Source: Terrirhizobium terrae
GTDB taxonomy: Bacteria; Pseudomonadota; Alphaproteobacteria; Rhizobiales; Rhizobiaceae
DNA length: 64,000 nucleotides
NCBI RefSeq assembly: GCF_030323265.1
Contig: NZ_CP104990.1
Span: forward strand, 496,001-560,000
Direction: 5' to 3'
The number at the start of each line of letters is the position of its first letter. The stretch's first letter is position 1. This document shows positions 1 through 64,000 of this stretch, in pieces. The notes under the pieces were generated by a model, which was given only the letters and a program-made list of their open reading frames with translations, ran no database searches and was not told the DNA's origin. The translations under genes were made by a program, and so were the position numbers.

Positions 1-1
1 C

Positions 2-277
2 TGGCGTTCCGAAGATCTCGGATTTGCCCTGTCCGGCGCGCGGGTTTCCGACGAGCTGTTGGCGGACTTCGAAACGCCGATCGCCTTTACCGGGGATTGC
101 GGAGCGGCCAACAGCCTGATCATGGCCACTGTCGCAATGGGCGCAGGGCAGGCCGGTGGGGCGGATAAGGCGGAAGACCACGCCGCCGGCGTTTCGATCC
201 TGTCGATCGCCCTGCCGCAGGGGCCGCGCTGCGTTGCAGTGCTCCAATCTCAAGACAAGCAGGGAGTGGACGCATGA
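2..277 (+). CDS. C-terminal fragment of a T6SS-linked protein, possibly beta-ketoacyl-synthase-like
   Basis: The gene enters from the left edge and is read from base 2 in frame to a TGA at 275-277, giving about 91 residues. The visible part contains a Gly/Ala-rich stretch (TGDCGAANS, then alternating Ala/Gly) followed by hydrophobic beta-strand-like segments (VSILSIALP, RCVAVLQS). This resembles the end of thiolase-fold proteins that accompany DUF4150/DUF2169 genes in type VI secretion loci, but the catalytic part lies outside the window. Its stop overlaps the ATG of the next gene (ATGA), which implies translational coupling with the PAAR protein. The thiolase-like assignment is an inference from a short piece. 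Confidence 0.45.
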   Translation, partial: WRSEDLGFALSGARVSDELLADFETPIAFTGDCGAANSLIMATVAMGAGQAGGADKAEDHAAGVSILSIALPQGPRCVAVLQSQDKQGVDA

Positions 278-1281
278 GGGAAACCGTCTCCATCAATGGG
301 CTGACGCTCTGCCACAAGCATTCCGACGGCTGGGTACGGTCGACCCTGCCGGATGTATGCAAAAGTCCGGACAAGCCCATCCCTTACGTCAATACCGCCT
401 ATGCACGCGATCTGGCCAAGGGCACGATCTCGGTCTTTTCCCATGGCGGCGCGATGTGCGGCATCAAGGGATCGGAATTCAATCGCTCTTTCGGGGATGA
501 GCCCGGTGTGGGCGGCGGTGTAACGTCCGGCGTCAATTTGCACCGCGCGACCTTCCTGTCCTGGTCGCCGAATGTCTTTATGGAAGGGCGCAATGTCACG
601 CGGCTGACGGATCGGATGCTGCTCAACAAGGGCAATACGATGTCGGCCGGCGGCTATTTCACCGGACCGGTCCGCGACGAGAAGAACCGTGAACTGTTGG
701 ACGAAATCTGCAAGGCGGCCTGTGCCTGTCAAGCCGCCGGCACCATGAACGGCCGCTGCGTCGCGGAGAAGATGACTGAATGGGCCCAAAAGAACAATCG
801 CAGTATCGAACCCGAGGTCGCATGGGACCTGAATGACGGGCAATGGACGATGCGGCGCAGGCCTGATGGTTCGATCATGCGCGGCGGCGGAAAGCGGCCC
901 ATCGACTTCATCGATCTCGATAATATGACAGGGACCGAATACAAGGGACCTGGCGACCGCATGCGCGGCAAGCAGAGCGATTATATCGACGAGATCACCG
1001 AACAGCACGATATGACGCGCGAAGACGTGAATTTCAAAAACGATTGCGATTGCTCAGGTGGCGGCAGCGCCCCGGCGCCGGTCACCGTACCGGCGACGGC
1101 ACCCGCCAAGGAGCCCGCCGAGCTCTTGAATGATCCGGTCCAGTGGGCCAAGGAAAATCCATGGAAGGCCACGGGGCTGGCCGTCGGCGGGATCGCCACC
1201 GGCGGCCTCCTGATTTACGGCGGCGCGGCTGCAGCTGCGATTCTGGGAGGGCTGACTTTGACGGCAGCGACGGCGGGTTGA
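274..1281 (+). CDS. PAAR-like (DUF4150) T6SS effector with candidate VRR-Nuc nuclease domain
   Basis: A 335-residue protein. Residues about 5-130 match the DUF4150 PAAR-like fold that caps the VgrG spike of a type VI secretion system (N-terminal VSINGLTLCHKHSDGW, later TYPNTAY-like and Cys/Gly-rich loops). Residues about 170-250 carry a PD-(D/E)xK pattern: D211 and D214 in PIDFID, then E222 and K224 in EYKGPGD, with a following Gln/Asp/Tyr motif (KQSDY). This is the signature order of VRR-Nuc nucleases. A Pro/Ala linker and a hydrophobic Gly/Ala-rich tail (about 296-331) close the protein, perhaps aiding passage through a membrane. The next gene is a DUF3396 protein, the usual immunity family for such effectors. 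Likely role: DNA-cleaving toxin delivered into competitors. Tox-REase-5 is an alternative nuclease family. Confidence 0.8.
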   Translation: MRETVSINGLTLCHKHSDGWVRSTLPDVCKSPDKPIPYVNTAYARDLAKGTISVFSHGGAMCGIKGSEFNRSFGDEPGVGGGVTSGVNLHRATFLSWSPNVFMEGRNVTRLTDRMLLNKGNTMSAGGYFTGPVRDEKNRELLDEICKAACACQAAGTMNGRCVAEKMTEWAQKNNRSIEPEVAWDLNDGQWTMRRRPDGSIMRGGGKRPIDFIDLDNMTGTEYKGPGDRMRGKQSDYIDEITEQHDMTREDVNFKNDCDCSGGGSAPAPVTVPATAPAKEPAELLNDPVQWAKENPWKATGLAVGGIATGGLLIYGGAAAAAILGGLTLTAATAG

Positions 1282-1288
1282 GGACACT

Positions 1289-2266
1289 ATGACGCAAGAC
1301 ACAGACAAGCTATCGGCCGAAGCTGGCGACTGGAGCATTCTCGATAGGATTGCGGTGGAATCCACGCGCGGCGTGCCCCTGCTTCGCTTCGGGCATTATA
1401 TCGATTTTGCGCTGCAGAAGGCGACAAGCCTCGAAATCCGCGAAAGAATGGCCGAGGTCCTGATCGACTATAAGCGGATTTTCGCAAGCCAGGTGACCCA
1501 CTATCTTCCTCATAATGGGCGAAAGCTCCACCCTCTCAAAGGCTTCGATTATGACGCCTATGTCATGGAACGTGCGCGCACGCCGGACAATGTGAAGGAC
1601 GATGAGAGCTTCGAAGCGGCGTTGTTCGGCTATCCGGATGCTCGCGACCTCGATGATCCGACAGTCTATTATGCGGAGGCGGTCGGCAATACGGAAATGC
1701 GGGAATTTTCCCGCATCGCGATCTATCTACCGGCAAGCTGGCCGGAAACGGTCGGCTATGATGAATACAGGTCGCTCGTCCAGCGATGGTGCGAAATGTT
1801 GAAGCCGGCCTACGGCACGGCAGGACTTTCCATTCTGTTCAACGAGGGTCGGCAGGGGCTGGCCGACCGCCTGCTCGCCTTTCCCATCGCACGGCGATTT
1901 CCCGGCCTCGACGTGCCGGAGCAATCTCGCTGGTATGTGCGGATGAACCGTCTGCGGAAGAGGGCAATCAGAACTATCAACTGGTTGACCTTCATCGATG
2001 ACGGTTTCGTCTCCGAATTGGGCGGTACCGACAGACTGGCCGAACAACTCGGGCAAGGGTGCCCCATTTATTCCTATGACGGAGGTATCGTCATCCAGGC
2101 TGGTAAACGGCCCGAAATCGGTGATATCAACCGTGGCCTTGTCCCGCACTCCTATAAGACGGTCTCTGACGTTCTGAAGCCTATTCGATTCGAGGAGCAC
2201 CAGCGACCGCTCATCGATGCGCCGCAGCCGCTCGATCTCGCTGGAGGAAACTCTGCGATGGGTTAA
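1289..2266 (+). CDS. DUF3396 type VI immunity protein
   Basis: A 325-residue soluble protein starting 7 bp after the PAAR-nuclease gene. The central and C-terminal parts carry features of DUF3396, the TsiT/TsiV-like immunity family: a predicted RFPGLDV motif near residue 205, then IRTINWLTFIDDGFVSELGG and a following LAEQLG helix. No signal peptide is present, as expected for a protein that neutralises a nuclease in the cytoplasm. The tight co-orientation with the effector supports an effector-immunity pair. The 3' end is followed by about 270 bp without a recognisable gene before the LysR gene on the other strand. Confidence 0.8.
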   Translation: MTQDTDKLSAEAGDWSILDRIAVESTRGVPLLRFGHYIDFALQKATSLEIRERMAEVLIDYKRIFASQVTHYLPHNGRKLHPLKGFDYDAYVMERARTPDNVKDDESFEAALFGYPDARDLDDPTVYYAEAVGNTEMREFSRIAIYLPASWPETVGYDEYRSLVQRWCEMLKPAYGTAGLSILFNEGRQGLADRLLAFPIARRFPGLDVPEQSRWYVRMNRLRKRAIRTINWLTFIDDGFVSELGGTDRLAEQLGQGCPIYSYDGGIVIQAGKRPEIGDINRGLVPHSYKTVSDVLKPIRFEEHQRPLIDAPQPLDLAGGNSAMG

Positions 2267-2539
2267 ACGGTTCGACTGACATTGGTTTTTGAGATCTCAC
2301 GTTTTCTGCGGCGATAGGTCAAAAGATGACCGTACATCGTACGTACCGTCTTTCATAAAGGACGCGGGCGGAGGATTGGGCCTCATACGCTCCATTATGT
2401 CCAGAAGACCTAGATCTTGAACGACTGCGAAGCACTCGCATCCGCTGCGATTGGTGGACTGCGGACTATTCGGGGCCCAAGCCATCTCGTGAAAGAGGAC
2501 ATCGCGGCGGACCAACTGCTACCGTGATAAACTAGAGCC

Positions 2540-3436
2540 TCACTTGTTCGCAAACTCGCGAGCAGCCTGAATGAACGCACTGAAGGCGGCCGGCGGATTC
2601 TTTCTGCCAGGATAGTATAATGCCAAAGGCGCCAAGGACGGGGTCCACTCTTCGAGAACGCGAACCAATCGGCCGGCCGCAATGTCTTCGCGCACTTCCG
2701 ATTCCATAACGTATCCGAGCCCAACGCCATTCTGAGCCGCTATTTTGACGAGACTAGGCTCGTCGAGCGTGATCGAGCCTTGCACATCGATCTGGACCAC
2801 GTTTCCGTCCTTCTCAAATTTCCATCGGAATAAGGCGTTGTTAGGAAGACGCGCACGGATACATCGGAACCGGTATAGGTCCGCCGGAACGATTGGCGTT
2901 CCGTGAGTGCGCAGGAAATCCGGCGAAGCGACGACGGCGTTGCTGCGCTTTCGACCGAGTGGCACGGCGATCATATCGTGCGGCACCAGGTCGGCAGGTC
3001 TCAGGCCCAGATCGAACCCGGCTCCAACGATGTCGACGAGCCGCCCCTCTGTGACCAGATCAATGTGCACCTGCGGGTAACGCTGCAGGAAGGTGAGGAT
3101 GAGCGGTTCCATCATCTCTCGCGCCGCTGTCGCAAATGCATTGATGCGCAATGTGCCGCTCGGGATATCCTGAAGCGATTGGGCCGTGAGCATGGCATCG
3201 TGAATGTCGGTCATAGCCGGTCCAATCCGTTCGACGAATGTCGTCCCCGCATCCGTGAGCGAGACGCTTCGCGTCGTTCGGTTGAACAGCCGAATGCCCA
3301 GGTTCTTCTCAAGCTTGGCGATGGCATTGCTGAGTGCTGTCGTGGACATGCCGAGATCGAGCGCCGCAGCCCGAAACGAACCGTGACGAGCGATGCTGAG
3401 AACAGCATCCAGATCGGTAAGAACAGACCTCGTCAT
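2540..3436 (-). CDS. LysR-family transcriptional regulator
   Basis: A 298-residue protein with the LysR layout. The N-terminal winged helix-turn-helix spans residues about 5-65 ([35 protein letters not shown], ending [17 protein letters not shown]), followed by a substrate-binding-like effector domain from about 90 to the end. It is read divergently from the SnoaL-SDR gene pair with 138 bp between them, the standard arrangement for a LysR protein that controls its divergent neighbours. The inducer cannot be read from the sequence. Confidence 0.9.
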
Positions 3437-3574
3437 TGTCCCTCTTTTCGCAACGTCTCATCCTATTTAGTCCCGCTTATCGCGTCAATCGCACTGAATT
3501 AAGTTAGCGCCTATCGACCCCGTTGGGCCGAGGTTGCAGTCGGCAAAGGCTGGAAACGTGATTGGAGGACCAAG

Positions 3575-3904
3575 ATGACTGTCAAATTACCCAGGGCCAT
3601 CGAAGCCTATTTCGACGCCGACAGAACTGGAAACCCCGAAACCATCGCTGATGCCTTTACCGAGAACGGTATCGTCAGGGACAAGGGTGAGACCCATAGA
3701 GGGCGCGACGCCATTCGCATGTGGATGGCGGACGAAAGCCAGCAGTACGACTATACAGTAGACCCCTGCCTCATCTCCAATGAACACGGGAAGACCGTGG
3801 TCACTGCCCATGCCGTTGGCGATTTCCCAGGCAGCCCGATCGACCTGCGCTTCATCTTCGTTCTCGCGAACGAAAAGGTCGCCGAGCTGGAGATCACCGT
3901 ATGA
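3575..3904 (+). CDS. SnoaL/NTF2-like small protein
   Basis: A 109-residue protein with the cone-fold pattern of SnoaL-like polyketide-cyclase/ketosteroid-isomerase relatives: helix with [18 protein letters not shown], then [17 protein letters not shown] and a C-terminal beta sheet with [19 protein letters not shown] strong ribosome-binding site (GGAGG) precedes the ATG. Its stop overlaps the start of the SDR gene (ATGA), so the two are co-translated. These small proteins often act as isomerases, dehydratases or ligand binders; the substrate is unknown. Confidence 0.8.
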
Positions 3905-4679
3905 GCCCCTTTCTCACACTGCAGGGGCGTCGGGCCCTGATAACCGGCGGCACCTCAGGCGCCGGCGCTGCCACGGTGGCGCTCTTCCAGCAGCTTGGCG
4001 CGCGTGTGTTGACCACCGCTCGCAAACGGCCGGCGGATTTATCCGGTGCGGCATTCGCCGAAGCTGACTTGACCACGGGAAGAGGGTTCAAGCTGTCGTC
4101 GATGCGGTACATCGGGAACTTGGTGGGCTCGACATCCTCGTAAATGTGCTGGGCGGCTCTTCCGCTCCTTCAGGCGGCTTTGCCGCGCTCACCGACGAGG
4201 AGTGGGAAAGGGAGTTCGACCTCAATTTCTTTCCGGCGGTCAGGCTCGATCGTGCTCTGATCCCCGGGATGGTCGCGCAGGGAAGTGGTGTCGTCATCCA
4301 CGTCACCTCGATCCAGAACCGCCTGCCTTTACCGGAGGCGACGACCGGCTACGCTTCGGCCAAGGGGGCGCTCAACACCTATAGCAAAAGCATCTCGAAG
4401 GAGGTGTCTCCAAAGGGGGTACGGGTGGTGCGCGTTTCTCCCGGCTGGATCGCCGATCCAGGGGCCAACGGTCTAGCCCTGCGCATAGCCGATGAGGCCG
4501 GTATTGAATACGAGGCTGCACTGCAGGTGATCATGAACTCGCTCGGCGGCATACCGCTCGGACGGCCAGCAGCGCCGGAGGAAGTTGCCGACCTGATCGC
4601 GTTTCTTGCATCGGATCGAGCATCATCGATCACGGGCACAGAGCATGTGATCGATGGCGGGACCGTTCCGACCGCTTGA
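3901..4679 (+). pseudogene. SDR-family oxidoreductase, interrupted by a 1-nt deletion
   Basis: The N-terminal part shows the Rossmann cofactor site ([17 protein letters not shown], TGxxxGxG type). The frame then breaks, and the gene continues one frame over with [17 protein letters not shown], the active-site region [14 protein letters not shown] (Tyr and Lys of YxxxK) and the C-terminal SDR motif [13 protein letters not shown]. The break lies at about 4084-4086, where adding one G to a GGG run restores a continuous protein of about 259 residues. It probably uses NAD(P)H to reduce a carbonyl or oxidise an alcohol. It overlaps the SnoaL gene by 4 bp and is divergent from a LysR regulator. The indel may be a sequencing error rather than true inactivation. 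Confidence 0.85.
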
Positions 4680-4708
4680 GCATTCAGGCCATTGACCACC
4701 ATTGGAGA

Positions 4709-5176
4709 TCAGGCGGGTACATCCCACCCGCCGATCTGGGAATAGATCGCGTTACGGAGATGCCGGACATCGCGGTTGAGAGCCGCGAGTTCCTTCGGCG
4801 TCTGGGTCGAGGCGGCGAGCAAAGTGTTGCTCAGGCAGCCTGCCTTGTGCTGCAAGGCACGGCCTTCGTCGGTCAAGGCGATGACGACCTGCCGCTCGTT
4901 GCTCAGGTTTCGCGTCCTACGCAGCAAGCCGGAGGTCTCAAGTCGCTTCAGGAGCGGTGTCAGGGTGCTGGATTCAAGAGCAAGAGCGCGAGCAATGGCG
5001 CCGACCGTCTGCCCATCTTCGCTCCATAGCACGTTAAGAACCAGATATTGCGGGTAGGTCAGGCCCAGCTCGTCGAGAAGGGGCTTGTAGGCCCGCTGGA
5101 TTGCAATGCCGGCGGTGTAGATCGCGTAGCAAAGCTGGTCCTGCAGTGGCGGTGGATCATTGTGGCGTGCGGTCAT
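4709..5176 (-). CDS. MarR-family (OhrR-like) regulator
   Basis: A 155-residue winged-helix regulator. The N-terminal segment LQDQLCYAIYTAG with Cys16, followed by LGLTYPQYLVLNVLW, matches the OhrR branch, in which this Cys senses organic hydroperoxides. The recognition helix region is VGAIARALALESSTLTPLLKRLE and the wing is RRTRNLSNERQVVIALTDEG. It is divergent from a secreted alpha/beta hydrolase, with two perfect 10-bp palindromes in the shared intergenic region that are plausible operators. Peroxide sensing is inferred from family resemblance; no Ohr gene is nearby. Confidence 0.88.
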   Translation of the reverse strand: MTARHNDPPPLQDQLCYAIYTAGIAIQRAYKPLLDELGLTYPQYLVLNVLWSEDGQTVGAIARALALESSTLTPLLKRLETSGLLRRTRNLSNERQVVIALTDEGRALQHKAGCLSNTLLAASTQTPKELAALNRDVRHLRNAIYSQIGGWDVPA

Positions 5177-5226
5177 TCTGAGCTCCTGTCCGTGTGAAAT
5201 GTAACGAACGAAACGACGAAAAACAA

Positions 5227-5289
5227 TATCGCGATAATAATTACGTTGACGCGCAGAATAAAGTCTGGCAGCTTAAATATATCGCGATA
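5227..5289. promoter_or_regulatory. Twin palindromic operators between marR and the hydrolase gene
   Basis: Two identical perfect palindromes, TATCGCGATA, lie at 5227-5236 and 5280-5289, 53 bp apart, in the 145-bp region between the divergent MarR and hydrolase genes. A further related half (TTATCGCAATTA) follows at about 5294-5305, close to the hydrolase ribosome-binding site AGGAG. One copy would cover each promoter, as expected for a MarR protein repressing both itself and its neighbour. Palindromes are seen directly; binding is inferred. Confidence 0.6.
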
Positions 5290-5321
5290 AGTATTATCGC
5301 AATTAACAAGAGGAGAAAGCC

Positions 5322-6113
5322 ATGATACGAAAGACCACTATCACCGTCGCCGCGATTGCAGCCGCAGCCTCCTTAGCTGCCGCACTGCCGACAAATGCCG
5401 CTGACCCCATCCCCCAGGATCAGTCCGTCAGAAACGTCGTCCTCGTTCATGGAGCCTTTGCGGACGGCTCTGGTTGGAGGGGCGTGTATGACAACCTCAC
5501 CAAGCGTGGTTATCGCGTGACCATCGTCCAGAATCCGCTGACGTCTCTCGCCGATGACGTTGCCGCGACTGCCCGCGCGCTTGAGCGCCAGGACGGCCCG
5601 GTCATTCTCGTCGGACATTCCTGGGGCGGTACTGTCATCACCGAAGCCGGTATCGATCAGAAGGTTGCCGGCCTCGTCTATGTCTCCGCGCTTTCTCCGA
5701 ATGCCGGCGAAACGACGGCTCAGCAATACGAGGGTTTTGCTCCGGCATCGGAGTTCGTCATCGAAACCACGACGGATGGTTTTGGCTATGTCAGCCCGGA
5801 TAAATTCAAGGCTGGGTTCGCGCATGACGTCAGCGACGCCGATGTTGCGTTCATGAGAGATGCCCAGGTCCCGATCAATATGTCGGCATTCGCCACGAAG
5901 CTTGAACATGCCGCCTGGCGCACGAAGCCAAGCTGGGCTGTCATCGCAACCGAAGACAAGGCTTTCGATCAGGCCATGCTGATCCACATGGCTGAACGCA
6001 TCAAGGCGAAGATCGCCAAGGTCTCGGCAAGCCATGCACTGTTCATGACCCAGCCGGAGGCCGTGGCCGAAACCATTGATCAGGCCGCCAAGGCCGTCTC
6101 GGCGAAGAAGTAA
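5322..6113 (+). CDS. Secreted alpha/beta-fold hydrolase
   Basis: A 263-residue protein with a signal peptide (basic MIRKTT, Ala-rich core, cleavage near NAADPI at about residue 27), so it probably works in the periplasm. The hydrolase core contains the oxyanion HGAF motif (VLVHGAFADGS) and the nucleophile elbow GHSWGG with Ser100. A His near residue 239 (SASHALFMTQPE) and an Asp/Glu near ATEDKAF are the likely rest of the triad. It resembles the EstC/pyrethroid-hydrolase branch. A good ribosome-binding site (AGGAG) precedes the start. It is divergently controlled by the MarR gene. The natural ester or amide substrate is unknown. Confidence 0.88.
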   Translation: MIRKTTITVAAIAAAASLAAALPTNAADPIPQDQSVRNVVLVHGAFADGSGWRGVYDNLTKRGYRVTIVQNPLTSLADDVAATARALERQDGPVILVGHSWGGTVITEAGIDQKVAGLVYVSALSPNAGETTAQQYEGFAPASEFVIETTTDGFGYVSPDKFKAGFAHDVSDADVAFMRDAQVPINMSAFATKLEHAAWRTKPSWAVIATEDKAFDQAMLIHMAERIKAKIAKVSASHALFMTQPEAVAETIDQAAKAVSAKK

Positions 6114-6125
6114 TGTCAGGCACAG

Positions 6126-6157
6126 CGTCATCGGGACGGCCAAATGTCCCGATGACG
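6126..6157 (+). terminator. Perfect hairpin after the hydrolase gene
   Basis: A 12-bp perfect stem (CGTCATCGGGAC pairing with GTCCCGATGACG) with an 8-nt loop begins 13 bp after the hydrolase stop. No clear T tract follows, so it may be an RNA-stabilising or Rho-assisted hairpin rather than a classical intrinsic terminator. Confidence 0.6.
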
Positions 6158-6298
6158 ACAAGCAGTACCAGCTTGATCAAAAAAGGCGGACTGGGTCACC
6201 CCTTCGAGGGCAGCTGATTTCGGGCTGAGCCTCAACGGCTGCCCTCGCATTTCCATAATTCACGAATTTGAGTGCAATCCATTCACGGAGGTAATCAC

Positions 6299-7909
6299 GT
6301 GACGCTGAATACTCATGACCAAAATCCAATTGAACTTAAGGCAAACCCTCAGCGCGAGGTCGATGATGTCTTCGACTTCATCGTTTGTGGCGCAGGATCC
6401 AGCGGGTCCGTTGTTGCGGCACGTCTGGCGGAGGATGGAAACGCACGCGTTCTTCTTCTCGAGGCTGGCGGGGATGATGCGGACGAAGCCGTCACGAACC
6501 CCGCGCTATGGCCGCTTAATCTCGGCTCTAGTCGGGATTGGGGCTTTGTTGGACAGCCGGCACCTGGCCTGGATGGGCGACGTCTGCCACTCAGCATGGG
6601 CAAGGGGCTCGGCGGCGGTTCGAGTATCAACGTCATGGTTTGGGCGAGGGGGCATAAACACGACTGGGACTACTTTGCCTCAGAGGCCGGCGACGACGCC
6701 TGGGGCTATGAGTCAGTCCTGGGCTACTATCGCCGCATCGAAAACTGGCAGGGCGCACCGGATCCATTCCGTCGTGGTATAGGAGGGCCGGCCTATGTCG
6801 CGCAGCCACAGTCACCTCAGCCTGTTGCTGAAGCTTTGTTGAGTGCCGCGTCCACGATCGGCATTCCAGTCTACGATACCCCGAACGGCGAGATGATGGA
6901 GTCCGCAGGCGGTGCCTCGATCGCTGAGCTTCGGATCCGCGATGGAAGGCGAGAGACCGTGTTCGAGTCTTATGTTCGCCCGCTCATGTCGCAGCCGAAC
7001 CTAACCGTGTTGACCAAGGTGTTGGTTAGGCGCCTGATATTCGAAGGCCAGCGCGTGATCGGTGTCGAAGTGCTCCTCGAAGGCAAGAGACGTCAGTTCA
7101 TGGCGCGGTACGAGACGGTTCTCTCGCTCGGGGCAATCCATACGCCGAAGGTCTTGATGCAATCGGGTATCGGCCCGGAAGAGGATTTGCGATCGCACGG
7201 TATTGCCGTCGTGCAGCACCTGCCTGGTATCGGTCGCAATCATCAGGACCATCTTGCATTCGGCTGCACCTGGGCCTACCGAAAGCCCGAACCCATTGGC
7301 GGTAGTGGCTGCGAAGCGAAGCTCTATTGGAAAAGCGACTCGCGTCTAACCCAGCCTGACATTCTCCAGTGCCAGCTGGAATTTGCCGTTCCGTCGCCGA
7401 TCGAAACGGGTCTCGAAACGCCGGAACATGGCTGGACGATGTTCAACGGCCTTGCACAACCGAAGAGCCGTGGCCGATTGCGGCTCTCTGGCCCCGACGT
7501 AGGCGACCAGATTCTCATAGAACCAAATTCACTTAGTGAGCCGGAAGATATGGCTGCTGCCCTGGCCGCCGTGGAATTGTGCCGCGAACTCGGGAACAGC
7601 GACGGTTTCACGCCTTTGGTGACAAGCGAAACCGCTCCTGGTTCGCGCAATAGATCTGGGATGATCGACTTCATCCGGCGTTCGGCCGTCACCTACTGGC
7701 ATCAGTCCTGCACCGCTAAGATGGGGCGTGACAGCATGTCGGTGGTCGACAGCGAGCTCAAAGTCTACGGCATATCCGGTCTTCGCATTGCGGACTCTTC
7801 AATCATGCCGCGGATCACAACCGGCAACACCATGGCCCCTTGCGTCGTTATCGGTGAGCGTGCGGCTGATCTGATCCGGAAGATGCACGGTCTCGCGGAG
7901 GAGAACTAA
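6299..7909 (+). CDS. GMC-family FAD oxidoreductase (choline-dehydrogenase-like)
   Basis: A flavoenzyme of about 536 residues. The N-terminal FAD site is FDFIVCGAGSSGSVVAARLAED ending in VLLLEAGG. GMC signature 1 lies around LSMGKGLGGGSSINVMVWARG, and signature 2 is GAIHTPKVLMQSGIGPEEDL. The C-terminal catalytic segment YWHQSCTAKMG has the His, followed by GLRIADSSIMPRITTGNT. It would oxidise an alcohol group, passing electrons to a quinone or oxygen. I chose the GTG at 6299 because GGAGG lies 7 bp upstream; a GTG at 6272 in the same frame has no such site. It stands alone, downstream of the hydrolase. Confidence 0.9.
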   Translation: MTLNTHDQNPIELKANPQREVDDVFDFIVCGAGSSGSVVAARLAEDGNARVLLLEAGGDDADEAVTNPALWPLNLGSSRDWGFVGQPAPGLDGRRLPLSMGKGLGGGSSINVMVWARGHKHDWDYFASEAGDDAWGYESVLGYYRRIENWQGAPDPFRRGIGGPAYVAQPQSPQPVAEALLSAASTIGIPVYDTPNGEMMESAGGASIAELRIRDGRRETVFESYVRPLMSQPNLTVLTKVLVRRLIFEGQRVIGVEVLLEGKRRQFMARYETVLSLGAIHTPKVLMQSGIGPEEDLRSHGIAVVQHLPGIGRNHQDHLAFGCTWAYRKPEPIGGSGCEAKLYWKSDSRLTQPDILQCQLEFAVPSPIETGLETPEHGWTMFNGLAQPKSRGRLRLSGPDVGDQILIEPNSLSEPEDMAAALAAVELCRELGNSDGFTPLVTSETAPGSRNRSGMIDFIRRSAVTYWHQSCTAKMGRDSMSVVDSELKVYGISGLRIADSSIMPRITTGNTMAPCVVIGERAADLIRKMHGLAEEN

Positions 7910-8043
7910 AACCAAACTCAGGCTGGCTGAAAATATCTATAAAGTTTCGGCGCCCAGGCCGGAACCGGCCGCCGAGTCATAAACTGCGGGTCGGCGGTTC
8001 GTAATGGTTCACGACCTCTAACAGCTAGTCGCCTTCAATCATC

Positions 8044-10845
8044 TCAGATCGACTTGAGTCCGTCTGAAATGGTGGCGAATAGCATATCGATCTCTAGCGC
8101 AGAGATCACCAGAGGTGGAGACAGCACGATCGTGTTGGCCACGGGCCGGATCAGCACGCCGCGTTCGAAGCAATGGTCGTAGACCTTCTTGGCCATGGCC
8201 TTTCCGCTTGCCACATCGTCGCCGAGTTCGATCCCGGCGAGCAGGCCGAGATTGCGGATGTCCACCACGCCCGGCAGTCCCTTCAATGCGTGCGCGTGCT
8301 CCTGCCAGAGCGCCTCGATCGAGGCGGCGTTCTCGAAGACGCCTTCGTCCAGATAGACATCGAGTGTGGCAAGCGCCGCAGCGGAAGCGAGCGGATGGCC
8401 GGAATAGGTGTAGCCGTGCGAGAACTCCACGGCACCCTGGGCCGCATTGCCCATCAGCGTCTCGTGGATTTTGCCGGAGGTGATGACGCCGCCCATCGGC
8501 ACGGCACCATTGGTCATGCCCTTGGCAATGGCGATCAGGTCAGGTGTAACCTTGAAACGGTCGGCCGCGAAGGGATGTCCGAGGCGGCCGAAGCCGGTGA
8601 CGACCTCGTCGAAGATCAAGAGAATGCCGTGGCGCGTGCAGATTTCCCGCAGCCGTTCCAGATAGCCGACCGGCGGGACGAGCACGCCGGTCGAACCCGC
8701 GACTGGCTCGACGATGACAGCGGCCACGGTCGACGGGTCATAGGTCTGCAGCATCTGTTCCAGCTCATCGGCGATCTCCGCACCATGCGCCGGCTGGCCA
8801 AGGCTAAAGGCGTTGCGGGCCGGATCATGAGTGTGCGGCATGTGGGCCGCGCCCGGCAGAAGCATGCCGAACTGTTTTTTGTGCGGCCCCATGCCGGCTG
8901 CCGAAAGCCCACCGAATCCGACGCCGTGATAGCCGCGCTGGCGGCCGATGATCCGCTGACGCTGCCCCTGGCCGCGGGCGTGATGGTAGGCGAGCGCTAG
9001 CTTCAGCGCCGTATCCGTGGCCTCGGACCCGGAATTGGTGAAGAAGACATGGTCGAGGCCATCCGGCGCGATCGAGGTCAGGCGGCTCGCATATTCGAAG
9101 GCCAGCGGATGGCCGAAGCCGAAGGACGAGGCGAAGTCCAGTTGCGCCGCCTGCTTCTGGATGGCCTCGACGATCTTCGGGTGACCATGGCCGGCATTGA
9201 CGCACCAGAGACCCGCGATGCCGTCGAGCAGCCTGTGGCCGTCGCTCATCGAATAATACATGCCGGATGCGCCGGTGACGATCTGCGGCTTCTTCTTGAA
9301 ATCGCGGTTGACCGTGAACGGCATCCAGTAGGATTCCAGCGAATTTGCGTTGAGCTGCAGCGTGTCCATGGTGGTCTCGTCTTCTGTCTGGTGATTTGGG
9401 GTCGTGAGCCGGATCAGAGTCCAGCCGTTGGTCTGAGCCGGGATCGGCGGCATCACGTCGTCGGGGATCGGATTGATGAACGGATTGCCGTCGAGGCGGC
9501 CCTGAAGGTCCGCCTTGGCCGCCTCGACGAGCGCGGGATTGAGGAAGAGTTCGACGGCCGTCGCCGCCATGGCCTTTGCGGCATGGGCCATGCCCTTGTG
9601 CGCGGCCGGCAGCTTGCCCTGCGCCACCAACTGCCAGGAATGGCCGGGCGTGCCGATCGCGTAGGTCGCGCCGCGCATCTGCACCGTCGGGACGACCCAG
9701 CTGACGCTGCCGACATCGGTCGAGCCGACGATCGACGTGTCACCCGCATAGAGCGGGACGATGAGGTCGCAGAGCGGCTCGTCCTTCCTCGGCTTCACAT
9801 GGAAGCGGGCATAGGACGAGGCGATGTCTTCCGGCGAAAACGTCGCCTGGAATTTGCGCGCCGTCGCCTTGTCCTCGTCGCTGAAGATCGCCGGGCCGAG
9901 ACGTTCGATCTGGGCATGCATGCAGTCTTCCAGCGGCTCGTTGCCGATCAGGTTGGCATCGCCGGAAATGATTTCCTGCCGCACCGTCGTCTCGGTCATC
10001 CAGGCGGCACCTTCCGCCACGCGCTTGACGCGGGCGACGAGGGTGAGAAGCTCGGGCAGCGTTTTCGCGCGCACGAGATAGCGCACCGTGGCATTGGCCT
10101 GCACCACATTCGGCGCCGAGCCGCCCGCATCGGTGATCGCATAATGGATGCGCGCGGTGATCGGCATATGCTCGCGCAGAAAATTGACGCCGACATTCAT
10201 CAGTTCGACGGCATCGAGCGCGCTGCGGCCGAGATGCGGTGTGGAGGCGGCGTGCGAGGCGCGGCCGGAAAAATGGAAATTCATCTCGCTGCAGGCGAGC
10301 GAGATGGGGTTGTTGACGCCGGTAAAGGCGGCCGGATGCCAGCAGATGGCGATGTCGACATCGTCGAAGACACCGGCGCGCACCATGAATCCCTTCGAGG
10401 ATCCACCTTCCTCGGCCGGGCAGCCATAGTAACGCACACGCCCCTTCAAGCCGTTCGCCGCCAGATAGTCCTTTACGGCTGCGGCGGCCAGCATCGAGCC
10501 TGAGCCCAGTAGATTGTGGCCGCAGCCGTGGCCGTGACCACCAGCGGTGACGGGGCGCGGCTCGGCCACGCCGGACATCTGGCTCAGGCCCGGAAGCGCA
10601 TCATATTCCCCGAGGATGGCGATGACCGGGCCGCCTTCGCCCGCCTCGCCCATGATCGCGGTTGGGATGCCAGCGATGTTGCATTCGGTCCGAAAGCTCT
10701 CGGCCTCCAGCAGGCGCACGTGCTCCGCGGAGGAGCGGACTTCCTCATAATTGATCTCCGGCATGTCCCAGACGCGGTCGCTGAGATCGAAGAAAGCTGG
10801 GCTCTTCTCGTCGACGATGGTCCAGACGGTTTCGGCATTTTTCAT
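8044..10845 (-). CDS. M20 amidohydrolase fused to class III aminotransferase
   Basis: One uninterrupted frame of 933 residues carries two enzymes. Residues 1 to about 465 are an AbgB-like M20 amidohydrolase: metal-binding HGHGCGH near 104-110, PAEEGG, WHPAAF and the dimerisation region. Residues 493-933 are a class III PLP aminotransferase: NSGSEATDTALKLA, IFDEVVTGFGRLG and the PLP lysine in AIAKGMTNGAVPMGG. The joining stretch of about 25 residues lacks domain character, and an ATG at 9369 gives a natural aminotransferase start. The TGG at 9421-9423 (Trp475) is one base from TGA, so loss of a stop between two formerly separate genes is plausible. It lies downstream of the Dpp-type importer and probably releases and transaminates the amine from an imported N-acyl compound. 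Confidence 0.85.
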   Translation of the reverse strand: MKNAETVWTIVDEKSPAFFDLSDRVWDMPEINYEEVRSSAEHVRLLEAESFRTECNIAGIPTAIMGEAGEGGPVIAILGEYDALPGLSQMSGVAEPRPVTAGGHGHGCGHNLLGSGSMLAAAAVKDYLAANGLKGRVRYYGCPAEEGGSSKGFMVRAGVFDDVDIAICWHPAAFTGVNNPISLACSEMNFHFSGRASHAASTPHLGRSALDAVELMNVGVNFLREHMPITARIHYAITDAGGSAPNVVQANATVRYLVRAKTLPELLTLVARVKRVAEGAAWMTETTVRQEIISGDANLIGNEPLEDCMHAQIERLGPAIFSDEDKATARKFQATFSPEDIASSYARFHVKPRKDEPLCDLIVPLYAGDTSIVGSTDVGSVSWVVPTVQMRGATYAIGTPGHSWQLVAQGKLPAAHKGMAHAAKAMAATAVELFLNPALVEAAKADLQGRLDGNPFINPIPDDVMPPIPAQTNGWTLIRLTTPNHQTEDETTMDTLQLNANSLESYWMPFTVNRDFKKKPQIVTGASGMYYSMSDGHRLLDGIAGLWCVNAGHGHPKIVEAIQKQAAQLDFASSFGFGHPLAFEYASRLTSIAPDGLDHVFFTNSGSEATDTALKLALAYHHARGQGQRQRIIGRQRGYHGVGFGGLSAAGMGPHKKQFGMLLPGAAHMPHTHDPARNAFSLGQPAHGAEIADELEQMLQTYDPSTVAAVIVEPVAGSTGVLVPPVGYLERLREICTRHGILLIFDEVVTGFGRLGHPFAADRFKVTPDLIAIAKGMTNGAVPMGGVITSGKIHETLMGNAAQGAVEFSHGYTYSGHPLASAAALATLDVYLDEGVFENAASIEALWQEHAHALKGLPGVVDIRNLGLLAGIELGDDVASGKAMAKKVYDHCFERGVLIRPVANTIVLSPPLVISALEIDMLFATISDGLKSI

Positions 10846-10864
10846 CGTTATCTCGTCCTGAAGT

Positions 10865-12469
10865 TCATGCGGCGATGCCGAGCGTCGGCGTCGCTTCGAG
10901 CAGGGCGCGGGTATAGTCGTGCTGCGGATTGTCCAGCACGTCGCCTGTGCTGCCCTGTTCGACGATCAGCCCCTGCTGCATGACGACGATGCGGTCGGCG
11001 ACGCGCGAGACGGCACCGAGATCATGGCTGATGAAGAGGCAGGCAAAACCATGGTTTTCCTGCAGCCTGCGGAAGAGATCGAGAACCTGTTTCTGGATGG
11101 TCATGTCGAGCGCGGATACCGGCTCGTCGGCAACGACGAAGGCGGGGTTGCGGATCACCGCGCGGGCGATCGCCACCCGCTGACGCTGGCCGCCGGAGAG
11201 CGCATGCGGATAGCGCTCGCTAAGGCCGGAGAGCCCGACCTCGTTCAGCATCTCCTTCACCCGCTCCACCTTTTCGGCGCGCCCAAGCTTCGGGCCATGT
11301 TTCAGCGGCTCGGCAACGATATCGAAAATCGTCTGGCGCGGGTCGAGCGAGGAATAGGGGTCCTGGAAGACCAACTGGCATTGCAGCCGGAAATCGCGCG
11401 CCGCCACCTTGTCGGCGGATGCCATGGAACGGTCACGGAAATGAACGTCCCCGCCGGAGAGGGGAAGAAGACCGAGCATCGCCCGCCCGAGCGTCGTCTT
11501 GCCGGAACCTGAGCCGCCGACCACGGCGACCACCTCGCCGGGCTGCACGCCGAGCGACACGCCTCTGACGGCAAGCTTCTTTTCGGCAGTGCTGAACATG
11601 TTGCCGGCGCCGGAAAAGGTCACCTCGACATCGCGCGCCTCGATCAGGGGCGCGGCCGCGAGCGGCTTGCGGTCATGGTCGCGCTTCGGCAGGGCGTCGA
11701 TCAGCGTGCGCGTATACTGTTCCTTCGGCCGGTGAAGCACGTCCTCGACCGGTCCGGTCTCGATCAGCTTGCCGCGCTCGAGAACGATCACCTTTTTGGC
11801 ATATTGAGCGACGAGGCCGAGATTGTGGGTGATCAGCAGCACCGCTGTGCCGAAGGTGCGCGTGAGATCGACCATGATCTCCATGACCTCGCGCTGGGTC
11901 AGCGTGTCGAGTGCCGTGGTCGGCTCATCTGCGATCAGGAGCTTCGGCCGGAGCAGCATGACGGAGGCGAGCATGATGCGCTGGCGCATGCCACCGGAGA
12001 ATTGGTGCGGATAGGCGACGAGACAGGCGGCCGGGTCCGGTATCTTCACCCGCGCCAGCATTTCGCTGGCCCGTTCGAGTGCGGCCTCGACGCCGATCTT
12101 CTCGTGCAGCCTCAGTCCCTCGACGAGCTGCGCGCCGATCGTGAGTGCCGGATTGAGCGAGACCATCGGTTCCTGAAAGACCATGCCGATCTCGGCGCCA
12201 CGGACCTTGCGGATTTCGGCGTCGGACATTGTCAGCACATCGCGGCCCTGGAAGAGAATCTCGCCGGATGTCGGCTTGATCGCCTTCGGCAAAAGCCGCA
12301 TCGAGGCGCGGGCGGCCACCGTCTTGCCGCTGCCGCTTTCGCCGACAAGCGCGACGATGCTGCCGGCCTCGACATCGAAGGAGACGTCATGCAGAATCGG
12401 AAAGCCGTTCGAGGTGGTGACACGAAGATCGCGGACGCTGAGAAGCGGAGAGGACGTGTCTGCGGTCAT
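10865..12469 (-). CDS. Dipeptide/oligopeptide ABC importer ATPase (fused DppD-DppF type)
   Basis: A 534-residue protein with two ABC ATPase domains. The first has Walker A GESGSGKT, signature SGGMRQR and Walker [13 protein letters not shown]. The second has GGSGSGKTT, SGGQRQR and VVADEPVSALD. Each half ends with the oligopeptide-binding-type C-terminal extension. The start at 12469 overlaps the permease stop (TGATG), and the in-frame extension upstream has no domain. It powers the importer formed with the next two permeases and the binding protein. Confidence 0.92.
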   Translation of the reverse strand: MTADTSSPLLSVRDLRVTTSNGFPILHDVSFDVEAGSIVALVGESGSGKTVAARASMRLLPKAIKPTSGEILFQGRDVLTMSDAEIRKVRGAEIGMVFQEPMVSLNPALTIGAQLVEGLRLHEKIGVEAALERASEMLARVKIPDPAACLVAYPHQFSGGMRQRIMLASVMLLRPKLLIADEPTTALDTLTQREVMEIMVDLTRTFGTAVLLITHNLGLVAQYAKKVIVLERGKLIETGPVEDVLHRPKEQYTRTLIDALPKRDHDRKPLAAAPLIEARDVEVTFSGAGNMFSTAEKKLAVRGVSLGVQPGEVVAVVGGSGSGKTTLGRAMLGLLPLSGGDVHFRDRSMASADKVAARDFRLQCQLVFQDPYSSLDPRQTIFDIVAEPLKHGPKLGRAEKVERVKEMLNEVGLSGLSERYPHALSGGQRQRVAIARAVIRNPAFVVADEPVSALDMTIQKQVLDLFRRLQENHGFACLFISHDLGAVSRVADRIVVMQQGLIVEQGSTGDVLDNPQHDYTRALLEATPTLGIAA

Positions 12470-13284
12470 CACTTTTGCTCCATTCGCGGGTCGAAGCGGT
12501 CGCGCAGCGCGTCTCCGAGCAGGTTGATGCCGAGCAATGTCAGCGAGATGCAGATGCCGGGGGCAAGGCCGAGCCAGGGTGCCCGTTCGATATAGGTGCG
12601 GGCGGCCGACAGCATGTTGCCCCAGGTCGGCGCCGGTGGCGGCACGCCAAGGCCGAGAAAGCTCAGGCCGCTTTCCGCGAGAACGACCCAGCCGAACATC
12701 GATGTGGCGAGAACCACGATCGGCGCTGTGCAATTGGGCAGCACATGATGAAACATGGTGGCGAATTCGGAATTGCCGATGACGCGCGAGGCTTCGACAT
12801 ATTCCCGCTCGCGAGCGGAGAGCACGCTTGCGCGGACGACACGCAGCACCGACGGGGCAAAGGCGATGCCGAGCGCCAGGATGATGCCATATTTGTTGGG
12901 GCCGGAGATGACCATCAGGCCGAGCGCCAGAAGCGTGCCGGGAAATGCCAGAAGCGCATCGCTGAATACCATCAGGATCCGATCGACCGTGCCGCGGGTA
13001 TATCCCGCCACGAGGCCGGCAATCGTGCCGGCGATGATCGCGAAGGCGACGGTCAGGATCGCGACCGTCATGCTCTGGACGGCGCCCGCCATCAGTCGCG
13101 AGACGACGTCGCGGCCGAATTCGTCGGTGCCGAGCCAGAATTGCGCCGATGGCGGCTTCAGGCGGGAGATAAGCTTGATCGCCGCCGGGTCATAGGGCGT
13201 CCAGACCATGGCGATCAGCGCCATGCCGCCGATGAAGATCAGCAGGGCCGACCCGATGAGCATGTTTGCCGGCTGCCTGATCAT
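12469..13284 (-). CDS. Dipeptide-type ABC permease (DppC family)
   Basis: About 271 residues with an N-terminal membrane segment (LIGSALLIFIGGMALIAMVW), then the DppC hallmark LGTDEFGRDVVSRLMAGA and five further hydrophobic helices. The EAA loop (YVEASRVIGNSEFATMFHHVLPN) contacts the ATPase. The start at 13284 overlaps the DppB stop (ATGA), and the stop overlaps the ATPase start, which shows tight translational coupling. Confidence 0.92.
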   Translation of the reverse strand: MIRQPANMLIGSALLIFIGGMALIAMVWTPYDPAAIKLISRLKPPSAQFWLGTDEFGRDVVSRLMAGAVQSMTVAILTVAFAIIAGTIAGLVAGYTRGTVDRILMVFSDALLAFPGTLLALGLMVISGPNKYGIILALGIAFAPSVLRVVRASVLSAREREYVEASRVIGNSEFATMFHHVLPNCTAPIVVLATSMFGWVVLAESGLSFLGLGVPPPAPTWGNMLSAARTYIERAPWLGLAPGICISLTLLGINLLGDALRDRFDPRMEQK

Positions 13285-14234
13285 GACGCGGTGACCCGCG
13301 GATCGAACAGCGGATAGCAGAGATCGACGATCAGATTGACGATCACGTAGATCATGGCCGTGAATAGCAGACATCCCTGTACCACCGGATAGTCGCGCGC
13401 GAAGATCGCATCGACGAGAAGGCGCCCGAGGCCGGGCAAAGTGAAGACGGTTTCCAGCACCGCGATGCCGCCGAGCAGACCGCCGAGAACGAGGCCGATC
13501 ATCGTCCAGGTCGGGGCGAAGGCGTTGGGCAGGACGTGGCGGAGCAGAACCTTGCGTTCCGACAAACCTTTGGCGCGGGCATGCATGACATATTCGAGCC
13601 GCAGGATCTCGATGGCGCTGGCGCGCATCATGCGGGTCAGTACGCCGACCTCGATCAGCATCAGCGTCATGATCGGCAGGATGACATAGGTGATCGCCGT
13701 CCACGGATTTTCGCTGAAGGGCACGAAGCCGACGACCGGCAGCCATCCGAGATTGAGGCCGAAGATCAGCAGGAAGACCAGACCGAGCCAGAAGCTCGGA
13801 ACCGACATCAGCAGCGTCGAGGCAGCGACGATCGCCACGTCCACATGCTCGTTCTGACGCCAGGCGGCGATCAGGCCGGCCGGGATGGCGATGAGCGTCG
13901 CAAGCCCGACGGCGACGAGCACGATCGTGGCGCTGACCTGAAACCGATCGAGCATCAGCGGCAGAACCGGCGCGCCGTTGGAAATCGAGTGGCCGAGATC
14001 CCCCTGGATGACGTTGCCGAGCCAGTAGAGGAATTGCAGAGGCACCGGCTGATCGAGGCCGAGACTGGCCCGAAGACCGGCGATTTCTTCTGCGCTCGCG
14101 TCGTCACCCAGAATGAGTAGGGCAGGGTCGCCCGGGATCATCCGGACGAGGAAGAATACCATCACCGCAACGAGCAGCAGTGTCGGAAGCGTCCATAACA
14201 GACGCTTGCCGATATATTTCGAAAGGGCGTTCAT
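13281..14234 (-). CDS. Dipeptide-type ABC permease (DppB family)
   Basis: About 317 residues starting MNALSKYIGKRLLWTLPTLL, typical of DppB. It has the FFLVRMIPGDPALLILG element, six predicted membrane helices and the EAA loop (YVMHARAKGLSERKVLLRHVLPN). The start at 14234 is chosen by homology and because the gene begins 4 bp after the binding-protein stop. The longer upstream frame overlaps the binding-protein gene and has no domain. Confidence 0.92.
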   Translation of the reverse strand: MNALSKYIGKRLLWTLPTLLLVAVMVFFLVRMIPGDPALLILGDDASAEEIAGLRASLGLDQPVPLQFLYWLGNVIQGDLGHSISNGAPVLPLMLDRFQVSATIVLVAVGLATLIAIPAGLIAAWRQNEHVDVAIVAASTLLMSVPSFWLGLVFLLIFGLNLGWLPVVGFVPFSENPWTAITYVILPIMTLMLIEVGVLTRMMRASAIEILRLEYVMHARAKGLSERKVLLRHVLPNAFAPTWTMIGLVLGGLLGGIAVLETVFTLPGLGRLLVDAIFARDYPVVQGCLLFTAMIYVIVNLIVDLCYPLFDPRVTAS

Positions 14235-14238
14235 GGGC

Positions 14239-15807
14239 TCAATTGCCCTGGGTGAAGGAGACGCCCCACATGCGCGCATAGCCGACCGGCCAGGTCTTGT
14301 AGCCTTCGACATTCGAGCGGACCGCACCGATGCGGGTGCCGGAATAGAGCGGGATGATCGGCAGATCGGCGCGGATCATGCCTTCCAGCTTGTCGAAGAT
14401 CGCCTGACGCTTGGCCTCGTCGGTGATCTGGGTGCTTTCCGCAATCAGCTTCAGGCCATCCGGGTTGTCCCAGACCTTGTTGGCGCTCTTGTCCTTGTTA
14501 CCGCTGACCATGTCGAAGGACAGAGAAGGATCGAGGCGGGCGGAATAGGTAAATGACATGGCGCTGTAATTGCCGGTCGTGTAGCGGTCCAGCAAAGTCG
14601 CCCAATCGAGCGTTTCCACCTCGATATTGATGCCCGCTTCCTGGGCCATGGCCTGCACGAGGACGGCAGCATCGAAGAGCGACGGATAATGCTTGGTCGC
14701 CAGCCATTTGATCGGCTGGCCATTGTAACCGGCTTCGGCAAGAAGCTTCTTGGCTTCTTCGATATTGCGAGAAGGCATTTCCTTCTGGGCGGAGCCGAAA
14801 TAGGGGCTCGGCACAGGCACGATGGATGCGCTCGCCGCGGACTGGCCGTTTGTCAGAGCCTCGGTGATCTGCGGAATATCGAGTGACAGCATGATGGCCT
14901 GGCGGATCCGGACATCCTTCAAAAGCGGGTCGCGCGTCTGGAACAGAAGGCCTGTCAGGCCCATGGCGTCGACCTTGTCCACCTTGATGTCGCCGTTCTC
15001 GGTCATCTCGTCGATATCGGCATTGTTGACGTCGGCCAGCACATCGATGTCGCCCGATGAGATGGCGGTCTTTGCTGCGGCATCGTCGGGGATGATCATG
15101 AAGCGGACGGCATCCACCTTCGGCGTCTTGTCGCCGACATAGCCGGTGCGGTCGCCGCCGGGAGAAACGTAGTTCGGATTGGCGGCAAGCTGCACATACT
15201 GGCCGCTGCGCCATTCCTGCAGCGTGAACGGGCCGGTGCCGATCGGCTTCACCCATTTGCCTTCGGCATCGAGCGAGCTCTTGTGATAGATGCCGGTTCC
15301 GCCGCAGTCGGTGCGCGCAATCGTTGCCAGGAACAGCGCGGTGGGTTTCTCCAGCGTGAAGACGACCGTCGAGGCGTCGGGCGCAGCAACATCGGCAACG
15401 CTGGCGACACCCGAGCCCGTCACATCCTTGAGGCAGCGCCACGCGGTCTTCGGGTCGGTATAGCGTGCCCACGAGCTCAGCACGTCGGCGGAGGTCAGCG
15501 CCTCACCATTGCTGAACTTGAGGCCGTCGCGCAGCTTGAATGTATAGGTCTTGCCGTCGTCGGAAATATCGATCGATTTCGCCAGGAGCGGAGCAACCGA
15601 CGCGTCGTCGCGGTAACCGACAAGGCCTTCGACCATGTGAAGAACGACGGCATCGCTGTTCGCATCCCGGTTGACGCCCGGATCCGTCGAGCGGATGTCG
15701 GCATTCAGCCGCACGCGCATCATCTTGTCCTGGGCCAGCGCGGTGCCCGCGGTTGCGGCCATCACGGCCGTCATTGCAGTCATCGTCAGAAAATTGCGGT
15801 ATTTCAT
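14239..15807 (-). CDS. Dipeptide-type ABC substrate-binding protein (family 5)
   Basis: A 522-residue periplasmic protein with a signal peptide (MKYRNFLTMTAMTAVMAATAG, cleavage near ALAQD). The SBP_bac_5 pattern is clear: LLAKSIDISDDGKTYTFKLRDGLKFSNGEALTSADV, then FTLQEWRSGQY. It is the first importer gene after the C45 hydrolase and determines substrate specificity. Family 5 proteins bind peptides, but also opines, nickel and other ligands, so the ligand is open. Confidence 0.93.
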   Translation of the reverse strand: MKYRNFLTMTAMTAVMAATAGTALAQDKMMRVRLNADIRSTDPGVNRDANSDAVVLHMVEGLVGYRDDASVAPLLAKSIDISDDGKTYTFKLRDGLKFSNGEALTSADVLSSWARYTDPKTAWRCLKDVTGSGVASVADVAAPDASTVVFTLEKPTALFLATIARTDCGGTGIYHKSSLDAEGKWVKPIGTGPFTLQEWRSGQYVQLAANPNYVSPGGDRTGYVGDKTPKVDAVRFMIIPDDAAAKTAISSGDIDVLADVNNADIDEMTENGDIKVDKVDAMGLTGLLFQTRDPLLKDVRIRQAIMLSLDIPQITEALTNGQSAASASIVPVPSPYFGSAQKEMPSRNIEEAKKLLAEAGYNGQPIKWLATKHYPSLFDAAVLVQAMAQEAGINIEVETLDWATLLDRYTTGNYSAMSFTYSARLDPSLSFDMVSGNKDKSANKVWDNPDGLKLIAESTQITDEAKRQAIFDKLEGMIRADLPIIPLYSGTRIGAVRSNVEGYKTWPVGYARMWGVSFTQGN

Positions 15808-15844
15808 CGGAAGCTCCCGTTTTTGTTCCCTTATAGGTTTTTGA

Positions 15845-17008
15845 TCAGGCGGCGTTCGTTTGAGCCGGTCCCGGCTGTTCGATGGGTTTCACCTGCATGT
15901 CGAGGCTGTATTTCCAGAAATGCGCGCCGAGTGCCGGCAGCAGGGCCACCTCGATGCGGCCCTCGCTCGGCACCATGACGATCATCGCGACCGTGGCGGA
16001 CTGGTTGTTGGAGAGCGGCGACTTGCGCGGCGGGCGGCAGACCGAATAGGGCGTCTCGAACATGTCCGACAGCGCATGCTTGACGGTATCGACGGTGATC
16101 TGCCCGTTATGCGGCTCCAGCAACTGGCGGACACGCAGGTCGCGATAGAGGCTGTCGGGCATGTTGAATACGCCCCTGTCCTGCAGTTTCGACAGCGCCA
16201 CCTGGCTCTGGAAATGGTTGGCGTGAACGAGAATGCCGTCCTGCGGATGGACGAGGAAGGTTTCGTCCGGGGCGCATTCGAAATCGATCGCGATGCCATG
16301 GGCGTGGCCGATCATCATGTTGTTCGATGCCGACTTGCGCGTGCCATAGACGGCCTGCATCGACATGGCCAGCTGGTCCTGTTCCAGAACCCTGCGGCGG
16401 ATGATGGCGAGCGGCACGCCGAGTTCGCGATAGTCGCGCTCGGTCTCCAGGTAATTGCCGCTGATCGTGATGCCGGCGGAGTTGAAGCCGGTGCGGGCGA
16501 GGCCGCCGGCTTCTGTAAAGGTGACGATGTCCGGGCCGTCGTTGCGCTTGATCTTGAGAACGACGGCGGTTTCCGCGCATTCCGCCTTCCAGTCCCAGTT
16601 CTGGGCGTGAATGAATGTATTGTCGCGGCTGGCAGACGGCATGATGAAGACGCCGGTGCAGCCGTCGGACTGGATGAAGTCCTGCTGACCCTTTTCCCGG
16701 CGGCGCGCCATCTTGAGGATCTCTGTCCGCGCATTGAGCAACAGCACCGCTGCGAGATCCTTGTTTATCGCACGGGCGATACCTTTCATCTCTTCGATAT
16801 ACTGGCTGCCATAGTCCTCGATTGCGCCGGCGAAGCGGTCGATCATCGCTGCGAGATCGTCATCCTTGAGGCCGGAGGAATGCAGCTGATCCTTGTAGTG
16901 ATCGACGCCTTTCAGGATTCGCTCGGATGCCTGCTCGCCATATTGTTGACCGCGCTCGAACGGCGTACCAGAAACTTCGATGAGCGGGCAGGGAAGGGGC
17001 AGGGTCAT
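15845..17008 (-). CDS. C45-family acyltransferase/amidohydrolase (isopenicillin N acyltransferase-like)
   Basis: A 387-residue protein of the acyl-CoA:6-aminopenicillanic acid acyltransferase family. The expected maturation site is SDGCTGVF, where Cys117 would be exposed as the N-terminal nucleophile after self-cleavage. Other family features are GTPFERGQQYGEQ near the N terminus, HAQNWDWK after the Cys, and GLARTGFNSAGITISGNYL. It has no signal peptide, so it acts in the cytoplasm on imported material. It is the promoter-proximal gene of the importer operon and is divergent from a GntR regulator. Bacterial members hydrolyse or transfer acyl groups on amides; the substrate is not known. Confidence 0.88.
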   Translation of the reverse strand: MTLPLPCPLIEVSGTPFERGQQYGEQASERILKGVDHYKDQLHSSGLKDDDLAAMIDRFAGAIEDYGSQYIEEMKGIARAINKDLAAVLLLNARTEILKMARRREKGQQDFIQSDGCTGVFIMPSASRDNTFIHAQNWDWKAECAETAVVLKIKRNDGPDIVTFTEAGGLARTGFNSAGITISGNYLETERDYRELGVPLAIIRRRVLEQDQLAMSMQAVYGTRKSASNNMMIGHAHGIAIDFECAPDETFLVHPQDGILVHANHFQSQVALSKLQDRGVFNMPDSLYRDLRVRQLLEPHNGQITVDTVKHALSDMFETPYSVCRPPRKSPLSNNQSATVAMIVMVPSEGRIEVALLPALGAHFWKYSLDMQVKPIEQPGPAQTNAA

Positions 17009-17114
17009 GGCACTATATCCGGGTGATGAACAAGGATGACGTCGGCTGGATTGCCTTCATCAAAAAAGTATTTCATAAAACAAAAACCAAAATTATCGGG
17101 AAGGCAAGCGAAAA

Positions 17115-17993
17115 ATGTCGGAAGCGAGCACGCCTCTTCAGCAGGATCTGATGCGCCGCATCGTCGAAGTCATCCACGAGGATGAACTGCAGCCGGGTGC
17201 GCGTCTTCGTCAGAACCAGCTTGCCGAGCGCCTGCGCGTGTCCAGGACGCCCGTCAGAATGGCGCTGGAACTGCTGGAGGCTCAGGGAATATTGCAGCAC
17301 GAGCCCAATCGCGGGATGACGCTTGTCATGGTCCCGCCGCTGGTTGAAGTGGCACAGGCCGCTCCGGCTGACGAAGAGCTTCTTGTCGCTGTCGCTCGCC
17401 TGCGCCGCGAAGGAAAACTTTCGGATCAATTCGCCGAGCTGGAGCTGATGCGATTGACCGGTCGTGAGCGCACAATGGTGCGTCAGACGCTGATCAAGCT
17501 CGAAGACCTAGGCGTGCTTCAGCGCAGGCAAGGGTATGGCTGGCAGTTCACCAGCCCGGTTCGCGACCTACGCGCCCGTGCGGAGAGCTACAATTTTCGC
17601 ATGTTGATCGAGTGTGCCGCGATCCTAACCCCGGAGTTTTCGTTATCCGGGGATTGGATTGCCTCAATGCGGAAGCGGCACGAAATCATGCTCGCCAGCC
17701 TCTGGACGGAAGCCTCTAGCGTGGCCCTGTTTGAGATGAATGCGGATTTTCATCTGGGAATCAGTGCCGCATCCGGTAATCGCTACATAGCTGAGGCGAT
17801 GAACCGCCAGAACCAGCTCCGACGATTATCGAACTACAATTGGCAGCATGGCCCCGAGCGCGTGATCACGACATGCCGCGAGCATCTGGAGATACTCGAT
17901 CGGCTGGAGCATGGCGAGAATGAGGTTGCCGCAGCGCTGATGCGCAAGCACCTTGCCGGCGCGCGGGGCACAGCCAGACAAAGTGAACTTTGA
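17115..17993 (+). CDS. GntR-family regulator with FCD-like domain
   Basis: A 292-residue regulator. The N-terminal winged helix (LQQDLMRRIVEVIHEDELQPGARLRQNQLAERLRVSRTPVRMALELLE) is GntR-type. A second helix-turn-helix-like region follows at about residues 95-150 (LELMRLTGRERTMVRQTLIKLEDLGVL). The C-terminal half is an FCD-like ligand domain with conserved His (DFHLGISAASGN, CREHLEILDRLE). It is divergent from the C45/importer operon with 106 bp between them and probably controls that operon. Confidence 0.88.
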   Translation: MSEASTPLQQDLMRRIVEVIHEDELQPGARLRQNQLAERLRVSRTPVRMALELLEAQGILQHEPNRGMTLVMVPPLVEVAQAAPADEELLVAVARLRREGKLSDQFAELELMRLTGRERTMVRQTLIKLEDLGVLQRRQGYGWQFTSPVRDLRARAESYNFRMLIECAAILTPEFSLSGDWIASMRKRHEIMLASLWTEASSVALFEMNADFHLGISAASGNRYIAEAMNRQNQLRRLSNYNWQHGPERVITTCREHLEILDRLEHGENEVAAALMRKHLAGARGTARQSEL

Positions 17994-18141
17994 ATCGCAA
18001 AATGCAATGACATCGCCACTTACGGATCGTCGGCATCTTCATCTCGCTGGGATGCTTCGGAGAAATGACCGCAATGAATGCGCACCTAATTCGCAGACCA
18101 TCATAAGAGGGCAGATATCGTTGAAACCCGGTCGACGACCA

Positions 18142-19317
18142 TTACCCTGCTTTGGCCAAGGGCAGTCGCAAGGTCGTGCCGATCATGATCATCCTCACCG
18201 CGTCTTCCGCAGCGCGGGCAAGTAGCTTGGGTGCTGCGGAGATTGCGTCTTCGAGCGAGCATGGCCGCGTCAGAAACGATGCGAAGGCATCAATGCCGCA
18301 ATCGAGATTGAGCCTCACACCCTTGCCGATCGTGCCGGCAAGCGCAACCACCGGAACACCGGCCTCCTTGGCACGCCGTGCGATTTCGGCCGGAACCTTG
18401 CCGAAGGGCGTCTGTCCATCGAGGCTGCCTTCCGCCGTGATCACCAGATCGGCGTCGCGAATGTAATCGTCGACCTCCAGATATTGCATGACGATCTCGT
18501 AACGGGGATGGAGCCTGCCGCAGAGGAGACCGAGAACGGCTGCACCCAATCCACCCGATGCACCGGCGCCGGGTGCGGAGCCGACGTCGAGGCCGGTGGC
18601 GCTTTTGATGCAGGCTGCATAGATTTCCATGGCCATCGCCAATTGCTCGACCTGCTCCGGTGTCGCGCCTTTTTGCGGGCCGAACACGCGGGCAACACCA
18701 CGCTCGCCGAGAAGCTGATTGTGCCAGTTGACGGCCGCATCGATCCGGACCTTCTCAAGGCGTGGGTCACGGGTGCTGATGTCTATACGGTCGAGCGGTG
18801 TTAGCGCCGCACCACCGCGGTCGAGTTCATTGCCGTCAGCGTCGAGAAGACGGATTCCCAGCGCTTGCGCCATGCCGGCGCCGCCATCGTTGATGCCGCT
18901 GTCGCCGCAGCCGAGCAAGATCCGCCTCGCACCGAGATCGAGCGCGGCCCGCACCAGTTCACCGACACCGTAGCTCGTGGTCCGGCATGGGTTGCGCCGA
19001 TCGCGCGGGACGAGGCCGAGACCGGCAGCGGCGGCCATCTCGATGACTGCGGTCGGTTCTGCACAGCCGCCGAGAAAACCCACAAGGGCCTGTACCGGCT
19101 GTCCGATCGGCCCGGTGACGGTGACCGGATGGATCGTGCCATCGGTGGCGCCCACCAGCGCCCTGGTAAATCCTTCGCCGCCATCGGCCATCGGCACCTT
19201 CGTGACGACGGTGCCGGGAAACGCGCGCAGGACACCTTTTTCGATACAATCGGCGGCCTGTTCTGCCGAAAGGCTTTCCTTGAAACCGGAAGGAGCGACA
19301 ACGACGCGGAAGGGCAT
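18142..19317 (-). CDS. Glycerate 2-kinase (GarK/GlxK type)
   Basis: About 391 residues, the usual length for the family. Characteristic motifs are VVVAPSGFKESLSAEQAADCIEKG at the N terminus, VPMADGGEGF, GCGDSGINDGGAGMAQALG and PGAGASGGLGAAVL. It phosphorylates D-glycerate to 2-phosphoglycerate with ATP. I chose the ATG at 19317 (MPFRVVVAPS), which has AGGA upstream; an earlier ATG would add 11 residues. It is followed (in map order) by an SLC13-type anion transporter on the same strand, which may bring in the organic acid that feeds it. Confidence 0.9.
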   Translation of the reverse strand: MPFRVVVAPSGFKESLSAEQAADCIEKGVLRAFPGTVVTKVPMADGGEGFTRALVGATDGTIHPVTVTGPIGQPVQALVGFLGGCAEPTAVIEMAAAAGLGLVPRDRRNPCRTTSYGVGELVRAALDLGARRILLGCGDSGINDGGAGMAQALGIRLLDADGNELDRGGAALTPLDRIDISTRDPRLEKVRIDAAVNWHNQLLGERGVARVFGPQKGATPEQVEQLAMAMEIYAACIKSATGLDVGSAPGAGASGGLGAAVLGLLCGRLHPRYEIVMQYLEVDDYIRDADLVITAEGSLDGQTPFGKVPAEIARRAKEAGVPVVALAGTIGKGVRLNLDCGIDAFASFLTRPCSLEDAISAAPKLLARAAEDAVRMIMIGTTLRLPLAKAG

Positions 19318-19416
19318 GGGGATTATCCTTTCATGACATGTGTGTGACATGAGGGAAACGTGACCGCTCGAGGCTTATTCCGGCATCGAAGAAATTTATT
19401 CGGCTAAATAAGAATT

Positions 19417-19435
19417 GAGCCGCACGGAGCGGCTC
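19417..19435 (-). terminator. Hairpin after the SLC13 transporter gene
   Basis: A 6-bp stem (GAGCCG with CGGCTC) and 7-nt loop lies 28 bp past the transporter stop. On the minus strand an A/T-rich run follows. It is a modest candidate for an intrinsic terminator. Confidence 0.4.
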
Positions 19436-19462
19436 TTGAAGATGTTAGACTGTTGTTTTCGC

Positions 19463-20944
19463 TTATTTTCCGGGCATGAAACCCTGCAGCGGCCACAGCA
19501 CCGTCGCCACGAAGATAAGCAGACATATGAAAGGCGGGGCGAGCAAATAACCGAGCCTGCGCAGATCGGCCTGAGTAAAGGCCGCAGGCTCCAGCCCACC
19601 AAACAGAACGACCGGTTTGGCCGATACCATGGTCATCTGGCAAAAGCCGCTGGCAAGCGTCACGACCATTATGAGTACGGCCGGATCCACGCCGAGGGCC
19701 GAGAGCGGTAACGCGAAGGCGGGGATGAGCACCGTTGCCCGCGCCGTCCGCGATGTGATCACCAGATGAGAGAAGGTGGCGATGACCACGGCAAACGAGA
19801 TGATGACGACGGGTGCAGTGATCATGCTCTGACGAAAGACGTTCACCAGCCGATCCGCCAGCATCTGGGCCGTGCCCGTTTCAATCAATGCTTCGCCGAT
19901 GACCAGCATTCCCGCCATGAACAGCAACAGGTTCCATTCGACGGTTTTCAGTGCTGCCTTGAGCGTCATGCCGGAAATATTGGGCATGCACAGCACAAGG
20001 GCTGCCACTACGCCGACCAGTGCCATGTCGATGCCGTGAAGCGACTGGGTGGAGAACATCAGTACGGTGCCGCAGACCACGGCGGCAACCGCGATCTGTT
20101 GACGCGACAGGGCCGTGGGTCGTTTTGGCGCCGTGCTGGCGCCTGGTGCCATGTCGCGTTCCTCCTTGGTCAGGAACACGTGAAGCAGGAGGGCGCAGGC
20201 GGTCAGGCAGGTTATCAGCGAAAACGGACCGGCCAGAACCAGCCAGCCGATGAAATCCGGTTGCGTGCCGGTGAGGCGGGACAAAAAGCCGGCGGCAACG
20301 AGATGCGCTCCGGCGCCGATCAGCGAAGCTCCAGCGGAGAGAAGGATGACGGTCGGAAAAAGCAGGCCGAGCGCACGCGAAATCCGCGTGTTGCCAATTG
20401 CGGATGAGACGCCGAGATAGACCGGCATCAGGATTGCGGCCCGCGCTGATGTGGAGGGAATGACGAAGGCTGTTGCAAAGGTCAGTAGTGTCAACATCCA
20501 GAACATCGAGCGGATGCTGCGCATCTTCGGCATCATCCGGTCAGTCACCTGCTCGATCAGGCCCACATGCCGCAGAACGCCGGCGATCACGAAGGCCGAT
20601 AGCAGCAGCCAGATGATGTCATTGCCGAGCGATCGGTAGACCAGATCTTCCGGTATGGCGCCGACGACCGCGAGTGCCACGGCTCCCGCCAGCGCGACCG
20701 GGGTTTCCGGCAGTTCGAGCACCGTCCAGGCGGTTATCGCAGAGAAGAAGATGAAGAGCGTCGCCCGCATCGACATGGTCAGGCCGTCGATTGCCAGAAA
20801 GATCAATACGGCCGCGAAGCCGATCAGCAGCGCCGCGACTACCTGTTTGAGATGCTTGACCGATACCACGGGCTCGGCTGCCGCAACCGTCGTGTTGTCT
20901 TTTTGAGGATTTGCCATGGGCAAGGACATGAGGTGCGCCACCAC
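19463..20944 (-). CDS. SLC13/DASS-family anion permease
   Basis: A 493-residue integral membrane protein with about 11-13 hydrophobic helices. Typical family features are ELPETPVALAGAVALAVVGAI, LLLSAFVIAGVLRHVGL, the SNT-like PSTSARAAILMP loop, and its second copy SHLVITSRTARATVLIPAF. Members move di- and tricarboxylates, sulfate or related anions, usually with sodium. Two adjacent GTG codons (20944 and 20941) follow a GGAGG; 20941 has the better 7-nt spacing. It neighbours glycerate kinase, so a sugar-acid substrate such as tartrate or glycerate is possible. Confidence 0.85.
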   Translation of the reverse strand: MVAHLMSLPMANPQKDNTTVAAAEPVVSVKHLKQVVAALLIGFAAVLIFLAIDGLTMSMRATLFIFFSAITAWTVLELPETPVALAGAVALAVVGAIPEDLVYRSLGNDIIWLLLSAFVIAGVLRHVGLIEQVTDRMMPKMRSIRSMFWMLTLLTFATAFVIPSTSARAAILMPVYLGVSSAIGNTRISRALGLLFPTVILLSAGASLIGAGAHLVAAGFLSRLTGTQPDFIGWLVLAGPFSLITCLTACALLLHVFLTKEERDMAPGASTAPKRPTALSRQQIAVAAVVCGTVLMFSTQSLHGIDMALVGVVAALVLCMPNISGMTLKAALKTVEWNLLLFMAGMLVIGEALIETGTAQMLADRLVNVFRQSMITAPVVIISFAVVIATFSHLVITSRTARATVLIPAFALPLSALGVDPAVLIMVVTLASGFCQMTMVSAKPVVLFGGLEPAAFTQADLRRLGYLLAPPFICLLIFVATVLWPLQGFMPGK

Positions 20945-21114
20945 TTGGCCTCCTTTTTTACGCCGTCATCAGAGGGCAGTTTCGGTTTGGGGAAAGTGGC
21001 CGGTCCGCCGGGATCTCCCCATGTCCGATTGTGAACGTTTGATGACGATGGATATTCCCGGCCTCGGTGCATTTTCGAAAAGAAGAGCAATCACGCAGAA
21101 AATGCATCGCCTCC

Positions 21115-21139
21115 GGAATAAGTCAGCGGCAGCCCCGTT
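21115..21139 (+). promoter_or_regulatory. ECF-type promoter of the Asp-rich exported protein gene
   Basis: GGAAT at 21115-21119 and CGTT at 21136-21139 are separated by 16 nt, 41 bp before the ATG. The flanks match the two other plus-strand copies in this cluster (CGGAATAAG and CCGTT). This is the -35/-10 arrangement of ECF sigma factors. Confidence 0.75.
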
Positions 21140-21180
21140 CATCGACAGGTACTGACCTCGAACATGGAAGGAGAACAGTC

Positions 21181-21435
21181 ATGAACCGAGTTCTTGCCGC
21201 AAGCGCGATGGCCCTGCTTGCCACGGCCACGCTGACGGCGGCGACACATCCGGTGCAGGCCATGCCACTTGCGCAGCCGCAGATATCCGCGCCCTCGCAG
21301 GTCATCCTGGTGGATGATGACGACGACGATGATGATGATGATCGCCGTTACAGCCGTCGGTATCGCGGTAATGACGATGGATGGCCAAGGTTTCGTGGTC
21401 ATTCCCGCGACGACGATGATGACGACGACGATTGA
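21181..21435 (+). CDS. Small exported Asp-rich protein
   Basis: An 84-residue protein with a signal peptide (MNRVLAASAMALLATATLTAA, cleavage near VQAMP). The mature part is short and extremely acidic in blocks: ten Asp in a row near residue 41-50, an Arg/Tyr/Gly-rich middle (RRYSRRYRGNDDGW), and eight Asp at the very C terminus. No enzyme motif is seen. Such runs can bind calcium or other cations or basic surfaces, but this is inference. It has a good ribosome-binding site (AAGGAG) and an ECF-type promoter shared with neighbours. The start at 21181 is preferred over an upstream in-frame codon because the signal peptide begins here. Confidence 0.75.
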   Translation: MNRVLAASAMALLATATLTAATHPVQAMPLAQPQISAPSQVILVDDDDDDDDDDRRYSRRYRGNDDGWPRFRGHSRDDDDDDDD

Positions 21436-21463
21436 GGTCACTTCATCCAAAACAGAAATATCG

Positions 21464-21492
21464 TGCCCGGCCTTTGCGCCGGGCATTTTTTT
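21464..21492. terminator. Intrinsic terminator between Asp-rich gene and subtilase gene
   Basis: A perfect 8-bp stem (TGCCCGGC with GCCGGGCA), 6-nt loop and a run of seven T follow the Asp-rich gene by 28 bp. The two genes converge here, so it ends transcription of the plus-strand gene and may serve the minus strand partly. Confidence 0.9.
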
Positions 21493-21512
21493 GAGCATGG
21501 CGCCTGCCGATA

Positions 21513-22931
21513 TCAGATCTGGCACAGAGCCTTTGCGTTCAGCAGGCCCCAGCCGAAAATCGCGTCCTTGCCCGGCTCCCCCATGTCGTTTGCCGAACGC
21601 GTCAGGGCGTCCGCCACCTCGCCGGGTTTCATGTCCGGTTTGGCGCCAAGCAGCAGTGAAGCCGCCGCCGTCACGAAGGGCGCGGCAAACGAGGTGCCAC
21701 TCTTTTGCCTGCCCCCGGAAATGGAAGCGGCCGTCCAGACCCCAACACCCGGAGCGGCGATATCGATATGATCGCCACGAGAGGCACGGCGATAAGGTTT
21801 CATGTTCCGGTCGACAGCGGTAACGGCGATCACATCCGCATAGGCGGCGGGATAGACCGGTTTGGCATTCGGGCCTTCATTACCGGCGGCGGCAATCAGG
21901 ATCGTGCCCTTGGCGATTGTGGCGCTCACGGCTTGCTCCAACAGCATGTTCGGCGGCCCGCTGAGGCTGAGATTGATGATCCTGATGTTGCGGGCCGCCA
22001 GCATGTCGAGCGCGCGGATGAGATCGTATATGTCGGCGATATCTGCGGCCTTGCGATAGCGCTGGAAGGCATCGATCGCGACCAGCCTGCCGCCGGGAAC
22101 GAGGCCCGGAGCGCGACTGCCGGCAGAGCCGACGAGAAGGGCGGCAACGGCGGTGCCGTGTTGCGCCGTAGAGGTGGGAGCCGCACCGTCCCCCAATTGG
22201 AGCACCTCGATTGTCGCGTCGGCAAGCGAAGCATGCCCGGCGTTGATGGCAGTATCGATCAGGCCGATCGGCATGGGGGCGCCGCAGCTTGCCGCCCGCC
22301 CGTCGCCGGCATCCTGCGGCCAATCGACGATATGACGAACAAGCTTGCAGTCGCCGCCGGGGCAGGGTGATGTCTTCTTCTGCTCGGGCTGATAAAAATG
22401 GTTGAAATCCACCGAGGCGGAGGGGGCAGCGGCAATGACGGCCTGACGGGCGACATCCAGCGTCATGCCTGTCGGTATCGTCAGCTTGACCATTTCACTT
22501 CCGGTAAGCGAGATCGATATTCGCTCATCAACCACAAATCCGTCCTGCGTCAGGTTTGCGATCGTTGTCTCGTCGAGGCCCAATGCCACGATTTCATTGG
22601 GCGCGCGATCGGGAACTGAAACTGTGCGCCGGGGCGGTGAACGCCGCTCCGCTCGCTGGAATGGCCAGCCGAACAAGGATCTCAGATCACCACGCGGCCG
22701 GCGTGTATCATTGTCGTCACCGCCACCGCCACCGGAAGAGCCGCCACCGTAACCGCCGCCGCTACCATCGTCGCCATCGTCACCGCCTCCATCGTCGTCA
22801 TCGTCCGCAAATGCTGAGGTGATGCCGGGAGCGATGCCAGCAGATTGCAGGACCGGCAGTGTGATCACGCCGCCGAGGCCTGCGAGAATCACGATGAAAA
22901 ATCTGAGACGGTATGGTGCAGTCTTCTTCAA
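21513..22931 (-). CDS. Exported S8 (subtilisin-like) serine protease
   Basis: A 472-residue protein. It has an N-terminal hydrophobic signal (FFIVILAGLGGVITLPVL) followed by an Asp/Gly-rich disordered stretch (about 42-75) and a Pro/Arg-rich linker. A prodomain-like region covers about 105-200. The subtilase triad is visible: Asp226 in IGLIDTAIN, His258 in QHGTAVA and Ser414 in SGTSFAAP, with the oxyanion Asn351 in AAGNEG. Cys190, Cys195 and Cys216 may form a disulfide. The start is a TTG with GGAGA 7 bp upstream. It is divergent from the ECF sigma gene and has a matching ECF promoter, so it probably belongs to that sigma regulon, acting in the periplasm or outside. Confidence 0.88.
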   Translation of the reverse strand: MKKTAPYRLRFFIVILAGLGGVITLPVLQSAGIAPGITSAFADDDDDGGGDDGDDGSGGGYGGGSSGGGGGDDNDTRRPRGDLRSLFGWPFQRAERRSPPRRTVSVPDRAPNEIVALGLDETTIANLTQDGFVVDERISISLTGSEMVKLTIPTGMTLDVARQAVIAAAPSASVDFNHFYQPEQKKTSPCPGGDCKLVRHIVDWPQDAGDGRAASCGAPMPIGLIDTAINAGHASLADATIEVLQLGDGAAPTSTAQHGTAVAALLVGSAGSRAPGLVPGGRLVAIDAFQRYRKAADIADIYDLIRALDMLAARNIRIINLSLSGPPNMLLEQAVSATIAKGTILIAAAGNEGPNAKPVYPAAYADVIAVTAVDRNMKPYRRASRGDHIDIAAPGVGVWTAASISGGRQKSGTSFAAPFVTAAASLLLGAKPDMKPGEVADALTRSANDMGEPGKDAIFGWGLLNAKALCQI

Positions 22932-22997
22932 GTCGCTATCTCCGGTAGAAAAGCAGCCGAAATATTCTCGACAGTCACGCGAATGCTATCCTGGATA

Positions 22998-23022
22998 GAC
23001 GTTTGTCTCGACAGAATATTCC
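22998..23022 (-). promoter_or_regulatory. ECF-type promoter of the subtilase gene
   Basis: On the minus strand GGAAT (23022-23018) is separated by 16 nt from CGTC (23001-22998), 66 bp before the TTG start. It has the same spacing as the three plus-strand copies, but CGTC instead of CGTT and GGAATATT instead of GGAATAAG. Confidence 0.6.
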
Positions 23023-23043
23023 ATGCCGTGCCAAACAAATCGC

Positions 23044-23586
23044 ATGACGAATGACACGCGCACAGTGCCACAGCAGTTGGTGGAGTTTCTGCCCAATCTG
23101 CGACGATTTGCGATTTCGCTCTGCCATTCGCGAGAACTGGCCGATGATCTCGTGCAGGCCGCCTGCGAGCGAGCGATCGTTGCCGCCGACCGTTTTTCGC
23201 CCGATACGCGCTTCGATGCCTGGATGTTTCGCATCCTGCGCAATCTCTGGATCGATCACCTGCGCCGCGCCCGCACTGCTGGTCCACAGGAGGAGATCGA
23301 GAGAGCCTACGATGTGTCAGTGCCGTCAGGAGAGGCCGCGACCCATGCCCGCATGGAACTGATGGAAGTGGCGACCGCCCTGCAGAAACTGCCGGAAGAA
23401 CAGCGTGAAGTGCTTGTCCTGGTCTGCGTTGAGGAATTGAGCTACCGCGATGCGGCCGATGTGCTTTCCATTCCCATAGGTACGGTGATGAGCCGTCTGG
23501 CACGGGCGCGCAAAAATCTGGCGGAACTGACGGGAATAAATCTTGGAGAGAAACGTTCGTCCGATACGAAAGGCGGCGTTGCATGA
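23044..23586 (+). CDS. ECF-family RNA polymerase sigma factor
   Basis: A sigma-70 factor of about 180 residues with only regions 2 and 4. Region 2 spans about 10-75 (LCHSRELADDLVQAACERA, then FDAWMFRILRNLWIDHLRR). Region 4 spans about 110-160 (LPEEQREVLVLVCVEELSYRDAADVLSIPIGTVMSRLARARKNL). There is no extra C-terminal sensing domain. The ATG at 23044 starts a good family N terminus; an ATG at 23023 would lie inside the divergent promoter. The stop overlaps the anti-sigma start (ATGA). It is the likely activator of the four GGAAT-N16-CGT promoters around it. Confidence 0.92.
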   Translation: MTNDTRTVPQQLVEFLPNLRRFAISLCHSRELADDLVQAACERAIVAADRFSPDTRFDAWMFRILRNLWIDHLRRARTAGPQEEIERAYDVSVPSGEAATHARMELMEVATALQKLPEEQREVLVLVCVEELSYRDAADVLSIPIGTVMSRLARARKNLAELTGINLGEKRSSDTKGGVA

Positions 23587-24337
23587 CCATGGAACATTTT
23601 GACGACGAGACATTGATGGCATTCGCCGATGGCGAACTGGACGCGGCGACCAGCCAGCGGCTGGAGACGGCGCTCGAAACAGACGAGGCGCTGGCAGAGA
23701 GGCTGGCCATTTTTCTCGACACGCGGATGGCGGTTGCCTCTGCCATGAAGCCGTTGATCGATGAACCCGTGCCGGAAGCGCTCGCCGCATCCGTGCGGGG
23801 TATGGCCGAAGCGGCGGACACCAAGGCTGCAAACGCGCCCGAAAACAATGTCGTTGCTTTCCAACGGCCGGAAAAGCCGGTCACCGCGCGCAGCAGGAAG
23901 CCGTGGTTGATGCCTGTCGCTGCCTCCATTCTTGCCGTCATCACCGGTGTCGGCGGTTATATGGCCGGTCGTGGCAGCATCGATACCAGTGGATCGCCTG
24001 AAAAGGCCTTGTTTGCCGCGCTCGATCAACAGCCTTCCGGCAGTGATGTCTCGCTTGGCCAATCCGAGGCGTTGCATATCGTCTCGAGTTTTGTCGACGG
24101 CCGGGGGAACTTTGCCGGGAATACGAGTTGAAACGGCAGAACGAGACGACGGCAACCGTCGCATGCCGCACGAATGGCGCGTGGGTCACGCGTCTGGCGC
24201 TGTCATCGCCGCGTGCCGAAGGCTATGTGCCGGCATCCTCTCAGGAAACGATCGACGCCTATCTGGCCTCGATCGATGCCGGTGAACCGCTTGCCGTAGA
24301 GGCGGAAAAAAACGCACTCGCCGACACGGTTGAATAA
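23583..24337 (+). pseudogene. Membrane anti-sigma factor, interrupted by a 1-nt deletion
   Basis: The N-terminal half has the anti-sigma layout (FDDETLMAFADGELDAATSQRLE), with no zinc-binding HxxxCxxC. A single membrane helix at about residues 104-122 (WLMPVAASILAVITGVGGYMAG) places the C-terminal half in the periplasm. The frame ends early, but one frame over the protein continues with CREYELKRQNETTATVACR and a Glu/Ala-rich tail. Restoring one T in the TTT run at 24111-24113 gives about 251 residues. Its overlap with the sigma gene marks it as the cognate regulator. Whether the indel is real matters, because loss of the periplasmic half could deregulate the sigma factor. Confidence 0.85.
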
Positions 24338-24354
24338 ATTTTTCGAACGCACAC

Positions 24355-24379
24355 GGAATAAGTCCCGATCCGGGCCGTT
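24355..24379 (+). promoter_or_regulatory. ECF-type promoter of the DUF6065-like gene
   Basis: GGAAT at 24355-24359, a 16-nt spacer and CGTT at 24376-24379, 30 bp before the ATG. The -35 context CGGAATAAG is identical to the copies at 21115 and 25235. Confidence 0.75.
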
Positions 24380-24409
24380 CTCCTCGCACCCGCCGCGAGG
24401 AGAACGATC

Positions 24410-25126
24410 ATGGCACTGTCACTGCTGAAAAAGCCTGAACCGAAAATGACCTTCCTCTGCCGGAAGGAGGACGAGGGTGTCATACCCGCACCCGTGCGGG
24501 CAAAAACCGCGCTGCCGGACTGGTTTCGCAAACTGCCGCCCGTGACAGAGACACGTGTTTCGACGACGGATAGCGGTCTCACCGTCAAACGCTGCATGCC
24601 GTTTCTCGATGCCATGGCGACCGGCTGGGTCATCGGCCTTGCGGCGACGGTGCGCATGCAGATCTCCGATGGCGGGCAGACAGTCGATTGCGGCTGGGAT
24701 TTCGACCGCACCATGGTCAGCAATCATGCCAACCATCAGGTGGCCGGCAACCCACGCGACCCGATGCCGCCCTGCAAATTTCACAATTACTGGACGATCG
24801 TCACGCCGCCGGGCTGGAGCTGCATGTTCGTGCCACCGCTGAACCGCCCCAACGGCGCATTCGAAATCGTGTCAGGCGTGGTGGATACCGACACCTACCA
24901 GTCGGAAATCCATTTTCCGTTTTTCGCAACTGGCGAAGACGGATTGCATGTTCTGGAGCGCGGCGCGCCGATCGTGCAGATCATTCCCTTCCGCCGGGAA
25001 ACGACCGACCTGGCGGCCGATATCCGATCGGAAAGCGAAGAGGAGGCGGCAACCCGCAAAACGATCCTGCGCAAAACGCAGGCATCCGATGGCTGGTATC
25101 GGAAATTCGCCCGCGCTCAGCGCTGA
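24410..25126 (+). CDS. DUF6065-like protein
   Basis: A 238-residue cytoplasmic protein without signal peptide or membrane helix. It starts with a short Lys/Pro-rich segment, then PVRAKTALPDWFRKLPPV, VKRCMPFLDAMATGWVIGL and a beta-rich centre (HQVAGNPRDP, NYWTIVTPPGWSCMFVPPLNRP). This order matches the uncharacterised DUF6065 family, also seen in phages, where function is unknown. It sits between the anti-sigma gene and the Ser/Asn-repeat gene with its own ECF-type promoter and a GAGGAGAA ribosome-binding site. Confidence 0.7.
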   Translation: MALSLLKKPEPKMTFLCRKEDEGVIPAPVRAKTALPDWFRKLPPVTETRVSTTDSGLTVKRCMPFLDAMATGWVIGLAATVRMQISDGGQTVDCGWDFDRTMVSNHANHQVAGNPRDPMPPCKFHNYWTIVTPPGWSCMFVPPLNRPNGAFEIVSGVVDTDTYQSEIHFPFFATGEDGLHVLERGAPIVQIIPFRRETTDLAADIRSESEEEAATRKTILRKTQASDGWYRKFARAQR

Positions 25127-25234
25127 AATCCGCCGCGCCATCCCGCTTTCGCCGATATCCGGCTTCCGGCCGGCTGTCGGCGCTCGCCTTTTTTGTTTTT
25201 CGACATAAGCATGAGAAATTATTTGATATTTTTC

Positions 25235-25259
25235 GGAATAAGCGCGAGCGCCATCCGTT
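25235..25259 (+). promoter_or_regulatory. ECF-type promoter of the Ser/Asn-repeat gene
   Basis: GGAAT at 25235-25239, a 16-nt spacer and CGTT at 25256-25259, 46 bp before the ATG. The -35 context is CGGAATAAG. Confidence 0.75.
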
Positions 25260-25305
25260 TCTCGCAAGCAGCCACGGAGGCTGTCTGATAATCAGGAGAG
25301 AAACT

Positions 25306-25689
25306 ATGAAGAAGATGTTTGCCATTCTCGGCTCACTGCTTGCCGCCAGCGTTGCAACCCCAACCCCGGCGGTCGCCGATGATCCGGTCACCCGTTTCCT
25401 AGAGCGCACGTTCAATAACAAGGCAAGCTATCGCGAGGCGCGTCGTGGCCGTGACGATAATCGCAGGAGCTGGTCGAATTCCAGCCGCAACAGTTCCTCG
25501 AACTCTTCCCACAACTCCAGTTCGAACGGAAATTCGAATTCCAACAGCAATTCGAACTCAAACAGTTCCTCGAATTCGTCGAACAACTCGAGTTCCAACA
25601 GCAGTTCCAACTCGTCGAGCAATTCCAGCTCGAATTCGTCCTCGAACTCGTCCTCAAATTCCAGTTCGAATTCTTCCGACGACGATTGA
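25306..25689 (+). CDS. Exported Ser/Asn low-complexity repeat protein
   Basis: A 127-residue protein with a signal peptide (MKKMFAILGSLLAASVATPT, cleavage near AVADDP). A short basic segment (REARRGRDDNRRSW) leads into about 70 residues made almost only of Ser and Asn (SNSSSNSS units), ending in three Asp. The DNA under the repeat is itself a set of short imperfect direct repeats with AATTCGA/AACTC/TCCAG words, so it can change length easily. No Cys or catalytic motif is present. A flexible polar chain on the cell surface or in the periplasm is likely. It has an ECF-type promoter and AGGAGAG ribosome-binding site. Confidence 0.75.
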   Translation: MKKMFAILGSLLAASVATPTPAVADDPVTRFLERTFNNKASYREARRGRDDNRRSWSNSSRNSSSNSSHNSSSNGNSNSNSNSNSNSSSNSSNNSSSNSSSNSSSNSSSNSSSNSSSNSSSNSSDDD

Positions 25690-25710
25690 TAGATCACTGT
25701 CGTAGACGGG

Positions 25711-25741
25711 CTGCCCGGCCGAAGTAATTTCGGGCGGGCAG
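25711..25741 (+). terminator. Hairpin after the Ser/Asn-repeat gene
   Basis: CTGCCCG pairs with CGGGCAG and the inner CCGAA pairs with TTCGG, with one mismatch and a 5-nt loop, 21 bp past the stop. The T tract is weak, so termination strength is uncertain. Confidence 0.6.
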
Positions 25742-26032
25742 TTGCCGAACATGAGGTCAGGAACCGTCATATTGCTGATTGGATCGCGCCTTTCTGCCGG
25801 CCTCCCGCAGAGATTTCGTCGACATGAGGTGCTTCATCTAGCAGCCTCAATTTTTCAGCCGGCCCGCACACGGCACTCAGAACTTGCCGTCAATATGGTG
25901 ACGCGATCGCGCGATTAACTGAAAGAGCCGCAAGACGTTGTGACGGCTTGTATGCGATTAGAAGCGTAAAAGGATGTCTCATTCACCTCTTCAGGCTCGT
26001 TCGAAAGCCGATACCGAAAAACATCGGGCTGC

Positions 26033-26632
26033 TCAGTCTGGCGCATCGAGTTCTGGTGTGAAGGTCGTGGCGTTGAAGACTTCCAGTCGAGCTTCGTCCT
26101 TCGGAAAGGCGAGAATGGTCAGGCTGGCAGGGCCGACCGGGATGATGCGGGCGGGCGCCAGTCCCAGGGCGCCATCGAGTGCGGCGCGGATGACGCCGCC
26201 ATGGCAGACCATCAGCACCGTCTCGGCTTCGGCGGAGATAGCCCGGTCCAGTGCCTGGCGGATACGGGCGCGAAAATCGGCCCAGATCTCACCATTTTCC
26301 GGCGCAAACGTGCCGGCCCGCCAGCCGGCATAGGCGCTCGGCGCCTCCGCCATCAACAGGGCGATTTCCATGCCCGTCCATGTGCCGACATTCTGTTCGC
26401 GAAGAAGAGGCTCCCGCACTGCATCCGCATGGCCGAGAAGGGCCGCGGTATCGGCCGCGCGCTTGAGATCGGAGGTCAGCACAAGGCCGGGATTGAAGCT
26501 CGCCACCATCGGGGCAAGTGCGGCTGCCTGTTCTCTGCCGCGTGTCGAAAGCTCGATATCGGCCTGTCCCTGCAGGCGGCGGATGGCGTTCCATTCGCTT
26601 TCGCCGTGGCGAACCAGAAGGATACGTTTCAT
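26033..26632 (-). CDS. Histidine phosphatase family protein
   Basis: A 199-residue protein with the phosphoglycerate-mutase-like fold. The catalytic RHGE motif is in LLVRHGESEWNAIRRLQG, a second His lies in VLMVCHGGVIRAAL, and SDLKRAADTA is the usual helper. It removes phosphate from small molecules through a phosphohistidine. Its start overlaps the end of the ABC ATPase gene (ATGA), so it is the last gene of the importer operon. This suggests dephosphorylation of the imported compound. Confidence 0.88.
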   Translation of the reverse strand: MKRILLVRHGESEWNAIRRLQGQADIELSTRGREQAAALAPMVASFNPGLVLTSDLKRAADTAALLGHADAVREPLLREQNVGTWTGMEIALLMAEAPSAYAGWRAGTFAPENGEIWADFRARIRQALDRAISAEAETVLMVCHGGVIRAALDGALGLAPARIIPVGPASLTILAFPKDEARLEVFNATTFTPELDAPD

Positions 26633-27669
26633 GAAATGCGTGTTCCCTGTTTATCAAAAATTGCCGCCGGGGCGGATGGAAGGCGGAAGCGCAGTTTTCC
26701 CGAGGGGCGGGCCACCTGATCGGAAACGGCCGTGATGCGAATGCCATGCGCAAGGCCGGTCACCAGAAAACGGCCGGCCATCGGCACGACTTCGGCCAGA
26801 ACCGCTTCGAATGTGCGGGGGCCTTCCTCGTCGGCCAGCGTGATCTGTTCAGCCCGCACCATGGCGTGGCCGGAATGGCCTCGCAGCAGCGGGTCGGGCA
26901 TGGTGCCGAACCACATGCCGTTTTCGATCGGGATCAGGTTGGCGGCGGGTGTACCGACAAAGCCAGCAACGAAGGCCGAAGTCGGTTCGGCCAGCAGCCT
27001 GTCAGGCGCGTCGAACTGTTCGATACGGCCATTGTTCATCACCGCGACATGGGTCGCCATGGTCATCGCCTCGACCTGATCGTGGGTGACGTAGACGGCG
27101 GTCGCGCCCGTTGCGGCGTGAACCTTCAGCAGTTCGAACCGCATTTCTACGCGCAATGTAGCGTCCAGATTGGAAAGCGGTTCGTCGAACAGCATCACCT
27201 TTGGCCGCGGTGCGATCATTCGGGCCAGCGCCACACGCTGCTGCTGGCCACCGGAAATTTCTCCCGGATAACGGTTGGCTAGCTTTTCGATGCCGAGCAT
27301 CTCCATCGCGTCCAGCACACGTGCGCGACGTTCCTCCGTCGGCAGCTTTGCCACTTTCAGCGGCCACTCGATATTGCCGGCCACCGTCATATGCGGCCAC
27401 AGCGCATAGGATTGGAAAACAAGCCCCGCATTGCGGTCGGCAGGCGGCAGCGAAAGACCGGCCTCACCATCTGCCACCAGCGTATCGCCGAACTGCATCT
27501 TGCCCGATGTCGGCTGGTCGAGCCCGGCGAGCATGCGCAGCATCGTGCTCTTGCCGCAGCCGGAAGGGCCAAGCAGCACGAGGAACGAACCTTTCGGCAC
27601 GGAAAAACTGACATCGGAAACGGCGTTGGAGGTGCCGAAGGATTTTGTGATCTTGTCGAGGGAAATCAC
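26629..27669 (-). CDS. ABC importer ATPase (FbpC/AfuC-PotA type)
   Basis: A 346-residue ATPase. Walker A is GPSGCGKST, signature [13 protein letters not shown], Walker [13 protein letters not shown] and switch His in [10 protein letters not shown]-terminal TOBE-like domain starts near residue 240. This is the iron/spermidine/phosphosugar-type importer subunit. It lies 10 bp downstream of the permease. Confidence 0.9.
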
Positions 27670-27679
27670 GGGGTCTGCC

Positions 27680-29419
27680 TCAGGTAAAGGACTGGCGACG
27701 GCGGCCGCGCAAGAGCGTGGCGGCGCCGGTGGCCAGCATGGAAATGATCAGGATGACCAGCGTCACCGCATTGGCGAACTGGTGGAACCCGTCGGACGCA
27801 TAGGAATAGGAGAGCACGGCCAGAAGCGGCGAGGTCGGTGTGTAGAGAAGAATGGTGATCGCGAGATCGCCGATGACATTGACGAAGGTGATCAGCAGGC
27901 CAGCCGCAAGACCGCGCGCCGCCAGAGGCAGGGTGATGGCGCCGAGCCTGCGGAAGAAACCGGCGCCGGTCATGCGGGCCGCCTCGTCGATATCGCCGGA
28001 AATCTGCGAGACGGTGGCGCGGCCCGTCTGCACCGCGAAGGGCAGCATGGCAGCGGTCAGCGCCAGTGCCAGCAGCAGCTTGGTGCCGTAAAGCGCCGGC
28101 AGCGGGCCGATCGGCGCGCCGTAAAGGGCGATATAGGCGGCAGCGAATGCGATGCCGGGCAGCAGCATCGGCAGAAAGCTGAGCTGCGAGACGAGATTGC
28201 TTAAGGCCGGCACCTTTTGCCGCGTCAGGGCGACAGCAATCAGGATGCCGATGATGTTGGCGGCCAGCGCCACGGATGCGCCCAAAATCAGCGTCGTCGT
28301 CAGCGCCGACAGAAGCTGCGGATTGTGAAAGATGCCGGGCTGGCCACGGGCAAAGGCAGGGTCTACAACACCGATCCAGTAATGCAGCGTCCAGTCGGAA
28401 AAGAGCGAGAGGGAAGAGGGCGCAAGGCTTGCTGCCACCAGAAGCAGGATCGGCAGGATAGTGGTGAGGATGCAGATCACCCAGGCGGCGAGCGTCAGCG
28501 GCAAGCGGGCATTGCCAAGCGCGAAGCGGCGCGGTTTTGCACCCTTGCCGCCGATCGTCGCAAAGCTGCGGCGACCGGACAGCATGCGGTTGCCGAGGCC
28601 AAGAAAGATTGCCGAAATGCCGATCAGCAGGATGGCGAGCACATAACCACGCTCCGTCTGGCCGATCTCTATCATGCCGAACAGGCGGGTGGAGAGCGTC
28701 TGCATGCGCACCGGCAGGCCAAGCAGGGCGGGGGCTGCAAAGTTGGAAACGGCACCGGCAAACGCCAGCGAGCCACCGGCAATGATGGCCGGTGTGACGA
28801 CGGGCAGGACGATGCCGAACAGGATGCGTCTGCGCGAGGCACCGGTCATCTGCGCGGCTTCCACAAGGTCGCCGTTGACGGTGGCGAGTGCTGCGGCGAT
28901 GACGGTGAAGGCCAGCGCATAATAATGGGCGATCAGCACGATAATGGTCGGCGTCATGCCCCAGGACAGCCAGTCGGGCACGGAAAAACCGAGCCCTTCC
29001 AAAAGGCCGCCGCTACCCCCGACGCGGCCGTTGCGGAATACGGTGCCCCAAGCCAGTGCGGTCGCAAAGCTCGGAATCATGAACGGTAGGGTAGCCATGA
29101 GGGCAATCGCCGGGCGGCCCGGAATATCAGTCATGACGACCAGCCACGCCAGAAAACCGCCCAGCAGCACACAGCCGGCGGCGACGCCGAGGCCGATGAT
29201 CATGGTGTTGATCGTCGGGCGCCAGAACAGGTTCTGCGAAAGGCGGCTGGCCAGCACATCGCCCCAGGCATCCGCGGAAGGGACGATCGTCTGGACGAGA
29301 ATGGTTGCCAGCGGTGCGGCCACCAGCGCGATGAGCACCAGCGCCATGGCGAGCGTCAGTCCGCGTTTGTTGAATGCTGAACCGATCGGCCCGAGCAGGG
29401 TGGTCATGGGGTACTCCAA
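27680..29419 (-). CDS. ABC importer permease, double-domain (FbpB/AfuB type)
   Basis: A 579-residue protein made of two fused permease halves with about 12 membrane helices. Each half has an EAA-type loop: ALATVNGDLVEAAQMTGASRRRILFGIVLPV in the first and ISGDIDEAARMTGAGFFRRLGAITLPL in the second. The two-in-one architecture is typical of Fbp/Afu/thiamine systems. It probably forms the channel with the neighbouring ATPase and binding protein. Confidence 0.9.
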   Translation of the reverse strand: MEYPMTTLLGPIGSAFNKRGLTLAMALVLIALVAAPLATILVQTIVPSADAWGDVLASRLSQNLFWRPTINTMIIGLGVAAGCVLLGGFLAWLVVMTDIPGRPAIALMATLPFMIPSFATALAWGTVFRNGRVGGSGGLLEGLGFSVPDWLSWGMTPTIIVLIAHYYALAFTVIAAALATVNGDLVEAAQMTGASRRRILFGIVLPVVTPAIIAGGSLAFAGAVSNFAAPALLGLPVRMQTLSTRLFGMIEIGQTERGYVLAILLIGISAIFLGLGNRMLSGRRSFATIGGKGAKPRRFALGNARLPLTLAAWVICILTTILPILLLVAASLAPSSLSLFSDWTLHYWIGVVDPAFARGQPGIFHNPQLLSALTTTLILGASVALAANIIGILIAVALTRQKVPALSNLVSQLSFLPMLLPGIAFAAAYIALYGAPIGPLPALYGTKLLLALALTAAMLPFAVQTGRATVSQISGDIDEAARMTGAGFFRRLGAITLPLAARGLAAGLLITFVNVIGDLAITILLYTPTSPLLAVLSYSYASDGFHQFANAVTLVILIISMLATGAATLLRGRRRQSFT

Positions 29420-29446
29420 AGTAAATGCCGTCGGCGCAAGAGATTG

Positions 29447-29618
29447 CCCCTCACCAACAAAAGCTACGACTTAGCTGAAGCTAAGTTCGTGATTTTGTAT
29501 CCTCTCCCGCAGGGAGAGGGAGGGGTGCCGAGATCGCCGCGCGTTACCTCTCCCTTGCGGGAGAGGAAGTAATTTCAACTCTTAGCGTAGCTAAGTGTTA
29601 GAAATCGCAGGTGAGGGG
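29447..29618. repeat. 172-bp imperfect inverted repeat (rhizobial intergenic palindrome or MITE-like)
   Basis: The element starts with CCCCTCACC and ends with its complement GGTGAGGGG. Nested inside are paired words: ACTTAGCTGAAGCTAAG against CTTAGCGTAGCTAAG, and CCTCTCCCGCAGGGAGAGG against CCTCTCCCTTGCGGGAGAGG. Nearly the whole length can fold on itself. It sits between the importer permease and binding-protein genes of one operon, so the transcript would carry this hairpin. Confidence 0.75.
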
Positions 29619-29648
29619 CTAACTCTTACGCCAGCCCCACCCCAACCA

Positions 29649-30761
29649 TCACTGCAGCGCGAGAATGAAATCCGCCACCTCGGCGCGGATCTTGGCCGTT
29701 TCGGCCGGTGCCATCTGCCAGCCCTTGAAGTCGGCAAGCGGAATGGCATCCTTGTGCGGCTTGATGTCGGAGCGGGTGGCCCAGTCGCCGGCCACGTAGA
29801 AGGGCTTGAAGCCGTCACCACCGGTTTCTGTCTCGTCGCCCATCATGAAATCGACGGCAAGGCGTGCAGCGGCCGGGCTTGCCGGCTTCGGGTTCAGCGC
29901 CAGCAGCGCCGGAAAAACGATGCCGTTCGCCGGTGCCACGTCGTTCGCCACCTGCAGCGCCCAGCCTTCATCCTCGTTATCGCGACGGTCGGAATAGCTG
30001 GTGAAGCCGATCGGAGGCTTTTCCTGGCCCTTGGCGCCGATTGCCTTGTTCACATCGTCGGTCGAGCCGACCAGAACGAGATCGTTGGCAAAGAGATCGG
30101 TGATGAACTGCTGGCCGGCATTTTCATTGCCATCGGTCAGTTCGATCTTCCTGCCGAAGGTGGCTTCGTAAGCGGTCGCCATTTCGTCGGATTTCAGTAC
30201 GATCTCGGTCATCAGGTCGACGTAATCGCCGCGCTGCAGCGGATCGACCATGATCACGCGGCCTTTCCATTCCGGCTTGGTCAGGTCCCAGAGGTTCTTG
30301 ACCGGCGAGCCGTTCGGATTTGCCTCTTCGTTATACATCAGCACCTTGGTGGACAGACGCTGTGCCAGAAGCGGCGACTTGAACTGATCTGCAAGATCGC
30401 CTGCAACACGCGGCGGCACGTAAGGCGCGACCAGCTTGTTGGCAAAAAGTTCGGTCAGCACGACCGGCGCATCGGAAATGTAGATCACGTCGGCACCAGG
30501 AAGGCCAGCCTGCGCCTCGCTCTTGATGCGGGCAATCTGCTCGGTCGACGACATATCGAAAGTCACCATGTCGATGCCCGGATAGGCGGCTTCAAAGGCT
30601 TTTTCGACGCGGCCGATACGGCTGGTGAAGGCATAAACCGTCACCTTGCCTTCCTGCTTCGCCTGCGGCAGCAGGTCGGCAGCTGATTTGGTGTCGAGGT
30701 TTTGTGCGATGGCCGCGGTGGTCATCAGAAATGCAGCAGTTGCGGTCAGGATGCGGCGCAT
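29649..30761 (-). CDS. ABC importer substrate-binding protein (FbpA/AfuA type)
   Basis: A 370-residue periplasmic protein with a signal peptide (MRRILTATAAFLMTTAAIAQ). The pattern KVTVYAFTSRIGRVEKAFEAAYPGIDM followed by SSTEQIARIKSEAQAG and ADVIYISD is that of family 1/8 iron- or phosphosugar-binding proteins. The Tyr pair that binds ferric iron in FbpA is not obvious. With RpiR and a phosphatase nearby, a phosphorylated organic ligand is more likely than iron. The hairpin repeat downstream may raise its expression relative to the other subunits. Confidence 0.85.
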   Translation of the reverse strand: MRRILTATAAFLMTTAAIAQNLDTKSAADLLPQAKQEGKVTVYAFTSRIGRVEKAFEAAYPGIDMVTFDMSSTEQIARIKSEAQAGLPGADVIYISDAPVVLTELFANKLVAPYVPPRVAGDLADQFKSPLLAQRLSTKVLMYNEEANPNGSPVKNLWDLTKPEWKGRVIMVDPLQRGDYVDLMTEIVLKSDEMATAYEATFGRKIELTDGNENAGQQFITDLFANDLVLVGSTDDVNKAIGAKGQEKPPIGFTSYSDRRDNEDEGWALQVANDVAPANGIVFPALLALNPKPASPAAARLAVDFMMGDETETGGDGFKPFYVAGDWATRSDIKPHKDAIPLADFKGWQMAPAETAKIRAEVADFILALQ

Positions 30762-30843
30762 GGAAATGGCTCCGTAGATAGTTTCGGAATGCCGTGTAAT
30801 GTATTCTTGCTACAATTTTGTGACGTGCAAGTTTTCTTGCGGA

Positions 30844-31700
30844 TCAGCTTTCGAATTTTGCAATCAGGTTTCCCAACCGATCGAGCGTAGCGAGCGCTTT
30901 CGGCCCTCTACGTTCCGCTAGAGCAAGAATGATTGCGTTGCAGATGGCCATTGGCACGGTCAGCGTCTGAAAGCTGTCCGGCATGCCGGCACGGGGGCTG
31001 AGAGCAGCACGTCGGGGCTCGGCGTCAGCGACGGGCCGATCGTGCCGGAAATCACCACGGTCTTCGCCTTCGCCTCGGTCGCCACCTGCATCAGTCGTTC
31101 ATAATCCGGCGGCTGCCGGCGGAAGGCGAAGAGGAGGAGGGCGTCATCGGCGGAAAGCGTCAGCATCTGTTCGGCGAGATCGCGCGGACTGCCGGAAAGT
31201 GGGTGGCTGTCTATGCCGAGTCGCCGCAGCCGTCGCTCCATCAGTACGGACAGAACCTCGGCGTTGCCGTGGCCATAGATGAATACGCGCCGACGATCGA
31301 GTTTTTCGGCCGCTTCCACAATTCGGGCATCGCTGATGTGGTCTGTCATGGCCGTCAGCGCCGCCAGTTCGCTGGCCACCAGAAGAGGCAGGAAACCTTG
31401 CGCGCGGGCATCGTTGAGCGTCGCGGAAATGCGTTCTGCCGGATCGGCAACTTTCAAGAATTCGCGGCGCAACTCGTCGCGAAATTCTCCGTAGGAGGCA
31501 AAACCCAGCTTGCGGGCAAGGCGTGAGGTCGTTGCCTCATGCACGCCGATACGGGCGGCGAACTCACTGGATGTGCCGATCGCCACGTCGCGCGGCGCCC
31601 GCATCAGTTCGGAAATCAGCTTCTGCTCGGTCGCGGTCAGGCTGCCGGCGACGGCCTGTATACGCTCTACTATTGTCTTTAGAGAGTCAGCGTTTGACAT
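30844..31700 (-). pseudogene. RpiR-family regulator, interrupted by a 1-nt deletion
   Basis: The N-terminal helix-turn-helix (VAIGTSSEFAARIGVHEATTSRLARKLGFASYGEF) and the SIS sugar-phosphate-binding domain (VFIYGHGNAEVLSVLMERRLRRLG, DALLLFAFRRQP) are intact. After DVLLSAP the frame is lost; adding one base to the GGGGG run at 30993-30997 restores RAGMPDSFQTLTVPMAICN and continues to a TGA at 30844-30846, giving about 285 residues. RpiR regulators sense phosphosugars, which fits the neighbouring importer and phosphatase. Probably a sequencing error. Confidence 0.85.
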
Positions 31701-32195
31701 GACGGCTCTGCGCTCGCTCCACCTTCCGGCTATCCCGGCGCGGCTGCAAGATCATCTTGAGCCAGAAGAACGGACAGATAGTCGTTGAAATCATCTAAAC
31801 GGCGCCGATACAATTACTGTAGCCACCCCGCCTGGTTATAGGCTGGCGCTGCTAACACGCAACACTGAAGATTTAATACAGACTGGCGTGACGAGGTGAC
31901 CTTATAGCAAGTCCGACTCCGGCATGGTTGCCATGCGCGATACTGCTATGCTGTTGAGTGTCCATCGGTTCATGACTGCTCCCCAAGACTCAAATCTAGA
32001 GCTTTCTCTCACCTTACGAAAGCTGATAAACGACTGCCTTGCCGTCAGGGCAGGTTCGCCAAGAGATCCGGTACACAGCAATAAGTTAATATCAAAAATC
32101 TACAGGGTCATCGGGTCGGTCCCACGCGCCGGCGTGAGACTTCAACCGAAAAATGCCATTCAAGTGCAATACCATCTTACTAAATGGACATAGCC
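31701..32195. other. 495 bp without a recognisable gene
   Basis: No open frame here shows a family motif. The stretch is lower in GC than its surroundings, and it leads into the broken toxin-antitoxin pair and the insertion sequence, so it is probably degraded mobile DNA. Confidence 0.5.
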
Positions 32196-32419
32196 ATGGC
32201 CGCAAACGCACTTGTCCAGACACGTATTGATGCTGAGGTTCGGGATCGTGCTTCTGCGGTTCTTTGGAAGCATGAGACTCACAGTATCTGATGCAGTTCG
32301 TATCCTGCTCACCCGGACTGCCAACGAGTGGGCACTGCCTCTTGAACTTCTTTCTGGCAGTGAAGCGCATTTTTCTGAACGTCGATCGGCGGACGTCTTA
32401 AAGCCGGTCCGCTCAAATC
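32196..32419 (+). pseudogene. Remnant of a RelB/DinJ-type antitoxin
   Basis: From the ATG at 32196 the first 22 residues read MAANALVQTRIDAEVRDRASA, the typical ribbon-helix-helix start of RelB/DinJ antitoxins. A frame loss near 32262 follows. In the next frame the family continues with LTVSDAVRILLTRTANEWALP and LELLSGSEAH. At least one indel breaks the gene. A ParE-like toxin remnant follows directly. Confidence 0.65.
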
Positions 32420-32593
32420 GTGAAATTCACTTGGTCTGCGTTTGCGCTCTCGGATCGCGACGCCATCTTCTCATACATCGAGGCAGACAATCCTGCAGCC
32501 GCCATTCAGATCGATGAGCGGATAGTGGCTGCCGCCCGGATTGCCGAGATGATAGTTCGGATTCTTCGCGTTCTTCATGGAGCGCAGGGATGA
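32420..32593 (+). pseudogene. Remnant of a ParE/RelE-type toxin with an internal deletion
   Basis: From the GTG at 32420 the 57-residue frame starts VKFTWSAFALSDRDAIFSYIE and ADNPAAAIQIDERI, the N-terminal pattern of ParE toxins, and ends VRILRVLHGAQ, the C-terminal pattern. The normal length is about 95 residues; the middle part with the GRPGR and TRELV motifs is missing. The toxin is therefore probably dead, together with its broken antitoxin. Confidence 0.65.
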
Positions 32594-32655
32594 CTAGAAT
32601 ATCTGCCGCTAAGCTGGTGGCCGCGCTCGCGTGGGGCGCGGTTCAAATCCCATAT

Positions 32656-32667
32656 GTGGACGGCCCC
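32656..32667 (+). repeat. Left 12-bp inverted repeat of the IS1111-type element
   Basis: GTGGACGGCCCC; exact reverse complement of 34031-34042. Confidence 0.8.
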
Positions 32668-32933
32668 CGACCCGCAAGATATTTCGATAATTTGATCTGA
32701 TCGCTTGCGTCCATATGTCCGGCCTGTTGTTGCGTTCGCACATGAACGCTGGCCAAGATGGTTTCCGCGACACCGGTCCCAAACATCAAGGCGGCCTTGA
32801 CGGGCCGATGGGATTCTCGGGGTGTCCTGTGTCCCGGATCGATCGATCACACCATCTGCTATTATCTTGCAAGTTGTAGTATTGCCTACACGTGGTGAAG
32901 ATCAGGATACAGTTGGTTCTTGCTTCCTAGTCT

Positions 32934-33971
32934 TCATGTGGCGCATTGCTTCAAAACCGCTCCTGATCTTGCGCTGTAAGTTTCTCCAGAGACCATGAGT
33001 TTCCAAGCTATGCGCGCCATTTTGTTGGCGAGTGCGACAGCTGCCAGTTTAGGCGGCTTTCGCGTAAGCAGTTCCGCCAGCCATCGAGAAGCCTTACCGG
33101 ATCGCCGCGCGTGATGAATGACAGCGGTTGCTCCGTTCACCAGGATGGCCCGCAGAGCCTCATCGCCGGCTCGCGTGATACCTCCGAGCCGCAGCTTGCC
33201 GCCGGTCGAGTGATCTTTTGGCGTCAGCCCTATCCAAGCAGCGAACTGGCGACCAGATTTGAAGAGCTCCGGAGCGGGAGTTTTCATTATCAAAAGAGCC
33301 GAACCGATGGGTCCAATGCCGGGGATGGTGTTGAGGCGTATGCTGCGTTGGTCGTTACGCTGCCATGCCTTTACCTTGGCCTCCACATCCGTGATCTTCT
33401 TTTCCAGTTCAGCGTATTCCTCGGCCTGGCTCATAAATAATTCCTGTGCGAGCTCTGGCACAGTTTTGTCAGCTTTTATCTTTTCAAGCAGCATCGGAAT
33501 ATGTGCTAACCCCTTAGCTGCGGAAATGCCGAATTCGGTGGCGTAACCCCGTATAGCGTTAGCGAGTTGGGTCCGGTTAGCGATCAGACGGGTTCGGACG
33601 CTGATCAGCATGAGTGCTGCTTGGTCATCAACTGTCTTGACCGGAACAAACCGCATCGTTGGGCGGGCCATCGCCTCGCACAGCCCTTCGGCGTCGGCAG
33701 CGTCATTCTTGTTCCGCTTGACATATGGCTTGGCGAGTTGTGGCGCGATCATCTTCACCTCATGTCCAAATGAGGCGAGTAACCGCGCCCAATGATGGGA
33801 ACCACCACAGGCCTCGATCGCGATAGAAGTTGGCGGGCAGGTCGTGAAGAAGTCGATCATCTCCTTGCGTCGCATTTTTTTACGCAAGACCGGTTTCTCT
33901 CCAGCATTCACGCCATGCAGCTGAAAGACGTGCTTTGACGTATCCATGCCAATACGAATAATCTTGTCCAT
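32934..33971 (-). CDS. IS110-family transposase
   Basis: About 345 residues. The N-terminal DEDD RuvC-like domain begins MDKIIRIGMDTSKHVFQLHG with the first Asp at residue 10; the Glu lies in TSIAIEACGG and the Asp pair in NKNDAADAEG. The C-terminal transposase_20 domain has NTIPGIGPIGSALL, then SGRQFAAWIGLTPKDHSTGG and a conserved Ser in this region. The start at 33971 fits the family; the upstream in-frame extension has no counterpart. The gene is complete and may be active. Confidence 0.93.
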   Translation of the reverse strand: MDKIIRIGMDTSKHVFQLHGVNAGEKPVLRKKMRRKEMIDFFTTCPPTSIAIEACGGSHHWARLLASFGHEVKMIAPQLAKPYVKRNKNDAADAEGLCEAMARPTMRFVPVKTVDDQAALMLISVRTRLIANRTQLANAIRGYATEFGISAAKGLAHIPMLLEKIKADKTVPELAQELFMSQAEEYAELEKKITDVEAKVKAWQRNDQRSIRLNTIPGIGPIGSALLIMKTPAPELFKSGRQFAAWIGLTPKDHSTGGKLRLGGITRAGDEALRAILVNGATAVIHHARRSGKASRWLAELLTRKPPKLAAVALANKMARIAWKLMVSGETYSARSGAVLKQCAT

Positions 33972-34030
33972 GGGCGGCCCCTTCGATTGAGATCTTAACA
34001 GCTCATTCTGGCACATTTCGATGCCGTTCA

Positions 34031-34042
34031 GGGGCCGTCCAC
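34031..34042 (-). repeat. Right 12-bp inverted repeat of the IS1111-type element
   Basis: GGGGCCGTCCAC on the plus strand; exact reverse complement of 32656-32667. Confidence 0.8.
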
Positions 34043-34110
34043 TCCAACATCAAGTCAGACGGAGTTGCATGACGATATCCGACCGCCGGCAAGGCCTCCT
34101 ATAGACAAGT

Positions 34111-34794
34111 TTATTCGAAAAGATCCGGATGGTTGGCTTCAATTTGCGGCAAGTCTGACAGGATACCGTTGAGATGACGTCGCATGGAGTCGGCCGCACT
34201 ATCGGCTTCTCTGGCGTCTATCGCATCAACGATCGCTTGATGTTCCGCAATCAGCCGGGTCATTGAGTCCGGGCGGCGAAGTTGCAGGTTGCAGACGCGG
34301 TCCATATGGGCCTTGATATCGGCTATGGCGCTCCAGGCCAGCGAGCAGCCGGCACCTTCCGCCAATGCGATGTGAAACTGCTCGTCCTCGCGGCGGAAGG
34401 CATTGTGATCGTTTGCGTCTCTCGCTGCCTGCTGGCGCGCGATGATGACTTCCATACGCCGGCGGGTCCAATTGTCGAAGCTGTCGGCAGCACGTCGCGC
34501 AACCGCAACCTCAAGAGCTTCGCGTACAAACCGGGCTTCCATCATCTGCCGCGCAGATATTCGCACGACGACCGTTCCGCGGTTTGGGCGGATTTCGACC
34601 AATTTAGATCTGCCCAGTGCGATCAGAGCCTCTCGAACCGGCTGGCGAGAAACACCCATGCGTGTCGCTATCTCCTGTTCCGACAGGCGTGTGCCGGGCG
34701 CAAGTTCCAAAGTAATGATCGCTTCGCGCAGGTCCCTTTCTACCTGCGCTGCAGCTGTTTCGCCCGAATCTATTCTCGCAGCTTCCATGTTCAT
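34111..34794 (-). CDS. GntR/FadR-family (FCD) regulator
   Basis: About 227 residues. The N-terminal winged helix is VERDLREAIITLELAPGTRLSEQEIATRMGVSRQPVREALIALG, followed by VEIRPNRGTVV. The FCD ligand domain shows RFVREALEVAVAR, DEQFHIALAEGAG and a later HLNGILSDL. It is divergent from the aldehyde dehydrogenase/uronate operon, with direct repeats between them, and is the likely local repressor. Relatives control hexuronate and related pathways. Confidence 0.88.
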   Translation of the reverse strand: MNMEAARIDSGETAAAQVERDLREAIITLELAPGTRLSEQEIATRMGVSRQPVREALIALGRSKLVEIRPNRGTVVVRISARQMMEARFVREALEVAVARRAADSFDNWTRRRMEVIIARQQAARDANDHNAFRREDEQFHIALAEGAGCSLAWSAIADIKAHMDRVCNLQLRRPDSMTRLIAEHQAIVDAIDAREADSAADSMRRHLNGILSDLPQIEANHPDLFE

Positions 34795-34833
34795 ATCTGT
34801 ATATACGGTAAGCGTTGACTTCAATTTGAAACC

Positions 34834-34851
34834 ACCATACAGTACCATACA
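34834..34851. promoter_or_regulatory. Candidate operator: direct repeats between gntR and the uronate operon
   Basis: ACCATACA occurs at 34834-34841 and again at 34844-34851, one helical turn apart. A related word, CTGTAT, lies at 34797-34802 next to the regulator start. The placement fits control of both divergent promoters. Confidence 0.4.
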
Positions 34852-34937
34852 ATAAGCTTGCAACAAAAAATCCGGGCCTGGGAGGGCGCGGGCAAAGAGG
34901 AGGGCGGACACATAAGTGTCCGGCGGAGGAGAGACTG

Positions 34938-36459
34938 TTGCTCAACAATTTTATTGCACCCGACCGCGACGATGAGCGGCTCGGAACGAAGCCTCGTTAT
35001 CAAATGCTGATCGACGGGAAGTCTGTCGATTCGGCTTCCGGCAAAACCATTGATCGCGTCAGCCCCGGGCATGCCGGTGTCGTTGTCGGCACATGGCCCG
35101 ATGCCTCAGCCGACGATGTCCGTCTGGCCATTGCTGCCGCGCGCCGCGCGTTCGATACCGGCCCATGGCCACGCATGTCCGGCGCCGAGCGCTCACGCCT
35201 GATGTTCAAGGTCGCCGATCTCATTATCGACCGCCTGGAAGAGTTGGCCCTGACGGAAAGTCTCGAAGTCGGCAAACCGATCGCGCAGGCTCGTGGAGAA
35301 ATCGGTTTCTGCGCGGATCTTTGGTCCTATGCCGCCGGACAGGCAAGAGCGCTGGAAGGCCAGTCCCACAATAATATCGGCGATGACCGGCTCGGTCTTG
35401 TCCTGCGAGAAGCCGTCGGCGTCGTGGGCATCATCACGCCCTGGAATTTCCCATTCATTATCGCCTCGGAGCGCGTGCCGTGGGCAATCGGTGCCGGTTG
35501 CACCGTGGTGCTGAAACCGTCGGAGTTCACATCGGGCACCTCGATCCGGATGGCTGAGCTTGCGCGCGAGGCCGGCATTCCCGATGGCGTCTTCAACGTC
35601 GTCACCGGCTATGGTGATCCGGCCGGCCAGATGCTGGCCGAGGATCCGGGCACCGACATGGTGGCATTCACCGGTTCGGTCCGGGTTGGAACCAAGCTCG
35701 GCGAGATCGCGGCGCGCAGCATCAAGCGTGTCGGCCTCGAACTCGGCGGCAAGGGGCCGCAGATCGTCTTTGCCGACGCGGATATCGAGGCCGCCGCCGA
35801 TGGCATTGCCTACGGCGTCTATCACAATGCCGGCCAGTGCTGTATTTCCGGCAGCCGGCTGCTTGTAGAGGAAGGCATCCGCGATGCCCTGATGGAGCGC
35901 GTGTTGGAGATCTCGCGCAAGGTGACGTTCGGCGACCCGCTGAATGAGCGCACCAAGATCGGCGCGATGATTTCGGAGGCCCATGCAAACAAGGTGCATT
36001 CCTATGTAGAAGCCGGCCTCGCATCCGGGGCAAAGCTCTTGCTTGGCGGCGAAAGAGTTGGCCAGGAGGCGGGCCTCTATTACGCGCCGACCGTGTTTGC
36101 CGGCGTCACTACCGACATGTCGATTGCGAAGGAAGAGATCTTCGGCCCGGTGCTGTCGACCTTGACCTTCAAGACCGCAGATGAAGCCGTGGCACTTGCC
36201 AATGCCAGCGAGTTCGGCCTGTCGGCCAGCGTCTGGTCGACGAGATCTGCAAAATGCACTGCAGAGCATACGCCGCATTCGTGCCGGCCGGTGCTGGATC
36301 AACAGCGTCATTGACGGGACACCTGAATTGCCGATCGGTGGCTACAAGAAAAGTGGTCTCGGGCGAGAACTCGGCCGCTACGGCTTTGACGAATACTCGC
36401 AGTTCAAGGGAATTCACGTGACACTCGGGCGCCCGTCGCCCTGGTTCGCGCCAACGTGA
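34938..36459 (+). pseudogene. Aldehyde dehydrogenase, frameshifted by a 2-nt deletion
   Basis: An NAD(P)-dependent aldehyde dehydrogenase of about 507 residues. ITPWNFPFIIASERV is the cofactor region, LELGGKGPQIVFADADIE has the catalytic Glu, and NAGQCCISGSRLLV has the nucleophilic Cys. After LSASVWST the frame is lost; one frame over it ends with RIRAGRCWINSVIDGTPELPIGGYKKSGLGREL. The break is at 36242-36245, where restoring one GA unit joins the parts. The TTG start has GGAGGAGAG upstream. As the first gene of the operon it could oxidise a semialdehyde made from the uronate pathway; the exact substrate is not clear. Confidence 0.85.
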
Positions 36460-36609
36460 GACAAGGGTAATAGGGGCTGTTTCGTCTTTGGAGGAGGACG
36501 GAATGGCTTTCGGAGGAAAATCTCGGCCGGCGTGATCTTTGGTCGGAGCCCGCCAGCCGAGATCCGGGTCTTGCGACCCGCATTGCACATCCAAAGGGAG
36601 GATACGCAA

Positions 36610-37560
36610 ATGAAATTGACCAGGCTGAAAGCCGCGGTGCTTGCCGCGGGCGTTGCCACCATGACGGCATCTACCGCAATGGCGGCCGACGTCAAGGCAA
36701 CGATGATCATCTACCTCGACCCCAGCGTCCAGTTCTTCAATCCGGTGGTCAAGGGCGCACAGGATGCCGCTACGCAGTTCGGCGTCGATCTAGACGTGCA
36801 ATATGCCAACAACGATCCGGTGCGCCAAAACGACCTAATCGAAAGCGCGACAGCGAGCGGCGTCGACGGGATCGCAGTGGCGATATCCAGTTCCGACGCT
36901 TTCGACGACAGCATTTGCGCCGCGGTCAAAGCCGGCATCATCGTGATCGGCTTCAACAACGACGATCTCGACGGGGCCAAGGGCAATTGCCGTCAGGCTT
37001 ATGTGGGCATGGATGAATTCGCCTCCGGTTACGAACTCGGCAACCGGATGATCAAGCAGTTCGACTTGAAGTCCGGCGACATCGTCTTCAATCCGCGCGA
37101 AATTCCCGAGGCGAGCTTTGCGGTCGCGCGGGGCGGCGGCATCGAGAAGTCGATGACCGAAGCCGGTATCAAAGTCGAGACCGTACGCGCCGGCCTCGAT
37201 CCTGCCGAGGCGCAGAACATCATCGCCCAATTCCTCGTCGCCAATCCGAACGTCAAGGCGCTTTTCGGCACCGGTTCGGTCACCTCGACCGTGGGCGCCG
37301 GAGCGATTAAGGATGCGGGCGTGAATATTCCGTTCGGCGGCTTCGATCTAGCGGTCGAAATCGTCAACGCAGTGGAATCCGGCGCGATGTTCGCGACCAT
37401 GGACCAGCAGCCCTATCTGCAGGGGTACTACCCGATTGCCCAGATCGCTCTTGCCAAGAAGTATGGCCTGACTCCGACGGATATCGATACCGGGCAGGGC
37501 GCCTTTCTCGACAAGTCGCGCATCAGCTCGGTCAAGCCGCTAATCGGCAGCTATCGTTAA
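36610..37560 (+). CDS. Sugar ABC importer substrate-binding protein (RbsB/FrcB type)
   Basis: A 316-residue periplasmic binding protein with a signal peptide (MKLTRLKAAVLAAGVATMTASTAMAAD). It has the family 4 pattern: FFNPVVKGAQDAATQFGVDLDVQYAN, GVDGIAVAISSSDAF and a hinge with AGIIVIGFNNDD. A strong GGGAGG precedes the ATG. It feeds the permease and single ATPase downstream. Given KduI/KduD/KdgF after it, the ligand is probably an oligo- or monouronate. Confidence 0.9.
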   Translation: MKLTRLKAAVLAAGVATMTASTAMAADVKATMIIYLDPSVQFFNPVVKGAQDAATQFGVDLDVQYANNDPVRQNDLIESATASGVDGIAVAISSSDAFDDSICAAVKAGIIVIGFNNDDLDGAKGNCRQAYVGMDEFASGYELGNRMIKQFDLKSGDIVFNPREIPEASFAVARGGGIEKSMTEAGIKVETVRAGLDPAEAQNIIAQFLVANPNVKALFGTGSVTSTVGAGAIKDAGVNIPFGGFDLAVEIVNAVESGAMFATMDQQPYLQGYYPIAQIALAKKYGLTPTDIDTGQGAFLDKSRISSVKPLIGSYR

Positions 37561-37626
37561 CCGGCAATCAGGGGAAGCCGCGTTCTTGCGACGGCTTCCC
37601 GTTCTCCAACGATCGAGTGCAAGACC

Positions 37627-38646
37627 GTGACACCCATCCTTGCAGAAAGTGCCGCGCCACGCTCGCGGACCCAAAAACAGTCGCTCGTGAAGCAGATCAT
37701 CGGCATGCCCGCCGGCGCGATCTTTCTCGTGTTCGCCACGCTGCAGATTGTCTGTATCGTCGGCGCACTGCTCTATCCGAACGACTTTCGATACCTGTCT
37801 CCGCAGAACCTGACCATCTTGATGAAGGCTATCCCTGTCCTAGGCTGCCTGGCGCTTGGCGCCGGCGTGCTGATGATAGCCGGTGAGTTCGACCTGTCGA
37901 TCGGTTCGGTCTACACATTCACCGCGATCCTGATGGCGACTCTCGTCAATGCGGGCCTGAGCGCCTTCGCCGCGGCACCGATCGGTATCCTCGTCGGGGT
38001 CCTGATCGGGCTTCTGAACGGGCAAATCACGCTGCGCTTCGGTTTGCCGTCCTTTATCGTCACGCTTGGCGGGCTGCTGTTCTGGCGCGGAGCGGTGCTA
38101 CTCTACAATGGCGCCGTACAGGTGCGTTTCGATCCCGAACCTGCGTTTTCGGCGCTGTTCTCGGGCACGCTGTTCGGCATCAATGCCGCCTTCATCTGGA
38201 TCATCCTCTTCGTCATCGGCTTTCATTTCCTGCTGCACAGGCACCGGTTCGGCAATCATGTCTTTGCGACCGGCGGCAATCGCGGCGCGGCCGAGGCGAT
38301 CGGTATCAATACCCGTCGCGTCAAGCTTGTCGCCTTCGCGATCGCAGGCGGGATGGCAGCTGTAGCGGGCATTCTTGCCACCTCGCGCGTCGGCTCCGTA
38401 CAGCCGGGGCAGGGAGCGGGTCTTGAGCTTCAGGCGATCGCCGCCTGCGTCATCGGCGGACTGTCGCTCAGGGGTGGCCGCGGATCGATCATCGGCATAT
38501 TCCTCGGTGTCCTGCTCATCCACACCATTACTGATGTCCTGCTGCTCCTGCGGGCGCCGGGCTTCTACCTCGACATGTTCATCGCGACGCTGATCGTGCT
38601 GGCCGCAATCTTCAACCATCTGATCGAGCGGCGGGGAGGTGCGTGA
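37627..38646 (+). CDS. Sugar ABC importer permease (RbsC/FrcC type)
   Basis: A 339-residue membrane protein with 8-10 hydrophobic helices. Family motifs are GAGVLMIAGEFDLSIGSVYTFTA, PSFIVTLGGLLFWRGAVL, HRFGNHVFATGGNRGAAEAIGIN and GLELQAIAACVIGGLSLRGGRG. The GTG at 37627 is the start. The stop overlaps the ATPase start by one base. Confidence 0.92.
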   Translation: MTPILAESAAPRSRTQKQSLVKQIIGMPAGAIFLVFATLQIVCIVGALLYPNDFRYLSPQNLTILMKAIPVLGCLALGAGVLMIAGEFDLSIGSVYTFTAILMATLVNAGLSAFAAAPIGILVGVLIGLLNGQITLRFGLPSFIVTLGGLLFWRGAVLLYNGAVQVRFDPEPAFSALFSGTLFGINAAFIWIILFVIGFHFLLHRHRFGNHVFATGGNRGAAEAIGINTRRVKLVAFAIAGGMAAVAGILATSRVGSVQPGQGAGLELQAIAACVIGGLSLRGGRGSIIGIFLGVLLIHTITDVLLLLRAPGFYLDMFIATLIVLAAIFNHLIERRGGA

Positions 38647-39383
38647 TGCAGAAGGCCAATCTTCTCGAACTGCACAATATCTCGAAGAGCTTCGGCGCAC
38701 TGACTGCGCTGCGCAATCTCAGTTTTCATGTCGCGGAAGGTGAGGTCGTCGGACTGCTCGGCGATAACGGGGCCGGAAAATCGACGACCGTCAACTTGAT
38801 CTCGGGCATACATCGCCCAACGGAAGGGCATCTCAGCGTCGATGGCAAAAAGACGCTCTTCACCTGCCGCTCGGATTCCGCCGATGCTGGTATCGAGACG
38901 ATTTATCAGCACACGGCGCTGGTCGACTCGTTGTCGATCACCCGCAATATCTTTATGGGACGCGAGCTGACCGATAGTTTCGGCTTTCTGAGGCAGGGCG
39001 AGATGCGGGACATCGCCATGCAGGTGTTGAAGAACGCCGTGCACATATCGGGTATCGATTCCCCGGATACCTTGGTCGGTAACCTTTCGGGCGGGCAGAA
39101 ACAGGCGGTTGCCATTGCTCGTGCGGTGCATTTCAAAAAGCGTGTCCTGCTTCTCGATGAGCCGACTTCCGCTCTGTCCGTGCGCGAGACGGAAGCTCTT
39201 CTGAATCAGGTGCTGAAGCTCAAGGCCGAAAACGTCTCCAGCGTGCTGGTGACCCACAATCTCTATCACGCCTATCAGGTCTGCGACCGCTTCGTGATCA
39301 TGAGCCACGGCACCAAGGTATTCGACGTGCAAAAGGCCGACACGACGATCGGCCAGCTGACTGAATATGTCGTGCTCACCTGA
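38646..39383 (+). CDS. Sugar ABC importer ATPase, single domain (FrcA type)
   Basis: About 245 residues, one ATPase domain rather than the usual fused pair. Walker A is GDNGAGKST, signature LSGGQKQAVAIARA and Walker B LLLDEPTSALS. This single-domain form is that of FrcA in Sinorhizobium, suggesting a homodimer works with the permease. Confidence 0.92.
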   Translation: MQKANLLELHNISKSFGALTALRNLSFHVAEGEVVGLLGDNGAGKSTTVNLISGIHRPTEGHLSVDGKKTLFTCRSDSADAGIETIYQHTALVDSLSITRNIFMGRELTDSFGFLRQGEMRDIAMQVLKNAVHISGIDSPDTLVGNLSGGQKQAVAIARAVHFKKRVLLLDEPTSALSVRETEALLNQVLKLKAENVSSVLVTHNLYHAYQVCDRFVIMSHGTKVFDVQKADTTIGQLTEYVVLT

Positions 39384-39410
39384 GTCCATCTTGAAACGCG
39401 AGGAAATATC

Positions 39411-40252
39411 GTGACCATTTCCGTCAATATCCGCCAGGTGGTTGGCCCGGAAGACGCCGCGCGGCGCGACACTCAAGGACTGCGCGACGGCTTCGTGATC
39501 GAAAGCCTGTTCCGCTCGGGTGAAGTCAACCTTACTTACAGCCATCTCGATCGGATGATCGTCGGAGGTGTCGCTCCGGTCTCCGGCTCGCTCTCAATCG
39601 GGACAATCCCGGAAACGGGCACCACTACGTTTCTCGAGCGTCGGGAGGCTGCAATCGTCAATATTGGCGGACCGGGCAAGATACGTGTCGGGGAGAGCGA
39701 GTTTTCACTCGACTTTCAGGAGGCTCTCTATGTCGGCCTGGGAGGGGGACGTTGCAGTTCACCAGCCAGGCCGAGGACAATCCTGCCCTGTTTTACCTTC
39801 TCAGTGCGCCGGCACACCGTACCTGCCCGACCGTGCTGATCACCCGCGACATGGCGAAGAAAGTCAGTCTCGGATCGGCGGAGGAGTCGAACGCCCGCAC
39901 GATCAATCAATATGTGCATCCGGATGTCTGCGACAGCTGCCAATTGCTCGTCGGATTGACTGTGTTCGAGCCCGGCTCGGTCTGGAACACGATGCCGGCG
40001 CATGTCCATGACCGCCGCATGGAAGTGTATCTCTATTTCGGCATGCAGGAGACGACACGCATCTTTCACTTCATGGGGGAGCCGGGCGAGACGAGGCATG
40101 TTGTCCTGAAGAACCATGACGCGGTGCTGTCGCCGGGGTGGTCGATCCATTCCGGCGCCGGTACCGGTCGCTACGCCTTCATCTGGGCGATGGCCGGGGA
40201 CAACATGAGCTTTACCGATATGGACAAGGTCCCCATGGAAGCCCTTCGATGA
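39411..40252 (+). pseudogene. kduI: 5-dehydro-4-deoxy-D-glucuronate isomerase, interrupted by a 1-nt deletion
   Basis: The first 112 residues (MTISVNIRQVVGPEDAARRD, VNLTYSHLDRMIVGGVAP) and, one frame over, the rest (YVHPDVCDSCQLLVGLTVFEPGSVWNTMPAHVHDRRMEVYLYF) are KduI. The zinc-binding cluster with His, Glu and His is in AHVHDRRMEVY, and a further His near SPGWSIHSGAGT. Restoring one G in the GGGGG run at 39744-39748 gives about 281 residues. The enzyme converts 5-keto-4-deoxyuronate to 2,5-diketo-3-deoxygluconate. GTG start with GAGGAAA upstream; the stop overlaps kduD. Confidence 0.9.
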
Positions 40253-41004
40253 CGATGTTTAATCTGACAGGGCGCTGGGCGATCGTGACCGGTGCCAATA
40301 CAGGTATTGGCCAGGCGATTGCTGTCGGCTTTGCGGCCGCTGGTGCCGATATCGTCGGCGTCGGTCGATCTTCTATGGATGAAACGGGTGCAAGCGTATC
40401 AGCGGCCGGACGCCGGTTTGTGCCGTTGAAGGCTGATCTCTCCGATATGGGAGAAGTGCGGGGAGTAATCGGACGCGCGCTTGAGGCAGGCGCCACGCCC
40501 GACATTCTGGTCAACAACGCGGGAATAATCCGCAGGGCCGATTCCCTGGACTTTACGGAGGAGGATTGGGACGCGGTGCTGGATACAAACCTGAAGTCGG
40601 TGTTTTTCCTCTGCCAGAGTTTTGCCAAGGCAGCGCTGCGAGCCGACAGGCCGGCGAAGATCATCAACATTGCTTCGATGCTGTCCTTTCAGGGCGGCAT
40701 ACGAGTGCCGTCCTATACTGCGTCTAAAAGCGGGCTTGCCGGGCTGACGAGGCTTTTGGCGAACGAATGGGCGGCCAAGGGTATCAACGTCAATGCGATT
40801 GCGCCCGGCTATGTGGAAACCAACAACACCGAGGCGCTCCGCGCCGATGTGGAACGGAGTGCGGATATTCTGAAACGTATTCCCGCAGGGCGCTGGGCGC
40901 GGCCGGACGATATGGTCGGCGCTGCGGTTTTCCTTGCCGCCCCCGCATCCGATTATGTGCAAGGAGCCATCCTGCCTGTGGATGGCGGCTGGCTCGCTCG
41001 ATGA
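40249..41004 (+). CDS. kduD: 2-dehydro-3-deoxy-D-gluconate 5-dehydrogenase
   Basis: A 251-residue SDR. The cofactor site is RWAIVTGANTGIGQAIAVGF and the active site is SYTASKSGLAGLTRLLANEWA (Tyr-Ser-Lys). The conserved tail IPAGRWARPDDMVGAAVFLA and GAILPVDGGW matches KduD. It reduces 2,5-diketo-3-deoxygluconate to KDG, the step after KduI. The start overlaps the kduI stop (ATGA). Confidence 0.92.
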   Translation: MTMFNLTGRWAIVTGANTGIGQAIAVGFAAAGADIVGVGRSSMDETGASVSAAGRRFVPLKADLSDMGEVRGVIGRALEAGATPDILVNNAGIIRRADSLDFTEEDWDAVLDTNLKSVFFLCQSFAKAALRADRPAKIINIASMLSFQGGIRVPSYTASKSGLAGLTRLLANEWAAKGINVNAIAPGYVETNNTEALRADVERSADILKRIPAGRWARPDDMVGAAVFLAAPASDYVQGAILPVDGGWLAR

Positions 41005-41014
41005 AAGGATGAAG

Positions 41015-41353
41015 ATGAAATATTACACGTTGCCCGACGACACCATCTGGACCGAAGTGTCTCCTGGAAACCGCCGCGCTGTTTTGAGCGAGAGACCGGA
41101 GATGATGCTCGTTGCGTTTTCGTTCGAGGAGGGTGCCGTTGGTGTACTTCATTCCCACCCGCACACGCAGGTCAGTTACGTTGCTGAAGGCAGCTTTGAT
41201 GTGACCGTAGATCGTGTAACGACCCGCCTCGATCAGGGCAGCAGTTTCATCGTTGCACCCAACCTCGTTCACGGCGTCGTTGCATTGTCGAAAGGGTTGT
41301 TGATCGACACGTTTACGCCACGTCGCGATGATTTCCTGGACCGGGAGACTTGA
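41015..41353 (+). CDS. KdgF-like cupin
   Basis: A 112-residue single-cupin protein. The metal-binding motif is GVLHSHPHTQVSYVAEGSF, with further His in IVAPNLVHGVVA. This is the KdgF type, which linearises 4,5-unsaturated uronates to the keto form used by KduI. The ATG at 41015 has AAGG at a good distance; ATG 41009 would overlap it. It completes the KduI-KduD-KdgF set. Confidence 0.85.
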   Translation: MKYYTLPDDTIWTEVSPGNRRAVLSERPEMMLVAFSFEEGAVGVLHSHPHTQVSYVAEGSFDVTVDRVTTRLDQGSSFIVAPNLVHGVVALSKGLLIDTFTPRRDDFLDRET

Positions 41354-41379
41354 TTAAATAAGGCGGCCCCGAGCATCCT

Positions 41380-41487
41380 TTGAAAATCATTCACGAAACC
41401 GGAACCGCTGCGAGCAGAGATCGGGTGTCGACGATTTCAGCCGGCCAGTGGCAAAGTTTGATTGATAGTGTCGGCGCCGCATGGTGA
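41380..41487 (+). CDS. Short unrecognised reading frame
   Basis: A 35-residue frame from a TTG, MKIIHETGTAASRDRVSTIS then AGQWQSLIDSVGAAW. It resembles the start of a longer protein cut short, but no family is evident. A real gene is uncertain. Confidence 0.2.
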   Translation: MKIIHETGTAASRDRVSTISAGQWQSLIDSVGAAW

Positions 41488-41625
41488 TCGATCTTGTTTC
41501 TTGCTAGTGAGCGATGAACTTGTCGTCCATTGTGGTCATATTAAATGGCACGCTCGGCATATCGATGTCTGGTGAGCGATGTTAATCGTACGCGTAGCGT
41601 CTTATCTGCTAACGATCCTTTGATA

Positions 41626-42203
41626 CTACGTATTCCACGCGCGAATGACCGGCTCCTGAAGATCGTGTTCGTAGCCGAGGATACTGACACTTGCGGTGTC
41701 GAGGACAAATCCCTCGCCGCGACCGGCCGGAAGCCCAAGCCACCTGGCGGCGAGAACGCGCAGGAAATGCGAGCTTGAGAAAATGAGAATGGGCGAGCCG
41801 TTTCGTCTGATCTCCGCAATGATACGGTCAGCTCTCTTCCCGACCTGGTCTGCATCCTCGCCTCCTGGGGCGCCGTCACGAAACAGGTGCCAGCCGGGCG
41901 TCGTTTGATGGATTTCCTGCGTGGTAATCCCTTCGAACCGCCCATAATCCCATTCCTGCAAGTCCGGTTTCAGGGAAGCGCGAGATGCAAAACCTGCAAG
42001 CTCGCATGTTCTGCGCGCCCGCAATGAGGGACTAGACCAGACCAGATCGGCGACGACCGTTTTTAGCCGAGCGGCGAGCAATCTTGCAGCTTCCTCCCCC
42101 GAGGCGTCAAATCGATTTCGGATCGTCCAGTATGCCGTCCGGAAACGGACCATACCGTCTCTCCATGCCGAACCAGGTAGATCTCGGGCAATTGCGTTGA
42201 CAT
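41626..42203 (-). pseudogene. Histidine phosphatase family protein, interrupted by a 1-nt deletion
   Basis: The start MSTQLPEIYLVRHGETVWS has the catalytic RHGE motif. After LTPRG the frame is lost and resumes one frame over with EEAARLLAARLKTVVADLVW and SSPSLRARRTCELAG. The later catalytic His is in IFSSSHFLRVLAARWLGL. Adding one base to the CCCCC run at 42096-42100 gives about 192 residues. It is divergent from glucose-6-phosphate dehydrogenase. ATG at 42203 with AGGAA 7 bp upstream. Confidence 0.85.
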
Positions 42204-42332
42204 GTCAGATTCCTCATGAGCTGGTCCAATCCAAATAGGTTTCGTTCTTTGTGATGGAAGCCGTCCCGCGACAATTGCTGGCTGCACACGCAACCCTATA
42301 TCCTGCATTCACCGCGTGGAAGGAGCTAGCTT

Positions 42333-43841
42333 ATGGTTTCAAAATCGGCACCGCCTGTCACTCTCGTCATCTTCGGCGCCACAGGCGATCTGACACGCCG
42401 CCTGCTTGTTCCAGCGATCATCAACCTGACCCGAAGTGGCCTGGTCGGAGATGATCTCGCTGTTCTGGGCGTTGGCATTGATGAAGGCGATGACGAGTTC
42501 CTGCGCAATAGGCTTGAGGATTTCCTGAGCCACCTTAACCCAAATTCAGAAGAGCAGACCAGCAAGGATGACGCCTGGTATCGTCTCAGATCGCGGATTT
42601 CCTATTTGAGCGGCGACTTCACCAGGGATGAGATCTACGAAGTGATCGGGAAGCGGCTTGGCTCTGCGACGAATGCAGCATTCTATCTCGCCGTCCCGCC
42701 AAGCCTGTTCGGGCCGATCGTGGAGAAACTCGCCAAGCATGGATTGATGGAAGAAGGCGACGTCTGCTTCCGGCGCATCGCGATCGAGAAACCATTCGGA
42801 ACCGATCTCGCCTCGGCCCGGGCTCTCAATGCTCAGATTCTGGCACAGGTTGCAGAGAGACAGGTCTACCGGCTCGATCATTTCCTCGGAAAGGAGACGG
42901 TGCAGAACCTGATGACGGCCAGATTTGCGAACATGATAATCGAAGGGCTATGGAGCAATACTTATATCGACCATGTCCAGATCACGGCCGCGGAGATCGT
43001 CGATGTCGGTAGTCGTGGCAAGTTCTACGATGCGACAGGCGCACTTCGCGACATGGTTCCAAATCATCTGTTTCAACTGCTTGCGATGATCGCCATGGAG
43101 CCGCCGAACAGTTTCGATGCCGAGGCAGTCCGCAACGAGAAGGGCAAGGTCCTTAAGGCTCTGCGTGTCTATTCGAGGGAGGAAGCCGCGGCAAACAGTG
43201 TGCGCGGTGCCTATGGCTCGGGGATTTCGAACGGACAGCCGCTATCGGCCTATCGAGAAACGAAGGATGTCGCAGACGACAGTCGAACTGAAACCTATGT
43301 TGCCCTCAAACTCTATGCCGACACCTGGCGCTGGGCGGGAGTTCCGTTCTACCTCAGAACGGGAAAGGCTCTGACTGCACGCGACACCGAGATTGTCATT
43401 ACGTTCAACAAAGTGCCATTTGCGCAATTCCGCGAAAACGAGGTGGCAAGTCGTCTGCCTCCAAACAGGCTCGTTATCCAGGTTCAGCCGGACGAAGGGA
43501 TGAGCATGGAGATTTCAATCAAACGCCCCGGGCAGTCCGTCGAGACCGTGCCCGTATCGTTGGATTTCCGATATGCCGACAGGTTCGATATCGGCAGCAC
43601 TACAGGCTATGAATCCTTGATCTACGATCTGTTCATAGGTGATCAGACGTTGTTTCAGCGTGCCGACAGCATCGAAGCAGGATGGGCGGCCGTCCAGCCT
43701 TTTCTCGACGCATGGGCGACTGACACGACGATCCCAGAAAGCTACGCACCCGGCAGCATGGGACCTGCCTCTGGAGATAACCTCATCCGCAAAGATGGCC
43801 GCGAGTGGCACGAGCTTGGGGTGCTTTTGCATAGGAAGTGA
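42333..43841 (+). CDS. zwf: Glucose-6-phosphate 1-dehydrogenase
   Basis: A 502-residue enzyme. The NADP site is LVIFGATGDLTRRLLVPAI, the catalytic stretch is EKPFGTDLASARALN and the active site is YRLDHFLGKETVQN. Later regions (GALRDMVPNHLFQLLAM, WRWAGVPFYLRTGKAL) fit the family throughout. It oxidises glucose 6-phosphate to 6-phosphogluconolactone, feeding the Entner-Doudoroff or pentose-phosphate route. It has no pgl/edd neighbours here, so it is probably a second, accessory copy. Confidence 0.95.
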   Translation: MVSKSAPPVTLVIFGATGDLTRRLLVPAIINLTRSGLVGDDLAVLGVGIDEGDDEFLRNRLEDFLSHLNPNSEEQTSKDDAWYRLRSRISYLSGDFTRDEIYEVIGKRLGSATNAAFYLAVPPSLFGPIVEKLAKHGLMEEGDVCFRRIAIEKPFGTDLASARALNAQILAQVAERQVYRLDHFLGKETVQNLMTARFANMIIEGLWSNTYIDHVQITAAEIVDVGSRGKFYDATGALRDMVPNHLFQLLAMIAMEPPNSFDAEAVRNEKGKVLKALRVYSREEAAANSVRGAYGSGISNGQPLSAYRETKDVADDSRTETYVALKLYADTWRWAGVPFYLRTGKALTARDTEIVITFNKVPFAQFRENEVASRLPPNRLVIQVQPDEGMSMEISIKRPGQSVETVPVSLDFRYADRFDIGSTTGYESLIYDLFIGDQTLFQRADSIEAGWAAVQPFLDAWATDTTIPESYAPGSMGPASGDNLIRKDGREWHELGVLLHRK

Positions 43842-44251
43842 TAGCTCAGTCTCACCCGCCGTGGGGACCGGCGCTATAGACCTTACGAAGACAGCAAGTC
43901 CCTGCAACTCGGTGGTCCCGCCATGGATCTGTGACCACAGCACCAGGATGGCGCCGTTTATACGCTCGCTGTTATCGGCGGTATGGTTCAGTTCCTGGCT
44001 AAGTCCATCGCCTTTTACCTCACGTGACCATAGGAAAAGCAACGTGAGAGCGCCCAAGTAGCGTGCGATCCGCACCAAGGCCGCATCTCACGGTGGTTCG
44101 CGTACCGTGTCTTAGATCAGGGCCGCACAAATGTGCGATGACCTAGAGGCGAGCCCCTCCGGGGGCGCCGGACTTCGGTTTGAAAGCCCAGAAATCTTCC
44201 GCGAAAATCTCGGTAGGCCTCCTACTTCGCTTGGCATGCCTACCAGAGTTT
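43842..44251. other. 410 bp without a recognisable gene
   Basis: No frame here shows a family motif on either strand. A GC hairpin (GCCCC pairing with GGGGC) lies at 44153-44166, in a position that could end transcription from the LivJ-type gene on the minus strand, but a T tract is lacking. Confidence 0.4.
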
Positions 44252-45526
44252 CTACGACTTAGAGCTGAAGAAAGGCTGCCGAGACTCGGTTTCTATTCTT
44301 TCACCAGCGAGCAGCCGGATTTCGAGAGTGGTTGAAAGGCCTTGTCGGCCGATACCGTCGCGAGCAGCTTGTAATAGTCCCAAGGCTGTTTCGAGATCTT
44401 CCGGCTTCTTCACCTCGAACAGATACATATCGTGCATCATGCGCCCGTCCTCGCGGATCGAGCCGTTCTGATAGAACACGTCGTTGACGGGCAGCTCACG
44501 CATTTTCGCGGCTACCTGTTTCGTATCGTCCGTTCCTGCTTCCTTGATCGCCTTCAGGTAGTGGAGGACGGATGAATAGGTGCCGGTCTGAAGCATGTTC
44601 GGCATGGCCTTGCGCTCTTCGAAGAACTTCTTCGACCATTCGCGGGTCCTGTCGTTCAGGTCCCAATAGCTTGCCTCGACGATCGTCAGCCCCTGTGCTT
44701 CCTGAAGCCCCAGGCCATGGATGTCGTTGATGAAGCCGCCGAGCGTGGCCAGTTTCTGGCCGGCCTGGGTCAGGCCGAATTGTGCGGCCTGCTTGACCGA
44801 GTTGATCGTGTCGGCACCGGCATTGGCAAGCGCGACGACGCTTGCGCCGGAGCCTTGGGCGGTCAGCAGCGCCGAGGCGAAGTCCGTCGTGCCGATCGGC
44901 AGACGGGTGCTGCCCAGAACCTCGCCGCTACGGGCCTTGACGAGATCTCCCGTTTCCTTCTCCAGCCCATGCCCGAAGGCGTAGTCGGCAGTCACGAAAT
45001 ACCATTTGTTCAGGCCCTGATCGACCAGGGCCTGGCCGGTTGTATGGGCGATCGCGTAGGTGTCGTAGGCCCAGTGCATGACATAGGGGCCGCAAGAGTC
45101 GTTGGTGATGCGCAATGAACCCGGAGAGCTCAGAACGATCAGCTTTTCCTTCTGCTTCGCCACTTCCAGCGCGGCCAATGCAGGAGAGGAGGAGGCAACG
45201 TCGAGAATGGCATCGACCTTCTGCTCGTCGAACCATTTGCGGGCAATCGCGCCGCCAATATCCGCCTTGTTCTGGTGGTCGGCCGATAGGATCTCGATCG
45301 GCATTCCGAGAACGGTTCCACCGAACTCCTCGACCGCCATCTTGGCTGCCGTCACGGCACCGGGGCCGGTAATGTCGGCATAGACGCCGCTCATGTCCTC
45401 GATCAGCCCGATACGTACGACGCCGCCGCTGATCTTCGGCTCCTGCGCGAGTGCGGTTGATGCCGCCAGGATCCCTGTCAGCAATATAGTGCGTCCTGCA
45501 ATTTTCCTCTGCCTTGCGATGCCCAT
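44252..45526 (-). CDS. Branched-chain-amino-acid-type ABC substrate-binding protein (LivJ family)
   Basis: A 424-residue periplasmic protein with a signal peptide (GRTILLTGILAASTALAQE). The type I binding-protein fold is marked by VVRIGLIEDMSGVYADITGPGAV, FGGTVLGMPIEILSADHQNKAD and the later SSSPALAALEVAKQK. These proteins bind amino acids, but also acids and aromatics. No permease or ATPase gene adjoins it, so it is an orphan subunit or uses a remote transporter. It is the last gene of the HMG operon. Confidence 0.9.
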   Translation of the reverse strand: MGIARQRKIAGRTILLTGILAASTALAQEPKISGGVVRIGLIEDMSGVYADITGPGAVTAAKMAVEEFGGTVLGMPIEILSADHQNKADIGGAIARKWFDEQKVDAILDVASSSPALAALEVAKQKEKLIVLSSPGSLRITNDSCGPYVMHWAYDTYAIAHTTGQALVDQGLNKWYFVTADYAFGHGLEKETGDLVKARSGEVLGSTRLPIGTTDFASALLTAQGSGASVVALANAGADTINSVKQAAQFGLTQAGQKLATLGGFINDIHGLGLQEAQGLTIVEASYWDLNDRTREWSKKFFEERKAMPNMLQTGTYSSVLHYLKAIKEAGTDDTKQVAAKMRELPVNDVFYQNGSIREDGRMMHDMYLFEVKKPEDLETALGLLQAARDGIGRQGLSTTLEIRLLAGERIETESRQPFFSSKS

Positions 45527-45553
45527 GCTGTTCCTCCCATGGTGTCACTGTCG

Positions 45554-46462
45554 TCAGCCAGGCATACGCCTCCCGAAGCTGGCCCGATCTGGTGGATTGG
45601 CTTCCCGGAGACCTGCGGCAAATTCCTCCGCTTGCCGCAGGCGTTTCATGTCTATGCCGGTCGAAAAGCCCTTGCTTGCGATATGCTCTGCGAGTGCCAG
45701 TGTGCTGACGTTTCCGGCTGCACCCGGCGCGTAGGGGCAGCCGCCGAGGCCGCCGATCGCGCTGTCGAACACGCGGATGCCGTGGCCAAGCGCGACGTCG
45801 ACATTGTCGAGAGCACGGCCGAACGTATCGTGGAAATGACAGGCGAGCTGCACCGGGCTCAATCCGGCCGCAACGGTGGAGAGCATGGTGTCGACGCCAT
45901 CGGGCGTTGCCCGACCGATCGTGTCCGCCAGTGAAATCTCGATGCAGCCCAGATCGGCGAGCGCGCTGGCGACGCCAAGCACGGCCCGCGGTGCGACAGG
46001 TCCCTCAAACGGGCATTCCACGGCACAGGAGACATAGCCGCGCAACCGCACGCCGTGGTCGCGGGCCAGAGCCGCGACCGGCTCGAAGCGCTCTAGGCTT
46101 TCCGCGATGGAGCAGTTGATGTTCCTGTGCGCGAAGGTTTCCGATGCGCTGGTGAATACCGCCAGTTCGTCGACGCCGATCGACAATGCGGCCAATGCGC
46201 CGCGTTCGTTCGGGACCAGGACGGAGCGGATGAGCGCTTCTGCGGCCGGAGTCTGGCGCAGGACCTGCTCGTGATCCGCCATCTGCGGCACCCATCGCGG
46301 CGAAACGAAAGCGGTGATCTCCAGCCGCGGCAGGTGGGCTGCGCGCAAAAGCGAGATCAGTGCCAGCTTTTGTTCGGTCGCTATGATCTGCTTCTCGTTT
46401 TGCAACCCGTCCCTTGGGCCGACTTCGACGATCGTCACATCTGGGCGAGTGGCAGCTGTCAT
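45554..46462 (-). CDS. Hydroxymethylglutaryl-CoA lyase
   Basis: A 302-residue member of the HMGL-like TIM-barrel family. VEVGPRDGLQNEKQII is the substrate/metal motif, with ITAFVSPRWVPQMAD, then CHFHDTFGRALDNVDVAL and the C-terminal signature GGLGGCPYAPGAAGN carrying the catalytic Cys. It splits HMG-CoA to acetoacetate and acetyl-CoA. Its start overlaps the enoyl-CoA hydratase stop (ATGA), which supports a pathway with the neighbouring HMG-CoA reductase. Confidence 0.92.
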   Translation of the reverse strand: MTAATRPDVTIVEVGPRDGLQNEKQIIATEQKLALISLLRAAHLPRLEITAFVSPRWVPQMADHEQVLRQTPAAEALIRSVLVPNERGALAALSIGVDELAVFTSASETFAHRNINCSIAESLERFEPVAALARDHGVRLRGYVSCAVECPFEGPVAPRAVLGVASALADLGCIEISLADTIGRATPDGVDTMLSTVAAGLSPVQLACHFHDTFGRALDNVDVALGHGIRVFDSAIGGLGGCPYAPGAAGNVSTLALAEHIASKGFSTGIDMKRLRQAEEFAAGLREANPPDRASFGRRMPG

Positions 46463-47217
46463 GTCCGGCGGCCTCGCTCGGCAAAGGCTGCAAGGCCGCG
46501 CCTGGCATCGTCACTGGTGAATGTGCGTTGACCGAGAGCTGCCTCGCGCTGGAAGGCTTCCGCGAGGGGAAGATGCTGAAGCGTGAGGGCCGCCTCCTTG
46601 ATCGTCTGCACGGCGCTGGCGCTGAGCCAGGCGATCCGCTCGGCGATCTCATATGCCACCGGTTCCACACGCTCGGCCTCGACGATGCGATTGATCACGC
46701 CGCGCGCCTGCATGTCTGCTGCGGAAAACCGTTCTGCGGTCAGCATGATTTCCATGGCGTGCGCATATCCGATCTGGCGCACCAGCCGTACGAGCGTGCC
46801 GCCGGCCGGAACGAAGCCGTGGCCGGCTTCTGGCAGCTGGAACTGCGCATCCGATGCCGCGACGCGGATATCGGTCGCGAGCATGATCTCGAAGCCGCCG
46901 CCGAGGCAGAGGCCGCGGATCGCGCTGACCACCGGCTTGTAGAAGCCCTCGACCTTCAGATGCGCCGGGTCCCAATGCGAGATGTCGAAACGCCCTTCCG
47001 CAAGTGCCGGGATGGATTCGGTAAGATCGGCGCCGACGCAGAAGGCGCGGTCGCCGGCCCCCGTCAGCACCACCGCGTTGACGCCGGTATCATTGTTGGC
47101 CTCGGCGAAAGCACGACCGAGATCGTCATACATGGCGAGCGTCAGCGCGTTGAGCTTTTCAGCCCGGTTGATGCGGATCGTGGCGACTGCGCCATCCTTC
47201 TGATAGTCGATCGCCAT
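46459..47217 (-). CDS. Enoyl-CoA hydratase/isomerase family protein
   Basis: About 252 residues of the crotonase fold. VATIRINRAEKLNALTLAMY, then GAGDRAFCVGADLTES with the oxyanion hole, and KPVVSAIRGLCLGGGFEIML are characteristic. In this operon it may act as a methylglutaconyl-CoA hydratase that makes HMG-CoA, but the specific substrate is inferred. The start at 47217 overlaps the CoA-transferase stop (TGATG). Confidence 0.9.
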   Translation of the reverse strand: MAIDYQKDGAVATIRINRAEKLNALTLAMYDDLGRAFAEANNDTGVNAVVLTGAGDRAFCVGADLTESIPALAEGRFDISHWDPAHLKVEGFYKPVVSAIRGLCLGGGFEIMLATDIRVAASDAQFQLPEAGHGFVPAGGTLVRLVRQIGYAHAMEIMLTAERFSAADMQARGVINRIVEAERVEPVAYEIAERIAWLSASAVQTIKEAALTLQHLPLAEAFQREAALGQRTFTSDDARRGLAAFAERGRRT

Positions 47218-48457
47218 CAGATCGCTCCCGCGGATTTGAGGCGGGCAAGCGTATCGGCATCGATCCCGGCGAGCTTTTCGAAGACAAGTGCATTGTGCTC
47301 GCCCGGCGACGGCGCCTTTTCGTGCGGCGCGTCGTCCTGGCCGGAAAGCTTGATGGGCAGGCCGAACATGCCGATCAGCTTGCCGGCGATCGGCACGTTG
47401 ACGATCATCTTGCGGGCGGCGATATGCGGGTCTTCCACCACTTCCGCGATGGTCTTGATGGCGCTGAGCGGAACCTTGTCTCCCGCCATCTCCTCCAGCT
47501 CTGCTTTCGTATGGGCGGAGAACCAGCGTTCGAGCAGGGGCTTGACCTTCGTCTCGGCGGTGACCGGGTCGAACCGCTTTTCCATCGTGTCGATGGCCGG
47601 ATCGCTTGCCATTTCGGGCTCGCCGAACATGGCGCAGGTGATTGCCCAGAACTTGTCGGTATAGCCGCCGAAGAAGACGTAGCCGTCCTTGCAGGGGAAC
47701 TGGCCATAGGGCCGCACGAAAGGATGATCGTTGCCGAGCGGCGAGGCGACCTCTTTTGTGTCGTGTAGCGCACCACGGCATTCTCCGTCAGCGTCAGGAC
47801 GGAATCCTGCTGCGAGACGTCGACAACCTGACCCTTGCCCGTGCGTTCGGCCTCACGAAGGGCTGCGATCGTACCGATCGCGGCGTAGAGCGAGGCGGCG
47901 AGGTCACCGATGATCGTGCCGACGCGTACCGGCGGACGATCGGCATAGCCGTTCATGGACCAGAGCCCGCCGGCAGCCTGTCCGGTATTGTCATAGGCGG
48001 GCCGCGATGCATTCGGCCCGGTGCGGCCGTAGCCGCTGATCGCGGTATAGACCAGCCTTGGGTTGATCTCCCGCAGCGTCTCGAAGCCCAGCCCCAGCTT
48101 CTCCATCGTGCCGGGCCTGAAATTCTCGACCAGGATATTCACCTTGGTCACGAGCTTATGGAGGAGTTCCTTCCCCTCGGGGGTCTTCAGGTTGAGCGTG
48201 ATGCCGAGCTTGTTGCGGTTGAACTGTGCGAAGAAGGCGCTCAGTTGCTCTTCGTCCGAGCTGACGAAGGGTGGAAAGGTGCGGGCATAGTCGGGTTCGT
48301 CCGGGTGCTCGACCTTAATGACGGTGGCGCCGAGATCGGCCATCAGCATCGAGCAGAAGGGGCCGGCGACCACGCGCGTGATATCGAGGACCGTGACACC
48401 CGAAAGCGGGCCGGACCGGGTTTTCTGCCAGTTGTCAAATACGCTCAAGTCCACCAT
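47217..48457 (-). pseudogene. CaiB/BaiF (family III) CoA-transferase, interrupted by a 1-nt deletion
   Basis: The N-terminal region has SGVTVLDITRVVAGPFCSML, then ADLGATVIKVEHP and RNKLGITLNLKTPEGKELL. The catalytic Asp region is ASRPAYDNTGQAAGG. After VVRYTT the frame is lost and resumes as EVASPLGNDHPFVRPYG and GYVFFGGYTDKFWAITC. Restoring one base in the TTTT run at 47754-47757 gives about 413 residues. It would move CoA onto an acid such as 3-hydroxy-3-methylglutarate, giving the substrate for the lyase. Confidence 0.88.
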
Positions 48458-48587
48458 CTGCTCCTCCCAGAGTTCGGAAATGCTCTCTCATCGCAGCGAT
48501 AAGTCGGCAAATCCGGTCAGATGAAAAGCCGCGCGACGCATCGTGCGGTACACCCTGTCGTCATTCCGCATTGTGTTCACCCTGCTG

Positions 48588-49952
48588 TCATACGCTTTCG
48601 CCGCGCATGGCCTGGAGCAGTTCCTTGGCTCGGTCGACACGCACGTCGTGATTGGCGGCGAGCGAGGCGGCGATCTTCTCGATCTCATCGCCCTCTGCGC
48701 CTGCCACGATTGCGATGTTGCGGGCGTGCAGCGCCATGTGGCCGCGCTGGATGCCCTCGGTTGCAAGGGCACGAAGCGCTGCCATGTTCTGCGCCAGTCC
48801 TACGGCGGTGGTGACTTCCGCCAGTTCCTGCGCCGAGGTCACGTCGAGGATTTTCAGCGCCGCCTGTGCTGCCGGATGCGTCTTCGTTGCGCCGCCGACC
48901 AAGCCGAGCGCCATCGGCAGTTCCAGCGTGCCGACCAGATAGCCGGCCGTATCGACTTCCCATCGTGTCAGGGAGGTGTAGCGCCCGCTGCGCGCCGCCC
49001 AGGCATGAGCGCCGGCCTCGATCGCACGCCAGTCATTGCCGGTCGCGACCACCACCGGATCGATGCCGTTCATGATGCCCTTGTTGTGGGTCGCAGCCCG
49101 ATAGGGATCGACGATCGCGAAGGCGCAGGCCTCGACGATACCGCGCGCGATACGCTCGCCGTCATATTCCGGTGTTTTCAGGGTCTCGGGCGAGAGTCGC
49201 ACCATGGCGCGGGCAAGGCGCAGGTCTGCGAAGTTGGACAGGATGCGTAGGCGCACCACGCCGCCGGTGATCTTTTCGATCAGCGGCGCCACGGTCTCGG
49301 CCATGGTATTGACTGTGTTCGCCCCCATCGCGTCGCGCACATCGACGATCAGGTGGGCCGCCAGCATCGGCCCGATCGGCGTGTCGTCGAAGACATGCAC
49401 CTCGACATCGCGGCATCCGCCGCCGAGCGAGATCAGCACCTTGTCCTTGGCATTGGCTGCCGCAATGATCGACTGCCGCTCGCTCAGGATGCGGGCTCTT
49501 GCTCCATGCGGATCAGTGACGTTCAGCACCTGGATCTGTGCCCGCATGACAGGCCCGGTGCTGGATGTGACGAAGCCGCCATCCGCGCGCGCGAGACGCG
49601 CCATATAGGAGGCGGCTGCGACCACGGAAGGCTCTTCCACCGCCATGGGGATCAGATAGTCGCGACCGTTGACCGTGAAGTTGGTGGCGATGCCGATCGG
49701 CAGTTCGAACGTTCCGATCACGTTCTCGATCATGCCATTGGCAAGGGCAATCGGCAGTCCGCCCCGTCCGAAGACCTGCCGGTCTGCATCGCCAAGCCCC
49801 ACGGCTTCCGCCACGCGGGTCATGCGCTCTTCCGGTGTCAGATTGCGCAAATTCTCAAGACGGGAATTGATGGAGCGCGCTCCTTCGTCCCGTGTCCCGG
49901 CGATAGCCTTCTCAGCCAATGCCGCCTCCCATTCACTCTTCCTCTTGCGCAA
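48588..49952 (-). CDS. Hydroxymethylglutaryl-CoA reductase, degradative (class II)
   Basis: A 454-residue protein. The N-terminal half has [20 protein letters not shown] with [32 protein letters not shown]. The catalytic core shows [31 protein letters not shown] and [23 protein letters not shown]. The C-terminal part carries the flap-domain His in [13 protein letters not shown]. Class II enzymes are used in bacteria to oxidise mevalonate to HMG-CoA. It is the first gene of the HMG operon and is divergent from a MocR regulator. Confidence 0.92.
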
Positions 49953-49980
49953 GGATCGACAATCTTGATACTGATGAACA

Positions 49981-50015
49981 GGTACGGATTTTAAAAATTG
50001 TTACCTAACTGTACC
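49981..50015. promoter_or_regulatory. Candidate MocR operator between HMG-CoA reductase and mocR
   Basis: GGTAC at 49981-49985, GTTACC at 50000-50005 and GTACC at 50011-50015 form related words in the 79-bp divergent region. MocR proteins often bind repeated sites near their own promoters. The repeats are short, so this is tentative. Confidence 0.3.
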
Positions 50016-50031
50016 CATTTGGGAGATGCGT

Positions 50032-51432
50032 ATGGTGGCTTCCGAGGATGTTCTTCAGCGATCGGGCACGCTTGTCGAAAAGCTGACGGCGCAGTTGAGC
50101 GAGGAGATCCTGCGCGGGAAAATCCCGGCGGGAAGCCGGCTCATGTCCATCCGCAAAGCTGCCGAGCATTACGGTGTTTCCAAGAATACGATCATCGAGG
50201 CCTATGATCGGCTGGTCGCATCCGGTTATGCCGCCGCGCGTCCCGGCTCCGGTTTCGAGGTCCGCATGCCACGGGATGCCGACCGCAGCATACGGCCAAG
50301 GCATGTGGTGGAGGCTGTCGATATTGCCTCGCTTTTGAGCGCGCAGCTGGAGGAGAATTTCGATGTCCGGGTGGGTGATGGCCGGCCGCCGCCATCCTGG
50401 ACAGAGGAATCGGAGATAAAACGCCACCTCAGCTTTTTCGGCCGTGACTACACGGCGGGTACGGATGCCTACGGGTCTGCTCTCGGTCTTCCGGCCCTGC
50501 GCGCAGAAATCGCCAGACGTCTGGCAAACCAGCATCTGCGGGCGTCGGAAGACGAGATCCTGCTGACATTCGGGGCCAACCATGCGCTAGACCTGATCGT
50601 CCGTGCCTTCCTGTCTCCGGGCGACGTCGTCCTGGTCGACGAGCCCGGTTACTATCCGCTTTTCGCCAAGCTGAAGCTGGCTCAGGTCCGCGTGCTGGGC
50701 GTGCGGCGAACGCCGGAGGGCCCCGATGTCGACGACTTCATCGCCAAGGCGGCGACCGAACGGCCAAGGATGTTCTTCACCCAATCGATCGGGCATAACC
50801 CGACGGGCAGCACGACGAGCCTGCCCGTCGCCCATGCGCTGCTGAACGCGGCCGCCCGGCACAATGTCACGATTGTCGAGGATGACCCGTTTGCCGATGT
50901 GGCACCAAACGTTCCGGGCCGGCTCGTAACCCTTGACCAGCTTGACAGGGTCATGTCCGTCGGCACGTTTTCGAAGACGCTGTCGGCCAGCCTGCGAACG
51001 GGCTACATCGTCGGCAATCGGCAGCAGATCAGCGCTCTGACCGAACTGAAGATGCTGACGACGGTTAACAGTTCAGGTCATGTCGAGCGGCTGATCCATC
51101 GACTTCTCGCTGATGGTCACTATGACCGTCATCTCAAGCGCCTTGCAACCCGTATCGATGGTGCAGCACTTCGGGTTTTGCAAAGGCTCAGGCAGCAGGG
51201 ATTTGATGTCTTTGCCAGCAATGGCAGCGGTTACTACCTCTATCTGCTGTTGCCGTCGAAAATCGGCGATATCGAGCTTGCGAGGCGCGGCGCGAGGGAA
51301 GGCATATTTATCGCGCCCGGAAGTGTCTTCTGTCTCGAAAAAGGCAGCAACATCGCCGCTGGCATAAGGCTCAATGTCGCGAGAGCCGAGGACGAACGAT
51401 TCCACGATTTCCTGGCGCGCAACATTCGCTAG
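50032..51432 (+). CDS. MocR/PdxR-type regulator (GntR helix-turn-helix plus aminotransferase-like domain)
   Basis: About 466 residues. The N-terminal GntR winged helix (LVEKLTAQLSEEILRGKIPAGSRLMSIRKAAEHYGVSKNTIIEAY) joins a class I aminotransferase fold from about residue 110. The PLP lysine region is GTFSKTLSASLRTGY, with NPTGSTTSLP and EPGYYPLF typical of the fold. It senses an amine or PLP-linked ligand. It is divergent from the HMG operon. The start at 50032 has GGGAG 6 bp upstream. Confidence 0.9.
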   Translation: MVASEDVLQRSGTLVEKLTAQLSEEILRGKIPAGSRLMSIRKAAEHYGVSKNTIIEAYDRLVASGYAAARPGSGFEVRMPRDADRSIRPRHVVEAVDIASLLSAQLEENFDVRVGDGRPPPSWTEESEIKRHLSFFGRDYTAGTDAYGSALGLPALRAEIARRLANQHLRASEDEILLTFGANHALDLIVRAFLSPGDVVLVDEPGYYPLFAKLKLAQVRVLGVRRTPEGPDVDDFIAKAATERPRMFFTQSIGHNPTGSTTSLPVAHALLNAAARHNVTIVEDDPFADVAPNVPGRLVTLDQLDRVMSVGTFSKTLSASLRTGYIVGNRQQISALTELKMLTTVNSSGHVERLIHRLLADGHYDRHLKRLATRIDGAALRVLQRLRQQGFDVFASNGSGYYLYLLLPSKIGDIELARRGAREGIFIAPGSVFCLEKGSNIAAGIRLNVARAEDERFHDFLARNIR

Positions 51433-51538
51433 CGCGGAAAAATGCTGCACCTGCGAAATAACGAAACCTCTACGGGTTGTGGAACCTCGCAAGCGCTGTA
51501 AGCTGAAGAAAACAAGGGAACGGCAGGGGAAACCGCCA

Positions 51539-52372
51539 ATGTATCGGACCGAGCAAATAGCAACATTTCCGCCCTCATCGGAGCGCGCGCGGATGCGCAG
51601 CCTCAACGAGCTGCACTGTTCAGATGATCCCGTTTTTGCGTACCAGGTCCACGTCCCCGTCAGTCAGCAGGGCAAGATGCACAGTCATGCCCGAGGCCAG
51701 CTGGTCTGTGCGACGACGTCAGTCGTAGAAGTTGTCGTCGGAGAGCGGCGATGGACTTTGCAGCCAGGGCATGCCGGCTGGTTGCCGGGTGGGGTCGGGC
51801 ATAGCGTTTCCGGCGACCCGACGGGCTCGATTTTTCGCTCGCTCTATGTGCGGCCCGATCTTGCCAAGCGCCTCGGGGAAAAAGCCGCGGTCCTGGACCT
51901 GTCACCCCTGCTTTCAGGGCTTTTGCCGAGGCTGATAGAGATCTATGAAGGGCATGCGGATCGAAGTGTCTACCAGCATCTCGCGGCGCTGACGCTGGAT
52001 GAAATCGCGCGCGCGGAGACCCGAACGGAAATCATGCCGCCCCGCGTTCCCCTGCCACGTGATCGGCGCCTGAAACTCATTTGCGATGCCTTGATCGAGC
52101 AGCCGGCGGACCGTCGGACGCTAGAAGACTGGGGCAAGGCGGCGGGCGCGAGTTCGCGCACGCTTGAACGCCTGTTCCGCGAGGAAACGGGCATGAGCTT
52201 CAATGCCTGGAGGCAGGCCTGCCGCATATCGGCTGCCATCCCGAAGCTCGAGCTCGGCAATTCGGTCCAGCGCGTGGCCTGGGAAGTTGGCTATGACAGT
52301 CCCAGTGCCTTCGCGGCGATCTTTCGCCGCGTCATGGGCATGAACCCGGCGGGCGTTCCGTCGCGACATTGA
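51539..52372 (+). CDS. AraC-family transcriptional regulator
   Basis: A 277-residue regulator. A cupin-like N-terminal domain (VPVSQQGKMHSHARGQLV, then GHAGWLPGGVGHSVSG) is followed by the C-terminal double helix-turn-helix (LEDWGKAAGASSRTLERLFREETG, then VQRVAWEVGYDSPSAFAAIFRRVMG). It lies 106 bp after the MocR gene on the same strand and converges with the PNPOx-ferredoxin fusion gene. It probably controls one of these neighbours. Confidence 0.9.
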   Translation: MYRTEQIATFPPSSERARMRSLNELHCSDDPVFAYQVHVPVSQQGKMHSHARGQLVCATTSVVEVVVGERRWTLQPGHAGWLPGGVGHSVSGDPTGSIFRSLYVRPDLAKRLGEKAAVLDLSPLLSGLLPRLIEIYEGHADRSVYQHLAALTLDEIARAETRTEIMPPRVPLPRDRRLKLICDALIEQPADRRTLEDWGKAAGASSRTLERLFREETGMSFNAWRQACRISAAIPKLELGNSVQRVAWEVGYDSPSAFAAIFRRVMGMNPAGVPSRH

Positions 52373-52378
52373 GGTCGG

Positions 52379-54349
52379 TCAGCAGCCCAGGATCATGTCC
52401 GTCTTGGGGACGGCCTGACACAGCAGTACCTGGTCTTCCGCGAGCACCGGCAGCTCTCCCATCGGATAGTCTGCCGCTCCGCTCACGAGCTTCTGGACAC
52501 AGGACTGGCAATCGCCATTGCGGCAGGAATATTGAACCTTGATGCCGTTGCTGAGCGCCAGATCGAGCAGCGATCCGCTGGTGGACTGCCATGTTACTTC
52601 CCTGCCGGAACCGGTGAAGACGATCTTTCGGTCGGGCAGGCCCGCAAGCTTCTCCGCCATGCCTTCGCCGGAAGCGCCGAAGGCCTCGAAATGGATGTTG
52701 TCGCTGTCCGCGCCGAGTGCGACCAATTCCTTCCGAAGCGAGCTCATGAAAGCCTCCGGTCCGCAAATGTAGAAATCAGCATCCCTGGCCGACACGAGCC
52801 TGTCGAGAAGCGCCGCATCGACACGGCCGCGGTGGTCGCACATCTCGTTTTCCGTTGCGCGCGAATAGGCAGAAAATAGCCTTACTCGGCCGCCCGAGCG
52901 CTCGGCGAGTTCATGGACCTCGTCTGCGAAGAGATGATGGTGTGTGTCTCTGGCTGCGTGGACGAACCAGACATCCCGTTCGGCGCATTCGGCCACGACC
53001 GTTTCCAGCATCGGCAGGAGCGGTGTAATGCCGACGCCTGCACTGACGAAGACCACCGGTCTCTGCGGCGGGCTTTTGAACACGAACCGACCTGCCGGCA
53101 CGCCGACCTGGACTTCATCGCCGGCACTCAGTCCATGCAGAAGGCCGGACAGGCCGTTGTCGCTGACCTTTCGCACCGAGATGCGGATCATCCGGTCCGC
53201 CGGCCTTCCCGAGACGGAATAGTTGCGGCGGCGCTGTGGCTGGGTGGCGTCGCTCGGTACGGCGATCGTCACATACTGGCCGGGCTGGATCTCTCCGATC
53301 GAGGCAGCGTCGAGCGGTTCGAGATTGAAGGATTTGACCTCCGGGTTTTCATCACGCGTCGAGGAAATCCTGAAATTGCGAAGGCCGCTCCAGGCGGCCG
53401 AAAGCGGCTCCGCCCAGATCCGCGACCGGGTGAGTGCCGCCGAACAGTGAAAGAAGATCTCGTCCGGTGCAATCTCGATCGAGCGATCGGGGCCTGCCGG
53501 CAGGTCGGATCGGTAGGGGCCGTTCATTCGCAGGGCTTCGAGGCGACCGGGAACCGTGGCGACGATCGCGCATTCGCCGGTGCTTCGGACCCCGGCGGCG
53601 TCCTCGGGCAGATGCAGCCGGAAGGATTGACGGTTGGCGGCTGGATTCAGTTCCAGTCGCTCGCCGCCGAGAACATCCAGCCTGATGCCGCCGTCGCCGG
53701 CCACCGAGGCGAGGATGATGAAAAGTGCCTCGTCGATGAAGGCCAGGCCGCCGGACCCGATTGCGTCATAGACCTTGGTCTGCACGAGTTCGCTCGGCGT
53801 ACCATAGAGGTCTCTGATTCCGGCCTGGACAAGGCGGCTCTCTTCGATCGTCGGCTTCGGCACCGACGGCCGGCCGGCATCCTTATGCATGGTCTTGTCG
53901 GAATGGTAGTAGCCGATCATGTCGAGCGGCGGCTTGCGCGCGCTCGGGTCCAGCCAGAAGCCGGCGCCCTCGAAGGCTGGGCTTTCGACGAATTCGATCT
54001 CGATCGGTTCAAGCACGATCGCCGTCATCGGCCGGTTCTGGTCCGCGGGGAAGATTGCGATGTCTTCGGCGCGGGTGGAAACCTGCGCATGCGCCTTGAC
54101 CCGCAGGAACCTGTTGGCGCCGCGGCTGAGTATGACCAGCATGACTTCCGGGTTACCGAGCAGGTTTCCGATCGTGTCCAGCCGCTTGTTGCCCATGTAG
54201 TCGGGCAGCAGGAGGCGACCCTGGTCATCCGGCCACAGCACGGATGGTTGGCCGCCGCGCGGCGACACATCCAGCGTGCCTTCAGGGCTTTTCGAGGCAA
54301 TGAACAGAAGTGTTGCGCTTTGGATGAATTCGCGGACGCCAGCGTCCAT
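52379..54349 (-). CDS. PNPOx-like domain fused to FNR-type reductase and 2Fe-2S ferredoxin
   Basis: A 656-residue multidomain protein. Residues about 1-170 resemble a pyridoxamine-phosphate-oxidase split barrel that binds flavin (SPRGGQPSVLW, LLGNPEVMLVILSRG). Residues about 180-330 look like a MOSC-like or second barrel domain. From about 345 the ferredoxin-NADP reductase fold appears (RRRNYSVSG for FAD, FVSAGVGITPLLPML and YICGPEAF for NAD(P)H). The C terminus holds a plant-type ferredoxin with C-x4-C-x2-C (YSCRNGDCQSCVQKL) and a fourth Cys about 30 residues later. The whole is a self-sufficient NAD(P)H oxidoreductase of unknown substrate. The gene is divergent from a second peptide-type importer. 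Confidence 0.85.
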   Translation of the reverse strand: MDAGVREFIQSATLLFIASKSPEGTLDVSPRGGQPSVLWPDDQGRLLLPDYMGNKRLDTIGNLLGNPEVMLVILSRGANRFLRVKAHAQVSTRAEDIAIFPADQNRPMTAIVLEPIEIEFVESPAFEGAGFWLDPSARKPPLDMIGYYHSDKTMHKDAGRPSVPKPTIEESRLVQAGIRDLYGTPSELVQTKVYDAIGSGGLAFIDEALFIILASVAGDGGIRLDVLGGERLELNPAANRQSFRLHLPEDAAGVRSTGECAIVATVPGRLEALRMNGPYRSDLPAGPDRSIEIAPDEIFFHCSAALTRSRIWAEPLSAAWSGLRNFRISSTRDENPEVKSFNLEPLDAASIGEIQPGQYVTIAVPSDATQPQRRRNYSVSGRPADRMIRISVRKVSDNGLSGLLHGLSAGDEVQVGVPAGRFVFKSPPQRPVVFVSAGVGITPLLPMLETVVAECAERDVWFVHAARDTHHHLFADEVHELAERSGGRVRLFSAYSRATENEMCDHRGRVDAALLDRLVSARDADFYICGPEAFMSSLRKELVALGADSDNIHFEAFGASGEGMAEKLAGLPDRKIVFTGSGREVTWQSTSGSLLDLALSNGIKVQYSCRNGDCQSCVQKLVSGAADYPMGELPVLAEDQVLLCQAVPKTDMILGC

Positions 54350-54546
54350 CAGCTTCTCTCCGGCTTTCAGAAACGTGCATGCACTCTAACTGTCGGTCTT
54401 GCGGCGTAGGCGTTTTTATCGACCTCAAACCCGACAGATGCCACACCAAAGCCGACAGCCCGCTTGTTCGAATTTTTCGCCTTTTGTTATGGTTTTTCAA
54501 ATGGCCGAAAAGGCTTCGGGAACGATAGAACAAAAGGACTGGGACG

Positions 54547-56139
54547 ATGAAGAGACGTGGCTTCAACAAGATGCTTCTGGCTGCCGGCCTCGCTCTGCCG
54601 GCCCTGCGGATGTTCAATGATGGCGTCGCCTATGCGCAGGGCGCGTCCGGTGGTCTGACGGCCATCATCAATCCCGAGCCGCCAATTCTGGTTTTGCCCC
54701 TCAACCAGCAGATCCCGACCGGCACGATCGGCGGCAAGATCTACGAGAGCCTGCTCAGCTACGATTTCGACCTGAAGCCGCAGCCGCAGCTTGCCGAGCG
54801 CTGGGAGGTCTCCGAGGACGGGCTGACCTATACGTTCTATCTGGCAAAGAATGCCAAGTGGCATGACGGAAAGCCCTTTACCTCGGCCGACGTGGTCTTC
54901 TCCTGCGACGTCATGCTGAAGGAAGTTCATCCGCGCGCCCGCGGCGTGTTCGAGCGTTGCGAAAGCATCACCGCGCCGGACGATCACACCGTCGTCTTCA
55001 AGCTCAAGACCCCGTTCGCCCCGTTCATTCTGGCATTCGAGACGAGCTCGGCGCCGATCGCGCCGAAACATATCTACGAAGGTACGGACTACCGGAAGAA
55101 CCCGGCCAACGACATGCCGATCGGCACGGGCCCCTTCAAGCTGAAGGAATGGTCTCGCGGCAGCCACATCCATCTCGTTGCCCACGAGGACTATTACCTC
55201 GAAGGCCAGCCGGCGCTCACCGAGATCTACTACAAGATCGTTCCGGACGGCGCGTCGCGTTCCGTTGCGATGGAGACAGGCGAGGCCCAGCTTTCGCAGT
55301 TTGCCGATATCGAGCCCTTCGATGTGCCGCGCCTTTCGTCCATGCCAAACCTGACCATGACGACCAAGGGCTACGAGTTCTTCAGCCCTGTTCTCTGGTA
55401 TGAGCTCAACCTGCGAACGAAGCCGTTCGACGATCTGCGTTTCCGCAAGGCTGTCCGGCATCTGCTCGATCCCAAGTTCATCGTCGACAAGATCAATTTC
55501 GGCCTCGGAAAGCCTGCGACCGGGCCGATCGCATCAACGACGCGCTTCTATGATCCGAACGTCACCCTTTACGAGACCGACATTGCCAAGGCGACCGCGC
55601 TTCTCGACGAGATGGGCCTCAAGCCGGATGCCAACGGTGTCCGTGCCTCGATCAAGTTCCTGGTCGTGCCGTTCGGTGAAATGTGGACGCGGCTTGCCGA
55701 ATATTTCCGCCAGGCCCTCAAGCAGGGCGGCATCGAAGTGGTGCTTGAGACCACCGATCCGGGTGGCTTCGCCCAGCGGGTTTCGAACTGGGAATTCGAG
55801 GTCACGTCCAACATGCTGTATCAGAACGGCGATCCAGCCCTCGGCGTAGGCCGCAGCTATATCAGCTCCAACATCCGCAAGGGTGTGATGTTCACCAATA
55901 CCGAAGGTTATTCCAACCCGGAGGTGGACGATCTTTTCGACCGCGCAGCAGTGCAGACCTCCGATGAGGAACGGGCGGCACTCTACAGCAAGGTCCAGAA
56001 GATCCTCACAGACGAATTGCCGGTTCTGTGGATGACGGAGCAGCAGTTCCCCACCATCCATGACGCGCGGCTGGAAAACCTCATCGATACGGCGATCGGC
56101 GTGAACGGAACGTTCGGACGGGCGCGCTGGGCCTCGTAA
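54547..56139 (+). CDS. Peptide-type ABC substrate-binding protein with Tat-like signal (family 5)
   Basis: A 530-residue binding protein. The N terminus MKRRGFNKMLLAAGLALPAL carries an RRxFxK motif before a short hydrophobic stretch, the mark of a Tat signal. The family 5 pattern follows: LAERWEVSEDGLTYTFYLAKNAKWHDGKPFTSADVVFS, then PIGTGPFKLKEWSRG. Export in a folded state by Tat is unusual for this family. Its stop overlaps the permease start (TAATG). Confidence 0.93.
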   Translation: MKRRGFNKMLLAAGLALPALRMFNDGVAYAQGASGGLTAIINPEPPILVLPLNQQIPTGTIGGKIYESLLSYDFDLKPQPQLAERWEVSEDGLTYTFYLAKNAKWHDGKPFTSADVVFSCDVMLKEVHPRARGVFERCESITAPDDHTVVFKLKTPFAPFILAFETSSAPIAPKHIYEGTDYRKNPANDMPIGTGPFKLKEWSRGSHIHLVAHEDYYLEGQPALTEIYYKIVPDGASRSVAMETGEAQLSQFADIEPFDVPRLSSMPNLTMTTKGYEFFSPVLWYELNLRTKPFDDLRFRKAVRHLLDPKFIVDKINFGLGKPATGPIASTTRFYDPNVTLYETDIAKATALLDEMGLKPDANGVRASIKFLVVPFGEMWTRLAEYFRQALKQGGIEVVLETTDPGGFAQRVSNWEFEVTSNMLYQNGDPALGVGRSYISSNIRKGVMFTNTEGYSNPEVDDLFDRAAVQTSDEERAALYSKVQKILTDELPVLWMTEQQFPTIHDARLENLIDTAIGVNGTFGRARWAS

Positions 56140-57113
56140 TGTCTCTGCGCAGCATTCTTTCCAAGGTGGCGGGGATCGTGATCACGATCTTCGTCATCGC
56201 CACCATCAATTTCGTTCTGGTGCGGGCCGCGCCCGGCGATCCCGCCGCGGTGATCGCCGGCCAGTCAGGCGCGACCGACGAAAAGTTTCTGGAGCAGGTG
56301 CGAGCCGAATATGGTCTGGATCAGCCCTATCTAGTGCAGCTCGGCTCCTATCTCGGTAAGGTGGCGACGCTCGATCTCGGATATTCCTATCGCCTGCGGC
56401 GTCCGGTGCAGGATCTCATTGTCGAACGCCTTGGCCCGACATTGCTTTTGACCCTCTCGGCATTCCTGATCTCGCTAATCGGCGGCGTGGTGTTCGGTGC
56501 ATTGGCCGGCATCCGCCATGGCAAGATCTCCGATCTCGTCATTTCGCTGCTGGCTTTGATCCTCTACGCGACGCCGGTGTTCTGGCTGGGCCTCATGCTG
56601 GTCCTGCTCTTCTCGATCCAGCTCGAATGGCTGCCTGCCTTCGGTTATGCGAGCATGCGGGCGGGAAGCCTTGGGCCGATGGCCTATGCACTCGATGTGC
56701 TGAAGCACCTTTGCCTTCCGGCCTTGACCCTCGGTGGCATCTACATGGCGATGTATGCTCGGCTGATGCGGTCCTCGGTCATAGAGGTGGCGGCCGAAGA
56801 TTACATCAAGACCGCCCGCGCCAAGGGGCTGACGGAAGGCGCGATCCTGCGCGGGCACATGCTGCGCAACGCCTCGCTGCCCGTCATCACCTTCGCCGGA
56901 CTTCAGGTCGGCGCCATGGTCGGCGGTGCAGTCGTGGTCGAGACGGTCTTCTCCTGGCCCGGTCTTGGCCGGCTGATCTTCGACGCCGTGACCAGCCGCG
57001 ATTATCCGGTCCTGCTCGGCCTTTTCCTCGTCATGTCGATCCTGGTGATCTGCGTGAACCTTCTCACCGACCTGATCCACCGTCTGGTCGATCCTCGCCT
57101 CGCAGTCAGATGA
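56139..57113 (+). CDS. Peptide-type ABC permease (DppB family)
   Basis: A 324-residue membrane protein with the N-terminal segment IVITIFVIATINFVLVRAAPGDPAAVIAG and five further helices. The EAA loop is DYIKTARAKGLTEGAILRGHMLRNASLPVI. It pairs with the DppC-like permease 4 bp downstream. Confidence 0.93.
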   Translation: MSLRSILSKVAGIVITIFVIATINFVLVRAAPGDPAAVIAGQSGATDEKFLEQVRAEYGLDQPYLVQLGSYLGKVATLDLGYSYRLRRPVQDLIVERLGPTLLLTLSAFLISLIGGVVFGALAGIRHGKISDLVISLLALILYATPVFWLGLMLVLLFSIQLEWLPAFGYASMRAGSLGPMAYALDVLKHLCLPALTLGGIYMAMYARLMRSSVIEVAAEDYIKTARAKGLTEGAILRGHMLRNASLPVITFAGLQVGAMVGGAVVVETVFSWPGLGRLIFDAVTSRDYPVLLGLFLVMSILVICVNLLTDLIHRLVDPRLAVR

Positions 57114-57117
57114 TACG

Positions 57118-57947
57118 ATGACCGACAGCATCCGCACGTTTCTCCGCCAACCGTCCGGCCTGCTAGGCCTGGCAATCCTGGCTTTGGTCTGCCTCACCGC
57201 AGCACTTGCACCGGTCGTCTACCCGGGGTCGCCCTGGGACATGGTCGGTTCGCCATTGCAAGGCCCGGGAACCCAAGGCGCGCTTCTCGGCACCGATACG
57301 ATGGGACGTGATATCGCCTCCGGCATCATGCATGGAGCAAGCGTCTCGCTGATGATCGGCATCGCCTCGACGGTTGCCGCGCTCGTTCTCGGCGTCACGC
57401 TCGGTGCGATAGCAGGTTTTGCGGGCCCGATGGCGGATCATCTGATCGTCCGCTTCATCGAGATCTTCCAGACCATTCCCAATTTCGTGCTGGCGATCCT
57501 GCTTGTCGCGATCCTGACGCCGTCGATCGGTACGATCATCCTCGCCATCGGTCTGGTCAGCTGGCCGCCTTTGGCGCGGCTGACCCGCATCCAGGTCAAG
57601 AGTATTGCGGCACGCGAATTCGTTCAGGCGGCGCGCTGTCAGGGGCAGGGGCCCTGTCCATCCTGCTTCGCCACGTCATTCCGAACGCGATGTCGCCGAT
57701 CATCGTCACCGGATCCATGACGGTTGCGTCAGCGATCCTGATCGAGGCGGCACTGAGTTTCATGGGGCTCGGCGATCCGAACTTCATGTCCTGGGGCTAC
57801 ATGATCGGTGCCGGCCGCACCGTGATCCGGCAGGCGTGGTGGGCCAGCGTGTTTCCCGGCCTTGCCATCCTGCTGACGGCCGTCGCGATAAACCTGATCG
57901 GCGAAGCCCTCAATGATGCCCTCAATCCGAGGATCTCGCGCTCATGA
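57118..57947 (+). pseudogene. Peptide-type ABC permease (DppC family), interrupted by a 1-nt deletion
   Basis: The first part has LLGTDTMGRDIASGIMHGASV and the membrane helices of DppC, then FVQAARCQGQG. The frame is lost there and resumes as ALSILLRHVIPNAMSPIIVTGSM and continues to the end at 57947. Restoring one G in the GGGG run at 57648-57651 gives about 276 residues with an intact EAA loop. The stop overlaps the ATPase start (ATGA). Confidence 0.88.
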
Positions 57948-59572
57948 CGCTTCTTTCCGCGCAGAACCTCTCCATCGCCTTGCCGAAGGGTGCTGACCGG
58001 ACGCATGCCGTCTCGAATGTCAGCTTCGATATCGAGGAGAACCAGATCGTCTGCCTGGTCGGCGAATCCGGTTCCGGCAAGTCGATGATCGCTCATGCTA
58101 TTCTCGGCCTCCTGCCGCCCGGCATCGCCGTTGACGGTGGCTCGCTGATGTTTGGCGGCAGCGATCTCGCGGCCTTGCCTCCCGCAGCGCGACGCACCGT
58201 GCGCGGTGACCAGATCTCGATGATCTTCCAGGAGCCACTGACGGCGCTCAATCCCTTGAAGCGTGTCGGCGAACAGGTTGCCGAAGCCATCCGAACCCAT
58301 CGGGCTTCCATTTCTGCCCGCGAAGTGGTCGCCAAGGTCGAGGAACTGTTCGAGCAGGTCGGCTTGCCCGATCCGCCGCGGCTGCGCCACTCCTATCCCT
58401 TCCAGCTTTCGGGCGGGCAGCGGCAGCGAGTGATGATCGCCATGGCGCTCTGCAACAATCCGAAACTCCTGATTGCCGACGAGCCGACGACGGCGCTCGA
58501 TGTCACGACACAACGCCAGATCCTCGATCTGATCAAGAGCCTGCAGAAGTCTCACAACATGGGTGTCCTGTTCATAACCCATGATATCGGCGTGGTCGCC
58601 GACATCGCCGACAAGGTGGTTGTTCTGCAGAAGGGCGACATCGTTGAAAGCGGCCCGGCGGATGCCGTGCTGAAAGAGCCATCCCAAGCCTATACGCAGA
58701 TGTTGCTCGACGCCGTGCCCGGCAAGGGCGCTTTTCGCCACGCCGCAAGACAGGCGGCGCCGGTTCTCGAAGTCCGGGGATTGCAGAAGCGTTTCGTCTC
58801 ACGGCAGGGGCTTTTCGCCAAGCCGCGCGAGGTGGTGGCAGCACAGGATGTCAGTTGGCAATTGTCTCCAGGAGACACGCTGGCGGTGGTCGGCGAAAGC
58901 GGGTCCGGGAAATCGACACTGGCGCGCATTCTTCTACGCCTGATCGAGCCGGATGCGGGTGATGTGGTCTGGCGCGGCACTTCGGTGCGGGGGATGAACA
59001 GCAGGGATCTCCGTGATTTCCGCCGCAAGGCGCAGATCGTCTTCCAGGATCCATATTCCTCGCTCGATCCTCGCCTGAAGGTAGGCGAGAGCATCTGCCG
59101 CGGCCCGATGGCATTCGGGACCAGCAGGGCAGATGCGCGAAAGCTCGCCGAGCAATGGCTGGAGCGGGTCGGGCTCGGGCCGCAGGCGTTCGATCGCTTT
59201 CCGCACGAATTCTCCGGCGGCCAGCGCCAGCGCATCTGTATCGCGCGTGCCCTGGCCTTGCAGCCGGAAATCCTGATTGCCGACGAAGCGGTCTCGGCGC
59301 TCGACGTTTCCATCCAGGCGCAGGTTCTGGATCTGCTCAACGATCTGAAGGCGGAGATGGGGCTTGCGATGGTCTTCATCACGCATGACCTTCGTGTCGC
59401 TCGCGAGATCGCCGACCGCGTGCTCGTCATGCGCAAGGGACAGGTCGAAGAAGAGCAGGCGACGGAAGAGCTCTTCGAGAACCCGCGAAGTGACTACACC
59501 AGGCGACTTCTGGACGCCGTGCCGGGCAGGTCATTCTTTGCCGGTCGTGCTCAACCGACGATCCAGGCGTGA
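57944..59572 (+). CDS. Peptide-type ABC importer ATPase (fused DppD-DppF type)
   Basis: A 542-residue protein with two ATPase domains. The first has [24 protein letters not shown] and [12 protein letters not shown]; the second has [25 protein letters not shown] and [12 protein letters not shown] (Ala in place of the usual Pro after the Glu). It powers the importer of the two permeases upstream. The second Walker B variant keeps the catalytic Glu, so activity is expected. Confidence 0.93.
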
Positions 59573-59611
59573 CGGCACATTTAATTTCAAGGACATATTG
59601 GGAGACAGGCG

Positions 59612-61035
59612 ATGAGCAACGAACTCTGGCAATGGACGGCGGCGGAACTGGCTGCCGGGATCAGGTCCGGCCGCATCAGTTCGGTCGAGGCGACCGAAAG
59701 CGCGATTGCGCGTATGGATGCCGTCAATCCCGCGATCAACGCCGTCGTCGATACGATGCCGGAGACCGCGATTTCGGAGGCCAAGACGGCTGACGAGAGC
59801 CTGCGCAAGCATGGGGCTGCCGGTCCGCTGCACGGCGTGCCGATGACGGTGAAGATCAATGTCGATTTCAAGGGCCGCGCCACGACCAACGGCGTCATTG
59901 CCAACAAGGATCACAAGGCCGAGCAGGATTCTTCGACGATCGCTGCCGTGCGGGCGGGTGGTCTGCCGATCCTCGGGCGGACCAATACGCCGGCCTATTC
60001 GATGCGCGCCTTCACCAGCAACGACCTGCATGGCGCAACGTTCAATCCGCATGACAAGGCGATCACCTGCGGTGGTTCGTCGGGCGGTGCCGGATCCGCC
60101 GTCGCGGCTGGTATCGGCGCGATTGGCCATGGCAACGATATCGGCGGCTCTGTGCGCCACCCCGCCTATTGCTGCGGCGTCTATGGCCTGCGCCCGACAT
60201 CGGGGCTCATCCCCCAGACAAGCCCGTCCATGCCGGAGCGCAAGATCGTGTCCCAGCTAATGGCGGTGCAGGGCGTTCTTGCCCGATCGTTGGAGGATAT
60301 CAGGCTGGGCATGCAGATGATGAGCCGCCCGGATCCGAACGATATCTGGCAGGTGCCGGCAGGCGACATCTTCGAACCGCTTGCCCATCGCCCCTGCAAG
60401 GTGGCCGTTGTTGCGGAGACGGATGAAAGCCCGGCAGATCCTGAAGTCAGCGCCGCCATCCGCCAGGCGGCGGCCATGCTGGCCGACGCCGGATACGAAG
60501 TGGAGGAAGTGCCTACGCCGTCCTTCAGGAGCTGGTCGATCACTGGCGCCTCATTCTCGGCAACGAGATGCGCGGCGGTCTCGGCGTTTTGATGGAAGCC
60601 CATGGCGACTGGAAGATGAAACGTATGCTCGAAGTCCAGCTCGAAGGCGTACCGGTGATCGACAGCCGTGACGGTATGCTGGATGCGATCGCACATCGTG
60701 CTCGCCTTCTGCGCAAGTGGCAGCTTTTCCTCGAACAGTGGCCGCTGGTCCTGACCGCCGTCAGCTGGGCGAAGCCGATGATCGATGATCTCGATGTGTC
60801 CGACGATCTCGATGTCGAATGGTTCTACAATGTCTGCGCGCCCTATATGGGAACGCCGACGATCGGACTGCCCGGCCTGTCGGTGCCGGTGGGAACCGTG
60901 CCGGGCAAGCCGATGGGCGTGCAGCTTCTGGCAACGCGCTTCGCCGACCGCCGCCTGCTCGAAGCCGGCGCCGTGCTTGAGCGCGCCATCGGCAGGATCG
61001 CACCGGTCGACCCGTTTTCGGCGAAGTCGGAGTAG
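59612..61035 (+). pseudogene. Amidase-signature family hydrolase, interrupted by a 1-nt deletion
   Basis: The Ser-cisSer-Lys triad region is visible: Lys in GVPMTVKINVDFKG, then the Gly/Ser-rich signature AITCGGSSGGAGSAVAAGIGAIGHGNDIGGSVRHPA. After VPTPSF the frame is lost and resumes as ELVDHWRLILGNEMRGG to the end, with the family tail GTPTIGLPGLSVPVGTVPGKPMGVQLLATRF. The lost base is a C near 60526. Total about 475 residues. It is the last gene of the importer operon and probably splits an amide bond in the imported compound. Confidence 0.9.
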
Positions 61036-61069
61036 TGACAGAGAAGCCTTGTCCTGAAGGCCATTCGGC

Positions 61070-61525
61070 GCCGGGCAGAACATCGCGTATGGCCATCTCG
61101 AAGCCGGCCAGAGCGAGATCACCGAGGCCGCACGCCGTGCCCGTCTTGACGATGTCTTAGGGCTCTAGCCCAACGGTTTCGATACGGTGATCGGCGAGCG
61201 CGGGGTTAAACTGTCCGGCGGACAGAAGCAGACTGGCGATTGCCCGCATCTTTTTGAAGAATCCTCCGATCCTGATTCTTGATGAGGCAACCTCGGCGCT
61301 CGACAGCGAGACGGAACGGGCTATTCAGCGGTCGCTTGCTGAACTTTCGCAGGGTCGCGCGAAGCTGGCCATAGCTCATCGGCTGGCGACTATTACCAAT
61401 GCCACCGAATCATTGTTGTCGAAGGTGACATCGTGAAAGAGAGTGGATGCGACCACCTACCGATGAAGGCCGATGGACGATACCACGCACTTTATGCCGC
61501 TCACGAGCGGAGCAGCGTAGCGTGA
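61070..61525 (+). pseudogene. Remnant of an MsbA-type ABC exporter ATPase domain
   Basis: Broken frames carry pieces of the exporter nucleotide-binding domain: [29 protein letters not shown] (signature), [19 protein letters not shown] (Walker B and D-loop) and [10 protein letters not shown] (switch His). The Walker A and all membrane helices are missing. In-frame stops and frame changes show decay. Confidence 0.75.
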
Positions 61526-61918
61526 GATGACGGGAAGCATGTTCACAATAGGGCCGGCAGGTTGAACTCGCGGCGCTGCGCGACATTATCTTTCAGGTGA
61601 GAGAGCAACATCTTGCGGCTTCGAAAGGGACGAAACTTGGCGGAGATCAAGTGAGGACAGAGCATTCGAGCGAATCACGCGTGGCGCCGACAACGCCGTC
61701 CGAACCTCCCTTGAGCGCCTTTCTATTGCAAATCTGGCTGACAACGAGCAGGCGCCTGGAGACGGTCAAATCGGTGAAAGATAGGGGAAAACACGTCCTG
61801 CTAACCACCAGACTTGTGTCAGGATTAGAGACCAGCTTTTCGCAGTAAGAACATTTGTTTCCCTTAGAGCTTTGGGTGGGTTCACAATTTTAATCCGCTT
61901 AGGATCTTAAAAGGGATT
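61526..61918. other. 393 bp without a recognisable gene
   Basis: A plus-strand frame of 83 residues (61597-61848) has no family features and atypical composition for the region. Its GC content is lower than the flanks. It looks like leftover sequence beside the dead exporter gene. Confidence 0.4.
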
Positions 61919-62944
61919 TCATTTCTTATCCGGCGCGCAGGTCGACTCGCGAATGATAAGTGAATAATCGATCTCGTAATGGCTGGGAACTCTATGCCCA
62001 TCCAAGGTTGCGAGCAGATATTCTCCAGCGCCTTTCCATGTCACGTCGGTCGGTACATGCAGTGTCGTGAGGGCCGGTCTGAGATGCCTACTCCAATCCA
62101 GGTCGTCGAAGCCGACGACCGACAGATCTCGGGGAACATGCATACCCCGGCGTTCGGCTTCGAGCATGACGCCATAGGCCAAAACATCATTGCCACATGC
62201 GATGGCCGTCGGCGGGTTGTCGCCTATCAGCATTTGCCGGGCTGCTTCTCGAGCATCATCGAGCGTGTAGCGGACTTCGATATGCCAACGGCCAGGAAGA
62301 TCCAGGCCGTTTTCCGTCAGGGCGCGCCGGAACCCGCGGATACGGGCGCTGGCTCGGTCATTGTTCCGCTGCAGTGCGCTGACGATGCCGATTTTTTCAT
62401 GTCCTAGTGAGATCAGATGCATCATTGCCCGATAGGCGGCTGCCTCATTGTCAACGCCTATGCTGGCAGAGTCACCACTCGGATTATAGACGCCGACATT
62501 GATGGAGGGGATGTTGCGGGCGACGAGAAGGTCCTTCAATGCCTGATGATGGCAGTCGCCGCGCAGGATTAATCCATCGATGCCGCGGCCGACGAGATTG
62601 CGGGCCTGTTCAAGTTCAACATCAATGTCATAGCCATTGGTGGCGAGGATGAGCATGTAGCCGCGCGTCGAGAGGTATTTCTGCAATGCTTCGATGCCGC
62701 GCGCGAACATGGCGTTGTCAATCGTGGGGATAATGGCGCCAATCGTGCGGGTGCGGTTGCTCGAAAGAGCGCGCGCCATGCCGTGCGGCACATATCCGGT
62801 CTGGTCAACGATGGACTGGATACGCAGCCGCAGCTCCTCGCTGACGCTCTGGGGATTGTTGAGCGCGCGCGAGACTGTCGCGGTGGATACGCCTGAAAGC
62901 CGCGCTATCGCCCGTATTCCCGTCTTTTCCTTTTCACCACCCAT
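61919..62944 (-). CDS. LacI-family transcriptional regulator
   Basis: A 341-residue regulator. The N-terminal LacI headpiece is IRAIARLSGVSTATVSRALNNPQSVSEELR followed by the hinge helix. The sugar-binding core shows TIGAIIPTIDNAMFARGIEALQ, GRGIDGLILRG and GFDDLDWSRHLRPALTTL. It is divergent from a sugar-binding protein gene, with two palindromic operators in between. It probably represses the importer until its sugar is present. Confidence 0.92.
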   Translation of the reverse strand: MGGEKEKTGIRAIARLSGVSTATVSRALNNPQSVSEELRLRIQSIVDQTGYVPHGMARALSSNRTRTIGAIIPTIDNAMFARGIEALQKYLSTRGYMLILATNGYDIDVELEQARNLVGRGIDGLILRGDCHHQALKDLLVARNIPSINVGVYNPSGDSASIGVDNEAAAYRAMMHLISLGHEKIGIVSALQRNNDRASARIRGFRRALTENGLDLPGRWHIEVRYTLDDAREAARQMLIGDNPPTAIACGNDVLAYGVMLEAERRGMHVPRDLSVVGFDDLDWSRHLRPALTTLHVPTDVTWKGAGEYLLATLDGHRVPSHYEIDYSLIIRESTCAPDKK

Positions 62945-62957
62945 AGATCAATCCGCT

Positions 62958-62969
62958 TGTAACGTTACA
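62958..62969. promoter_or_regulatory. LacI-type operator next to its own gene
   Basis: A perfect 12-bp palindrome with central CG (TGTAACGTTACA) lies 14 bp upstream of the LacI start. It fits LacI-family operators and would allow autorepression. Confidence 0.6.
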
Positions 62970-63077
62970 TTAGCTTAGCGATGGCTTTCCCCTCTTTGTC
63001 AAACGAATTTCATGCTGCATTGCAGAGATAAATTATGCTGAATATCATGATTGACAGCACAGCAAAGGTAAGTCTAT

Positions 63078-63093
63078 GTAACCGGTTACATGA
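63078..63093. promoter_or_regulatory. LacI-type operator near the sugar importer promoter
   Basis: A perfect 16-bp palindrome (ATGTAACCGGTTACAT) lies 84 bp before the binding-protein start. It shares the TGTAAC half-site with the other operator, with two extra central bases. Confidence 0.65.
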
Positions 63094-63176
63094 TCAATGT
63101 TCGGGAGAAACGCTCGGTCATGTCGCTCGAGGAGGAGCGTTGGAAACCGCCAAATGGCGGCGAAGTGGAGGAAAGC

Positions 63177-64000
63177 ATGACGAAAATCTCCGCAGTCCGT
63201 ATTTTATTTGCATCCTGCACATTCATCGTGGGTGCGGTCAGTCCTGCTCTAGCGTTTGACTGGAAAGCGCATGACGGTGAGACGGTTTCATTTCTGGCCA
63301 ACAACAATCCATGGTCGCAGGCTCTTTTGACCTACAAGGATGAGTTTACTGAGCTGACGGGCATCACACTCAAGGTCGATTCCTATCAGGAGCAGCAAAT
63401 GCGCCAGCGCCTGATGACCGTGCTCAATTCCAGGAGCGATGAAGTCGACGTCTTCATGACGCTGGCCTCACGCGAGGGGCAGCAGTTCGCCGCATCTGGC
63501 TGGTACGCGGATCTTTCGGACTATGCACAGAAAGACGCCGCACCCGATTACGATTTTGGCGGCATTAGCCCGGCGCTCGTCAAGGCGGCAACCTTTGACG
63601 GCAAACTTACGAGCGTGCCGCTCAACCTTGAAGGGCCGCTTCTCTATTACCGGACTGATATCTTCCAGAAATGCGGGATCTCCAAGCCTGCATCACTTGA
63701 CGACCTTGCAGTCGCCGCAAAGAAGATCAGCGAATGCGAAAGCGGCATGACGCCGATCACTTCGCGCGGTCTGAAGGCAGCGCTCGCCTATACGTTCAGC
63801 AACGTACTTCACAACATGGGCGGCCAGTATATCGTCGACGGCAAGTCCGCCCTGTGCGCGCCGGCCGGCCAGAAGGCGATCAGCTATTATGGAGGCCTTC
63901 TCAAGGATTTCGGCCCGCCGGGCTCGTCCAACTACAGCTTCTACCAGATTTCGGCGCTCTACCGCGCCGGGCGGGCTGCAATGGCCTTTGAATCCTCCAA
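63177..64000 (+). CDS. Sugar ABC importer substrate-binding protein (family 1), cut by the window end
   Basis: About 274 residues are visible. A signal peptide is present (VRILFASCTFIVGAVSPALAF). The family 1 pattern follows: VSFLANNNPWSQALLTYKDEFTELTGI, then EVDVFMTLASREGQQF and SVPLNLEGPLLYYRTDIFQKCGI. GGAGG lies 5 bp before the ATG at 63177. The gene continues past base 64000. It is divergent from the LacI regulator and would be the first gene of a sugar importer. Confidence 0.88.
   Translation, partial: MTKISAVRILFASCTFIVGAVSPALAFDWKAHDGETVSFLANNNPWSQALLTYKDEFTELTGITLKVDSYQEQQMRQRLMTVLNSRSDEVDVFMTLASREGQQFAASGWYADLSDYAQKDAAPDYDFGGISPALVKAATFDGKLTSVPLNLEGPLLYYRTDIFQKCGISKPASLDDLAVAAKKISECESGMTPITSRGLKAALAYTFSNVLHNMGGQYIVDGKSALCAPAGQKAISYYGGLLKDFGPPGSSNYSFYQISALYRAGRAAMAFESS

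Follow-up and report, generated by a model that had tools for sequence, protein, structure and literature searches.

Genes and Sites at the Locus

The window, which is the whole stretch of 64,000 nucleotides from Terrirhizobium terrae that was analysed, contains a gene for an ECF sigma factor surrounded by genes of several kinds (Table 1). A subtilase gene is divergent from it, and an anti-sigma gene, a DUF6065 gene and a gene for a serine-asparagine repeat protein, here called the (SSSN)n protein, lie downstream. Beyond the subtilase are a small Asp-rich protein and two metabolic genes.

Table 1. Genes and promoter sites of the cluster (positions within the window).
Feature	Position	Strand	Remarks
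Glycerate kinase	18142..19317	-	Gly_kinase E 3.5e-136; likely regulon member; frame may start at 19350
Site of glycerate kinase gene	19357..19381	-	GGAAT-N16-CGTY pattern match
SLC13/DASS-family permease	19463..20944	-	CitMHS/Na_sulph_symp match; possible regulon member
Site of SLC13 permease gene	21034..21058	-	GGAAT-N16-CGTY pattern match
Site of Asp-rich gene	21115..21139	+	GGAATAAGTCAGCGGCAGCCCCGTT; 41 bp to next start codon
Small Asp-rich protein	21181..21435	+	84 aa; signal-peptide-like start
S8 subtilase	21513..22931	-	Peptidase_S8 E 2.4e-34
Site of protease gene	22998..23022	-	GGAATATTCTGTCGAGACAAACGTC; 66 bp to next start codon
ECF sigma factor, ECF26/RpoE6-like	23047..23586	+	179 aa; in-frame ATG at 23023 also a possible start
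Site of anti-sigma gene	23533..23557	+	Within sigma ORF; GGAAT-N16-CGTY pattern match
Anti-sigma, N-terminal sigma-binding part and membrane helix	23583..24131	+	182 aa; frame ends early
C-terminal periplasmic part of anti-sigma	24128..24337	+	Separate frame, 69 aa; ACR..GYVPASS segment as in intact relatives
Site of DUF6065 gene	24355..24379	+	GGAATAAGTCCCGATCCGGGCCGTT; 30 bp to next start codon
DUF6065 protein	24410..25126	+	238 aa; predicted dUTPase-like fold
Site of (SSSN)n gene	25235..25259	+	GGAATAAGCGCGAGCGCCATCCGTT; 46 bp to next start codon
(SSSN)n repeat protein	25306..25689	+	127 aa; signal-peptide-like start, DDD end

A Shared Promoter Word

An earlier note on this DNA had described four sites with 16 nucleotides between GGAAT and CGTT or CGTC, each 30-66 bp before a gene. 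All four are present in the sequence at these distances, but the count was too low: three further sites precede the anti-sigma, permease and glycerate kinase genes. Seven sites thus lie within 5.9 kb around one sigma gene.

Chance would give far fewer such sites. The window contains 9 matches to GGAAT-N16-CGTY versus 1.33 expected, and none of 100 shuffles reached 9; two of the nine matches (12781-12805 and 16559-16583, both on the minus strand) fall inside open reading frames and were left uncounted. Genome-wide (5.89 Mb), CGGAATAAG-N12-CCGTT occurs exactly three times, always in the cluster, compared with one match for the reversed pattern. The looser GGAATA-N15-CGTY has 41 matches against 11 for its reversed control, and seven of the 41 lie in the 5.9 kb. 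At the rate in the rest of the genome, the Poisson probability of seven sites in such a stretch is about 1e-14, for a stretch that was chosen after it had been seen.

Distal members of the regulon were sought with GGAATAAG-N13-CGTT, which has six matches in the genome, four of them in the cluster. One of the other two is found 102 bp upstream of an ORF which by eye resembles a beta-carbonic anhydrase, the other at the end of an ORF; neither is claimed. No Rfam family matched at gathering score in 17000-27000.

The same sites are kept before the same genes in relatives, so the absence of the promoter words that the earlier note named as grounds for doubt was not found. The 29 relatives were picked by protease similarity, and because of this and of common ancestry their counts are not independent. 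A site precedes the DUF6065 gene in 19/19 relatives, the protease gene in 26/29, the anti-sigma gene in 23/27 and the glycerate kinase gene in 10/11. For the (SSSN)n gene the count is 16/17, or 19/19 once the miss was rechecked and two loci were added. The permease gene has a site in only 5 of 11 relatives, and the Asp-rich gene in four of the five that have a homologue.

An RpoE6-like Sigma Factor

The sigma factor has matches to Sigma70_r2 and Sigma70_r4_2, that is, to sigma-70 regions 2 and 4 only, and is 63% identical to RpoE6 of S. meliloti. In a one-way search with RpoE6 as query against this genome, it is the best match (E 5e-69; next 3e-31). The regulator is therefore known in kind from its sequence, as an RpoE6-like (ECF26) sigma factor.

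The sites have the ECF26 promoter form, with GGAATA at -35, CGT at -10 and a fixed spacing; the published consensus of the group is GGAATA / GT (PMC6180224, section 7). The earlier note had read them by the GGAAC/CGTT logic of alphaproteobacterial ECF promoters. Such an EcfG/GGAAC reading is rejected, since the word that stays fixed is GGAATA, and RpoE6 is the orthologue. An ECF motif described in Brucella is of ECF16 type and differs from that of the window (PMC8315932).

The closest known system is the RpoE6-EcfR6 regulon of S. meliloti (SMa0139-SMa0148). There, overexpressed RpoE6 turns up the divergent protease gene SMa0142, the anti-sigma gene SMa0144 and SMa0148, and three promoters are printed with mapped starts (PMC6180224), so that RpoE6-dependent expression of the genes behind three sites has been demonstrated by others. 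These promoters are, letter for letter, GGAAT-N16-CGTT sites of Rm1021 pSymA: one ahead of the protease gene, one within the sigma ORF ahead of the anti-sigma gene, and one ahead of the DUF6065 gene, which is identified here as SMa0148. The S. meliloti cluster likewise has an (SSSN)n ORF with a site. It differs in having a glyoxylase-type (VOC) gene, SMa0139, in its DUF6065 gene lying on the opposite strand, and in the 17 kb searched (L037), which hold no homologue of the Asp-rich, glycerate kinase or SLC13 genes. SMa0143 has also been reported as a distant match of another R. leguminosarum regulator (PMC1557990).

The wider ECF26 group (RpoE1, RpoE3, RpoE4 and RpoE6 in S. meliloti) shares the consensus and a divergent serine protease, which is said to be widely conserved among its members; its anti-sigma factors have a membrane helix and a periplasmic C-terminal domain, a layout that fits the intact anti-sigma genes of the relatives (PMC6180224, section 7, for the group). 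In the window the protease gene is divergent from the sigma gene, and so it is in 28 of the 29 relatives; the remaining one (L021), a contig of 4.7 kb, has no sigma ORF. Unlike RpoE1 and RpoE4, the window cluster has no sulfite genes, and its output set is the (SSSN)n and DUF6065 genes.

The claim that this sigma factor reads the sites is strongly supported by its apparent orthology to RpoE6. Alternatively, another ECF sigma factor (a second ECF26 member or the general-stress EcfG) may be the main reader, with the local one as one of several inputs. With RpoE6 as query the genome gives 14 matches at E<=0.001, that of the window included. In S. meliloti the targets of RpoE6 and RpoE2 overlap (27 of 40), and RpoE4 has a weak inducing effect on the protease (PMC6180224). 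However, the sites cluster around the local sigma gene and accompany it in relatives. In the rows available from the same study, moreover, SMa0148 goes with RpoE6 only, and its log fold change of 6.5 is the highest for RpoE6. Another main reader is thus improbable, and the local RpoE6-like protein is preferred.

Proposed Feedback Through the Anti-sigma Factor

The anti-sigma of the window has a zf-HC2-type match below the Pfam cut-off, and its frame stops before a conserved periplasmic segment. Intact versions in 26 relatives are 234-274 residues long; these and one model fit a sigma-binding part, a membrane helix and a periplasmic domain, the last with two invariant cysteines in relatives. 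A match to ChrR is weak.

Positive autoregulation of the sigma gene from such a promoter is not supported: a site with the 16-nucleotide spacing precedes the sigma gene in only 1/28 relatives, and words spaced by 15 or 17 gave four matches. The feedback would go to the anti-sigma, not to the sigma factor, and is counted as new here.

Predicted Secreted Proteins

Signal-peptide-like starts were judged by eye, and predicted secretion rests on them. The subtilase has such a start, followed by a poly-Asp run. Its triad (D226/H258/S414) is intact, and Asp-His-Ser with the Asn is kept in 33/33 aligned rows.

The (SSSN)n protein has a strict four-residue period. Its periodicity as protein is 0.72-1.0, whereas in none of 18 relatives does the DNA periodicity stand two standard deviations above what randomly drawn synonymous codons give (mean z -0.8), and serine codons of both the TCN and AGY kinds are present. 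The repeat is held at the protein level while the codons are scrambled, as read from these sequences; this too is counted as new. It is unusual for selection on a low-complexity sequence to be evidenced in this way, by a strict protein period with the DNA period lost.

Could a repetitive DNA element, or an ORF on the opposite strand, have produced this frame, with no real protein behind it? Two S. meliloti pSymA records do annotate the opposite strand. Against this stand the loss of DNA periodicity, the mixed serine codons, and the similar signal-peptide-like starts of the relatives with a site correctly placed on the sense strand, which together make such an origin extremely improbable. A gene that is likely real has thus been annotated on the wrong strand.

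The homologue search for the (SSSN)n protein gave at least five matches; limited by low complexity and to 7971 candidates, it is not informative on spread. SMa0146 is absent from the main text of a S. meliloti small-proteome paper (PMC10117765), and a search on serine-asparagine repeats gave nothing relevant among the matches listed.

Homologues of the Asp-rich protein were found in 5/29 relatives at E<1e-10. Because this gene is rare, and because no DDD end is present in the (SSSN)n protein of S. meliloti, a polyanion role common to these proteins does not hold generally.

Another proposal is that the secreted poly-Asp and (SSSN)n polypeptides are substrates, or a Ser/Asn/Asp reserve, for the co-regulated protease, while glycerate kinase feeds serine-derived glycerate into metabolism. 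The promoter word does occur at the protease, both polypeptides, the kinase and the permease. Yet a mere reserve would not need a strict four-residue period; this reading is very unlikely.

DUF6065 and Its Proposed Partner

A dUTPase-like fold is predicted for DUF6065. Among the matches listed for its predicted model, dUTPases or a dCTP deaminase-dUTPase are named in 49/50 Foldseek rows and 50/50 VIA rows. One source name starts "Vanillate O-demethylase", but an oxygenase was rejected, as the fold searches give dUTPases instead. Compared with the dUTPase / dCTP deaminase (beta-clip) superfamily, DUF6065 is larger and has C-terminal helices. No match to the dUTPase family PF00692 was obtained at E<=0.1, where only the DUF6065 model was reported, and no sequence relative in the PDB at the same threshold (best 0.35).

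DUF6065 might be a working nucleotide hydrolase of this superfamily that cleans the nucleotide pool in the stress that frees the sigma factor, with the (SSSN)n neighbourhood reflecting only co-regulation. The fold matches fit this, as does the alignment of the motif-like stretch GVVDTDTYQSE with GTIDSDYRGE, a catalytic motif of dUTPase. On the other hand, PF00692 does not match, the profile comparison gives a weak signal (7% probability; P 0.005, and 0.7 with the reversed control) and the Foldseek TM-score over the query is only 0.30-0.40. Furthermore, close DUF6065 genes adjoin (SSSN)n genes even without such a sigma gene nearby, which co-regulation by this sigma factor does not explain. A hydrolase of this kind is rather unlikely.

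That the (SSSN)n protein accompanies DUF6065 is new here, as is the finding that the pair lies beside a histidine kinase instead in three loci. A neighbouring (SSSN)n gene is missing at one close locus (L059/L113), and 13 other class-level DUF6065 matches have neither such a gene nor a site within up to 1.5 kb on each side; the module is therefore a property of the close subfamily.

A tentative reading, to which slightly less than an even chance is given, is that the two genes are a portable, previously undescribed envelope module: a tetrapeptide-repeat polymer kept by selection, which a partner with the dUTPase fold makes, modifies or guards. The module would be plugged into an ECF26 sigma factor in one lineage and a two-component system in another.

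The earlier note knew of no matching system. In part one is known, the RpoE6 regulon, but no paper was found that calls the set a conserved module. Searches on SMa0142/0143/0146/0148 returned nothing describing it (PMC6180224 being the RpoE6 study), those on dUTPase-like or beta-clip proteins nothing relevant to it among the matches listed, and those on DUF6065 no paper; nor was a description found of a repeat protein that accompanies DUF6065 across species. DUF6065 also matches phrog_7084, a phage family of unknown function, over nearly its full length (173 bits, E 1e-50), and this family gains a concrete partner.

A Model for the Regulon

The same promoter word stands at seven genes beside one sigma gene, and these genes are thus likely switched on together. 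The full explanation, which is considered probable, is that the RpoE6-like (ECF26) sigma factor reads the seven GGAAT-N16-CGTT/CGTC sites and so directs the subtilase, two predicted secreted low-complexity proteins, DUF6065, the two metabolic genes and its own anti-sigma.

In this model, a putative membrane-bound anti-sigma holds the sigma factor until an envelope signal releases it. The released sigma factor would then make the output set and, from the promoter within its own coding sequence, more anti-sigma. Since more anti-sigma but not more sigma would be made, a self-limiting pulse is proposed.

The predicted place of action of this output is outside the cytoplasm; it would consist of an active subtilase together with disordered polypeptides that are polyanionic or polar, namely poly-Asp runs and (SSSN)n. 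These would probably form a protective or scaffold-like layer, trimmed by the protease. For DUF6065, with its dUTPase-like fold, a place in the cytoplasm is predicted, as a partner of the (SSSN)n protein. Least certain are the layer and the part played by DUF6065.

S. meliloti that lacks all of its ECF sigma factors showed no major defect in growth, under stress or in symbiosis (PMC6180224); according to the same study, microarray data failed to define the function of RpoE6. The conserved gene set turns this into a testable question, namely what the secreted (SSSN)n polymer does and why DUF6065 accompanies it. SMa0142 was included in a peptidase screen, with a positive fixation phenotype (PMC8175422).

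The gene cluster and its promoter sites

The ECF sigma/anti-sigma pair in the window is surrounded by genes for an S8 subtilase (divergent), a DUF6065 protein, a Ser/Asn-repeat protein, and a small Asp-rich protein. Farther left, the cluster also encodes a permease of the SLC13 family and a glycerate kinase. Seven of these genes are preceded by the same promoter word, GGAAT-N16-CGTT/CGTC. The four promoters listed in the earlier note are all among these seven sites, while three had been missed. For the glycerate kinase, the ATG at 19317 is the likelier start.

Features of the cluster, with the distance of each promoter site from its gene and its occurrence among relatives
Feature	Location	Relatives with 16-spaced site	Matches at the remaining sixteen spacings (8-24), pooled
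ECF sigma/anti-sigma pair	23047-24337, centre of cluster		
Site before protease (S8 subtilase)	66 bp upstream	26/29	1
Site before anti-sigma	25 bp upstream, within sigma ORF	23/27	18
Site before DUF6065 gene	30 bp upstream	19/19	4
Site before Ser/Asn gene	46 bp upstream	16/17 (estimated starts)	1
Site before Asp-rich gene	41 bp upstream	4/5	0
Site before SLC13 gene	89 bp upstream	5/11	0
Site before glycerate kinase	6 bp from ATG at 19350, 39 bp from ATG at 19317	10/11	1
Sigma gene		1/28	5
Hypothetical gene, public annotation, on strand opposite (SSSN)n ORF	L040 4841-5230; L037 5820-6209		

In the window, GGAAT-N16-CGTY occurs 9 times against 1.33 expected, a count reached by none of 100 shuffles. 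The longer word CGGAATAAG-N12-CCGTT has three matches in the whole genome, all within the cluster. GGAATA-N15-CGTY has 41 genome-wide, compared with 11 for a reversed-pattern control; 7 of the 41 fall in 5.9 kb (Poisson ~1e-14, for a stretch picked after the fact). A site of the same type elsewhere in the genome (L120 1501-1525; G000:C1:2711897) lies 102 bp upstream of a beta-carbonic anhydrase-like ORF. Left of the cluster is an apparently unrelated C45-type autoproteolytic acyltransferase (15845-17008; NCBIfam, 285 bits).

Conservation in relatives

In the species-genome collection, a protein-guided scan picked up 32 loci. The nearest named relatives suggest that the window's genome belongs to the Rhizobiaceae. 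Three of these (L033-L035, from Paenibacillus and Thermus) contained a distant subtilase only and were left out. The 29 alphaproteobacterial loci retained, some shortened by contig ends, were searched between positions -200 and +60 relative to every estimated start. The promoter words are found upstream of the same families: the DUF6065 gene and the protease at the frequencies in the table, and the Ser/Asn gene in 19/19 once a misplaced start in L010 is corrected (site 44 bp upstream) and two genes below the similarity cut-off are added (L020 and L025, sites 49 and 45 bp upstream). Since the loci share ancestry and were picked via one of the genes, these counts are not independent trials. Twelve of the 18 off-spacing anti-sigma matches are at spacing 20, as expected from a second CGT four bases farther. 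Among the 103 sites compared, the spacer is variable, yet 101 have A at position 6, a base that the search left free.

A close DUF6065 is present in 8 of 57 species of the genus, the window species counted, so the system is accessory there.

Several relatives differ in detail. In L006, L007, and L036, the stretch corresponding to window 22980-23022 has GGAAT-N15-CGTT on the sigma strand, overlapping the protease promoter -10; the first base of this word differs in the window. The SLC13 gene adjoining the cluster in R. leguminosarum 248 (L038 2497-4294) gives matches split over several frames, as a broken gene would, and a distant DUF6065 gene in a member of the bacterial family (L066) has an in-frame TGA.

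Relationship to RpoE6

The earlier note did not match the gene content to any named system. In good part it is a known one, the RpoE6 system of S. meliloti. RpoE6 is 63% identical to the window sigma, which is its first match in this genome. Lang et al. (2018; PMC6180224) class RpoE6 as ECF26, a group in which divergence of the sigma from a serine protease is widely conserved, and give the consensus promoter GGAATA/GT. Among the targets near RpoE6, they single out SMa0139, SMa0142, SMa0146, and SMa0148 as most prominent, and they describe a possible RpoE6-dependent promoter for the anti-sigma within the sigma ORF. According to the authors, microarray data failed to define the role of RpoE6.

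The S. meliloti system likewise has a divergent serine protease. On Rm1021 pSymA, the promoters published there for SMa0142, SMa0144, and SMa0148 coincide exactly with GGAAT-N16-CGTT sites at the protease, anti-sigma, and DUF6065 gene, respectively. SMa0148 is thus the DUF6065 gene; its log fold change of 6.5 is the highest among the RpoE6 rows examined (PMC6180224). Expression behind three sites is reported as RpoE6-dependent in S. meliloti (PMC6180224), and these experiments on the ortholog support the proposal that the neighbouring sigma probably reads the window sites.

The ECF26/RpoE6 regulon is real and well conserved, its sites, conservation, and linkage being directly observed; that the window carries this regulon with its wiring is highly probable. 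An envelope signal would release the sigma from the membrane anti-sigma, and a cysteine pair in the latter suggests that this signal may be redox. With a site before the anti-sigma and none before the sigma, activity would be a self-limiting pulse. The output would be extracytoplasmic, made up of the protease together with disordered polypeptides of acidic or polar character, with DUF6065 as a putative cytoplasmic partner. That the secreted output forms a protective layer is a guess, and a rather doubtful one. The switch is of a known kind; the cargo is new and odd, and no description of the conserved output module was found.

The (SSSN)n protein

The Ser/Asn-repeat protein consists of a start resembling, by eye, a signal peptide, a short charged stretch, a 68-residue tract in which 65 residues are S or N, and DDD. 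Residue identity at lag four is 0.84 in the window protein and 0.72-1.0 across 18 relatives, reaching 1.0 over 52-56 residues in Ensifer aridi, Sinorhizobium kostiense, and Mesorhizobium albiziae. Recent DNA repeats as the origin of this period would raise DNA identity at lag 12. The window value is 0.505, where random synonymous codons give 0.559 +/- 0.043, and none of the 18 relatives exceeds that expectation by 2 standard deviations (mean z -0.8). Because there is no such rise, and because TCN and AGY serine codons are mixed, the period is maintained at the protein level.

For ABS7 and ml59, both pSymA records of S. meliloti, the annotated gene is the ORF opposite (SSSN)n, and the Rm1021 record lists no gene at this place. 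In ml59 and in Rm1021, it is the sense ORF that carries the promoter site. In three other loci (L114 4738-8686, L115 4071-8141, L116 7259-10935), the (SSSN)n-DUF6065 pair adjoins a HAMP histidine kinase, not an ECF sigma, and has no GGAAT-N16-CGTT in its near flanks.

The anti-sigma frame

As assembled, the anti-sigma frame is interrupted in the window (24100-24337): it stops after 182 aa, and the conserved periplasmic segment lies in a different frame; the gene is intact in relatives. A similar interruption occurs in S. meliloti ABS7 pSymA (L037 6215-7001), where this region has one extra base relative to the other S. meliloti records compared.
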